A DNA stretch of 43,398 bases from Pelodictyon luteolum (GTDB lineage: Bacteria > Bacteroidota > Chlorobiia > Chlorobiales > Chlorobiaceae), in the NCBI GenBank assembly GCA_020721225.1, contig DYNE01000002.1, forward strand, positions 71,728 through 115,125, in the 5' to 3' direction. Shown here one piece after another: positions 1-43,398 of this stretch (positions are counted from its first letter, which is position 1; each line of letters opens with the position of its first letter). Both the position numbers and the translations under genes were made by a program. The notes beneath the pieces were generated by a model. It did not search any database, was not told where the DNA came from, and worked only from the letters and a program-made list of their open reading frames with translations.

Positions 1-1173
1 ATCGAGACTCACTCGCGACTCTTCAAGCGCCTGCTGAGCCACGGCAATTCTTGCCTTCGCGGTTTTCAGCTCACGCAGCGACTTCCTTATCTCCGCAAGA
101 CTGCCGCTTTTAGCCGCTTCATACGAGTACATTGCCTCGCGCTCCTGAGCCTTTGCCTCCTGAATGCGCCCTTCGGATGCCATGCCGTCAAAAATATCCC
201 ACTGCACATTGACGCCCATAGCCCAGCTCGAACCTCCGCTGAAAACATTATCGCTGTGCAGATCGGTCCGCAGAAAACCGTTAACCCTCGGCAGGCGCGA
301 CGCACGGGCCATTTCGCCCTGACGGGCGGCAATGTCCCTGTAGGTCTGCATAGCAAGCAGATCCGTTCTGCTTTCGGGAACCAGCGCATCATCGACTGAA
401 GGAACGCCTTTGGCAATGACGAACTCTCCTGTAGGAATAACGGCGACGTCCGGATCGAGATTCAGAAGCACCTTCAGAGCATCGGTAGCGTTCCTTATGG
501 CATCGTGCAGCATCAGCTTCTGCTCATTGAGTTCCGCGAGCCTTACATCCGTAGAAAGCTTGTCGGATTTCGTCAGAAGACCGACATTAAAGGCTTTTGC
601 CGCCTCGCGGCTATGCCCCTTCATGGTCGTAATCGACTGCTCGACCGCTTCGATATTCTTGCGGGCAAGGATCAGACCATAATACACCTTGCTGACCTGC
701 AGCTCTATAGTCTCTTCGGTTCTCGAAACCATGAGCTCCTGAGCCTTTTTTGACGTCATGGCCACACTGTGACCAATAGACGCATCAGCGTTGTAGATCG
801 GCTGCATTACCAGCAGAGAGGTGTTGAAGTCGTTGATCGTCGCCGCATCGTTCAATTTTGCAGGATCGAAATCGGCCTGCTGCACACTGTTCTGCTGGAG
901 CTTCAACACAAGAGCGGCTCCCGGATCGTTGGTCACCACAAAGGTCTCGGAAAGCGTAACTTTCGGCAGATAGGACTGGCGGGTCTGCATTATTTTCGCA
1001 TCAGCCTGATCGACCCTGCTGCGGGCGGACTTTATCGTGTAATTATTCTCACGGGCCATACGTACCGCTTCTTCAAGAGAAAGCTTCACGGTTCTATTGC
1101 CGGCAACTGCCTGGTTCGGGGCGGCCAGCGCTCCGAACAGACATAAACCGGTCAGTACCTGGTTTACCTTCAT
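1..1173 (-). CDS. TolC-family outer membrane efflux protein (partial, 3' end outside window)
   Basis: I translated this by hand on the minus strand from the ATG at 1173. It gives about 391 residues with no stop before the window edge. The N-terminus MKVNQVLTGLCLFGALAAPNQ is a signal peptide. The body is rich in long amphipathic helices and has typical outer-membrane-factor features: LSLEEAVRMARENNYTIKSA near the start, a QPIYNA segment after the first helical half, then a repeat of the helical hairpin pattern. In this family such proteins are trimeric outer-membrane ducts for RND or ABC efflux pumps or type I secretion. The start lies 7 bases after the stop of the upstream CsoR/CstR-type repressor, so the two are probably cotranscribed and the efflux system is under that repressor. 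The adaptor and pump genes would be expected further left, outside the window. The family call is secure; the substrate is unknown. Confidence 0.88.
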   Translation of the reverse strand, partial: MKVNQVLTGLCLFGALAAPNQAVAGNRTVKLSLEEAVRMARENNYTIKSARSRVDQADAKIMQTRQSYLPKVTLSETFVVTNDPGAALVLKLQQNSVQQADFDPAKLNDAATINDFNTSLLVMQPIYNADASIGHSVAMTSKKAQELMVSRTEETIELQVSKVYYGLILARKNIEAVEQSITTMKGHSREAAKAFNVGLLTKSDKLSTDVRLAELNEQKLMLHDAIRNATDALKVLLNLDPDVAVIPTGEFVIAKGVPSVDDALVPESRTDLLAMQTYRDIAARQGEMARASRLPRVNGFLRTDLHSDNVFSGGSSWAMGVNVQWDIFDGMASEGRIQEAKAQEREAMYSYEAAKSGSLAEIRKSLRELKTAKARIAVAQQALEESRVSLD

Positions 1174-1179
1174 GGTGAT

Positions 1180-1410
1180 TTACTGTTTTGATATAAGTTT
1201 TAAAATACGCCCGACATTTTCGGTGTCATTATGACTCATGCACTCTTTGAGACTCCTGTCCAGAACCAGCGAATAGGTCTTTTCAAGAGCGGCTTTAGCC
1301 GCCTGGAACTGGATAATTATCTTGTCGCACCCATCATCCCTCTCTATCATCCGCACAAGAGCTTCTACCTGACCAGCCACCTTTTTCAGTCGTAAAATCA
1401 CATCTTCCAT
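1180..1410 (-). CDS. CsoR/RcnR/CstR-family (DUF156) transcriptional repressor, probably CstR-like thiol/persulfide sensor
   Basis: This 76-residue all-helical protein has the family's N-terminal signature RLKKVAGQVEALVRMIE. In copper-sensing CsoR the ligands are Cys, then a His four residues before a second Cys. Here the two cysteines are kept as C28 and C57, 29 residues apart, the same spacing as in CsoR and CstR. The position four before C57 is Ser53, not His. A lost His with both Cys kept is the pattern of the persulfide sensor CstR, so a thiol or persulfide role fits better than copper. That would suit a sulfide-oxidising phototroph. The gene is first in a run with tolC, which starts 7 bases after its stop, and a CsoR-like operator lies about 60 bases upstream. 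The family is certain; the ligand is inferred. Confidence 0.85.
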   Translation of the reverse strand: MEDVILRLKKVAGQVEALVRMIERDDGCDKIIIQFQAAKAALEKTYSLVLDRSLKECMSHNDTENVGRILKLISKQ

Positions 1411-1463
1411 GTATTCGACTATACCCTTTTAATAATAAAAACATTGCAAATAACTCCGCCGAC

Positions 1464-1487
1464 ATACCTATACGGGGTTGGGGTATA
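1464..1487. promoter_or_regulatory. Putative CsoR/CstR operator upstream of the repressor gene
   Basis: The sequence ATACC, then TATACGGGGTTGG, then GGTATA contains two nested inverted repeats: ATACC/GGTAT and TATAC/GTATA around a G-rich centre. G-tract palindromes flanked by TA-rich arms are typical of CsoR-family operators. It sits 54-77 bases before the repressor ATG and after the 3' end of the neighbouring minus-strand gene. A further half-site-like TATACCC lies at about 1424-1430. Autoregulation is inferred. Confidence 0.55.
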
Positions 1488-1533
1488 AAAGATATGAAAA
1501 AAGGGGGAAGTAGTCAAACCAAATCGCAAAAGG

Positions 1534-2145
1534 TCACCTTTTTCCGCCTTCTACGGCAAGTTCGGCAGTTGTACAACAGATATCGGACTGCACCTGACAA
1601 AGCATGCTTTCGGTAGCCTGCTGCATGATCTGCGACATAATTGTTTCGCTCATGAACTTGATAATACCTTCAGGCATCATGTTCAGAGGAAAAGAGAGGG
1701 TAAAATCCAGAGCTATATCGGTCTCGAAATGCACTTCCGTCCGGGTCTCGTCAAGATGATAAAGACAGATGCGGGTATTGGCCCGCCCGACAAAGGTGTG
1801 ATTGTTATCGATGGAATGTTCGGAAGTTTCAGCCGCGCTGACCCACCTGATGCAGCGGGCTCCGACCTGCTGTCGGGCGGAACCGTCAGTTGGCATAGCT
1901 GATGATGACGGGTGTTCCAGCGACTCTTCGACCTGTTCGACAAAAAAAATCGCAGTAATGGGATTGTTTCTCGGGTCCTTGACCTGAAAAATCCACTTAT
2001 AGACACCGAGTTCCTTCAAATGCACCACACTGGTGCAATAGGGATTGCACTTGATGATTTTGGTGTGATCGGCAAAATACAGGGAAGACTCATGCAGACA
2101 TGACTCTATAATAACCTTGGCCTTACTTTTTCCAACAACCTCCAT
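1534..2145 (-). CDS. SRPBCC/DUF1997-like conserved protein
   Basis: This 203-residue protein has no signal peptide or membrane segment. The pattern of alternating strands with a long C-terminal helix (about residues 157-190, rich in Met, Ile and Gln) resembles the helix-grip lipid-binding fold. The middle part TRTEVHFETDIALDFTLSF followed by a proline and a long helix resembles DUF1997 proteins of cyanobacteria and plastids. I make this assignment from memory of the family shape, not from an alignment. A CC pair near the C-terminus (SDICCTTAEL) and other cysteines could bind metal or form a disulfide. It starts at the ATG at 2145, with no Shine-Dalgarno. It is divergent from the small gene at 2278. 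The function is unknown; binding a lipid, pigment or other hydrophobic ligand is one possibility. Confidence 0.65.
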   Translation of the reverse strand: MEVVGKSKAKVIIESCLHESSLYFADHTKIIKCNPYCTSVVHLKELGVYKWIFQVKDPRNNPITAIFFVEQVEESLEHPSSSAMPTDGSARQQVGARCIRWVSAAETSEHSIDNNHTFVGRANTRICLYHLDETRTEVHFETDIALDFTLSFPLNMMPEGIIKFMSETIMSQIMQQATESMLCQVQSDICCTTAELAVEGGKR

Positions 2146-2277
2146 AATCAGACAATACGTTTAAATGATTAATAAAAAGTCTTCAAAGAAACATTGACAC
2201 TATTTCAAGAGTTCCCCGCAACCTGACGATTCATAACGCAAAGCAGCTCAACCCTGCCGCAAGAGCTTTCTAATTGA

Positions 2278-2481
2278 ATGATTTTTATTATTATCATGGT
2301 TGACTCCGCGGCGTCTGCCGTTCCGACCCATTCAATTCATGCGACAACACTCTGGCTTATGCAGGAAACGTTCAATTATACAACAATTGTTGCTCCCGTA
2401 GTTTTTTTTATCAGCGGCATCTTTATAGTTCTTGTCCTGAACAAATTCATCGGAAAAAATTCAGGAGAAAAAAAAGCCTGA
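2278..2481 (+). CDS. Small single-pass membrane protein, unknown
   Basis: The reading frame gives 67 residues with one clear transmembrane helix at about residues 38-56 (TIVAPVVFFISGIFIVLVLN) followed by a basic, soluble tail ending KNSGEKKA. The hydrophobic first residues (MIFIII) are AT-rich, so a later start at the ATG at 2296 is possible. Neither start has a Shine-Dalgarno, which is common in this window. It lies just upstream of csmB on the same strand, 214 bases away. I do not recognise a family. Small one-helix subunits are common in photosynthetic and respiratory complexes, but nothing in the sequence ties it to one. Confidence 0.5.
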   Translation: MIFIIIMVDSAASAVPTHSIHATTLWLMQETFNYTTIVAPVVFFISGIFIVLVLNKFIGKNSGEKKA

Positions 2482-2695
2482 CCGGAAGCCCGCACAGCCT
2501 CTCGGGTATTGCGGAATCCACCCCCAGGGCGTAGCGATTTGCGATCTAACCCGTTGATCTTTCATGGTTTCAGGCTGATTTTTATTTGCTCGGCATCGAA
2601 AAATTAGTTAGCTTTGATGAAACATATCAGGGCAATGCCAGTTATTGGATATTTTCCCTTAAACACTTTCTCAAACATCAAAACCATAAAGCATC

Positions 2696-2923
2696 ATGTC
2701 AAACGGATCCAACATCGATGTACAGGGCGCAGTCAACAATCTTGTTGAAACTGCCGGCAAGCTGTTCCAGCTTCAGCTTGATCTTATGAACAACAGCCTC
2801 AAGGCTCTTGCCAACGTTGCCGAGCCTCTCGCCAAAACGGCAACCGATCTGATCGGCAACCTTGCAAATACCGCTACCCAGGTTCTGCAGAGCGTTTCTT
2901 CTGCTGTTGCTCCTAAAAAGTAA
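2696..2923 (+). CDS. csmB: Chlorosome envelope protein, CsmB/CsmF type
   Basis: The 75-residue product begins MSNGSNIDVQGAVNNLVETA and ends VLQSVSSAVAPKK. This matches my memory of CsmB, one of the small proteins in the lipid monolayer around the chlorosome, the light-harvesting organelle of green sulfur bacteria. CsmF is a close paralogue, so the B versus F choice is less certain. Two amphipathic helices (about residues 10-40 and 42-70) without a true membrane span fit a monolayer protein. The ATG at 2696 has no Shine-Dalgarno. A strong terminator follows 17 bases after the stop, so the gene is probably transcribed alone and at a high level. A second chlorosome gene lies 5 kb downstream. Confidence 0.85.
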   Translation: MSNGSNIDVQGAVNNLVETAGKLFQLQLDLMNNSLKALANVAEPLAKTATDLIGNLANTATQVLQSVSSAVAPKK

Positions 2924-2940
2924 GCTCCTGTTTTTTTACA

Positions 2941-2978
2941 AAGCACCTTATGCCCCAGGGATAAGGTGCTTTTTTTTT
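2941..2978 (+). terminator. Rho-independent terminator after csmB
   Basis: A perfect 11-base-pair stem pairs AAGCACCTTAT (2941-2951) with ATAAGGTGCTT (2961-2971). The 9-base loop is GCCCCAGGG and a run of nine T bases covers 2970-2978. It lies just after the csmB stop and separates csmB from the kinase gene downstream. Confidence 0.93.
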
Positions 2979-3035
2979 GCATCGCCGTCAGGAAATATAT
3001 TCAGCCGTGCATGCATCCTTCTGATACGCGTCTGT

Positions 3036-4043
3036 ATGAACATCGAAGACAACATCCGCCTTTTTTTCGATAATGAAGCGAGAGATCATCTTGCGATAAC
3101 CCCGATACAGGGAGATGCGTCCACGCGCCGTTACTACAGGATTACCGGCACTGAAACCAGTACGATAGCCTGCCACGATCCTCAGCTTTGCGCTTCGAAT
3201 CTCCACAGTTATCCCTTCCTGATACTGCACGCCCTTTTTTCACGACGCAGCCTTCCGGTTCCGGAAGTGCTTGCCGTCAAGGCGGAATATGGCCTGCTGC
3301 TGCTTGAAGACTGCGGAACGGTTATGCTGCAGGATTTTGCCAACGAACCGGACAATGAAAAGAGTGCCGAACTCTACCGGAACAGCATCGATATTCTTGC
3401 CGACATACAATCGATAACGGGAGATTCCAGTCAAATCCCCTTCAGCCTCAGTTTCGATCACGAAAAACTGATGTTTGAATTCGATTTTTTCATCGAACAC
3501 GCCCTGTTCAATTATTTTGCTGCGAACTTTAAATGCAGCGATGCCGGAGCTCTTCGACGGGAGTTCGAAGCCATAACGGAGATTCTGGTACAACCGGAAC
3601 ATTTTGTGCTCAATCACAGGGACTTTCACAGCCGTAACATCATGATACATAACGGCAAGCCGGTTCTTATAGACTTTCAGGATGCCCGTATGGGGCTGCC
3701 CCAGTATGATGCCGTCTCGCTGATCCGTGATTCTTATACCGATCTTGACGATGCGCTTTCCGAAGAACTGAAAACCCGTCATTACCGGCAGCTCAAAAAC
3801 CGGGACGTCATCACGATGAGTGATGATGAGTACCTCTACCTCTTCGATCTGATGGCTTTTCAGCGCAGCATCAAAGCGCTCGGGACCTTCTGCCATCAGA
3901 CGGCTGTTCTTGGAAAACCGCTTTACGAACAATCGATAGCGCCCACCATAGCCTACATCTCCGATTACATTGCTTCAAGAAAAGAGCTGAAAAAAGCCGG
4001 TGCCCTGCTGTTGCCGCTGCTTGAAAACGGAGCGACGCGATGA
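3036..4043 (+). CDS. amgK: Aminoglycoside-phosphotransferase-fold sugar kinase, probably AmgK-type N-acetylmuramate/N-acetylglucosamine kinase
   Basis: This 335-residue protein has the APH kinase fold. The catalytic loop reads LNHRDFHSRNIMI (HxDxxxxN) and is followed by the metal-binding strand VLIDFQDARMG. An N-terminal GDASTRRYYRI segment matches the nucleotide-binding hairpin of AmgK-like kinases. AmgK phosphorylates MurNAc or GlcNAc at the anomeric carbon in a wall-recycling route that bypasses early UDP-MurNAc synthesis. The next gene, a MurU-like nucleotidyltransferase, overlaps it by four bases (ATGA), and NamZ and a symporter follow. This order is what makes the AmgK call likely. The reading frame stays open upstream to 2862, but that part lies within csmB and its terminator, so I use the ATG at 3036 (MNIEDNIRLFF). 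Confidence 0.8.
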   Translation: MNIEDNIRLFFDNEARDHLAITPIQGDASTRRYYRITGTETSTIACHDPQLCASNLHSYPFLILHALFSRRSLPVPEVLAVKAEYGLLLLEDCGTVMLQDFANEPDNEKSAELYRNSIDILADIQSITGDSSQIPFSLSFDHEKLMFEFDFFIEHALFNYFAANFKCSDAGALRREFEAITEILVQPEHFVLNHRDFHSRNIMIHNGKPVLIDFQDARMGLPQYDAVSLIRDSYTDLDDALSEELKTRHYRQLKNRDVITMSDDEYLYLFDLMAFQRSIKALGTFCHQTAVLGKPLYEQSIAPTIAYISDYIASRKELKKAGALLLPLLENGATR

Positions 4044-4972
4044 AGGCCTTTGTACTTGCCGCCGGATTCGGAACCCGACTCAAACCGTTCACCGATATTC
4101 TCCCCAAACCGCTGGTGCCCATCCGTAATGTCCCTGCGCTTTTCTACACCATAGCTCTGCTTAAGGAAGCCGGCATAACCGAGATCATCTGCAACACTCA
4201 CCATCATGCCGCAGAAATCAGGAATACCCTCGAAGCAGCGGATTTCAGGGGAGTGCATATCTCCTTTTCTGAAGAAAAAAAAATTCTCGGCACAGGGGGC
4301 GGCCTGAAAAAATGCGAACCGCTGCTCGATGATGGCGACTTTCTCCTCATCAACAGCGATATCATCACCGACATCGACTTCACGGCATTCATCGAAAGCC
4401 ACCGTTCATCAGGCCTTCCGGGTACGCTTGCCCTTTATGAAACTCCCGATGCCGGGGCTATCGGAGCCGTCGGCATTGCCAACAACCTGATCAGGGATTT
4501 CCGCAACATGCGCAATACCGGCCTGGAATCATCCCTTATCTACACCGGAACGGCTCTGCTCAGCCCGGCGATTTTCGATTTTCTGAGAGAAGACTTTTCA
4601 GGTATTGTTGATACTGGCTTCACAGGCCTTATTGATAATGGCGGCCTTGGATTATACCGGCATAACGGATCGTGGATGGATATCGGCACTCTGGAAAACT
4701 ACAGACAAGCCAACACAGGAATTGCCATGCTTCCCGAAAAACTTGCAGGAAGAATCGAGGCCTCCATTGGCATCGCTCCTGGATGCATTGCGCCGGAATC
4801 GGACATCGGAAAAGGAACCTCGATCATACGCTCGGTTATCGGCAAGGGGTGCGCTGTCGGGGAAAACGCACGGGTAGAAGAGTCGGTTCTGCTTCCGGGA
4901 GCGGTTGTCTCCCCGGGCGAAACGCTGCGGAAAGCCATTCGGGATCGAAACAACACCGTTACGCCTGCATAA
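4040..4972 (+). CDS. murU: NDP-sugar nucleotidyltransferase, MurU-like, with C-terminal hexapeptide-repeat tail
   Basis: The 310-residue product starts with the nucleotidyltransferase signature LAAGFGTRLKPFTDILPKPL, and the metal-binding DFLLINSDIITDID lies near residue 105. MurU converts MurNAc-1-phosphate plus UTP to UDP-MurNAc. Mannose-1-phosphate guanylyltransferases share the same signature. Translational coupling with the APH-fold kinase (overlap ATGA at 4040-4043) favours MurU. Residues about 235-305 look like a left-handed beta-helix: repeated I/V-G-x-G units such as SDIGKGTSIIRSVIGKG. To my memory Pseudomonas MurU is shorter and lacks this tail, so substrate specificity should be treated as inferred. 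Confidence 0.75.
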   Translation: MKAFVLAAGFGTRLKPFTDILPKPLVPIRNVPALFYTIALLKEAGITEIICNTHHHAAEIRNTLEAADFRGVHISFSEEKKILGTGGGLKKCEPLLDDGDFLLINSDIITDIDFTAFIESHRSSGLPGTLALYETPDAGAIGAVGIANNLIRDFRNMRNTGLESSLIYTGTALLSPAIFDFLREDFSGIVDTGFTGLIDNGGLGLYRHNGSWMDIGTLENYRQANTGIAMLPEKLAGRIEASIGIAPGCIAPESDIGKGTSIIRSVIGKGCAVGENARVEESVLLPGAVVSPGETLRKAIRDRNNTVTPA

Positions 4973-4998
4973 TCAACTAAACCCGCAATCCCGTGACT

Positions 4999-6162
4999 AT
5001 GGTAAGAACAGGACTGGATATGCTGCTGCAAAACATCGAGAGGTACAGCCGAAGACGCATCGGTTTGATTGTCAATCAGACATCGGTTACCTCTGATCTG
5101 CGCTATTCATGGGATGTGCTCAGAAAAAAAGGGTTGAACATCAAGCGGATTTTCTCGCCTGAACACGGACTTTTCGCTACCGAGCAGGATCAGATTGCCG
5201 TCGGCTGCCAGCCGGAATCTGCATACGAGCTGGTAAGCCTCTACGGCTGTTCCGCGGAAACCCTCATTCCTGACAGGAGCCTGCTTGACGACCTCGACCT
5301 CATTCTTTTTGACATTCAGGATGTCGGTTCCCGCTACTACACCTATGTCAACACTCTGGCGCTTTTCATGGAAGCCGCATCCGGCAGGGATATGGAAATC
5401 ATGGTGCTTGACCGTCCGAATCCGCTCGGTGGGACAATGGTCGAAGGGCCTTTGCTCGACCAGACATTACGCTCCTTTGTCGGAATCTTCCCTATCCCGG
5501 TACGTCACGGCATGACGGCAGGAGAACTCGCCCTTCTCTACCGTGACTGGAAAAAAATCGACATCAAGCTCACGGTCATGACCATGAAGTATTGGAGCCG
5601 CAGCATGCTTTTCCCCGAAACCGGCCTGCCCTGGATCCCCCCTTCACCAAACATGCCGACATTTGCCACAGCCGAAGTTTACCCTGGCATGTGCCTTTTT
5701 GAAGGACTCAATGTTTCGGAAGGCCGAGGCTCGACAACCCCCTTTCAGCTTTTCGGCGCGCCATTCATCAACCCGTACGATCTTGCGGAAGCCTGCAAAG
5801 GCGCCGGATTCGAAGGCGCACTGCTCCGTCCGACCTGGTTCAGACCGACCTTTCATAAGTTCAGCGGAACTGTTATCGGCGGCGTCTGGCTTCATGTCGC
5901 CGATAACAGCCGGTTCCGTCCATTCGCCGCTGGCGTAGCCCTTACTGCCGCTCTGCATGAGATCTATCCATCCAGTCTGGAGTTCCTCAGCGGAGTATAT
6001 GAATTCAACGACACCATTCCGGCGTTCGACCTGCTTGCCGGAAACAGTGCCCTCCGCAGTTCGATACTCGACGGCTGCGATGCAGCGACCCTTATCGACT
6101 CCTGGCAGCATGACGAAGCCGAATTCGCCCGGACAAAAGAGCGCTACCACCTTTACAAATGA
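4999..6162 (+). CDS. namZ: NamZ-type exo-beta-N-acetylmuramidase (DUF1343)
   Basis: This 387-residue protein is a full-length DUF1343 protein. Diagnostic parts are the N-terminal RIGLIVNQTSVT, then FSPEHGLFA, ILFDIQDVGSRYYTYVNTL, LDRPNPLGG and later FEGLNVSEGRGSTTPFQLFG. Characterised DUF1343 members (NamZ of Bacillus and Tannerella) cleave MurNAc from the non-reducing end of wall fragments. No signal peptide is visible, so this copy may be cytoplasmic or exported by an unrecognised route. It lies between the MurU-like gene and a symporter gene on the same strand. A GTG start at 4993 would add two residues; there is no Shine-Dalgarno for either. The family is firm and the reaction follows from it. 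Confidence 0.88.
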   Translation: MVRTGLDMLLQNIERYSRRRIGLIVNQTSVTSDLRYSWDVLRKKGLNIKRIFSPEHGLFATEQDQIAVGCQPESAYELVSLYGCSAETLIPDRSLLDDLDLILFDIQDVGSRYYTYVNTLALFMEAASGRDMEIMVLDRPNPLGGTMVEGPLLDQTLRSFVGIFPIPVRHGMTAGELALLYRDWKKIDIKLTVMTMKYWSRSMLFPETGLPWIPPSPNMPTFATAEVYPGMCLFEGLNVSEGRGSTTPFQLFGAPFINPYDLAEACKGAGFEGALLRPTWFRPTFHKFSGTVIGGVWLHVADNSRFRPFAAGVALTAALHEIYPSSLEFLSGVYEFNDTIPAFDLLAGNSALRSSILDGCDAATLIDSWQHDEAEFARTKERYHLYK

Positions 6163-6183
6163 CGGAACAAACAACATAAATCC

Positions 6184-7602
6184 ATGCAGGCTGCCGATAT
6201 AGCAATCATCGTCTTTTTCCTTGCAGGGAGCATCCTGCTCGGCCTCTGGCAGGGTAAAAGCAATAAAAATACCGGAGACTACTTTCTCGGAGGCCATAAG
6301 CTCCCCTGGATTGTCGCCATGCTCTCTATCGTTGCAACAGAGACCTCGGTACTTACCTTCGTCAGCGTACCGGGACTTGCCTATCGGGGGGACTGGACCT
6401 TTCTGCAGCTGCCTCTCGGCTATATATTCGGAAGAGTGCTGGTGAGCGTATTTCTTCTGCCGGTTTACTTCAAAAATGGCGTCAGCTCCATCTATGAAAT
6501 CATCGGTTCGAGATTCGGCACCGGCATGCAGAAGCTCGCGTCGGTGGTCTTTCTTGTAACCCGCATTCTCGGCGACGGAGTACGGTTTCTCGCGACAGGC
6601 GTGGTCGTTCAGGTGGTAACCGGCTGGTCACTTCCCCTGTCGGTGCTCATCATAGGCATCGTCACTCTGGTTTACACCATTTCAGGAGGTCTGAAAACCG
6701 TGGTCTGGCTTGACAGCATCCAGTTCGGCCTTTACCTTCTGGGCGGCATCATCACCATCGTCTTTATTGTTCTAAACCTTGATGCAAGCCCTCAGGAGAT
6801 ATACGCAACACTTGCCGCATCAGGAAAGCTCACGGTTCTGAACACTAAAGGCAGCCTCCTGTTCGATCCCATGACGTTCGGAAGCGCCTTTATTGGCGGC
6901 ATCTTTCTGTCGTTTGCATCGCACGGCATCGACTATATGATGGTTCAGAGGGTCCTCGGTTGCAGCGACCTTGGTTCGGCACGAAAAGCCCTGATCGGCA
7001 GCGGACTTTTCGTCTTTCTGCAATTCATGATTTTCCTGCTTGCAGGATCGCTCATCTATCTGTTTATGCAGGGCGCGGCAACGGTAAAGGACAGGGAATT
7101 CGCCACGTTTATCGTCGATTATCTCCCTTCCGGGCTCAAAGGCCTGCTGCTTGCCGGCATCCTTTCGGCAGCAATGTCGACCATCGCCTCCTCGATCAAC
7201 TCGCTTGCAGCATCAACCGTTACCGATCTCATGGGCGGCCGGGCATCGCTGAATCTCTCCAGAATCATCAGCGCTGCCTGGGCGGCCGTGCTTATCGGCA
7301 TCGCCCTTGTATTTGACGAAAACGACAAAGCCATCATTATGGTCGGACTTGAAATTGCGTCCTTTACCTATGGCGGACTACTCGGGCTCTTTCTGCTATC
7401 AAAAACAAAAAAACAATTCCACACGGCAAGCCTGGCCGTCGGTCTGCTTGCAAGCATGGGCATAGTATTCGTACTGAAGCATTACGGAATAGCCTGGACA
7501 TGGTATATACTGCTCTCCGTCATATTCAACCTGCTTATCGTGTCTTCTCTCGATCTCCTTATTGGCAGGCTCCGGAAGCAGACAAAAGAGACATCGGACT
7601 GA
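6184..7602 (+). CDS. Sodium:solute symporter (SSS family), candidate MurNAc or wall-sugar importer
   Basis: The 472-residue integral membrane protein has about 13 hydrophobic helices. Its N-terminal segment reads GLWQGKSNKNTGDYFLGGH, followed by SIVATETSVLTFVSVPG, the usual SSS start. Later SSS hallmarks include GGLKTVVWLDSIQ and the GLLLAGILSAAMSTIASSIN segment, where the sodium-site Ser/Thr residues are expected. These transporters couple sodium entry to sugar, amino acid or vitamin uptake. It starts 21 bases after NamZ, so they are probably one transcript. In Tannerella a MurNAc importer (MurT) of SSS type sits next to MurNAc kinase, which supports the same role here. The substrate is inferred from context only. 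Confidence 0.85.
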   Translation: MQAADIAIIVFFLAGSILLGLWQGKSNKNTGDYFLGGHKLPWIVAMLSIVATETSVLTFVSVPGLAYRGDWTFLQLPLGYIFGRVLVSVFLLPVYFKNGVSSIYEIIGSRFGTGMQKLASVVFLVTRILGDGVRFLATGVVVQVVTGWSLPLSVLIIGIVTLVYTISGGLKTVVWLDSIQFGLYLLGGIITIVFIVLNLDASPQEIYATLAASGKLTVLNTKGSLLFDPMTFGSAFIGGIFLSFASHGIDYMMVQRVLGCSDLGSARKALIGSGLFVFLQFMIFLLAGSLIYLFMQGAATVKDREFATFIVDYLPSGLKGLLLAGILSAAMSTIASSINSLAASTVTDLMGGRASLNLSRIISAAWAAVLIGIALVFDENDKAIIMVGLEIASFTYGGLLGLFLLSKTKKQFHTASLAVGLLASMGIVFVLKHYGIAWTWYILLSVIFNLLIVSSLDLLIGRLRKQTKETSD

Positions 7603-7703
7603 AAAGGAGCATGAGAAAAATCCTTTTGCTATCGATGAATATTTTTCTAATTTATCAGTAACAGATTAAAAACGCTTTATCAAATCCCTTAGAGTACAAT
7701 ATC

Positions 7704-7961
7704 ATGGCCAATAACTCAGGAGCTTTTGTTCAGGGCGCTGAAGCATATGGAAGATTTCTTGAAGTGTTCATTGATGGGCACTGGTGGGTTGTTGGCGATG
7801 CTCTTGAGAACATCGGAAAAACCACGAAACGGCTTGGCGCAAATGCATATCCCCATCTTTACGGTGGAGGCGGAACATCTGCGGGACTGAGAGGTTCATC
7901 TCCCGAAAAATCGGGTTTTGCGGTACCCAACAAAGACATCGAGCGCCGCTTCAAGGATTGA
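7704..7961 (+). CDS. csmE: Chlorosome envelope protein, CsmA/CsmE type
   Basis: The 85-residue product has the CsmA-like core EVFIDGHWWVVGDALENIGK, and His26 aligns with the histidine of CsmA thought to bind baseplate bacteriochlorophyll a. The C-terminal part GLRGSSPEKSGFAVPNKDIE matches the CsmA propeptide region, which is removed on maturation. CsmE is the known CsmA paralogue with this longer Gly-rich linker (YGGGGTSAG), and I choose it because CsmA itself reads slightly differently and is shorter. It would act in the chlorosome envelope or baseplate. A strong terminator follows 20 bases after the stop, and it lies 101 bases from the symporter gene. The family is certain; E rather than A is likely. 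Confidence 0.86.
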   Translation: MANNSGAFVQGAEAYGRFLEVFIDGHWWVVGDALENIGKTTKRLGANAYPHLYGGGGTSAGLRGSSPEKSGFAVPNKDIERRFKD

Positions 7962-7981
7962 TTGCCCTCACGCACCTATTT

Positions 7982-8019
7982 AACGACAAAGCCCTCTTTC
8001 AGAAGAGGGCTTTGTCGTT
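7982..8019. terminator. Very strong terminator hairpin after csmE
   Basis: A perfect 17-base-pair stem pairs AACGACAAAGCCCTCTT (7982-7998) with AAGAGGGCTTTGTCGTT (8003-8019) around the loop TCAG. There is only a short T-rich stretch afterwards. It lies between csmE and a convergent minus-strand gene and may serve both, and could also protect the csmE mRNA 3' end. Confidence 0.85.
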
Positions 8020-8051
8020 GTCGTTTTCAGGCTTTTTTCCGGACCTTCTTT

Positions 8052-8747
8052 CTAAGAAAGGCTGTCATAGTATCTTTCGAGACTCTCCTGAGCCTCTTCA
8101 ACCTCACTGATCACCTCGAACGTCTTGTTTCCTGCCTTGCTGTTCCACAGGGATATCACCAGAAGCTCCGCAACATCGGAACGGTTTGTCCATCCATTCC
8201 AGAGTCGATCACCCTGATCGACATGCAGTCTGTGCATGAGAGGTTCGCCGTCTTTCAAGCCACCAGGCCTGACAATGGTATAGCTTCGTCCATTCTTTGA
8301 AAAAATCTCCCGTATATGCTCTTCAGCCGCATGCTTCATCGAAAGCACTCCGGCAAAAAGGTTCAGTGGATGAAACCACTTGGTTACCGCTATGGAGCTT
8401 ACCAGCCCAAAATGTTTTACTCCGGCAGCTGCAGCTGCGTCTGCAAGCCGTATAACCCCATCCCGGTCAACCTCTGAAGGAGAGGCCTCCCCGAAAAAAG
8501 AACTCGAACCAAGCGCCGAAATAACGGCATCACAACCCTTGAGCGCATCGGCAACCTCGCTTTCGTTCTGCACATGAGCAACGGCAATCTCGACACTCCC
8601 TCCGAATATCTTTGCTTTTTCAGCCGATCTTACCATGACCCTCACCGGAATGCCGTAATGCTGAAGACGCCTGACCACCCACTGCCCCGTCTTGCCTGTA
8701 GCTCCTGCGACAAGTACCTTGCCGCTATACAATGTATTTCTGTCCAT
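8052..8747 (-). CDS. Atypical SDR / NAD(P)-binding protein (NmrA-like)
   Basis: The 231-residue product has a Rossmann start KVLVAGATGKTGQWVVRRL (GxxGxxG) followed by a basic patch VRVMVRSAEKAK that suggests NADP(H). After strand 4 comes CDAVISALGSSSF, then KHFGLVSSIAVTKW. The classical YxxxK is not in the usual position (the sequence there reads LSMKHAAEEHI), which is normal in the atypical SDR group. Members often act as reductases, epimerases or regulatory NADP sensors. It is convergent with csmE and divergent from the pentapeptide gene, so it is likely monocistronic. I give no specific substrate. Confidence 0.8.
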   Translation of the reverse strand: MDRNTLYSGKVLVAGATGKTGQWVVRRLQHYGIPVRVMVRSAEKAKIFGGSVEIAVAHVQNESEVADALKGCDAVISALGSSSFFGEASPSEVDRDGVIRLADAAAAAGVKHFGLVSSIAVTKWFHPLNLFAGVLSMKHAAEEHIREIFSKNGRSYTIVRPGGLKDGEPLMHRLHVDQGDRLWNGWTNRSDVAELLVISLWNSKAGNKTFEVISEVEEAQESLERYYDSLS

Positions 8748-8950
8748 AATTAGTGACCCGTTAATGATTCAATTACTTTATCTCATATTAGACTAAATTT
8801 ATATAGTTTAACATATAGATACCCAAGAAAGTTTCTCCTCTCTTAACGGCATTTTCATTATTATTCATGTAATAGCAGGTTCTCGTCACCTCGCGGGCTA
8901 AAAGACCGAATGCAGCACAAGCATCATCCCGCTTATCATTTTACCCGAAT

Positions 8951-10303
8951 ATGAACCACAAACAATCACTGTTTTGGGCGATCGTTCTTACAGCTTTTTT
9001 TATATCCCCACCTCTCGCTTTCGGTTTTGATCCCGAAGCCGTTACAATTCTGAAAAACAGCCGTGAGGAGTGGCAGTCCTTGCGACTCTCCAATCCCGAA
9101 AAAACCGTAGATCTGAACAAGGCAAAGCTCGAAGACGCAGATCTCGAAGGAGCGAACCTCAGCAATGTCTCTCTTGTGAGAGCCGAACTGAGTGGCGCAA
9201 ATCTCAACAGGGCAAATCTGCAGAAAACAAATCTTGCCATGGCATTCATCAAAAAAGCAGATCTGAAGGAAGCCGACTTCAGTGGCGCATCATTGACGAA
9301 AGCCAACCTCAAGGAGTCCTTCATGAAAGGAGCATCGTTTTCCAGGGCAAATCTGCAGGGAGCAAACCTGAGATGGGCGATGCTTGAAGCTGCCGATTTA
9401 TCACAGGCAAATCTTGCCGGAACCGTACTTTTTGAAACCAATCTCGAAAATGCCAATCTGAAAGGGACAAACTTCAAAGGCTCGATTTTCATCGATCAGG
9501 CAAATCTCAGCGGCGCTCTGGTATCGAACAACACAATTATTCCATCCGGTGAAAAAGCGACCCCGTCCTGGGCATCAATTCGCAAAGCGCGTTTTTTCAG
9601 AGAACCCGATACCGAACCACCAACCTATCTGACACCGCCAGCTCCCTCCATGCTGAAAGTGCAGGCTTCCGAACCAGATATCCGCCTGAAACCCAACGAA
9701 CTCAAGGCGAAAAACGATCCGGGCGACAGCAGAAACCGACAGGAACTGCTCACTGAAGATGTAGAAACATGGAACAGCATGAGGGAGAAAAATCCTGAAC
9801 TGCCAATAACCATGAAACAGGAAAAACTTGAGAATGCCGATCTCAAGGGAGTGAACCTTCAGCAGGCCTCAATGGCTGGATCGGATTTTGAAGATGCCAA
9901 TCTTGACGATGCACTTATGAACGGTGCTGATCTGTCCGGCTCGAATTTCCAGAAAGCCGATATGAAAGCAGCTCAACTTCACGGAGCAAAACTCCACAAA
10001 GCAAATTTCGACCGAGCTTTTCTGAAAGGATCTGATCTCAGCAATGCCGATCTGACAGAGGCTAACCTCTACGGAGCAATCATGACCGGAACGAATCTGA
10101 GCGGTGCCGATCTGACCGGGGCATCACTTTTTGATACTGATCTTGAGGAAGCAGACCTGTCGGGAGCTATTCTGAAAGATGTCACCATGATGGATACCAA
10201 TATGAACAATGCCATCATCTCCGCAGAAACCGTTCTTCCTTCCGGGAAAAAAGCCACTGCAGGCTGGGCGGTGCAGAGAGGCGCTATTTTCAGGAACCCT
10301 TAA
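8951..10303 (+). CDS. Exported pentapeptide-repeat protein with a tandem internal duplication
   Basis: The 450-residue product starts with a signal peptide (MNHKQSLFWAIVLTAFFISP, mature after about residue 25). It then has two copies of the same module. Each opens with an E-x-W-N/Q-S-x-R-x-x-NPE element (residues about 38 and 273), continues with A(D/N)LxG-type pentapeptides forming a right-handed beta-helix, and closes with PSGEKATPSW...FFREP or PSGKKATAGW...IFRNP. A linker rich in Pro and Lys lies between them (about 215-265). Pentapeptide helices act as scaffolds or DNA mimics in cytoplasmic proteins, but this one appears to be secreted to the periplasm. It stands alone between divergent and unrelated genes. 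Confidence 0.88.
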   Translation: MNHKQSLFWAIVLTAFFISPPLAFGFDPEAVTILKNSREEWQSLRLSNPEKTVDLNKAKLEDADLEGANLSNVSLVRAELSGANLNRANLQKTNLAMAFIKKADLKEADFSGASLTKANLKESFMKGASFSRANLQGANLRWAMLEAADLSQANLAGTVLFETNLENANLKGTNFKGSIFIDQANLSGALVSNNTIIPSGEKATPSWASIRKARFFREPDTEPPTYLTPPAPSMLKVQASEPDIRLKPNELKAKNDPGDSRNRQELLTEDVETWNSMREKNPELPITMKQEKLENADLKGVNLQQASMAGSDFEDANLDDALMNGADLSGSNFQKADMKAAQLHGAKLHKANFDRAFLKGSDLSNADLTEANLYGAIMTGTNLSGADLTGASLFDTDLEEADLSGAILKDVTMMDTNMNNAIISAETVLPSGKKATAGWAVQRGAIFRNP

Positions 10304-10383
10304 CGCTTCAGTGATAAAAATTACGTAATAAAAATATAACGCTCAGGCAAGTGCCGTACTGATTAAACGCAACTCATTCACCT

Positions 10384-10617
10384 ATGGCCAATATCCTTAT
10401 AGCAAGCTATTACAGCAGATGGGATCTTTCAGAACATGAAGGCCGCATCGCTTTTTACGACCCGGATAACCAGCTGATTGAAAACAGGCTTTTCAGTGAT
10501 CCTGCTGAATTTCAGGTTATTATCAGCATGCTGCGCCATGACACACCGCTATGGTATGATACCGAAGCCTGTCATTTACGAGCTGGAACCGAACCGGCCG
10601 GAGAAGGAGAGGAGTAA
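10384..10617 (+). CDS. Small hypothetical protein
   Basis: The frame gives 77 residues, acidic, with no signal or membrane segment: an N-terminal strand (MANILIASYYSRW), a middle AFYDPDNQLIENRLF that resembles a beta-hairpin, and an acidic tail GEGEE. I do not recognise it. It has no Shine-Dalgarno. It is convergent with the gene at 10638, 20 bases away. Composition fits coding sequence, and there is no competing gene. Confidence 0.5.
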   Translation: MANILIASYYSRWDLSEHEGRIAFYDPDNQLIENRLFSDPAEFQVIISMLRHDTPLWYDTEACHLRAGTEPAGEGEE

Positions 10618-10637
10618 TCCCGGCCCTCGGCTGACTG

Positions 10638-10931
10638 TTATTGTATTTCCGATAGCTGGGGAAAACGCTTACGGTACATGAGATGTTGAAAAATATCCGC
10701 TTTCCGGACATTGGGGTCACTGGCTTCAAGCAGATGCTTTTTACCGGTTCGGGTCGTCACTTCAATGGTACCGTCACTATTTACTTTTGTAATTTTCCAG
10801 AACTTGTCAACCACATAGTGATACTCCTCGCCGTGTTCAAGAGGAAAAACCTGTCGCGCCCTTGGACCCGGACAGAATGAACTTTTCGGCTTATGGTAAA
10901 CAATGGCATCACCAACCCTGAACTGCATCAT
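10638..10931 (-). CDS. Conserved small hypothetical protein, SH3-like fold suspected
   Basis: I place the start at the ATG at 10931, because AAGGAGG (10937-10943 on the plus strand as CCTCCTT) lies 5 bases before it. A longer frame to 11012 lacks any such site. The 97-residue product begins MMQFRVGDAIVYHKPKSS and continues with strand-rich sequence (EEYHYVVDKFWKITKVNSDG then TIEVTTRTGKKHLLEAS). The opening V-GD-x-V-Y-H resembles the SH3/KOW/CarD-like barrel that begins transcription-associated or DNA-binding domains, but this is only a resemblance. A helical, basic end (LMYRKRFPQL) follows. Role unknown. Confidence 0.6.
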   Translation of the reverse strand: MMQFRVGDAIVYHKPKSSFCPGPRARQVFPLEHGEEYHYVVDKFWKITKVNSDGTIEVTTRTGKKHLLEASDPNVRKADIFQHLMYRKRFPQLSEIQ

Positions 10932-11080
10932 CTCGACCTCCTTACCGGTATAAAATCCGGATGCTTTATATGTACATGAATGTAAAACCCTAAACATACA
11001 ATGTACAATCAACCTGCAATATTCAAAACAGTTCGTTTGTCATAACCGTCGAATAAAATCTTCTTTCGCCTGAAAAACGG

Positions 11081-12268
11081 CTATTTTTCGGCCATTTCCG
11101 AAAACCTGATCACCAGATGATCGCGGTTCATTTCAGCGCCGGCCGTATTCAGCGTTGCGAGAGATTGGGGAAGCACCATATTCCTCCGGTGATTACCGAT
11201 ACGGATGTTCAGCTCGTCACCGCTTTTACTGAGCTGAATCTGATCTTTGGGAATACCCGGAAGATAAAGTTCGAGAGAAAAACCGTTTTCAACCTTTCTG
11301 ATATGAAACGTATTCCGAAAATAATAAACCTTTGAAGGATCCTCATCACGATAGAGAAAATCCTTAAGTTTTTCGAGCGTTTTCAAGCCGCAGATTTCAC
11401 GTGTATAGAGCGGAACCTCCTTGACCGGCAGAGGACTGAAATTATCGATGATTTCCTGTCTGTAACGCAGCTGATGCTCTTTCCAGTAAACGAAATAGGG
11501 ATCGGTCACTTCCGGCGGGATAACTCTGTTGGAGATAACCATATCCACCGAAATATTGTACAGACTGAGATAGGCATGAGCGCGCAGCGACTCCTTGATA
11601 ACCATTTTTTCCGGATTGGTCACCAGCCGTACAGAAGTAATGGTATTGTCCGTGAGAATCCTGCCAAGCGCATCGATTTGTTCGTAGAATTCATACGGCA
11701 CATTCATTAACGCCCTGTCAGGAAGCGAGAACCCTGCAATAGGCCGAAAAAGCGGTTCGACGAGCGGCCTGAGATAAAGTGCAAACTTCTCCATCGGCTT
11801 GTAGAGTCTGCGCATATACCACCCGCTGACTTCCGGAATGCTTAAAAGGCGCAATGCAGTTCCGGTAGGAGCCGAGTCGATGATCAACACATCGTAATTC
11901 CCCTCCCTGTGATGCCGAAATACTCTGACGAGGCCAAAAATCTCATCCATTCCGGGAAGAATGGCAAGCTCTTCTGCCTGAACGGCATCAAGCCCTCTTG
12001 CCTGCAATACCTGGGTAATATACCGTTTGACCGTCCCCCAGTTCTGTTCAAGCTCCTGAAGCACATCAAGTTCAGCGCCATAAAGATTATCGCATATCTT
12101 TACCGCTTCATGGCCCAGAGGCATATCGAAACTGTCGGCAAGCGAATGAGCGGGATCGGTACTCAGGACAAGTGTTTTATAACCAAGCTCTGCACAGCGC
12201 AAGCCGGTAGCCGCCGCCATGGATGTTTTTCCGACACCACCCTTCCCTGTCATGAGAATAAGCCTCAT
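11081..12268 (-). CDS. ArsA/Get3-family ATPase with C-terminal HSP20-like domain
   Basis: The 395-residue protein starts at the ATG at 12268, preceded by AGGAGG with good spacing. The P-loop [15 protein letters not shown] is the deviant Walker A of the ArsA/Get3/MinD class, and switch [14 protein letters not shown] and switch [15 protein letters not shown] follow. Residues about 310-395 ([23 protein letters not shown] onward) form a small heat-shock-like ArsA_HSP20 domain. Green sulfur bacteria carry several such ATPases, with unclear roles. Arsenite transport is unlikely since no arsB or arsenic genes are nearby; chaperone or membrane-protein delivery by analogy to Get3 is a guess. It is upstream of no obvious partner. 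Confidence 0.88.
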
Positions 12269-12341
12269 AAGCCCTCCTTGACAATTGAAAACAGGTATGG
12301 AACACAATGTCAGTTATAACCGCACACCCATTACTAATAGT

Positions 12342-13268
12342 TTACCGGCCCAACTCTTCCAGTACCTTGATGGAAAGACGGTCGCCAAGTGTTGCGGCTT
12401 TCTGAAGATCTCCAATCGCCCCGCTGATGTCACCAAGCTGTTTTCTGGCTATACCGCGATTGTAATATGCTTCGGGATTATCCGGTCTGACCTGGAGCAG
12501 CCGGGTCATATCGTCAACTGCCCCCTGAAAATCACCCAGTGCGGCTTTTGCATACGCCCTGTTATTATAAGCCTCTACAAGCTCCGCATTGAGAATCAGG
12601 GCCTTGTTGTAATCCTGTACGGCTCCATTGAAATCACCGGTGGCAACCCTGGCATTACCCCTGTTGTACCAGGCGGCATCGTAACGCTGATCCCGCTCGA
12701 TAGCAAGGGAAAAATCAATGATCGCTCCTTTCGGATCGCCGCTCATACTTTTTGCAAGACCCCGGTTATTGTATGGCCCGGCAAGGCGGGCATTAAGCGA
12801 GATCGAAAGGGTATAATCAGCGATTGCCCCCTTAAAATCCTGAAGGGCCGATTTAGCAGTTCCCCGGTTATTATAGAACTCCGGAACTTCAGGATCCAGA
12901 GCGATCGCTTTTGAAATATCCTCAACCGCTCCTCGAAAATCTCCAAGCGAAGCTTTTGCGAAACCGCGGTTATTATGCGCGCCAAGCAACTTCGGGTTAA
13001 GCTCTATTGCCCTTGTGTAATCGGCTATCGCTCCCTTGACATCGCCTTCAAGCGATTTTGCAAGCCCCCTGTTATAATAAGCTCCTGCATTTTCAGTATC
13101 GAGAACAAGCGCCTTACTGAATAAGTCAATAGCCTCCCGCACATTTCCTTCACGCCCCTGCTCGATGCCGAACTCGATATACTCCTCGGCACTCTGTGCA
13201 GCAGCCAACGCTGTCTGCAGAACATACAGTACCGCTGTAACAATGGATACACGATGAATAATATTCAT
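12342..13268 (-). CDS. Exported TPR-repeat protein
   Basis: The 308-residue product has a signal peptide (MNIIHRVSIVTAVLYVLQTA) and then about eight 34-residue tetratricopeptide repeats, each with the pattern xxGAYxNRGxAKxxLGDxxGAIxDY. The pattern N-N-R-G-x-A-K recurs at about residues 80, 114, 148, 182, 216 and 250. TPR arrays are protein-binding scaffolds; as a periplasmic protein it likely serves envelope assembly. I chose the ATG at 13268 because the longer frame (from 13313) adds a non-signal stretch. The gene follows rlpA1 divergently. Binding partner unknown. Confidence 0.86.
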   Translation of the reverse strand: MNIIHRVSIVTAVLYVLQTALAAAQSAEEYIEFGIEQGREGNVREAIDLFSKALVLDTENAGAYYNRGLAKSLEGDVKGAIADYTRAIELNPKLLGAHNNRGFAKASLGDFRGAVEDISKAIALDPEVPEFYNNRGTAKSALQDFKGAIADYTLSISLNARLAGPYNNRGLAKSMSGDPKGAIIDFSLAIERDQRYDAAWYNRGNARVATGDFNGAVQDYNKALILNAELVEAYNNRAYAKAALGDFQGAVDDMTRLLQVRPDNPEAYYNRGIARKQLGDISGAIGDLQKAATLGDRLSIKVLEELGR

Positions 13269-13544
13269 AAAGATAAAAACAAATCCCTGATTAAACCCAC
13301 CATAACTGACCACCTAAAGTAGCAAACCCGAGAGAAAAAGCGCTGTTTTTTCTCATAAAAATAGCCTTTCGGAAGCAATGAAAGCTACGTCATAAGCGGC
13401 TTTAGCGCTAAATTTGCATATTTATGATTTTATTCCCTATATTTACAGGTATTCAACCAATGAATATTTAGTGAAATCTTATTCAATATACCTGTTCTTA
13501 CCTGTCGAAGTTGTTTAAGGGACAGTGTTCTAAACCTTAGCATT

Positions 13545-14036
13545 ATGAGACATGAAAAACGTTTCTTTACTTTTTCTCTCTGTGCCGCATTGATCGGTTT
13601 AATCTTTTCTGCATGCCAGACCAGCATGCCGCTTTCACAATGGTCAAATTTCCCTGAAGTATCTTTTCAATCCATCGCTCAAGCCTCTACCGGATCGAGC
13701 AGAGCGAACAACATGTTTCTTGTTTCGGAAGGCAAGGCCTCTTATTACGCGAACCAGTTTCACGGAAGAAAAACAGCGAACGGCGAAACGTTCAACATGA
13801 ACGAATTTACCGCAGCACACCCATCCCTTCCTTTTGGAACCTGGGTAAGAGTTACCAATCTCAGAAACGGGAAAGATGTCACTGTTCGTATTAACGACCG
13901 CGGCCCATTCATCAAAGGAAGAGTAATCGACCTTTCAGTCGGAGCGGCAAAACAGATCGGCCTCTTCAAATCCGGAACTGCACATGTACGGGTTGAAGCC
14001 ATCGAAAAAACAGCTTCGGAAGTATATTCCGGATAA
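13545..14036 (+). CDS. rlpA: RlpA-like lipoprotein (septal peptidoglycan-binding/lytic transglycosylase type)
   Basis: The 163-residue protein has a lipoprotein signal ending near FSAC with Cys24 as the likely lipidated residue. The double-psi beta-barrel spans about residues 65-160: ASYYANQFHGRKTANGETF, TAAHPSLPFGTWVRVTN, then VRINDRGPF. The His in TAAH and Asp in INDRGP are the residues I recall as needed for glycan cleavage in Pseudomonas RlpA. There is no SPOR domain, so it is shorter than classical RlpA. A second rlpA-like gene follows after 95 bases. It acts on cell-wall glycan in the periplasm or outer membrane. Confidence 0.87.
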   Translation: MRHEKRFFTFSLCAALIGLIFSACQTSMPLSQWSNFPEVSFQSIAQASTGSSRANNMFLVSEGKASYYANQFHGRKTANGETFNMNEFTAAHPSLPFGTWVRVTNLRNGKDVTVRINDRGPFIKGRVIDLSVGAAKQIGLFKSGTAHVRVEAIEKTASEVYSG

Positions 14037-14131
14037 TCACCCATTCAAACTCCTGAACCGGACACGCTTTTTTCAGCAATGAATTCATAGAGGAAAAGTG
14101 CGTCCGGAGCCGGAAAAACCAGAGCGGGATC

Positions 14132-14518
14132 ATGTGGCCAAAAAATAATATCTATTCAGCGGCTATTGCGATTTTTCTGATTTTTTCACCCCCGACATGG
14201 GCTCCGTCGGTTTCGAATGCAGCCGAACTCGTTACTGAAGGCAGGGCATCCTATTACGCAGACCGCTTCCACGGTCGGAAAACCGCAAGCGGAGAAACCT
14301 TCCGTATCCACGATTTCACTGCCGCACACCGCACCCTGCCTTTCGGCACATCAGTTAAAGTCATCAATCTCGACAATGGCAAAGAGGTGGTTGTGCGCAT
14401 CAACGACCGCGGCCCCCATCTTAAAAGCAGAGTCATAGACGTCTCACCGGCAGCCGCACACATACTCGGCCTTATAGGAAAAGGAACGGTAAACGTTCGA
14501 ATCGAAGCCTGGAACTGA
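14132..14518 (+). CDS. Second RlpA-like protein, secreted form
   Basis: The 128-residue protein shares the same barrel: [36 protein letters not shown] and [18 protein letters not shown]. It differs from the upstream copy in having a plain signal peptide ([20 protein letters not shown]) rather than a lipobox, so it is probably free in the periplasm. The two look like a tandem duplication that has diverged in its anchoring. The His and Asp of the putative active site are both kept. It lies 3 bases before the convergent methyltransferase stop. Confidence 0.85.
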
Positions 14519-14521
14519 ACG

Positions 14522-15235
14522 CTATTTTTCTTTCCTGAAAACCATCACCAGCGCGGCTGAACGCTCCGAAATAAACGTTCCTCCGTCAAACCCGCCGTAG
14601 CTGCCCACACTCGCAAAACCAGCTTGCTCGTGAAGCTGACAGTATTGTTCAGAGGTCGCCGGGTAGAGCGCGAACTCCTCGCTGAAAACGACCGAATCCC
14701 CTTTCAAGAGCGAAAACCCGAACTCCACCCGTTCCGGCGATATGCTGCTGTAGCGGCGATGAAACGTTATCTCCCCGCCATCAAGCACTTTTACCGGAAA
14801 CTGGTACTCCGCCCGATCGAGCATGGCGTCCCAGTTAACGACCTGAAACACCCAGTACCCATCAGGAGCAAGCAGGGAATGCGCCTTCGCGACGAATCGC
14901 TCAAGCTTATCCGGAGAAAGATGTGACAGTACGTTGCCGATGGAGTACATCAACCTGAACGGCCCGGACAAAGTCCCGATATCTGACATATCCATGCAGT
15001 GAAACGAGGCATCGGGATAGGATGTAGAGGCCGCTTCGATCATCCGGCTGTCGAGATCGATCCCCACGGCGGAAAAGCCGTCGCGGGCAAATCTTCCGCA
15101 GTAATGGCCTGGACCACAGCCGATATCGAGCACGGCGCCTTCGGCCCGCGCGTATCCCTTAAGGAAATCGTACACCTCCTCCCTGAACGGAAAAACCTGC
15201 TCGGAATAGGGGGCGAATTCGGAATAGAACGACAT
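14522..15235 (-). CDS. Class I SAM-dependent methyltransferase
   Basis: The 237-residue protein has motif I VLDIGCGPGHYCGRFARDG, an acidic residue at the end of strand 2 (AVGIDLDSRMIEAA) and motif IV-like RLMYSIGNVLSHL. The start at ATG 15235 gives MSFYSEFAPYSEQVFPF, a typical beginning for small-molecule methyltransferases; a TTG at 15250 would add five residues. It lies 21 bases after the LOG-family gene and probably shares a transcript with it. The substrate is not visible from the sequence. Confidence 0.85.
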   Translation of the reverse strand: MSFYSEFAPYSEQVFPFREEVYDFLKGYARAEGAVLDIGCGPGHYCGRFARDGFSAVGIDLDSRMIEAASTSYPDASFHCMDMSDIGTLSGPFRLMYSIGNVLSHLSPDKLERFVAKAHSLLAPDGYWVFQVVNWDAMLDRAEYQFPVKVLDGGEITFHRRYSSISPERVEFGFSLLKGDSVVFSEEFALYPATSEQYCQLHEQAGFASVGSYGGFDGGTFISERSAALVMVFRKEK

Positions 15236-15256
15236 GGCGCTACCGGACAAGATTGA

Positions 15257-15847
15257 TCATGCCTCTTTTTTTCTGTCTATCCATTTATCAAGGGCAACAT
15301 GCTCGTATGCGGCGATGCGATCGATGAGCCGGGCGCCATCCGAATCGACAATCAGGCTCCTGTAATGCTCATCCTTGACGAACCGCTGTTCCACCATGAA
15401 CTCGAGAAAGGAAAACAGGCCAGAATAAAAACCGGCGACATTCAGAAATGCGCAGGGTTTTCGGTGAAAACCCAACTGCGTCCACGTATAGACCTCGAAT
15501 ATCTCCTCAAGGGTGCCGATACCGCCCGGCAGAGCCACAAAAGCGTCCGACAGGTCGGCCATCATCGTCTTCCTCTCGTGCATCGAGGAAACGCAGTGGA
15601 GTTCGGTAAGGTTTTTGTGGGCGACCTCTTTTTCCTGAAGTCTTCGGGGTATGACGCCGGTTACTCTCCCGCCTGCATCGAGCGCACCATCAGCGACTGC
15701 GCCCATCAATCCCACATTGCCGCCCCCAAAGACGAGTTCGATGCCGCGAAGGGCAAGAAGCCTACCGAATTGCGTCGCGGCAGCGGCGTATTCAGGAAGA
15801 ATACCGGGACTTGAGCCACAGTAAACACAAATCGACTTAATGTTCAT
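15257..15847 (-). CDS. LOG-family nucleotide 5'-monophosphate phosphoribohydrolase (TIGR00730)
   Basis: The 196-residue product contains the LOG signature ALPGGIGTLEEIFEVYTW (PGGxGTxxE) and an N-terminal Rossmann-like strand ICVYCGSSPG plus LVFGGGNVGLMG. LOG proteins split nucleoside monophosphates, including cytokinin ribotides, to free base and ribose-5-phosphate. In bacteria the true role is often nucleotide salvage. The length is standard. Downstream is the methyltransferase gene. Confidence 0.9.
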   Translation of the reverse strand: MNIKSICVYCGSSPGILPEYAAAATQFGRLLALRGIELVFGGGNVGLMGAVADGALDAGGRVTGVIPRRLQEKEVAHKNLTELHCVSSMHERKTMMADLSDAFVALPGGIGTLEEIFEVYTWTQLGFHRKPCAFLNVAGFYSGLFSFLEFMVEQRFVKDEHYRSLIVDSDGARLIDRIAAYEHVALDKWIDRKKEA

Positions 15848-15927
15848 CTTCTTTTCCGGAATAACCGTTTCTCCCGATTCAGCCGGCCGAAAGCGGCCAA
15901 AGAGACAGACAACTATGCAACTCGCCC

Positions 15928-16698
15928 TTAGGGATAATCCTGGCGTGTCGGCCTCACCACTACATCGCTGAAATGCACATGCGGCGGCTGCGATACGATC
16001 CCGTGAATCGCCCGGGCCACATCCTCTCCGAAAAGAAGCGGACCGAACCGGTCGTGAAAGGTATTGACCAGATCGTCGGTATAGCCCGCCACCGACTGAA
16101 ACCCGCTCACCACGATGCCCGGCTCCACCAGCGAAACACGCACGCCTTTTGGCCCGATTTCGCGCCGGAGCCCTTCGGCAAGCGAATGCACAGCGAATTT
16201 CGTAGCGCCATACACCGCGCTGAAGGGCGAAATCTGACGTCCGACAGTTGACCCCACAACGACGATATCCGCTGCTTTTTCGGGAAAGCGCCCATCCTGC
16301 ATAACCACCATCCTGCGGGCAGCTTTCTGCAGCAGCAGCAGCGCTCCACTCACGTTAATGTCGAGCACCTCCCGGAACTCCCGAAGATCGGCATCCTTCA
16401 CCGACCCGCCAAGTCCGCGGCCTGCGTTGGCCACCACGATGTCGGCATCTCTGCCAAACCGCTCAAGGGCTTCAGCGAACAACCGGTCGATCACCTCCTC
16501 ATCGGAGGCGTCTCCGGCAACCCCGCAGAATGCCCTGCCGATCTCGCCTTCAAGATCGGCCAGTTTTTCCGCATTGCGCCCGCTGCCCACGACCCCGTAA
16601 CCGGAAGCCGCGAACAGACGCGCCGTCGCCTCACCGATACCGGAGGTGGCTCCGGTCACGATGGCTATGCGTTGATACGTTACACTCATAATGCTCAT
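15928..16698 (-). CDS. Classical short-chain dehydrogenase/reductase
   Basis: The 256-residue protein has the cofactor motif IVTGATSGIGEATARLF, the NAG motif (VVANAGRG), the catalytic Ser region VVGSTVGRQ and Tyr-Lys in AVYGATKFAVHS. The residue after strand 2 is Arg (VGSGRNAEK), which suggests NADP(H). Two ATG codons at 16698 and 16689 are both possible. The substrate is not known. It is followed by the LOG gene 80 bases downstream. A second SDR lies at 22491 but is clearly a different subfamily. Confidence 0.88.
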   Translation of the reverse strand: MSIMSVTYQRIAIVTGATSGIGEATARLFAASGYGVVGSGRNAEKLADLEGEIGRAFCGVAGDASDEEVIDRLFAEALERFGRDADIVVANAGRGLGGSVKDADLREFREVLDINVSGALLLLQKAARRMVVMQDGRFPEKAADIVVVGSTVGRQISPFSAVYGATKFAVHSLAEGLRREIGPKGVRVSLVEPGIVVSGFQSVAGYTDDLVNTFHDRFGPLLFGEDVARAIHGIVSQPPHVHFSDVVVRPTRQDYP

Positions 16699-17001
16699 GC
16701 ACCGAATCTATGTTTTCAGTTACCGACTCCATTGCCGAAGGTGCGGAGGCAAGAACTCCGTGGTTCATACGTTACCGCGCACCGTTACAAGATAAGCATT
16801 CCCATGCAGCTGTAATAGCCTGACCGACAGAAATATTACGACTTTTATCAGCACTGTTGCCACATGAACCGGCAAGGGAGGCCGGCAGAGCGGCAGAAGC
16901 GGCAGGGAAAACAGGAGCAGATACCGATAAACGGAAGAGAGTCCGCGGGTTCAAGATCAGCGGTAACCTCGAAAAGCGGACTCGCCTCAACGGAGTCATC
17001 G
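16699..17001. other. Intergenic stretch, no gene seen
   Basis: The 303 bases between the SDR and yceI have open frames that are only shadows or short. I see no tRNA. It is likely to hold the SDR promoter and the 3' end of the yceI transcript. Confidence 0.5.
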
Positions 17002-17598
17002 CTACTGGCCGGTCCTGACCATTTCGATATCGAGCACGATATCGACCTCATCACCGATCGTCACGCCCCCGGCATCGAGCGCCTTGTTCCAGGTAATCCC
17101 GAAATCCTGCCGGTTGATTCTGGTCGTGGCAGTAGTCCCGCGCCTTGTTTTCCCCCAGGCGTCACGGATTTCCTTCGAAAACGGCTCGACATGCAGCACA
17201 ACCTCTTTTGTTGTTCCATGCATCGTCAGGTTACCGGTAACCTTCAGCTTGCCGTCAGCAATCCGGCTCCACTTCTTCGAAACAAACGTTATGTTCGGGT
17301 ATCTCGCCGCATCGAAAAAATCTGCACTCCGCAGATGATCGTCCCGCTTCTGCACATTGGTATTGATCGACGAGGCCTCTATGGCCGCAGAAACCTTTGA
17401 TGCTGTTATGTCGCTATCGCCAAGATCCACGGTTCCGCTGAAACGCGAAAAACTGCCTTTCACATTGGAAACCATCAGGTGCCTGACCGAAAACCCCACG
17501 CCTGAATGATCCTGATCGATCGACCAGGTCGAAGCCAACGCAAGTTCCGGTATCATCAGCGCGATACCGAGCGCGCAAATCCTGACAAACCTTTTCAT
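17002..17598 (-). CDS. YceI-family periplasmic protein
   Basis: The 198-residue protein starts with a signal peptide (MKRFVRICALGIALMIPELA, cleaved near ALAS) and then the YceI lipocalin-like barrel: STWSIDQDHSGVGFSVRHLM, SDFFDAARYPNITF-type and GNLTMHGTTKEVVL. YceI proteins bind polyisoprenoids or amphiphiles in the periplasm. The start ATG 17598 is near a TATA-rich upstream, without a Shine-Dalgarno. The gene is alone. Immediately upstream begins the repeat-rich region. Confidence 0.92.
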   Translation of the reverse strand: MKRFVRICALGIALMIPELALASTWSIDQDHSGVGFSVRHLMVSNVKGSFSRFSGTVDLGDSDITASKVSAAIEASSINTNVQKRDDHLRSADFFDAARYPNITFVSKKWSRIADGKLKVTGNLTMHGTTKEVVLHVEPFSKEIRDAWGKTRRGTTATTRINRQDFGITWNKALDAGGVTIGDEVDIVLDIEMVRTGQ

Positions 17599-17782
17599 AG
17601 TGCTGCATGTTTTGATTAATCGAGACTCTTGTTTTTCCGGTTGAGATCCGGAATGGGAACACCAATAGTAACGATAGTTAATAATCGAAAAACTGCAAGG
17701 GGTAAGGGGTTAAAAAAGGGTTGGCAATCAGGGACACAAAGGGACGAAAAGAACCTGACTATCGTTTTTTCGTTTAGAAATT

Positions 17783-18590
17783 TGTAATTCCAATTTTATC
17801 AGAATAATGCGTTTATAATCCAAGGCCAAGCGATGAGGGAATATAAAGATGAGAATTGTGGGTAGTGAAGAATGTGGGCGGTGAGCGGTGAGCGATGGGC
17901 TGGGAAGAGGGAGGGATGAATTGAAGAGGAAGAGTTGCCCACGAATTTTCACGGATTAGCACAAATTGATGGATGAAGGACGTGAGCTGTTAGCGGTGGG
18001 CAGTTGGCCGGAAGCCCAGTAAAATCGGTTTAAGCGTTAAGGGGTATGAGTTACGTTTTCTCGCCATCAAACTATCGAGTTTTCAAGCTATCCAGCTGTA
18101 AGAGTAAAAGCGCGGTTCCCGCTGATTGAAGAGGGGATTGATTTTCACGGATTGAAAAGCTGGAGACGCTTACCCTCTCGTAACTTCTTCCCCATTCACT
18201 TCCCCTCTATTCACTTGTTCCATAATTCAACATTATAGGGACGTTCGTTATTATTATTACTTATTCAGTAAATGAGGCTGTTAACGATGACGAGGAAGGA
18301 TTGAAAAGGAAGATTTTTGCCCCCGGATTTTCACGGATTAGCACAGATGGATGGATGAAGTATTCAGTAGCCGGTAGCCGGGAAGAGGAGTATCGCTTCG
18401 CGGCATCAGTATTTCTCTTTCTTCAACTCCTAACTCCCGGGCGGCAAGCCGCCCGATACTCCTGAGGCAAAGCCGCAATACTCCCGCAATGCAAAGCAAG
18501 CGATACTCCTTTTTCACTGGTTAATGGCAAGGAATTTCAGGATTGTCGCAGGCAATAAAACTGCATATTTGTATTGGAAATGGAATAACA
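17783..18590. repeat. Mosaic noncoding repeat element, copy A, with imperfect 28-base terminal inverted repeats
   Basis: No gene-like frame is present. The left end TGTAATTCCAATTTTATC (17783-17810) and the reverse complement of the right end (TGTTATTCCATTTCCAAT, 18563-18590) match at about 20 of 28 positions. The interior shares many blocks, in a different order, with the inverted copy B at 37585-38112. Shared blocks include CCAAGGCCAAGCGATGAG, ACGGATTAGCACA, CAAGCTATCCAGCTGTAAGA and CGCGGTTCCCGCTGATTGAA. Short tandem units are frequent, for example GGTGAGC twice at 17879-17894 and TAGCCGG twice at 18367-18380. A GATACTCC-type unit recurs three times at about 18440-18510. No transposase frame is seen. 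Confidence 0.75.
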
Positions 18591-18593
18591 GGG

Positions 18594-19207
18594 TCATTGC
18601 TTGTTCTCCTTAAGCAATTCAAGCGCAAGACCAGCAAGTGAAATCGCCTCGACATTTTCGAAGATGCGATAACGTTCGGTTCCCGGATACACGACAAACA
18701 AACACACCGGACTCAGATCTGCATGTGCGAAATGGAATCCGCTTTCAAGCTTCGGCGCAAGGCTTTTTTTAACTTCAGATTTTCGCCACTCCGACTTCAA
18801 GGACGGTGAATAGCGTCAACTCGATACGATATCCTTCCAGCCAGCAACTCGCCGGTTTGCTTCAGCAGATCGAGTGATGCCGAGCCGGGAAGAAGATTCT
18901 GCCCCGAGCATCGGCCGTCCCTGCGGCTCCGATCGATAAGTCCCCGCAAAACAGGAAACACTCCGGGAGCACGATGTCCCTCGTCGAAAATGATCAGGCG
19001 TTCAAGATGGTCAGAAAGATAGAGTTCCGGCTTGGCAAGCCTGGCTCTGTCCTGTTCGGATTCGAGGTCGAGAGACAGGGCATCGAACGATTCGCCGATT
19101 TCAAGAGCGAGCGTCGTTTTGCCTGATTAACCGGGACCAAGTAACGCGACCGCAGGATATTCACGCAATGTATCCCGAATTTTTTTAGTAAAAGTGCGAT
19201 GAATCAT
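18594..19207 (-). pseudogene. Remnant of an AAA ATPase of the AAA_14/DUF4143 type
   Basis: From the ATG at 19207 the frame reads MIHRTFTKKIRDTLREYPAV then ALLGPG, a stop at 19127-19129, and SGKTTLALEIG. The stop therefore lies inside the Walker A loop (family GPRxxGKTT). The frame continues with the Walker B-like LIIFDEGHRAPGVFPVLRGL. A frameshift near 18825 moves to another frame that reads YRIELTLFTVLEVG, the family's next motif. The DUF4143 middle then appears to be missing. The C-terminal end EVKKSLAPKLESGFHFAHAD and VVYPGTERY is found in a third frame. At least three lesions are present, so it is not functional. Repeat copy A ends 4 bases from its stop. Confidence 0.85.
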
Positions 19208-19443
19208 CCTTGCAATTCTGGAAGTTCATTCCGTGATTTACAAGGTAAATCCATAACAAAAACAGAAATATTGGAACGAAGTACGGCAAACGAACCCTTT
19301 CGGGGCAATGCAACGCCATTCCGGAGAATTCGGGTACCTCTGAATACTTCCCCTTGATAATTATCGCCCCTTCGGGCGGCCTTGCCGCGACCGGAACCTG
19401 TTCACCCCGGAAGCGTGATGATATCCGTCATAAAATGCTCGCC

Positions 19444-20247
19444 CTACGGAATATCACTCCACTGTTCGGGTTGGGCTGCCGGTTTGACTATTTCACGGGA
19501 AGCTGACGGAGCACCGGCACCTTCTCTTTGAGATATCTCGGGTTGGGTGGAATACATGTGATTGCCTTCTTTGTTTGCTGCATTGATGAGCCACATCAGG
19601 CGTACCCAATAGATTCCAAAACCAGCGAATCCGAGATACTCAATCCAGAATATCCAGCTGAATCCCGGAAAATAGTCTTTGAATGGCTTGTGCAACAGGA
19701 AGGTCAGAATTCCTGTCGTCATTAAAATCAATGAAAGCCCTTTAATGTTGCGCAACTTCCTAAGCCATGTTTCCGAACCGGAAAGACGCATGAGTGCCTT
19801 CTTGAGTGTAGGGCCACCACCATACAACACGGAAACCACTGCAGAAAGGTAGAGAAGAGTGGCCGAGGGGAGATGCAGGAAAGGAAGAAGTCCCGGCTGG
19901 CAGTCAGGGTGTTCAGACAGAATGCAAGGCATCGGAAACAGTGCAACGCCAAAGAAAAAAAGGCCGGCAACGTTATGAATCAGGTTGTCACGATCGTCCA
20001 GGCCGCGATATGAGTACAGCACCCCGCCAAGAAAGGCCATAAACATCACAAAAAGCGTTCTGGGCAATCCTCCGTCTTTGATGACAAAATAATAGTCGCT
20101 GAGAGATGGTTGCAGTGAGTGGCCTGACAGAATTCCGGATAATGCGGTCAATAGCGGCATTCCAAGCAACGCTGCTCCTGCCAGATAGCGGAGACGGCGA
20201 TAGGTCTTGCCTATACTCAGTTCAGCAAAGCTTCTATTCGTTTCCAT
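19444..20247 (-). CDS. Six-helix membrane protein, unknown
   Basis: The 267-residue product has about six transmembrane segments (near residues 21-43, 63-80, 88-105, 125-142, 170-185 and 197-220) and a proline- and glutamate-rich soluble tail of about 40 residues (QPEISQREGAGAPSASREIV). Motifs such as PSLSDYYF, RTLFVMFMAFLGGVLYSYRG and NVAGLFFFGVALFPMP are typical of a small group of uncharacterised membrane proteins near DUF998. ATG 20247 has AGGAGG upstream (GACAAGGAGGTTGAA). It stands alone in an accessory region; function unknown. Confidence 0.78.
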   Translation of the reverse strand: METNRSFAELSIGKTYRRLRYLAGAALLGMPLLTALSGILSGHSLQPSLSDYYFVIKDGGLPRTLFVMFMAFLGGVLYSYRGLDDRDNLIHNVAGLFFFGVALFPMPCILSEHPDCQPGLLPFLHLPSATLLYLSAVVSVLYGGGPTLKKALMRLSGSETWLRKLRNIKGLSLILMTTGILTFLLHKPFKDYFPGFSWIFWIEYLGFAGFGIYWVRLMWLINAANKEGNHMYSTQPEISQREGAGAPSASREIVKPAAQPEQWSDIP

Positions 20248-20412
20248 TTCAACCTCCTTGTCAAGTGGTGGTGAATCAGTCGTACAATTCCGAAAGTTGA
20301 CTCCTTGATTTGCATGATTACACAGGATGAATTCAGAAACACAAAGGAGGAAAAAGACCTAAATAGCGCCTTTCTCCTTTGAGCATTCGGCAAGCCGGGC
20401 ATTATACATTCG

Positions 20413-20925
20413 CTACCGCAGAGCGCCCTTTTCAGAAAAAGCCTGTTCAAGCTGCTGCAGCTGCCGGTCGAGCAGAAACGTCGTGACCTTTATGAGCCCC
20501 ATCACCATATTTGCGGAAATTTCAGGATCGGCATGCTCGATTCCCTTGCGAAAGGTCTCGTAATCAGCTCCCGGCTGGCCATTCAACTCCCTCAGCCGCT
20601 TCGTGTAGGGGTGGCCCGGCGGCCACTCCTGCAAACCCTGTACCCTCAGAAAATCCCGGTAGTCATCGAGCAGCTCCTCGAAACTTGCCCGAGCCACATT
20701 GGTAAGCCTGATCTCCGTCTCCTTCGACGTTCCCGACGCCTGGCTTCCTTCGATGATATTCTGTTTTCCCGAACGTGCCGCCTGCACCATCCGGTCGATG
20801 GTACGATCAGGCCTGTGGTAAAACCTGTCGCAGAAATACACGGTAGCATCGTAGACGATCAGCGCCTTCTGGTAAGACAACAGGTTATGATAGCCGCCAT
20901 GCGGGGAAATGAACGAGCCGGTCAT
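20413..20925 (-). CDS. Four-helix bundle protein (S23/IVP-related, suffix-domain type)
   Basis: The 170-residue protein is helical. The core LSYQKALIVYDATVYFCDRF, RMVQAARSGKQNIIEGSQAS and SFEELLDDYRDFL matches the four-helix bundle family that began as an intervening-sequence protein of 23S rRNA. A longer C-terminal part (KVTTFLLDRQLQQLEQAF) fits the TIGR04258 suffix form. An upstream TTG at 20934 would add three residues; I prefer ATG 20925. In many genomes such genes are free-standing and near mobile DNA, as here; the molecular role is unclear. Confidence 0.8.
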   Translation of the reverse strand: MTGSFISPHGGYHNLLSYQKALIVYDATVYFCDRFYHRPDRTIDRMVQAARSGKQNIIEGSQASGTSKETEIRLTNVARASFEELLDDYRDFLRVQGLQEWPPGHPYTKRLRELNGQPGADYETFRKGIEHADPEISANMVMGLIKVTTFLLDRQLQQLEQAFSEKGALR

Positions 20926-21034
20926 AATAAACAAGTGCTGTTATATTGAATTCAGTGATGCAACGGAGATAACGTACCTGAATATCTCAACGCTTCTTCC
21001 ATTGGGACTTTCCGTCCTTATCGTCCCTTCCCCA

Positions 21035-22456
21035 CTACTTTCCGATGCAGAATCGGTCGAAGATGACGTTAAGTACCTCCTCGCTGACCACCTTGCCGGT
21101 GATCTCGCCGACGTAGTCGAGAGCCGAGCGGAGTTCAAAGGCGATGAGTTCGGTGCCGGCATACGCGCCGAGCAGTTCCAGTGCGTTCCGAACGGCGTCG
21201 CCGGCGTTGCGCAGCGAGGCGTAGTGGCGCAGGCTGGTGACCAGCACGCTGGCGTCGTGCAGCTTGTCGAGCCCTTCGACCATCTCGCTCATGAGCCCGA
21301 GAAGTCGGTCGATTCCCTCTCCCTGCTTCGCCGATATTCCCGCCACGTTGCACCCTGTCTCTTCCCGTAATTGCTGCAGGCGCTCTTCGCTATCGGGAGC
21401 AAGATCGGTCTTGTTAGCTATGACAATGAGCTTTGCGTGAGTATAGGTTTCGCGGAATTCCCGGATCACCTCCGCCTCCTTGAGGCAGTCCGGCTGGCTC
21501 AGGTCAAGCATGTAGAGAATCAGGTCTGCCTCGCCGATCTTTTTGTAGCTCCTGCCGACCCCCTCCCGCTCGATCTCCTCGGCGGCTTCGCGCAGCCCGG
21601 CGGTGTCGGTAAGGCGGAACATGGTTTTTTCGTGCACGAAGCACTCCTCGATGTAGTCGCGCGTGGTACCAGGCATGTGGCTCACGATAGCGCGTTCCTC
21701 GCCGAGGAGGGTGTTGAGCAGGGTTGACTTGCCTGCGTTTGGTTTGCCGACGATGACGGTGGCGACGCCTTCGCTGAGCAGGCGGCCGTGCTGGTAGGAA
21801 TCGACAAGCTTTTTGACCTCGTCCTGCAGCTGCCCGAGCTGCAGCTTGAGCTCGTCGCGACTCTGAAATTCTACATCCTCCTCACTGAAATCCAGTTCGA
21901 GTTCGAGCAGCGCGCAGGACTCGACGAGCCTCTGACGAAGCTCTTCGAGCTTCCGGGAGAGTTTGCCCTGCATCTGGTTCACCGCTGTCCGGTAGGCCGA
22001 TTCAGAACGGGCGTGGATCATCTCCCCGATCGCTTCGGCCTGAAGGAGGTCGATGCGTCCGTTGAGAAAGGCCCTGCGGGTAAATTCGCCGGGTTCCGCC
22101 GGACGGCATCCGGCCTCATAAAGAGCCTGCAGCATGTGCCTGACAACCACCGGCCCACCATGGCAGCTGAACTCCACCATATCCTCCCTGGTATAGGAGT
22201 TCGGCGAGCGGAACACCAGGGCAATCACCTCGTCGACCAGCCCGTCGCGGTCATATACCCTGCCGAAATGGGCTGTGAACCCCTTCGACTCCCGAAGCTG
22301 AAAGTCGGAATGGCCGGATTTCCTGAAAAGTCCCTGCGCGATGTCGAGCACGCCGCTGCCGCTGATGCGGATGACGGCGAGCGCCCCCACTCCGAGAGGC
22401 GTTGCTATTGCGGCGATAGGATCTTCCTGAACGGGCTGTGAGGTCTGAAGCGGCAT
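21035..22456 (-). CDS. mnmE: tRNA modification GTPase MnmE (TrmE)
   Basis: The 473-residue protein has the N-terminal folate-binding domain (DPIAAIATPLGVGALAVIRI), a helical domain, the GTPase insert with P-loop GKPNAGKSTLLNTLLGEER and switch TRDYIEECF, the NKTD motif (VIANKTDLA), and the C-terminal FCIGK. MnmE with MnmG modifies the wobble uridine of certain tRNAs. The start ATG 22456 gives a normal length; the frame extends upstream with no family similarity. It lies 34 bases after the SDR gene and may be its downstream partner. Confidence 0.96.
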   Translation of the reverse strand: MPLQTSQPVQEDPIAAIATPLGVGALAVIRISGSGVLDIAQGLFRKSGHSDFQLRESKGFTAHFGRVYDRDGLVDEVIALVFRSPNSYTREDMVEFSCHGGPVVVRHMLQALYEAGCRPAEPGEFTRRAFLNGRIDLLQAEAIGEMIHARSESAYRTAVNQMQGKLSRKLEELRQRLVESCALLELELDFSEEDVEFQSRDELKLQLGQLQDEVKKLVDSYQHGRLLSEGVATVIVGKPNAGKSTLLNTLLGEERAIVSHMPGTTRDYIEECFVHEKTMFRLTDTAGLREAAEEIEREGVGRSYKKIGEADLILYMLDLSQPDCLKEAEVIREFRETYTHAKLIVIANKTDLAPDSEERLQQLREETGCNVAGISAKQGEGIDRLLGLMSEMVEGLDKLHDASVLVTSLRHYASLRNAGDAVRNALELLGAYAGTELIAFELRSALDYVGEITGKVVSEEVLNVIFDRFCIGK

Positions 22457-22490
22457 GATAATGCAGGTTTGTCGTGAAAATATATCGTGT

Positions 22491-23189
22491 TTATAGCGGA
22501 CGCACCACGATCTGATCGGGAAGAACGTTATCCGGCAGCTCGATTGCAGAAACGATAATCCGGGCAATATCCTCCGGGTCCATCCGTTTTGCCGGCTGAA
22601 CGGCCGAACGGTCGAAAAATTCCGTATCGGTAGAACCGGGATTGACGGTGCAAACGCGGATGCCGAACTCTCTCAGCTCCTCCATCAGCGCTTCGGAAAA
22701 GCCGTTCAAACCGAATTTCGAGGCGCAATAAGCCGATCCGCCCTTGAATCCTCGCTTTCCGGCTATGGAAGAGACGTTCACGATGGTGCCGGTGCGATGC
22801 AGCTTCATCTGCGGCACAACTTCCCGGGTACAGAGATAGGCTGCGGTAAGATTGACGGCGATCACCTCCGCCCACGCTTCGGGGGTTATGGCATCGACAT
22901 CTCCGAAAACGCCAAGCCCGGCGTTGTTCACCAGCAACGGGACATACGCTTCACGCTCTCTGATGGTCTGAAATGAACCCGCGATTTCTGCAGGAAGAGA
23001 AAGGTCGGTTTTTAACCAGCGAAAACATTCATGTTCCACCGGAGGTTCGCGGCGGCTCAATCCGTAAACAAGAGCTCCCTTTTCAAGAAGTGCGTTCACG
23101 GTTTGCAATCCGATCCCGGAACTCGATCCGGTAACGACAGCGGGACGCTTCTGGAGGTTCACATGCAAATGGGTTGATTGAGTGGCCAT
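22491..23189 (-). CDS. Short-chain dehydrogenase/reductase
   Basis: The 232-residue protein has TGSSSGIGLQTVNALL (cofactor loop), LSRREPP (NADP-type Arg), LVNNAGLGVFGD, Ser in IVNVSSIAGKRG and Tyr-Lys in AYCASKFGLNGF. Start at ATG 23189 gives MATQSTHLHVNLQK; the longer frame from 23261 is not supported. It lies upstream of mnmE with 34 bases between them. The substrate is unknown. Confidence 0.88.
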   Translation of the reverse strand: MATQSTHLHVNLQKRPAVVTGSSSGIGLQTVNALLEKGALVYGLSRREPPVEHECFRWLKTDLSLPAEIAGSFQTIREREAYVPLLVNNAGLGVFGDVDAITPEAWAEVIAVNLTAAYLCTREVVPQMKLHRTGTIVNVSSIAGKRGFKGGSAYCASKFGLNGFSEALMEELREFGIRVCTVNPGSTDTEFFDRSAVQPAKRMDPEDIARIIVSAIELPDNVLPDQIVVRPL

Positions 23190-23284
23190 GTTCGTTGCAA
23201 TACAGCAGAAATATAGAGAAGAAATGGTAACTTTGGCACAGAACGGACTATAAAGAAGCATTGAACGACATACCCTGACAAGTC

Positions 23285-24097
23285 ATGAACAACCCGTCGA
23301 TCGAATCACTGAAAGCCTCGGTACTCAATCCGGTCGGCGAAAAACCGTCCGATCATTTCGAGCGGGTCGTCAATCTCGTCAAGGTGCTCCGCCATGAGTG
23401 CCCCTGGGACAGGAAACAGACCAGGGAATCTCTCGCGCACCTGCTGCTCGAAGAGAGCTACGAGCTGATTCATGCTATCGACGGAAATGATGAGACCGAA
23501 CTGAAAAAAGAGCTTGGCGACCTCTTTCTGCACATCTGTTTTCAGGTGATACTTGCCGAAGAGCAAGTCTCATTCACCTTCTCCGACGTATTCACCGCGC
23601 TCTGCGACAAACTGATCAGCCGCCATCCGCATGTGTTCGGCGACGGCGTCGCCGACAACGAAAATGATGTCCTGAAAAACTGGGAAGCCCTCAAGCTCAA
23701 AGAGGGTCGTAAAAGCCTGCTCGACGGCGTACCGAATGCCATGTCGGAACTGCTTCGCGCCTACCGGGTACAGAAAAAAGTGGCCGGAGTGGGCTTCGAC
23801 TGGCCAAACGGACAGGGAGTGCTCGACAAGCTTGTCGAGGAGATCGGAGAGTTGCAAAATGCCCGAACAAAAGCGGAACAGGAGGACGAGTTCGGAGACC
23901 TGCTTTTCACCATCGTCAACTACAGCCGTTTTCTGGGCGTGAACCCCGAGGATTCGCTCCGCAAGGCTACCGGCAAGTTCATGAGACGCTTCGATGTCAT
24001 GGAACGGGAGGTGCAGGCCTCGGGCCGCCCCTGGCAGGAGTACGGGGCTGAAGAGCTCGACGTGCTGTGGAACCGCGCGAAAAACTCAGGGCATTGA
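23285..24097 (+). CDS. mazG: Nucleoside triphosphate pyrophosphohydrolase MazG
   Basis: The 270-residue protein has the MazG all-alpha fold twice. The first domain shows CPWDRKQTRESLAHLLLEES and ELKKELGDLFLHICF (the EExxE/ExxD-type metal site). The second shows VGFDWPNGQGVLDKLVEEIG and EDEFGDLLFTIVNYSRF. The protein hydrolyses (d)NTPs to NMP plus pyrophosphate and so helps cleanse nucleotide pools and modulate (p)ppGpp. The length is standard for the double-domain form. It is divergent from the SDR-mnmE pair. Confidence 0.95.
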   Translation: MNNPSIESLKASVLNPVGEKPSDHFERVVNLVKVLRHECPWDRKQTRESLAHLLLEESYELIHAIDGNDETELKKELGDLFLHICFQVILAEEQVSFTFSDVFTALCDKLISRHPHVFGDGVADNENDVLKNWEALKLKEGRKSLLDGVPNAMSELLRAYRVQKKVAGVGFDWPNGQGVLDKLVEEIGELQNARTKAEQEDEFGDLLFTIVNYSRFLGVNPEDSLRKATGKFMRRFDVMEREVQASGRPWQEYGAEELDVLWNRAKNSGH

Positions 24098-24116
24098 ACA
24101 AAATTGAACGCATGCG

Positions 24117-24338
24117 ATGAAGCTTTCGGCTGAAACCGTCCTTGAGTTGAGAGAAAAAATGAACAGGTTCAACGAATGGGAGTTCTCATATATACGTCAG
24201 CTCAGCGCAGAAGAGCGGAGTAATCAGTTCGTAGAGCTATTCGAACTCGGCATGCAATGCGATGCCGAAACCATCGAACGCGCCCACAAAGAACACACGG
24301 AACAGTTCATACGATTTGCTGCCGTTGGAAAAACATGA
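24117..24338 (+). CDS. Small hypothetical protein downstream of mazG
   Basis: The 73-residue product is helical and charged (LELREKMNRFNEWEFSYIRQ and ELFELGMQCDAETIERAHKE). No motif is recognised. It starts 19 bases after mazG and ends 20 bases before the convergent esterase stop, so it probably shares mazG transcription. It has normal coding composition; function unknown. Confidence 0.6.
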   Translation: MKLSAETVLELREKMNRFNEWEFSYIRQLSAEERSNQFVELFELGMQCDAETIERAHKEHTEQFIRFAAVGKT

Positions 24339-24358
24339 AATTCAGCGATCGGAAACCC

Positions 24359-25006
24359 TCATAAATTCCCCAGAAACGCCCCTGCCGACCGGTAATACTC
24401 TTCGACCGCCCCGTGACCGCCGGTATAGGTAACGGACGAGCAGTACACCCCGGCGTCGCTGAGCCGCCCGGCATCGCACATGAAGCGCTCCTCCGCATAG
24501 ATGGGGTCGCGGCTGCCCCTGGCAAGATGTACCATTCGCATCCGTTCGAGCCGTTCGAGTTCCGGCGGTATGTCGCCGCCAAGCAGCATCACGCCTGCGA
24601 CAGCGTACCGGCCCAGCACAGCGGCCCGGCACGCCATACCGGCACCCTGCGAAAAGCCATGCAACACCATCCTGCCACTTACCATGCCGGAATCGAGCAG
24701 AGTGCTTACAACCTCATCGACATACCTGACATTCTCGGCGATGCGCAGATCGCGATCCTTCGAGGTCATCCAGCTTGCGCCGGACAAGCCTTTGGGGGTA
24801 CGAAAGGGGTGGAGCGCTTCTATGGCGCAAAGGCACCATCCTGAAGAACCGCCAATGGCCACAAGGCGCGCCATTTCATCTTCGGCGGTTTCGCCGTAGC
24901 CGTGAAATCCGGCCAGCAGCGGTGCGCAAACCTCTCCTTCGGGCATCCTTATAAGATAGCGCCCGTGTACCGGAACCTGAATCGTGTATGAAGTGACTGC
25001 GCTCAT
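24359..25006 (-). CDS. Alpha/beta hydrolase (phospholipase/carboxylesterase type)
   Basis: The 215-residue protein has LLAGFHGYGETAEDEM (oxyanion loop), nucleophile elbow LHGFSQGAGMA with Ser, a late Asp in RGSRDPIYAEE, and the catalytic His in YTGGHGAVEEY. This is the acyl-thioesterase/carboxylesterase fold. I use ATG 25006 (MSAVTSYTIQV). It is downstream of treS-mak with 73 bases between, so they could be cotranscribed, but a metabolic link is not clear. Confidence 0.86.
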   Translation of the reverse strand: MSAVTSYTIQVPVHGRYLIRMPEGEVCAPLLAGFHGYGETAEDEMARLVAIGGSSGWCLCAIEALHPFRTPKGLSGASWMTSKDRDLRIAENVRYVDEVVSTLLDSGMVSGRMVLHGFSQGAGMACRAAVLGRYAVAGVMLLGGDIPPELERLERMRMVHLARGSRDPIYAEERFMCDAGRLSDAGVYCSSVTYTGGHGAVEEYYRSAGAFLGNL

Positions 25007-25079
25007 GGCGGAAGGGAAAAACATTGCCGATACGGTGGAAAAATCTTCTGACCGTACCGGCAATATTTACAATGACTTG

Positions 25080-28000
25080 TTACAACTCGATGAGCTTAAG
25101 AATGCCCCGCATGGGAATCGTGGCCCACTCAGGACGGTTGTTCAGCTCGTAATTCAACTCGTAAACCGCCTTGTTCATGAGGTAGCCGCGAAGCAAGTGC
25201 TCTCGCTGAGAGGCCTCTTCGGGAACGATTTCATGCCCCTTTGCCGCACTGAAATACGAATCCACAAAGTGCTGACCCACATAGTAGCTCCAGCGCTCGG
25301 CCCATGGTTCAAGGCGCGCTACATCCTCCTGCCTGATCACCGGATTTGCCTGCAGAAGCACATTGAAGGCCGCATAATCGAACGAACGCATCATGCCGGC
25401 AACATCGCGAAAAACCGAGCGTTTGATCTTGCGTTCCGATATCGGCCGGGAGGGTTCGCCCTCGAAGTCGATAATCACGACGTCATTGCCTGTAGAAAGC
25501 ACCTGCCCGAGATGGTAATCGCCATGAATTCTCACCTTCAGGGTATCTATTTTTCCGGTTCTGATCGGTTCGAACTGCTGCAGAATTTTTTTCTGATTGG
25601 CCAGCATCTGCAATACCAGTTCCTTCGGCTCGCCGGTCATGGAATCTTTCACCTCGCGAAGCAGAATCATACTGCGCTTTACCTGCTCGCACATCGCCTG
25701 ATAGATGGAACGCTGGTAGAGCGACGTAAAGGGCTCCGGTGCAAACTCAGGCTGTTCGGTCATCGAGGCCAGAGCGATATGCATCTCGGCCGTTCGTTCG
25801 GCAAGCTTTTCAATCAGGCCGAGCCAGGTTCCGCCGATAAGCTCCTGCATTGCCGGAGGAATAGGAACGGGATTACCGCTCAGACCCGGAAGGGGAGGCA
25901 GTTCGATGCCGCACTGCAATTTCGAAAGCACCTCTTCATAATACCGCTGTACATAATCGAGCGACAACTTCCAGGTATCGCCTTCATTGGGCACGAAACT
26001 CTGCAAAATACCGATGGAGTACCTGTTCGTACGGCTCTGAACGTAATCAAGCGTCCCAAGATAATCGGGCAGCTGAGCGAACGAGCTTCTCTCCGACAAC
26101 GCGCGGCACATTTCGACTTCGGGAGAGACTCCGGGTTCAATTCTGCGATAGAGTTTCAGGCAGAGATCGTCACGATATCTGATGGAGGTGTTACTCTGCT
26201 CGTTACCGAGCAGAAACGGCTCGGGCCCGGAACCCTTATCCATTGAAATTTCATCGAACGCCTCTCCTTTTACGCCGTTGACATTGCCGAGCTTGCCCTT
26301 CCATTCCGAGTTGCCCATAACAAGGTGGAAAAGACGACTGAGAAAGCTGTTTTCATAGGTGGCATCGCAGAGATACCCGTCCTCATCGCCAAGTACGACT
26401 TTCGCAATAGCCCGGCTGAAGAAGTTGTCTGCGACAGAGCTGATGGCACCATCAGGAGTAAAACAGACAGGAAGCTGGTACCGCTCGTTTTCGCCGCTTG
26501 AATAGCTTACCTCGGTGATCAGCAGTTTGGCATGCTCCAACCCCTCAACCGGGATTGTATCGATAATGGCGATGCGTATGATAGTTCTTGCCTTGCCTCC
26601 GAACCAGCGGCTGCCCATAAAATACTTCGGAAGAATTTCTGTTTCGAGACGTTCCCGGCTTTTACCGACAAAACAACTCTGCCAGCGGGCGACTTTCGCA
26701 TACGGCGAGTCGAGATAGGGGCGCCCGCCTTCCTGGGCGTTCTCTCTGACAAGCCGAAGCCAGAAGAAACCGTAGGCTCCGAGAGCGACCATGTAGGGCG
26801 TCTCGCGAACTTTCGGGAAACGGTTCAGACTGAAAACCTCTTCGGGAATACACCCTTCGTAGCCGGACAGGTCAATCGTGACCGCCTGGGCATTTCGGGA
26901 AAGGTTGATCACGGCAAGCATGGTTTCATCTTCGAAGGTGCGGGTAAATATCAGCACTTTGGGGTTGTTCACCTGCAGAAACTCGATGCTGCCGCGACTG
27001 AGCGACTTGTAGCGTCTTGCCGTGGCGATAGCGTGCCGCATCCACCAGAGCAGCGAATTGGTGTTGCTCTCCTGCACCTCCACGTTGACGGCTTCATAAT
27101 GGTATTCGGGATCGATAATGACCGGAAGCAGAAGCTTTTGCGGGTTGGCTCGAGAAAAGCCGGCATTACGGTCGGAATTCCACTGCATAGGGGTGCGAAC
27201 GCCGTCCCGGTCGCCGAGATAATAGTTGTCGCCCATACCGATTTCGTCGCCGTAGTAGAGCACCGGAGTGCCGGGCAGCGAGAGCAGCATGATGTTCATC
27301 AATTCGATACGCCGCCGGTCGTTGGTCATGAGCGGAGCGAGCCTTCTGCGGATACCAAGGTTGATGCGCGCTCTTGGATCGTTGGCATAGACCCGGCGCA
27401 TGTAGTCGCGCTCCTCATCGGTCACCATTTCAAGGGTCAGTTCGTCGTGGTTACGCAGAAAAGAGGCCCACTGGCAGTTTTCAGGAATTTCCGGAGTCTG
27501 GTCGAGAATGTCGAGAATGGGAAAACGATCTTCGGTAGCCAACGCCATATACATGCGCGGCATCAGGGGAAAATGGAAGTTCATATGGCACAGATCGCCC
27601 TCGCCTAAATAAGCGGCGGAATCTTCGGGCCACTGGTTCGCTTCGGCAAGCAGCATCCGGTTTGGATAATGCTCGTCGACATAACTGCGAAGCTTCCTTA
27701 AATAATCGTAGGTCTGGGAAAGGTTTTCGCAGTTAGTGCCCTCTGCCTCGTAGAGGTAAGGAACGGCATCGAGCCTCAGGCCGTCAACGCCCATACCGAG
27801 CCAGAAATCGAGCACATCGAAAAGTGCCTGATGGACTTCCGGATTTTCAAAGTTCAGATCGGGCTGATGGTGATAGAATCGATGCCAGAAATACTGCTTG
27901 GCCACCGGATCCCAGGTCCAGTTGGATGCTTCGAAATCCTGAAAAATAATGCGGGTCTCGGAATATTTGTCCATATCGTCGCTCCAGACATAGAAATTCC

Positions 28001-28379
28001 GCTCGGGAGAGCCCGCAGGCGCTTTGCGAGCCCGCTGAAACCACGCGTGCTGATCTGAGGTGTGGTTCACCACCAGTTCGGTAATGACTTTCATCCCGCG
28101 GGAATGCGCCTCCTCAAGGAACTGTCTGAAATCTTCAAGCGTCCCGTAATCGGGATTAACGGACATATAGTCGGCGATATCGTACCCGTCGTCACGAAGC
28201 GGCGACGGATAGAACGGCAGCAGCCAGATAGCGGTAATGCCGAGACTTTCCAGATAACCGAGTTTTTGACGAAGTCCCTCAAAATCGCCGATGCCGTCGT
28301 TGTTACTGTCGTAAAACGTTTTGACATGTGCTTCGTAAATAATGGCGTCTTTGTACCAGAGCGGTTCGGGTTGATACAT
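25080..28379 (-). CDS. treS: Trehalose synthase / maltokinase fusion (TreS-Mak)
   Basis: The 1099-residue protein is a bifunctional fusion. Residues about 1-540 are a GH13 trehalose synthase with WYKDAIIYEAHVKTFYDSNN, nucleophile Asp in GVDGLRLDAVPYLYE, acid/base Glu in LLAEANQWP and FLRNHDELTL. Residues about 600-1099 are maltokinase, with the catalytic loop VRIHGDYHLGQVL and metal-binding IIDFEGEPSRPISERK. TreS interconverts trehalose and maltose, and Mak makes maltose-1-phosphate for GlgE. GlgE is encoded 43 bases upstream, so they are an operon. Both catalytic sites look intact. Start at ATG 28379; a TTG at 28400 would add seven residues. Confidence 0.94.
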   Translation of the reverse strand: MYQPEPLWYKDAIIYEAHVKTFYDSNNDGIGDFEGLRQKLGYLESLGITAIWLLPFYPSPLRDDGYDIADYMSVNPDYGTLEDFRQFLEEAHSRGMKVITELVVNHTSDQHAWFQRARKAPAGSPERNFYVWSDDMDKYSETRIIFQDFEASNWTWDPVAKQYFWHRFYHHQPDLNFENPEVHQALFDVLDFWLGMGVDGLRLDAVPYLYEAEGTNCENLSQTYDYLRKLRSYVDEHYPNRMLLAEANQWPEDSAAYLGEGDLCHMNFHFPLMPRMYMALATEDRFPILDILDQTPEIPENCQWASFLRNHDELTLEMVTDEERDYMRRVYANDPRARINLGIRRRLAPLMTNDRRRIELMNIMLLSLPGTPVLYYGDEIGMGDNYYLGDRDGVRTPMQWNSDRNAGFSRANPQKLLLPVIIDPEYHYEAVNVEVQESNTNSLLWWMRHAIATARRYKSLSRGSIEFLQVNNPKVLIFTRTFEDETMLAVINLSRNAQAVTIDLSGYEGCIPEEVFSLNRFPKVRETPYMVALGAYGFFWLRLVRENAQEGGRPYLDSPYAKVARWQSCFVGKSRERLETEILPKYFMGSRWFGGKARTIIRIAIIDTIPVEGLEHAKLLITEVSYSSGENERYQLPVCFTPDGAISSVADNFFSRAIAKVVLGDEDGYLCDATYENSFLSRLFHLVMGNSEWKGKLGNVNGVKGEAFDEISMDKGSGPEPFLLGNEQSNTSIRYRDDLCLKLYRRIEPGVSPEVEMCRALSERSSFAQLPDYLGTLDYVQSRTNRYSIGILQSFVPNEGDTWKLSLDYVQRYYEEVLSKLQCGIELPPLPGLSGNPVPIPPAMQELIGGTWLGLIEKLAERTAEMHIALASMTEQPEFAPEPFTSLYQRSIYQAMCEQVKRSMILLREVKDSMTGEPKELVLQMLANQKKILQQFEPIRTGKIDTLKVRIHGDYHLGQVLSTGNDVVIIDFEGEPSRPISERKIKRSVFRDVAGMMRSFDYAAFNVLLQANPVIRQEDVARLEPWAERWSYYVGQHFVDSYFSAAKGHEIVPEEASQREHLLRGYLMNKAVYELNYELNNRPEWATIPMRGILKLIEL

Positions 28380-28422
28380 GGCTGATTCTTTAAGATCCAA
28401 TAAATTAATTATTTAATAGCAG

Positions 28423-30438
28423 TTATGATAAAAACACTACCCTGAATACATGAGCGGGCATCTCCGAAACGTTCAGTTCGACATAGTTCCACTCGCCATG
28501 CCACTCGTAGTTTCTGCCGGTCAGCAGATCTTCGAGCATGAAACTGCTGCCTGCCGCAAATCCAAACCTGTCGAGAGGGAAGCGGAGCCATCCGCCCTGG
28601 GTATTGGACTGATCGAGATTGACAACGGTGAGAATGATGTTCTGCTCGTCACCGGAATATTTCACATAGCCGAGCAGCCAGTCGTGTTCATGGCTTGCGG
28701 ATGCATCGATGCGCACAAAATCAATATTCGACGTACTCTGCAGAGCCGGGTTCTCCTTTCTGATACGATTGAGAAGCGTGATTTCTGCCCGGATATTGCC
28801 CGGACGATCGAGATCCCACTGCTTAATTTCATATTTCTCCGAATCGAGATACTCCTCTTTCCCCGGAGCTACAGGCTGATGCTCGCATAGTTCGTAGGCT
28901 GGCCCGTACATTCCGTAATTCGAGGAGAGGGTCGCCGCAAGTATCATGCGGGTAATAAATTTCCGGCGGTCGCCGCTCTGCAGCTCTTCGTGCAGGATGT
29001 CCGGCGTGTTGGGCCAGAAGTTCGGACGCATATAATACTTCAGCGGAGCCGTACTCAGCTCCTTGAGATACTCCTGCAGCTCCCATTTGGTATTCCGCCA
29101 GGTAAAATAGGAGTAGGACTGGGTAAACCCGGTCTTCGCAAGACGTTCCATCAACCGGGGACGGGTAAAGGCTTCGGCAAGAAATATCGTTTCCGGGTAC
29201 TCTTCGTGAATGGTCGCAATGGCCCATTCCCAGAATGGAAACGCCTTGGTATGAGGGTTATCGACCCTGAAAATGGTAACCCCTTTTTCAATCCAGAAAA
29301 GAAAAATACTGCGAAGTTCAAGCCAGAGATTCTGCCAGTCAGAAGTCTCGAAATCGATAGGCAGAATGTCCTCGTACCGCTTTGGAGGATTTTCGGCAAA
29401 CTGTACAGTTCCGTCCGGACGCCACTTGAACCACTGGGGATGCTCCTGCACATAGGGGTGATCCGGCGAGCACTGAAATGCAATATCGATAGCAACGGCA
29501 ATACCCTGCTGCTCCGCCTCGGCAACGAAAGCACAAAATTCTCCTATGGTACCAAGCTGCGGATGCACGGATTTGTGACCACCTTCAGCGCTGCCGATCG
29601 CCCAGCAGCTCCCCGGTTCATCAGGCCCTGCTGTAAGAGCATTGTTCTTCCCCTTTCGCTTGGTCAATCCTACAGGATGAATCGGCGGAAGATAGACGAC
29701 GTCGAACCCCATTCCGGCAATAAACGGAATCAGGCGCAAACAGTCCCGAAAGGTGCCGTGCACACCTGGCTCGCTTCCCCATGAACGGGGGAAAAACTCG
29801 TACCAGGAGCTGAAACCGGCCTTCGGCGTCTCAACGACAAGAATGAGCGCCTTCTCATAACGCGAAGCACAGGACTTGTCGGGATAGAGCAGCATCAGCT
29901 CTTCAAGGCCTGCCGACAAAGCGGCCTCGACTGCTTCTGAAGGCTCCTCAGCAATAAGTTTTTCTGCATAAGCGAGCAACTGCCGGGCACTCTCCCCGTC
30001 TGTCCGTCCGGCAGCTTTTTCCACAAATGCCGCACCGATACGCAGATCGAGCGAGACATCCTGACCGGCTTCTACTTTTTTCACCAACCCTTTTTTCCAG
30101 GTAAGAAAATGGTCGATCCACGCTTCAATGGTGTACTCATACCGTCCCGGCCTGCCGGTTACAAAAAAGCCCTGCCACCGGTCGTTCCCTACAGGAAGCA
30201 TGGAGTGGCGCTGCCATATTTCGCTGCCTGAGGGTCTGCAGCAGAGAGCGGCGCAAACGGTATCGGCCCCATCGGTAAAGATATCGGCCTGAACCTGCAG
30301 GCGCTCTCCCTCTACGCATTTGACCGGATATTTTCCGCAGTCAAGTTCAGGAGCGACGTTTTCGATAATGACTCTCTGACGACCGTCAAAATCATCGAGG
30401 ATCGTGTGGGGTACCGCATGACGGAATGTATTGTTCAT
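28423..30438 (-). CDS. glgE: Alpha-1,4-glucan:maltose-1-phosphate maltosyltransferase GlgE
   Basis: The 671-residue GH13 protein has the GlgE N-terminal beta-sandwich, then SWYEFFPRSWGSEPGVHGTF, the nucleophile Asp in IFRVDNPHTKAF and the acid/base Glu in FLAEAFTRP. These two residues are 29 apart, the same as D394/E423 of Streptomyces GlgE as I recall. GlgE adds maltosyl units from maltose-1-phosphate to alpha-glucan. It precedes treS-mak on the same strand. A TTG at 30444 could also be the start; I prefer the ATG at 30438. A branching enzyme is not in the window. Confidence 0.95.
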   Translation of the reverse strand: MNNTFRHAVPHTILDDFDGRQRVIIENVAPELDCGKYPVKCVEGERLQVQADIFTDGADTVCAALCCRPSGSEIWQRHSMLPVGNDRWQGFFVTGRPGRYEYTIEAWIDHFLTWKKGLVKKVEAGQDVSLDLRIGAAFVEKAAGRTDGESARQLLAYAEKLIAEEPSEAVEAALSAGLEELMLLYPDKSCASRYEKALILVVETPKAGFSSWYEFFPRSWGSEPGVHGTFRDCLRLIPFIAGMGFDVVYLPPIHPVGLTKRKGKNNALTAGPDEPGSCWAIGSAEGGHKSVHPQLGTIGEFCAFVAEAEQQGIAVAIDIAFQCSPDHPYVQEHPQWFKWRPDGTVQFAENPPKRYEDILPIDFETSDWQNLWLELRSIFLFWIEKGVTIFRVDNPHTKAFPFWEWAIATIHEEYPETIFLAEAFTRPRLMERLAKTGFTQSYSYFTWRNTKWELQEYLKELSTAPLKYYMRPNFWPNTPDILHEELQSGDRRKFITRMILAATLSSNYGMYGPAYELCEHQPVAPGKEEYLDSEKYEIKQWDLDRPGNIRAEITLLNRIRKENPALQSTSNIDFVRIDASASHEHDWLLGYVKYSGDEQNIILTVVNLDQSNTQGGWLRFPLDRFGFAAGSSFMLEDLLTGRNYEWHGEWNYVELNVSEMPAHVFRVVFLS

Positions 30439-30721
30439 AATCAATTTCTCAGGTTGGCAGGCCGGGCAAAAACCGGACAGTCAGGACAACAAGGTTTTCA
30501 GACAAAACCGTATGATTAAATATCGCCCCGTGTTTTCTTGAATGGAAAATATGAAGATTTCTCCAGTATCGATAAAAGTTTACTTGCCTTATGCATTTGA
30601 TTTCTCTTAAAAAAATTATTCCTTAGCTTTGAAAGAGAAACAGCGGCTCCGGAAAAACACCGGAATCGCTTTTCCGGAGCACTTTCCGGACGCATCTAAC
30701 AACAGGAATTACAACAGCATC

Positions 30722-31817
30722 ATGTTTGAACCGCAAAAAGAAAAACTGCAGGCTATAGAAGAGCGCCTGAATCAGTTACGGGGGTATCTTTGACGTCGAT
30801 GAACGTAAAGAAAAAATCGACGATCTTGAAAAAATAACCGCCGACCCCGCATTCTGGAGCGACCAGCAGCAGGCCAACAAAATCCTCAAGGAGCTGAACG
30901 AGCATAAATCCTGGACGGAAGCGTACGATAAGCTTGCCGCCGGAGCAAAAACCTGCCGTGAGGAACTTGAGATCGCCTCCGAACTCGAGGATGAATCCTT
31001 CAACGACGAACTTTCAGGCATAATAGCCGCACTCGAAAGCGACATCAGCTCGCTTGAGTTCAAAAACATGCTCTCAGGCAAGGACGACCCCGGCAACGCT
31101 ATCATCACCATTCATGCAGGAGCCGGAGGAACCGAAGCGCAGGACTGGGCCGAAATACTCTACCGCATGTACATGCGCTGGGCCGAACGCAAAGGCTTCA
31201 AGGTTTATACCGACGATTACCAGGAAGGCGACGGGGCAGGCATCAAAACAGCCACACTTGAAATTCAGGGTCAATATGCCTATGGCTACCTGAAGGCAGA
31301 AAACGGCGTACACAGGCTGGTGAGGGTTTCGCCTTTCGACTCGAACGCCCGCCGACACACCTCGTTCGCCAGTGTGTACACCTATCCGGAAGCTCCTCCC
31401 GACGTTGAAATCGACGTCCGCAAGGAAGACCTGGAACTATCCACCTTCCGCAGCGGCGGCAAGGGTGGCCAGAACGTCAACAAGGTTGAAACCGCCGTAC
31501 GCATCAAGCACATCCCCTCGGGTATCGTGGTAGGCTGTCAGCAGGAGCGCTCGCAGTTCCAGAACCGGGAACGAGCCATGAAGATGCTTATGGCCCAGCT
31601 CTACCAGAGACAACGCGAAGAGGAAGAGGCGAAAAAACGCGAGATCGAAGGGAAAAAGAAAAAAATCGAATGGGGCAGCCAGATCCGCAGCTACGTACTC
31701 GACGATCGGCGCATCAAGGACCACCGAACCAACTATGAACGGTTCGATATCGAAACCGTGCTTGACGGCGATCTTGATGCGTTCATGGAAAAATACCTTT
31801 CCGAATTCAGCGACTGA
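30722..31817 (+). CDS. prfB: Peptide chain release factor 2 with programmed +1 frameshift
   Basis: Translation starts at ATG 30722 ([20 protein letters not shown]) and meets an in-frame UGA at 30791-30793 after codon 23. A +1 shift at CTT TGA C continues in the frame from 30792 to the stop at 31817, giving 364 residues, a normal RF2 length. The downstream part has the SPF stop-recognition motif ([14 protein letters not shown]) and the catalytic GGQ ([13 protein letters not shown]). RF2 recognises UGA and UAA; low RF2 leads to the frameshift and so to autoregulation. The next gene starts 13 bases downstream. Confidence 0.97.
30778..30794 (+). promoter_or_regulatory. prfB programmed +1 frameshift site
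   Basis: The site reads CGGGGGTATCTTTGAC: a Shine-Dalgarno-like GGGGG three bases before the slippery CUU, then UGA C. This is the standard bacterial RF2 site. The SD-like G-run is one of the few SD-like sequences used internally here. The shift skips T30791. Confidence 0.96.
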
Positions 31818-31830
31818 AACCGAAGGAACC

Positions 31831-32643
31831 ATGCGAATAGGCCTGATCACCGACATACACTTCCCGGTGAACGACTTTTCAGAGACCCACTTCAGAACAG
31901 CCACGGACATTCTCGCCGGCATGGTATTTTTCCGCGACAGCTCTGTCGATTTCGTTCTGCAGCTTGGCGACCTTATTGAAGGCTCCAACGGTCGCGCACC
32001 TGAAGAACTGCGGCAGGTACTCACGATACTGAAAAAATATGACGGGCGCTTCCGCCACGTCATCGGCAACCACTGCCTGGCGGTTCCGCGAAAGGAGCTG
32101 CTGCGGGTACTCGAACTGCCGTTCCCTTATTATTCATTTACGGCAGAGTGTTTTCGCTTTATTGTGCTCGACGGTATGGATGTCTCCGTTCTGAACGAAC
32201 CGGAAACCGATGCCGACCGGAAACTGCTGCAATCATGCCTTGAGCAGCCGGAACTGCATGACTATTGCGGTGCCATAGGAGAGCGGCAGATGGAATGGAT
32301 GAAATCGGAACTGCTTAACGCAGGCGCAAGCGGAGAACAGGTCATTGCGATTTGCCACTTTCCGCTTCATCCCGCCACTTCCGACATGAAACACGGCCTT
32401 CTCTGGAACCATCGGGAGGTACGGGAACTGCTCAGCGCTTATCCGGCAGTGAAAGCATGCATCGGAGGCCATTACCACTTCGGCGGATATACGAAAGAAA
32501 ACGGCATGCACTTTCTTGTCCTGCCTGCCTTCGTCAACCGCTCGGAGCATCCGGAATCCGCATGGTCTGTCGCAGAGATCAAAAACAAGCGGCTGGTCGT
32601 TACCGGATTTGAGGGTACCCTACTGTACGATCTTGAACTCTAA
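31831..32643 (+). CDS. Metallophosphoesterase (calcineurin-like)
   Basis: The 270-residue protein has the ordered metallophosphatase motifs: DIHFPV (DxH), QLGDLIEG (GD), VIGNHCLAV (GNH), ICHFPLHP and GGHYHFGG (GHxH). These bind two metals. Start at ATG 31831 is preceded by GAAGGAA, and lies 13 bases after prfB; the longer frame upstream overlaps prfB in another frame and is not coding. The family includes alkaline-phosphatase-like and ADP-ribose/CDP-alcohol pyrophosphatases; substrate unknown. Confidence 0.9.
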   Translation: MRIGLITDIHFPVNDFSETHFRTATDILAGMVFFRDSSVDFVLQLGDLIEGSNGRAPEELRQVLTILKKYDGRFRHVIGNHCLAVPRKELLRVLELPFPYYSFTAECFRFIVLDGMDVSVLNEPETDADRKLLQSCLEQPELHDYCGAIGERQMEWMKSELLNAGASGEQVIAICHFPLHPATSDMKHGLLWNHREVRELLSAYPAVKACIGGHYHFGGYTKENGMHFLVLPAFVNRSEHPESAWSVAEIKNKRLVVTGFEGTLLYDLEL

Positions 32644-32657
32644 CAAACCATTGCGCC

Positions 32658-33518
32658 ATGATCCTGCGCCCACTCGGAACGTTGCTGTTACTCTTTGCCG
32701 CCGCAATATACCTGACTCCCTCAACGGCAAACGCCTTGCCGGACACCATCAGGGTCGATGTGCCCGAAAAAAACCGACAGCAGGGCCAATTCTTCACTGT
32801 CAGGGTTGCCAATACCTCCTCAAAACCAGGACTCTGGTTCATGGAGCGAAGCTACGCAATGTTCCGACAGCCCGACAGCTCATGGAGAGCGCTGGTGCCC
32901 GTCGAAAACCTTACCAAACCGGGAAGCTATGCCATCCTTGTGCGGACAGACAGCCTCGAACAGAAAGTTCCGGTACTGGTAAAACCGAACAACCGAAAAA
33001 TCCAGTATATCACGCTTGACCCATCGAAACAGGGAATCAAGGCAACCGAGACGGAAAAAACGCGGGTAAAAGCTGCCCTGCAGACCGAAAGCCCCGAAAA
33101 GCTGTACACAGGCACCTTCCTCCGGCCCTCGTCCGGCAGAACCAGCAGTTTGTTCGGCCTGAAACGATCATACAACGGAGAGCCGGTTACCAGCTACCAT
33201 AAAGGTATCGACATCTCGGCTCCGGAAGGCACGCCGGTGAAAAGCAGTGCAGCGGGTAAGGTGATCCTCTGTGGAACCGTCGGTGAAGGATTCCATGTGC
33301 ATGGCAATACGATTGTCATTGACCATGGGCATGGGCTCACCACCATCTACATGCACCTGCACACCATCAAGGTACGGCAGAACGTTCCCGTACAAAAAGG
33401 AGAGGTGATCGGCACGGTCGGCCATACCGGTATTTCAACCGCTCCGCACCTTCACTGGGGCACCTACCTCTACGGGACCAGCGTCGATCCTCTGCTATTC
33501 GAGGGAAAGCAATACTGA
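32658..33518 (+). CDS. M23 (LytM/lysostaphin-type) metallopeptidase, exported
   Basis: The 286-residue product has a signal peptide (PLGTLLLLFAAAIYLTPSTA), an Ig-like N-terminal domain, and a C-terminal peptidase domain with the zinc ligands His and Asp in SYHKGIDISAPEG and the HxH in TAPHLHWGTYL. These are all kept, so it should be active. M23 enzymes cut peptidoglycan cross-bridges, or act as regulators of amidases. It follows the metallophosphoesterase by 14 bases. Confidence 0.92.
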   Translation: MILRPLGTLLLLFAAAIYLTPSTANALPDTIRVDVPEKNRQQGQFFTVRVANTSSKPGLWFMERSYAMFRQPDSSWRALVPVENLTKPGSYAILVRTDSLEQKVPVLVKPNNRKIQYITLDPSKQGIKATETEKTRVKAALQTESPEKLYTGTFLRPSSGRTSSLFGLKRSYNGEPVTSYHKGIDISAPEGTPVKSSAAGKVILCGTVGEGFHVHGNTIVIDHGHGLTTIYMHLHTIKVRQNVPVQKGEVIGTVGHTGISTAPHLHWGTYLYGTSVDPLLFEGKQY

Positions 33519-33542
33519 GTTGTAAAGAAGCTGCAACTTCAA

Positions 33543-33563
33543 GGGGACCGCTTGACGGTCCCC
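33543..33563. terminator. Hairpin between convergent genes
   Basis: The stem pairs GGGGACCG (33543-33550) with CGGTCCCC (33556-33563) around CTTGA. There is no good T-run on either strand, so termination would be weak or factor-assisted. It lies between the M23 gene and the convergent exported-protein gene. Confidence 0.5.
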
Positions 33564-33575
33564 CACAAAATCCCA

Positions 33576-33923
33576 TTACGGACGGGTCCATATCGAGCCA
33601 CCGAATCCCCCTGTCTTATAGGTTGCTGTAGCTCTGTTGGGGTTGTCAAGCCTGAGTATAAGAATCCCTTCCTGCATGATCCTGCCTTTTGGAACATCCG
33701 CCCAGCGGAGAATGATCTGGTTTCCGTCAACATATCCTGATGCCACATTTGACCAGTCAGGATTGTTTACAGAGTGCTCTCCATACCAGAAAACCTCTTT
33801 CCCGAGCTGACGCATATAATACTTGCCTCCATCGTTGCAGATCCACTTACCAGTCAGATCGGCAAAAACGGTTGCAGGCAACAACAGCATGAAAAGGAAA
33901 AGAAGCGCTTTCACCTGTTTCAT
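33576..33923 (-). CDS. Small exported protein, beta-rich, unknown
   Basis: The 115-residue protein has a signal peptide (MKQVKALLFLFMLLLPATVF, cleaved near VFA). The mature part is short strands with aromatic residues: LTGKWICNDGGKYYMRQLGK, VFWYGEHS, GYVDGNQIILRW, LRLDNPNRATATYKTGG. This resembles a small beta-barrel (lipocalin or avidin-like). The start ATG 33923 has a strong Shine-Dalgarno (GGAGG, 4 bases before). Function is not known. Confidence 0.75.
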   Translation of the reverse strand: MKQVKALLFLFMLLLPATVFADLTGKWICNDGGKYYMRQLGKEVFWYGEHSVNNPDWSNVASGYVDGNQIILRWADVPKGRIMQEGILILRLDNPNRATATYKTGGFGGSIWTRP

Positions 33924-34404
33924 GGGACCTCCACAGTTTTCGTTTTGCAATCGCTCTCTTCTGTTATCACGTACTGAAACCTCACTACCAGTTTACTACG
34001 AAATACGGGGTACTGAAATGAAAACGTAACATCTCGCATCGATAAACATCCTTTTAATAGTAACAATAATCGACTTAAAAAAAATCCTCCGGCAAAATCC
34101 ATCTCTGGATGAAAAAGCGGATAACTTGTGCGAGCAATACAGTAAAAAATATCGACTATCCTCTGCAAAAGAAGGTATTGAAACGTCAAAAAATCAGGTT
34201 ACATTATAAGTACTATTGAAAATAACATCGGAAGGGAGTGGTTACTCCATAAGGCATAAGCAACAACTTGCGACCCATCGGAAAACCTGGAGCCAGTCCT
34301 CTCGGTCACCGTGTCAACAGAAACTTCCGTCACTGTAAAAAAAGTCATACAACCCACCTTTATTTCCGTTGTCATAACGTCATTACAAAAGGAGGATATC
34401 AATC
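33924..34404. other. Intergenic stretch with an SD for the next gene
   Basis: The 481 bases between divergent genes carry no convincing gene or RNA. The only clear signal is AAAAGGAGG at 34387-34395, the ribosome binding site for the DUF937-OmpA gene. It must hold promoters of both flanking genes. Confidence 0.5.
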
Positions 34405-35655
34405 ATGGCATTGAACTTGTTGGAACTTGTTACCGGCGGCCTCTCGGGAGAAAACACCGGAAAAATGGCCACCTTGCTGGGAGAAGAAACCGCAACCGTA
34501 ACCGGAAGTCTCGGTGCGATTGCAGCTTCGATTATGAGCGGTCTCATGAACAAGGCGTCCGCAACGGGAGGAACGCAGGAGATTGTCAGCAGGATTGCTG
34601 CCGGAGGATTCAAAGGCGACCTCCTGACCGATTTCGGCAGCGTGCTCACAGGAGGGCGCCAGACCGAAAAGCTGCTGAAAACCGGCAGTGAGCTTGTATC
34701 TTTTCTTTTTGGCAACAAAGCAGCAGATCTCGGCAAGGTTATTGCCTCCTCTACCGGACTGACAAAAGGCTCTGCGTCATCGCTGCTCGGCATGATGGCC
34801 CCGTTTGTCATGGCAGTGCTCGGCAAACAGATAGCATCCGACAGCCTCGATTCCGAAGGTCTCCGGAACCTGCTGAACTCTCAGAAATCCGCCGTACAAC
34901 AGGCGGCTCCCGCCGGTCTTCCAGGAGTGCTCGGGCTGCTCAGCCTGTCACAGCTCGGAGAAGCACCGCCATCCGTCCCTACCGGCATTCCGGGCAATAT
35001 CGCCTCGTTCGCCAAGGGGCTCTGGCCTTTCCTGCTCGGTATAGCCGCACTTGGCCTGCTCATGAAAACCTGCGGTCAGCCGCCGCTAAGGGAGACTCCC
35101 CCGCCTGCAGCGGCTGTTGCGCCCGACACCACTGCGGCAGCCCCGGATACCTCGACGGCCGCTCCTGACTCCGCAGCTGTCGCAGCAGACTCTCTCGGCG
35201 CCTTCGGAGAATACGAACTGCCGAACGGTGTAAAGTTGAACATACCGGAATTCGGCATCGAACGAAAACTGATCGCTTTCATCGAGGATTCGACGAAACC
35301 AGCCGACAAGGAAACCTGGTTCTCGTTTGACCGGCTCGTATTCGACACCGGAAAAGCAACGCTCAAACCGGAATCCCAGGAACAGATCGGCAACATCAAT
35401 GAAATCCTCAAAGCGTTCTCTGCTGTATCGCTGAAATTCGGCGGCTATACGGACAACGTAGGGGATCCACAGGCAAACCTCAGGTTGTCAAAGGATCGTG
35501 CCGAAGCGGTCATGACAGAAATCGTGAAACTCGGCATCGACAAGGCAAGGCTTGATGCTGAAGGGTATGGGGCGGAACATCCCGTTGCCGACAACGCAAC
35601 CGAAGAGGGAAAGCAGAAAAACAGGCGGGTCGATTGCAGGGTAACAAAAAAGTAG
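34405..35655 (+). CDS. DUF937-OmpA fusion membrane protein
   Basis: The 416-residue protein has an N-terminal DUF937 domain (about residues 1-150; repeated helices with MALNLLELVTGGLSGENTGK and SSLLGMMAPFVMAVLGKQ), a transmembrane helix near 203-222 (LWPFLLGIAALGLLMKTCGQ), an Ala/Asp/Thr-rich linker (230-265) and a C-terminal OmpA peptidoglycan-binding domain (RLVFDTGKATLKPESQEQIG to YGAEHPVADNATEEGKQKNR). The OmpA domain would bind wall from the periplasm, so DUF937 would be cytoplasmic if the topology holds. A strong Shine-Dalgarno supports ATG 34405. Confidence 0.88.
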   Translation: MALNLLELVTGGLSGENTGKMATLLGEETATVTGSLGAIAASIMSGLMNKASATGGTQEIVSRIAAGGFKGDLLTDFGSVLTGGRQTEKLLKTGSELVSFLFGNKAADLGKVIASSTGLTKGSASSLLGMMAPFVMAVLGKQIASDSLDSEGLRNLLNSQKSAVQQAAPAGLPGVLGLLSLSQLGEAPPSVPTGIPGNIASFAKGLWPFLLGIAALGLLMKTCGQPPLRETPPPAAAVAPDTTAAAPDTSTAAPDSAAVAADSLGAFGEYELPNGVKLNIPEFGIERKLIAFIEDSTKPADKETWFSFDRLVFDTGKATLKPESQEQIGNINEILKAFSAVSLKFGGYTDNVGDPQANLRLSKDRAEAVMTEIVKLGIDKARLDAEGYGAEHPVADNATEEGKQKNRRVDCRVTKK

Positions 35656-35671
35656 CAAAAACTCTATATCA

Positions 35672-35707
35672 CACGAGAGGGCTGCCCGGAATGGCTGCCC
35701 TCTCGTG
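35672..35707 (+). terminator. Hairpin after the DUF937-OmpA gene
   Basis: The stem CACGAGAGGGCTGCC (35672-35686) pairs with GGCTGCCCTCTCGTG (35693-35707) with one mismatch. There is only a weak T-rich tail (GTTACTTC), so it may act as a stability hairpin or terminator. The next gene is convergent. Confidence 0.6.
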
Positions 35708-35751
35708 AGTTACTTCAGATCTGTGAAGCGAGGAAAATGAACTGTACTGTC

Positions 35752-36162
35752 TCAATCAAGCAGATCTTTGGGGATATTCCCTCCGTTTTCTGCCAGCTTT
35801 TTCAGGACGGTCTTGTGAAGCCACATGTTCATCTGCGCAGAATCGCCCATTTTTTCTGCAGGGCAACCGAGTTCCACAGCAAGCTCCTTTCTTTCGGCCA
35901 GGCTGCTGTCAAGTCCAAGTAGTTTCATAAGATCGACAATCGAAGTCTTCCAGTTAAGTTTCTCGTTATGCGCACTCGCCAGAGCTTCAAGTTTTGCGAC
36001 AACATCAACTTCGCTGATCGCAACAGGTACGGATTGAGGCGCAGCAGCGGGCTTGGCGACGGCAGCGGGCTTGGCTGCAACGGTCGATACGGGCTTGGCG
36101 GCCACATCTTTTTTCTCCCCGCCAAAACCAAGTTTACTCATGATCGAGCTGAAAATTCCCAT
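35752..36162 (-). CDS. DUF3597 domain protein
   Basis: The 136-residue protein begins MGIFSSIMSKLGFGG, has an Ala/Pro/Lys-rich linker (about residues 20-45), then the DUF3597 body: KLEALASAHNEKLNWKTSIV, DLMKLLGLDSSLAERKELA and NMWLHKTVLKKLAENGG. Start ATG 36162 has AAGGAGG 5 bases upstream, better than the longer frame from 36216. The family is widespread in proteobacteria and Chlorobi; the function is unknown. Some relatives look like small LysM partners. Confidence 0.9.
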   Translation of the reverse strand: MGIFSSIMSKLGFGGEKKDVAAKPVSTVAAKPAAVAKPAAAPQSVPVAISEVDVVAKLEALASAHNEKLNWKTSIVDLMKLLGLDSSLAERKELAVELGCPAEKMGDSAQMNMWLHKTVLKKLAENGGNIPKDLLD

Positions 36163-36694
36163 GATAACCTCCTTCTGATTATTCAAACAAGTAATAAAAT
36201 CACACGCGTAAACCACTCATTAAAATACAAATTCAACTGATCAATCAAATAAAATCGGATTATTGAACTCCTATATAATAGAATAGAAAAACAAAATTAT
36301 TTTACAAACATGTGACAAATCAGGAGACAACCGGTTTGCAGAGTCAAAATCCGGGTTCATCTGAATTATTGACGAAAAAATTTAGTTACAAAAACACATC
36401 AGACGTATCACTGCGGTAAAACTGAATCGATCTTCATGGGAGCAACATAAAGCACGCAAAAGCATATCTATGAATCGGTAATGCTGATGATGCTCGATCT
36501 GAAAAAGATGGGCGAAATGCTGACGGCACAACTCAGAATATCGACGCAACAATCGCAAGAGCGGCACAACACGAAAAAACGATAATCAAGCCCGGAACAA
36601 GCATCGGGGATTACGGATTCATCGTTTTTCGAGTATTCCGAAGACAACCACATCGTACTGCATGCACGGAAATAAACAACAAAAACGCTCCGGT
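36163..36694. other. Intergenic stretch, no gene seen
   Basis: The 532 bases are AT-rich at the left (36190-36420). The right part (36480-36660) has short open frames on both strands without signal, motif or start site, and I reject them. It probably holds the promoters of the two divergent neighbours. Confidence 0.45.
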
Positions 36695-37447
36695 ATGAAA
36701 AACCTCCTTATTACAACAGTAACAGCGGCAATGTGCACGCTTGACCTGCCGACAGCGGGCAATGCTGCTCCTGTGAAGAACGACTACCGCACCGAACAGG
36801 TCCGCTTTGCGGCAAACTCCTCATCTGCGGTCATAAAAGGACGCCTGAAAGGAAACGAGTATATCGATTACCGGTTAGCAGCAAAAGCGGGCCAGACGCT
36901 CGACATCACCATAAAAACAACCAATCCGCAAAACTTCTTCAACGTCAACCCTCCGGAAAGCGATCTGTCGATGTTTATCGGGAGCACTTCCGGAAACAGC
37001 TTCAGAAGCATGCTTCCCGCTGACGGCAGCTATACCGTCAGCGTCTATTTGATGCGACCGGCAGCCCGCAGTAATGAGTCCGCCGGTTATACGCTGCAAA
37101 TCGGTGTAACCGGCAAACCGCTCGCACCTCTTTCCGAAAAAGCGGATGCGCTCATTCCCGGAACGCCCTTCCACGCCTCGGCTACAATTACCTGCCGGCA
37201 TCCCTTCGACCCGAAGGTGCTTACCTGCGAAGCGTTCGTCATCCGCAGGGGAACCGACGGAACAGCAACCATAGAAGCCCGTTTTGCGGACGGCATGAAA
37301 CGGAGAATCCTGTTCGTAAAGGGCAAGCCTGTTGCCTCCGATGCTCCCGATCCTCTGAAATCCATGAAAAAAGGCGATCTGAATATCGTCAGTCTGGATA
37401 GCGATGAACGGTATGAAATACCCGACGCACTCCTCACAGGGGGATGA
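36695..37447 (+). CDS. Exported PPC-like protein, similar to g-type lysozyme inhibitor PliG
   Basis: The 250-residue protein has a signal peptide (MKNLLITTVTAAMCTLDLPT, cleaved near GNAA). Residues about 20-140 match a PPC-like or PliG-like beta-sandwich: VRFAANSSSAVIKGRLKGNE, FFNVNPPESD, GSTSGNSFRSMLPADGSYTV and VYLMRPAARSNESAGYTLQI. The YLMR-x-AAR and FNV-x-PP motifs are those I associate with PliG-type inhibitors. A C-terminal beta-rich domain of about 100 residues is extra. I start at ATG 36695, the one with a signal peptide. Inhibiting lysozyme is a family-based suggestion. Confidence 0.75.
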   Translation: MKNLLITTVTAAMCTLDLPTAGNAAPVKNDYRTEQVRFAANSSSAVIKGRLKGNEYIDYRLAAKAGQTLDITIKTTNPQNFFNVNPPESDLSMFIGSTSGNSFRSMLPADGSYTVSVYLMRPAARSNESAGYTLQIGVTGKPLAPLSEKADALIPGTPFHASATITCRHPFDPKVLTCEAFVIRRGTDGTATIEARFADGMKRRILFVKGKPVASDAPDPLKSMKKGDLNIVSLDSDERYEIPDALLTGG

Positions 37448-37584
37448 GCGATAACCCCCGACAGAAAACGGCAGTTTTGCTTCCCGATATGCTGTTTTCG
37501 TCAGCTTCGGCATAATCCCGCCTTTTTTCTCTCATAACGGCGGTTAAAATGGTCTTTATCTGGACATAGGGAATGCCGTAATCA

Positions 37585-38112
37585 ACTTATTCCATTTCCA
37601 ATACAACTATGCCGTTACCCGAAAATCCTCCCCACCAAAAAACAGGCACCTGTTTCGAACCGAGAAAACCACCATCAAACCCACTCTCCCCCTTTCCCAC
37701 CCATTCCTTCCTCATCGCTAACCGCCCATCTGGCTTGATAGCTTGATAGTTTTTCAGCAAGAAAAGTGACATTCAATCCAGCCCACGGCTAACAGCTCAC
37801 CTCTTCTTCATCCGTGAAAATCAATTCCCTCTTCAATCAGCGGGAACCGCGTTCTTACTCTTACAGCTGGATAGCTTGACAGCTCGATAGCTGAAGAGCT
37901 TAACACAATCCCCCGGTCAACCCTCATCCATCAATCTGTGCTAATCCGTGCCAATCCGTGGGTAAAAATCTTCCTCCCCTATCTTTCCTCGTCACCTCGT
38001 CACTTCTTCTCTGGGCTTTCCGGCTACCGGCTACTGAATACTGAATACCGCCCACCTCTCATCGCTTGGCCTTGGATTGGAAATGCATTATTGAAATAGA
38101 ATTGGAATTACA
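37585..38112. repeat. Mosaic noncoding repeat element, copy B (inverted relative to A)
   Basis: Read on the minus strand from 38112, it begins TGTAATTCCAATTCTATT and matches copy A at 48 of 55 positions by hand. It ends at 37585 with the same terminal sequence as the other end of A (ATTCCATTTCCAATACAA-type). Interior blocks shared with A appear in a different order. Units include TATTCAG twice and TAGCCGG twice, plus AGCTATCG/AGCTGTCA/AGCTATCC, an 8-base degenerate repeat. The TAA stop of the WecB-like gene lies inside its outer end. Confidence 0.75.
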
Positions 38113-39217
38113 GCACCCTGCCGAGCACCTCGACGATGCGCGATGCTGCTGCTCCGTCCCATTTTTCAGGAATTTTGTTGCGCTTCGAACTGTCTGCATG
38201 CTCACCGGAATGCAGAATGTCGTGAATGCGGCTCATGATGTCCTCCTCGTCAATCCCGACAAGTACATTGGTGCCGATTTCGATGGTAGCGGGACGCGCG
38301 GTGTTGTCCATCATGGTGAGGCAGGGCACATTCATGACCGTCGACTCCGCCTGCAGCTCTTCGGAATCGGTAATGAGCAGCACAGAGTCTCTCAACAGAG
38401 TCAAAAGGCCCGCATGGCCGGGGTGCGCAATCATCACGAGCCCTTCTACCCCACCGAACGCCTTGTCGAGTTTATGCTGCTTCATGAGTTCATCGAGCCC
38501 TGCAGCAAGAGGAACAAGCACTGTGGTCAAACCGGACATCTTTTTCAGAAGCCGAAGGGTCATTTCAAGCGGTTCTCTGGCTGCTATTGCTCCGGCTGGG
38601 TTCAGGAGCACCAGCGCGTACTTTTTCGGCTGAAGTCCGAGTTCGGCAGCAATGGTGTCGCGCTCGGCCTGCTCCATCAGGACGGCAAGCGTATCGATGG
38701 AGAGGTTTCCGGAAAAAAAGACTTTCTCGTCGGCAACGCCTTCGTTGATCAGGTTGTACTCGCCGCTGTGCTCGCTGATAAAATGCAGGTCTGCGATGGA
38801 GTCGATAAGAATACGGTTGATCTCGTCGGCATCGGAACGGTCGTGACAGCGCAATCCCGCATCGGCCACGGCAACCGGCACGCCGAGTTTCGTAGCGGCC
38901 AGTGCAGCACCAAGAGCCGCGTTATCGCTGCCGCACACCATAACGAGAGTCGGCTGCTCGCGGTCGATAATGGTTTCCATGCCGGTTATCACAGCGGCAA
39001 GCTGTTGACCCGGCGAGTCCTCGCCAAGGGTAATGGTGTGCCCAGCCTCTCCGATGCCGAAACAGGTCGCAAGCTCCCTGCTTAGAGGTTCGGCGCTTTT
39101 TGCTGCCGCAAAAACCGCAACAGGCTTGAATGTTCCGTTTTTTTTCAGCGCATTATATAGTGGCGCAAGGAGAAGAGCGCCAGGCTTGCCGCCTGCGGCC
39201 AATAGTAATTTTTTCAC
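38108..39217 (-). CDS. WecB-like (UDP-GlcNAc 2-epimerase fold) protein with altered active-site residues
   Basis: The 369-residue product aligns along its length with UDP-GlcNAc 2-epimerase. Landmarks are AAGGKPGALLLAPLYNAL for FGTRPEAIK..., VADAGLRCHDRSDADEINR for HVEAGLR...PEEINR, and TDSEELQAESTVMNVPCL for TDSGGIQEEAP. The key residues differ: D95 is Ser (CGSDN), E117 is Asp, and H213 (GHRRE) is Pro in my hand alignment. The GGIQEE loop is EELQAE. The gene is therefore likely inactive as an epimerase, or has another substrate. Repeat copy B overlaps the stop codon. Confidence 0.8.
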   Translation of the reverse strand: MKKLLLAAGGKPGALLLAPLYNALKKNGTFKPVAVFAAAKSAEPLSRELATCFGIGEAGHTITLGEDSPGQQLAAVITGMETIIDREQPTLVMVCGSDNAALGAALAATKLGVPVAVADAGLRCHDRSDADEINRILIDSIADLHFISEHSGEYNLINEGVADEKVFFSGNLSIDTLAVLMEQAERDTIAAELGLQPKKYALVLLNPAGAIAAREPLEMTLRLLKKMSGLTTVLVPLAAGLDELMKQHKLDKAFGGVEGLVMIAHPGHAGLLTLLRDSVLLITDSEELQAESTVMNVPCLTMMDNTARPATIEIGTNVLVGIDEEDIMSRIHDILHSGEHADSSKRNKIPEKWDGAAASRIVEVLGRVL

Positions 39218-39353
39218 AGTAAAAACAAAGCTTTGTTACATTAGGATAAAGATCTTTCATGAACACCTGCATACGGATTCAAGACACCTGCTTGCATTGC
39301 CGAACTGCCGCTTCAGATTACGGGACAGGTACCAGGAAAAAACAAATGATTCA

Positions 39354-40277
39354 ATGAGAAAAGTTTCTTCACTACCGCTGCTCACCGCTTTTCTGCTGCT
39401 TTTTATGGCAGCATCCATCCCGGTTCCGGTTCATAATACATTGAAGGCGGAACAAAAGAAAATTATTCTCCTCAATGCCGATACCATCGAGGGGGGGGAA
39501 ACCGCTTCAAACGGCACGCCGCAGCCTTTTCGCTCGGTGATAGGCAACGTACGATTTCTGCACGGCACCATAACGCTTGCCTGCGATCGCGCCACCGAAT
39601 ATGGAGCGGAAAAGAAAATTACGCTCTCGGGCAACATTGTCATTACCGACAACAAAGTTGAGGTACGTGCCGATAACGGCGTCTACTACCCCGATACGGA
39701 GCAGGGGGAACTGACGGGAAACGTCCGGGGAAGAATGCTTGACGGCAGCCTGATTGCCAAAGCGCGCAAAGCCGTAATTGAAAAAAAGAACGACAGAATC
39801 TGGCTCTATGAGGATGCTATTGCCTGGGGAAAAAACGAACAGCTCTGCGGCGACATCATTATGGTACATGTGAAAGAGAGCGGCGGAGCGAAAAAAAAGC
39901 AGACGATAGATGAGGTACAGGCTCACAGGAACGCTCTGCTCGCGGCACGGGATACGCTTTCGACAAATCCCCTGCTCTATAACCAGATGAGCGGCGAAAA
40001 AATGGTGATCGCAATGACCGACAACGCGAAACTTTCCGGAGTTACCGTTACCGGACAGGCCGAGAGTCTGTTCCACCTATACAATGAAAAAAACGAACCC
40101 TCGGGCATCAACTATTCAAGCGGCAAGATAATCCGGATGTTTTTCATCGACGGAAAGCTGGATCGGGTTAAGGTTACCGGTAACGTCGAAGGGAAGCAGT
40201 ATCCTGATTCGTACAGGGGAAACAGGAAAATCAATTTGAAGAAATTCGTATGGAGAGAACAGGAAAAACCGTTTTAA
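39354..40277 (+). CDS. LptA/OstA-like lipopolysaccharide-transport family protein
   Basis: The 307-residue protein has a signal peptide (SSLPLLTAFLLLFMAASIPV) and OstA-type beta-jellyroll repeats: GNVRFLHGTITLACDRATEY, KKITLSGNIVITDNKVEVRA and YPDTEQGELTGNV. The pattern of strand pairs with GN-V and D-x-A-x-Y units is that of LptA/LptC/LptD N-terminal domains. It would form part of the periplasmic LPS bridge or act in a related outer-membrane pathway. The start at ATG 39354 is the one with a signal peptide; the frame is open upstream. It is divergent from the WecB-like gene. Confidence 0.84.
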   Translation: MRKVSSLPLLTAFLLLFMAASIPVPVHNTLKAEQKKIILLNADTIEGGETASNGTPQPFRSVIGNVRFLHGTITLACDRATEYGAEKKITLSGNIVITDNKVEVRADNGVYYPDTEQGELTGNVRGRMLDGSLIAKARKAVIEKKNDRIWLYEDAIAWGKNEQLCGDIIMVHVKESGGAKKKQTIDEVQAHRNALLAARDTLSTNPLLYNQMSGEKMVIAMTDNAKLSGVTVTGQAESLFHLYNEKNEPSGINYSSGKIIRMFFIDGKLDRVKVTGNVEGKQYPDSYRGNRKINLKKFVWREQEKPF

Positions 40278-40279
40278 GC

Positions 40280-40310
40280 AAAAAAGCCTCCCCGTTCTCC
40301 GGGAAGGCTT
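40280..40310 (-). terminator. Bidirectional terminator between convergent genes
   Basis: The stem AAGCCTCCCCG (40284-40294) pairs with CGGGAAGGCTT (40300-40310) with one mismatch. The A-run at 40280-40285 gives a U-run on the minus strand, so it serves mainly fmdB. The plus-strand gene ends 3 bases before. Confidence 0.8.
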
Positions 40311-40339
40311 CGTATGATCCAGCCGTTGGGCGATGACGC

Positions 40340-40597
40340 TTATTTCGCAAAGGGACAGGTGCCTGTAGAACAGCCGCCTGATGGTGCGGACGGGGTTGAA
40401 GGAGCGCTCTTGCTTCCGCAGTAGTCGGTGCCGTAGAAGCCCGATCCCTTGAGCAAAAAACCGCCTGATGCGCTGATCACCCTTTCAAGAGCCTCTTTCT
40501 CGCATTTGGGACACTTGGTCAGCGCGTCGTCTGTCATTTTCTGGAATACCTCGAGTTCATTTCCGCAACTTGAGCAACGGTACTGATAGGTTGGCAT
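40340..40597 (-). CDS. FmdB-family zinc-ribbon protein
   Basis: The 85-residue protein starts [20 protein letters not shown] with Cys8/Cys11 and Cys29/Cys32 (KCPKCEK) forming a zinc ribbon, then [20 protein letters not shown], typical of FmdB. A Ser/Pro-rich tail carries extra cysteines ([12 protein letters not shown]). A strong AAGGAGG precedes ATG 40597. The family is called a putative regulatory protein; the function is unknown. Confidence 0.93.
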
Positions 40598-40812
40598 TAT
40601 GTCTTCCTCCTTGATTATTGGAACCGCTCACGACAATTAATCGGGATTCCGCTTATACTTACTATGTTATTATTGTACAGTTCAACCACGAACGGACGTT
40701 GTGCGTTCCACCCTGGATCTTCTGTATCGCATCTCTGCAATGGGAATTTCCGCCCCAAAAAGCGGAAGCTTTCGTATATAACTATATTTCCAAAAATAAA
40801 AAAGTTCCCGCA

Positions 40813-41598
40813 GTGATCGTTAAAACCCGCGCAGTGGTGCTGAGGGAGATCAAATACCGTGATCAATCGAAGATCTGCACGCTATTCACGAGCGAGTTCG
40901 GCAAGCTTACGGCTATCCTGAAAGGAGGACGGAACCCGAAAAGCAGGCTTTCCGGAAAGTTCAGCGCCGGTAACGTGCTCGACATTGTGCTGTATAAAAA
41001 AACCGGCCGCGACATTCAATTGATCAGCGACGGCAGTCTGCTCTTCAGCCCGCTCTCTGCAGAGCCGGACATGGAGCGCTTCGCCACCATGTATCGGATT
41101 ATCGACCTTATCAGTCAAGCCCTCGATGGTGAAGAAAAAAATCTGCCGCTCTTTTCGCTCCTCACCGGAGTGCTTGAGATCCTCTATAGCACAGAGAAGC
41201 GATTTGAACTGCTTTTCACCTGGTTTCTGCTGCGAATGATTTCGACCCTCGGCTTTGAACCATCCCTCGATCGTTGCGTTTACAGCGGCGAACCTCTCTC
41301 GGCCGCTGCCGAGACCATGATGCTGAGAGAACTCTCTTTTGTGATGAATCCAGGCGGCGTAGCCCTGCCCGCAGCTGCCCTGCGTCAGATCTCGCAACAG
41401 CACTCCATCACCATGCCCGCTTACCAGCTGCTCAGCGAGCTCTCTTCCGCACCGCTTTCAGCCCTTGACGAAATTGATGCCGGAGAAGCGGAAACCGAAT
41501 TTCTCTGCAAGCTTCTTCAGGAGTACTGCCGACAGCATCTCGACCATGCCCCGAAAAACAGAAACCTTGCCGTTGTCGCACAAATGCTCTCGAAATAA
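40813..41598 (+). CDS. recO: DNA repair protein RecO
   Basis: The 261-residue product begins (M/V)IVKTRAVVLREIKYRDQSK, the normal RecO N-terminal OB fold, with LTAILKGGRNPKSRLSGKF and the C-terminal helical domain (FTWFLLRMISTLGFEPSLDR). The start is a GTG at 40813. The open frame goes up to 40618, but that part has no RecO similarity and is rich in unlikely residues. RecO loads RecA with RecR in the RecFOR pathway. There is no Shine-Dalgarno. The zinc Cys motif of some RecO is absent, as in others. Confidence 0.9.
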   Translation: MIVKTRAVVLREIKYRDQSKICTLFTSEFGKLTAILKGGRNPKSRLSGKFSAGNVLDIVLYKKTGRDIQLISDGSLLFSPLSAEPDMERFATMYRIIDLISQALDGEEKNLPLFSLLTGVLEILYSTEKRFELLFTWFLLRMISTLGFEPSLDRCVYSGEPLSAAAETMMLRELSFVMNPGGVALPAAALRQISQQHSITMPAYQLLSELSSAPLSALDEIDAGEAETEFLCKLLQEYCRQHLDHAPKNRNLAVVAQMLSK

Positions 41599-41754
41599 CC
41601 CCTTTGACCTTCACGGGTTTTTATATCTGCAGGATGATTTCTATCTTGAAGAATAAGTTTCTCGGGAAAAGCCTCAAATAATCTTCACAGGTACCCTGAA
41701 GAGATAACGTCTTTTTGCAATCATCTTGTTTAATTCCAAACCGAACTGCTCGAC

Positions 41755-43050
41755 ATGCCTCAGCTAACCAAATCTGCAGAGCTCTTTGAGCTTGCAAAGA
41801 AGTTCATTCCCGGCGGCGTCAACTCCCCGGTCCGTGCGTTCAAATCCGTAGGCGGAACCCCGATCTACATGGCCAAGGGTGAAGGCGCCTACATGACCGA
41901 CGTTGACGGCAACACCTATTTGGATTATGTCGGGTCATGGGGCCCGTTCATTCTCGGCAGCATGCAGCCCCGCGTGACCGCTGCCATCGAGTACACCCTG
42001 CGGAACATCGGCAGCAGCTTCGGCACGCCGATTGAAATGGAAATCGAAATTGCCGAACTGCTCTCCAGAATCGTACCGTCCATCGAGATGGTACGCATGG
42101 TGAACAGCGGAACCGAGGCAACCATGTCGGCAGTGCGGCTTGCCCGCGGCTATACCGGCCGTGACAAAATCATCAAATTCGAGGGCTGCTACCACGGCCA
42201 CGGCGACAGCTTCCTCATCAAGGCAGGTTCAGGCGTGCTGACACTCGGCTCCCCTGACAGCCCCGGCGTCACCAAAGGCACTGCTGCAGACACCCTGAAC
42301 GCAACCTATAACGATATCGAATCGGTCAGACTGCTGGTCAACGAGAACAAGGGCGACATCGCCGCCATCATCATCGAGCCGGTTGCAGGCAATACCGGCG
42401 TCATTCCGGCAAAGAAAGAGTTCCTCGTCGCTCTGCGCGAGTTGTGCGATCAGGAAGGCATCGTGCTGATTTTCGACGAGGTCATGTGCGGTTTCCGGGT
42501 TGCCCTCGGCGGTGCTCAGGAGCTCTATGGCGTCACCCCTGACCTCACCACGATGGGCAAAATCATCGGCGGCGGTCTGCCGGTCGGCGCATTCGGCGGC
42601 AAACGCCAGATCATGGAGCGGGTAGCTCCGCTTGGCGACGTTTACCAGGCCGGCACCCTTTCAGGCAACCCGCTTGCCCTGACTGCTGGTCTCGAAACCC
42701 TGAAGATCCTCATGGAGGAGAATCCCTATCCGGAACTCGAAAGGAAAGCGGCATTCCTCGAAGCTGGCTTCAGGGACAACATGCAGAAGCTCGGCCTTAA
42801 CTACGTGCAGAACCGCGTCGGTTCCATGGCCTGCCTCTTCTTTACCGAAACGCCTGTCGTGGACTACAAGAGCGCCATCACTGCCGACTCCGCGAAATAC
42901 GGCAAGTACTTCCACTCCATGCTCGACCAGGGCATCTACCTTGCCCCTTCGCAGTTCGAAGCCATGTTCACCAGTTACGTGCACTCGGACGAGGATCTGG
43001 AAAAAACCGTCAAGGCGAACTACAACGCACTTGTCGCTGCTCACCAGTAA
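41755..43050 (+). CDS. hemL: Glutamate-1-semialdehyde 2,1-aminomutase HemL
   Basis: The 431-residue class III aminotransferase has FIPGGVNSPVRAFKSVGGTP, GSTEAT-type binding (MVNSGTEATMSAVRLARG), the cofactor Asp in LIFDEVMCGFRVALGG and the PLP lysine in TTMGKIIGGGLPVGAFGG. It makes 5-aminolevulinate for haem and bacteriochlorophyll in the C5 pathway, consistent with a phototroph. Codon use is strong (few rare codons). A clear terminator follows. Confidence 0.97.
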   Translation: MPQLTKSAELFELAKKFIPGGVNSPVRAFKSVGGTPIYMAKGEGAYMTDVDGNTYLDYVGSWGPFILGSMQPRVTAAIEYTLRNIGSSFGTPIEMEIEIAELLSRIVPSIEMVRMVNSGTEATMSAVRLARGYTGRDKIIKFEGCYHGHGDSFLIKAGSGVLTLGSPDSPGVTKGTAADTLNATYNDIESVRLLVNENKGDIAAIIIEPVAGNTGVIPAKKEFLVALRELCDQEGIVLIFDEVMCGFRVALGGAQELYGVTPDLTTMGKIIGGGLPVGAFGGKRQIMERVAPLGDVYQAGTLSGNPLALTAGLETLKILMEENPYPELERKAAFLEAGFRDNMQKLGLNYVQNRVGSMACLFFTETPVVDYKSAITADSAKYGKYFHSMLDQGIYLAPSQFEAMFTSYVHSDEDLEKTVKANYNALVAAHQ

Positions 43051-43075
43051 GCTGCGAGAGGACAACATTGAACGC

Positions 43076-43110
43076 AAAAGGGCTGCCTGAAAAGGCAGCC
43101 CTTTTGTTTT
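43076..43110 (+). terminator. Rho-independent terminator after hemL
   Basis: A 13-base-pair stem pairs AAAAGGGCTGCCT (43076-43088) with AGGCAGCCCTTTT (43093-43105), closed by a GAAA tetraloop and followed by T-rich TTTTGTTTT. It ends the hemL transcript. Confidence 0.93.
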
Positions 43111-43153
43111 GAAACAAATCAGGAATAGTAAGTTCATTGTGAGAAAAAAATAA

Positions 43154-43363
43154 TTACCTGGCATTCATTCGAACAATACCCATCAATCTAAGATATCTTC
43201 TATCTCGTTTCAACTCAGGCTTTGCGGTAACAACTGCGTCCAGACATTGTTGAAGCTCTTCCCCAAACAAAAATGATTCCATTATAATAACATCAAGTAA
43301 ACCTAAGACATCATCCGGATATCGAGAGCAGAGCCCAATGCCAGCTAATCCGAAGTTCCCCAT
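43154..43363 (-). CDS. Small hypothetical protein
   Basis: The frame from ATG 43363 gives 69 residues: MGNFGLAGIGLCSRYPDDVL, then helix LLDVIIMESFLFGEELQQCL and a basic tail KRDRRYLRLMGIVRMNAR. No motif or signal is recognised. A longer start at 43393 is possible. It might be a fragment of a larger gene, because it begins abruptly near the window edge. Confidence 0.4.
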   Translation of the reverse strand: MGNFGLAGIGLCSRYPDDVLGLLDVIIMESFLFGEELQQCLDAVVTAKPELKRDRRYLRLMGIVRMNAR

Positions 43364-43398
43364 AATAAAAAACAGTAACTCATTACAGTACAATCAAA

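Follow-up and report, generated by a model that had tools for sequence, protein, structure and literature searches.

The window analysed here, a 43,398-nucleotide stretch of a Pelodictyon luteolum contig (DYNE01000002.1), carries a cassette of four genes on the forward strand. A gene for an AmgK-like anomeric amino-sugar kinase of the APH fold (3036..4043, 335 aa, ATG start) is followed by genes for a MurU-like sugar-1-phosphate nucleotidyltransferase with a beta-helix tail (NTase; 4040..4972, 310 aa), a NamZ/GH171 exo-beta-N-acetylmuramidase (4993..6162, 389 aa, GTG start) and an SSS-family sodium:solute symporter (6184..7602, 472 aa). The kinase and NTase genes overlap by 4 bases (ATGA), while 20 bases separate NTase from NamZ and 21 bases NamZ from the symporter gene. 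The coordinates, strand, overlap and NamZ-symporter gap given in the preliminary description are exact to the base. Directly upstream of the kinase lies a conserved gene for a 75-aa protein (2696..2923, forward strand), for which a Pfam search returned no convincing match and which may be chlorosome CsmB/F-like. It is separated from the cassette by an intrinsic terminator on the same strand (2943..2978), which has a 9-bp stem and the layout GCACCTTAT, 9-nt loop, ATAAGGTGC, T9; this terminator was read straight from the sequence, its loop exceeding the scanner's loop limit of 8. A scan for sigma-70 promoters found 5 against 3.8 expected. Downstream, a gene on the forward strand (7704..7961) encodes a CsmA/CsmE-type bacteriochlorophyll c-binding protein (PF02043, 2e-38). 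In several Chlorobiaceae the cassette likewise sits between two small chlorosome-type genes, which correspond here to 2696-2923 and 7704-7961.

We searched 98 genomes of the class, comprising 86 Chlorobiaceae (f1), two Chloroherpeton-like genomes (f2) and ten genomes of families f3 and f4. The kinase is found in 84/86 Chlorobiaceae, with the other three genes tracking it. The preliminary description had proposed looking for the same gene order in other Chlorobi, and the order kinase-NTase-NamZ-symporter is indeed present in 60/60 named Chlorobiaceae loci (Chlorobium, Chlorobaculum, Pelodictyon, Chlorobiaceae) with at least 4.6 kb of downstream sequence, so the arrangement is not due to chance. 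Over all loci, the kinase-NTase gap has a median of -4, and gaps of at most 100 bases are seen in 68 of 69 cases between NTase and NamZ and in 60 of 61 between NamZ and the symporter. The four-gene unit is thus near-universal in Chlorobiaceae, with relatives in Spirochaetota, and is not the oddity of a single genome. True loss of the cassette was considered for genomes G049 and G015; an assembly gap is likelier in both, the flanking gene lying 716 bases from a contig end in G049 and the flank orthologue not being found in G015. In a Pelodictyon luteolum MAG (L043:7001-11544), the kinase is nearly identical to that of locus L042 and the NTase, NamZ and symporter are much more distant, a mismatch that would stem either from recombination within the cassette or from chimeric assembly.

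The kinase matches PF01636 (APH) with 92.5 bits, above the gathering score. Among NCBIfam models, AmgK (NF045759, E 6.5e-35) ranks first, about 29 orders of magnitude stronger than any non-AmgK model, the best of which reaches 7e-6. The Brenner-type catalytic motif HRD[FYL]HSRN and the DFQDA motif are kept across Chlorobiaceae and read HRDFHSRN and IDFQDA in the window. The scores, 120.8 and 69.1 bits, lie under the AmgK equivalog cut-offs of 550 or 500, as the NTase scores do under that of MurU, and we therefore name the two proteins AmgK-like and MurU-like. On this likeness, the kinase would be expected to phosphorylate MurNAc or GlcNAc at C1.

In the NTase, both the NTP_transferase domain (PF00483) and a hexapeptide tail (PF24894, 32.6 bits) score above their gathering thresholds. 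With the full-length protein, the best NCBIfam model is MurU (8.9e-41), followed by the mannose-1-P guanylyltransferase model NF052502, which outscores MurU for the full-length NTase of a relative (L012). With the catalytic domain alone, MurU (NF045761) leads at 3.4e-41 with the next model at 1.1e-26; the bit scores of 140.2 for the full length and 141.6 for the catalytic domain compare with a MurU equivalog cut-off of 250. Once the tail is removed, MurU ranks first in each of the four genomes tested (this one, another of the Chlorobiaceae and two from spirochaetes), with a lead of 6 to 14 orders of magnitude. Since the guanylyltransferase model leads in that one relative with the tail on, and MurU in these four once it is off, it is the tail and not the active site that draws the protein toward that family. 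The AlphaFold model (mean pLDDT 94) shows residues ~249-308 as a left-handed beta-helix, and its structural neighbours agree, bearing out the extra tail that the preliminary description had read from the sequence. MurU of P. putida (4y7v) superposes on the entire catalytic domain (Z 27.4, 216 residues, 2.0 Å, 32% identity). The full-length structural neighbours are GDP-mannose pyrophosphorylases and ADP-glucose enzymes, all of which share the beta-helix; because this ranking follows the tail, the modelled fold is not decisive for the substrate. In sequence, the motifs LAAGxGxR and LGTGGG are like LAAG and LETGGG of P. putida MurU rather than LVGG and LGTAGP of the GDP-mannose enzymes, and LGTGGGL is present in 66/66 Chlorobiaceae rows.

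The third protein matches NamZ_N (PF07075, 247.3 bits) and NamZ_C (PF20732, 162.5 bits) far above the cut-offs, as well as PDB entry 4k05 (5.7e-58), and it is predicted to cleave MurNAc off the non-reducing end. Its GTG start and the upstream in-frame stop are only 4 codons apart, leaving no room for a signal peptide, and no signal-like segment is found, in agreement with the absence remarked on in the preliminary description. By comparison, seven other NamZ proteins of the class (two paralogs and five from f2-f4) all open with a signal-like stretch, which stops immediately ahead of the residues at which the cassette protein begins. The maximal N-terminal hydropathy is 1.05 for the NamZ of the window and at most 2.15 among 63 cassette copies; as the ranges overlap for two f3/f4 copies, the location call rests on reading the N-termini together with these numbers. 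The cassette NamZ therefore probably works in the cytoplasm, on an imported MurNAc-containing sugar. The NamZ tree unites the cassette copies of Chlorobiaceae in a single clade (100/99), apart from the exported Chlorobiaceae paralog and the f2-f4 copies, and groups this clade with the spirochaete copies (98/98), a grouping at which long branches meet according to the tool's warning.

The symporter matches SSF (PF00474) with 99.6 bits against a cut-off of 22.8, and its nearest solved structure is 5nv9 (1.5e-35). Its gene adjoins a NamZ gene in several f2-f4 genomes as well. We propose, from its family and neighbourhood, that it may import MurNAc or a MurNAc disaccharide, the import substrate being the least certain step of the mechanism outlined below.

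The distribution of other recycling genes across the 98 genomes is consistent with a role of the cassette in salvage. Kinase genes were found in f1 and f2 but not in f3/f4, while MurQ shows the complementary pattern, being found in 0/86 f1 and 0/2 f2 genomes and in 10/10 f3/f4 genomes. An alternation between MurQ and AmgK/MurU has been reported in proteobacteria (PMC5371407). This complementarity runs along lineages and so represents one or two evolutionary events; it is supporting rather than conclusive. AnmK was found in 0/86 Chlorobiaceae genomes and in 11/12 genomes of the other families; anhydro-MurNAc thus has no obvious way in, and a hydrolytic entry through NamZ fits this. For AmpG, the 21 genomes tested gave only weak matches, none above the cut-off, a search in which distant homologues could be missed. 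MurA is present in the genome of the window, where its fosfomycin-target cysteine motif reads GGCAFGPRP, and in nearly all relatives tested, so that a salvage route would be a by-pass and not the sole source.

Outside the Chlorobiaceae, the next nearest kinases come from 14 Spirochaetota MAGs (41-49% identity), where the NTase and NamZ are 40-49% and 52-59% identical to those of the cassette. The NTase gene adjoins the kinase gene in most of these loci, NamZ follows in the same order in five, and in L105 a symporter gene takes the place of NamZ. As in Chlorobiaceae, the NamZ that accompanies the kinase in Spirochaetes is signal-less. FtsZ motifs are found directly upstream of kinase-NTase(-NamZ) in 12/14 loci (including L107, L110, L114 and L116), with Pfam confirming FtsZ in two of the ftsZ-linked loci and FtsA in two more. 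These ftsA-ftsZ-kinase-NTase(-NamZ) clusters are like the cassette in gene order and in their signal-less NamZ; unlike it, they lie behind ftsZ and have no adjacent symporter gene save in L105, which is without NamZ. The simplest reading of these sequences is that the unit has passed from one phylum to the other, in either direction. The two Chloroherpeton-like genomes also have an AmgK-like kinase gene beside a MurU-like NTase gene; there, however, the kinase carries a fused RapZ C-terminal domain (PF22740; L020:2306-3778, L021:2628-4088), the NTase is minimal and tail-less, and the NamZ-symporter pair lies elsewhere in the genome. The fusion suggests amino-sugar control of the kinase. In the kinase tree, the Chloroherpeton-type and 3csv rows have branches too long for reliable placement. 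A viral or phage origin was considered and rejected, relatives being absent from viral contigs.

Taken together, these data favor, with a probability of roughly three in four, a compact anabolic operon for the salvage of peptidoglycan sugars, whose four genes would be transcribed together. Wall fragments would be shortened in the periplasm by exported GH3 and NamZ2 enzymes, and from there the symporter would bring in MurNAc and/or a MurNAc-terminated disaccharide (MurNAc-GlcNAc). The cytoplasmic NamZ would then take MurNAc off the non-reducing end, the AmgK-like kinase would phosphorylate its anomeric carbon to give MurNAc-1-P, and perhaps also GlcNAc-1-P, and the MurU-like NTase would make UDP-MurNAc, which enters wall synthesis past MurA/MurB. 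The four family assignments and the MurNAc theme of the preliminary description agree with the HMM, neighbourhood and gene-distribution tests. Of the scheme of release, import and activation proposed there, MurNAc salvage stands and release by NamZ before import does not: a NamZ predicted to be cytoplasmic would release no MurNAc outside for the symporter, which makes import first, followed by cleavage and activation, likelier. A more specific version seems rather doubtful to us as a whole. It is a route free of AnmK and MurQ in which the sodium symporter imports MurNAc-GlcNAc, the cytoplasmic exo-muramidase splits it and one kinase activates both sugars, the unit having been exchanged between Spirochaetota and Chlorobiaceae.

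The closest competitor, which we regard as possible though not the better bet, concerns the imported sugar: the symporter may take up only free MurNAc released by the exported NamZ paralog, while the cytoplasmic NamZ would process a different MurNAc glycoside inside the cell or be a minor accessory. The second NamZ of the genome (L011) and both of its GH3 (NagZ-family) enzymes have signal-like N-termini, so that the periplasm could be a source of free sugars, and SSS proteins, the family of the nearest structure 5nv9, often carry single sugars or sialic acid. Yet a signal-less NamZ stands beside the symporter in 60/60 complete loci, and a signal-less NamZ also goes with the kinase in Spirochaetes; both observations speak against this reading.

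The activating enzymes could instead make another nucleotide sugar, such as GDP-mannose or a heptose derivative, their adjacency to NamZ and the symporter being a matter of history only. The GDP-mannose pyrophosphorylases among the structural neighbours of the full-length NTase, and the rank of NF052502 (second here, first in L012), point that way. We nevertheless consider this improbable, given the lead of MurU on the catalytic domain in 4/4 genomes, the LAAG and LGTGGG motifs at the positions of LVGG and LGTAGP, the complementarity of kinase and MurQ, and the ftsZ neighbourhood in Spirochaetes. Least credible by far is that the kinase phosphorylates aminoglycosides or other antibiotics: it does have the APH fold and weak matches to APH(3')-IIIa, but the match to AmgK is stronger than these by about 29 orders of magnitude, and the gene is single-copy in nearly all genomes of a whole family, in an operon with the NTase.

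The salvage operon that we favor can be compared with two known systems. It shares with AmgK-MurU recycling in Pseudomonas, which also involves AnmK and MupP, an APH-fold kinase and a sugar NTase, the proposed formation of UDP-MurNAc past MurA/MurB, and the absence of MurQ. Unlike in Pseudomonas, AnmK is absent from all 86 Chlorobiaceae genomes and no AmpG exceeds the cut-off in the 21 genomes tested, the two genes stand in one cluster with NamZ and a symporter and score under the equivalog cut-offs, and the NTase has a beta-helix tail, whereas MurU is a minimal single-domain enzyme. With the murTKQ and NamZ1-NamZ2 system of Tannerella forsythia, the cassette shares NamZ enzymes and a transporter: MurT, the MurNAc transporter, is described as a member of the sodium symporter superfamily, and elsewhere in the same paper as a major facilitator (PMC5790795). 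AmgK/MurU have been proposed in Tannerella too; that organism, however, catabolizes MurNAc through MurK and MurQ and is without MurA/MurB, while Chlorobiaceae have MurA and no MurQ. Each part of the cassette thus resembles known enzymes, and the arrangement with a cytoplasmic cutting enzyme appears to be new. The preliminary description knew of no report of this combination in chlorosome-bearing phototrophs, and our search, which covered the open literature and few subscription papers, returned no paper linking green sulfur bacteria to peptidoglycan recycling. A near-universal four-gene unit offers a direct hypothesis for wall-sugar recovery in a whole family of phototrophs. Through it the AmgK-MurU route would reach further than Proteobacteria and Bacteroidia, and its layout suggests that a NamZ that has been relocated stands in for AnmK as the point of entry. 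In spirochaetes, the copies next to ftsZ would connect wall-sugar salvage to division genes. MurNAc probes, which need AmgK/MurU (PMC13041923), would be predicted to label Chlorobiaceae.

Two further features of the window lie outside the cassette. A gene at 8951-10303 encodes a 450-aa pentapeptide-repeat-like protein whose two halves are alike, and which is frequent downstream of the cassette across Chlorobiaceae. The segment 25080-30444 encodes a 1106-aa amylase/maltosyl-type protein (TreS-maltokinase-like) with GlgE adjoining, pointing to the maltose-1-phosphate glucan pathway.
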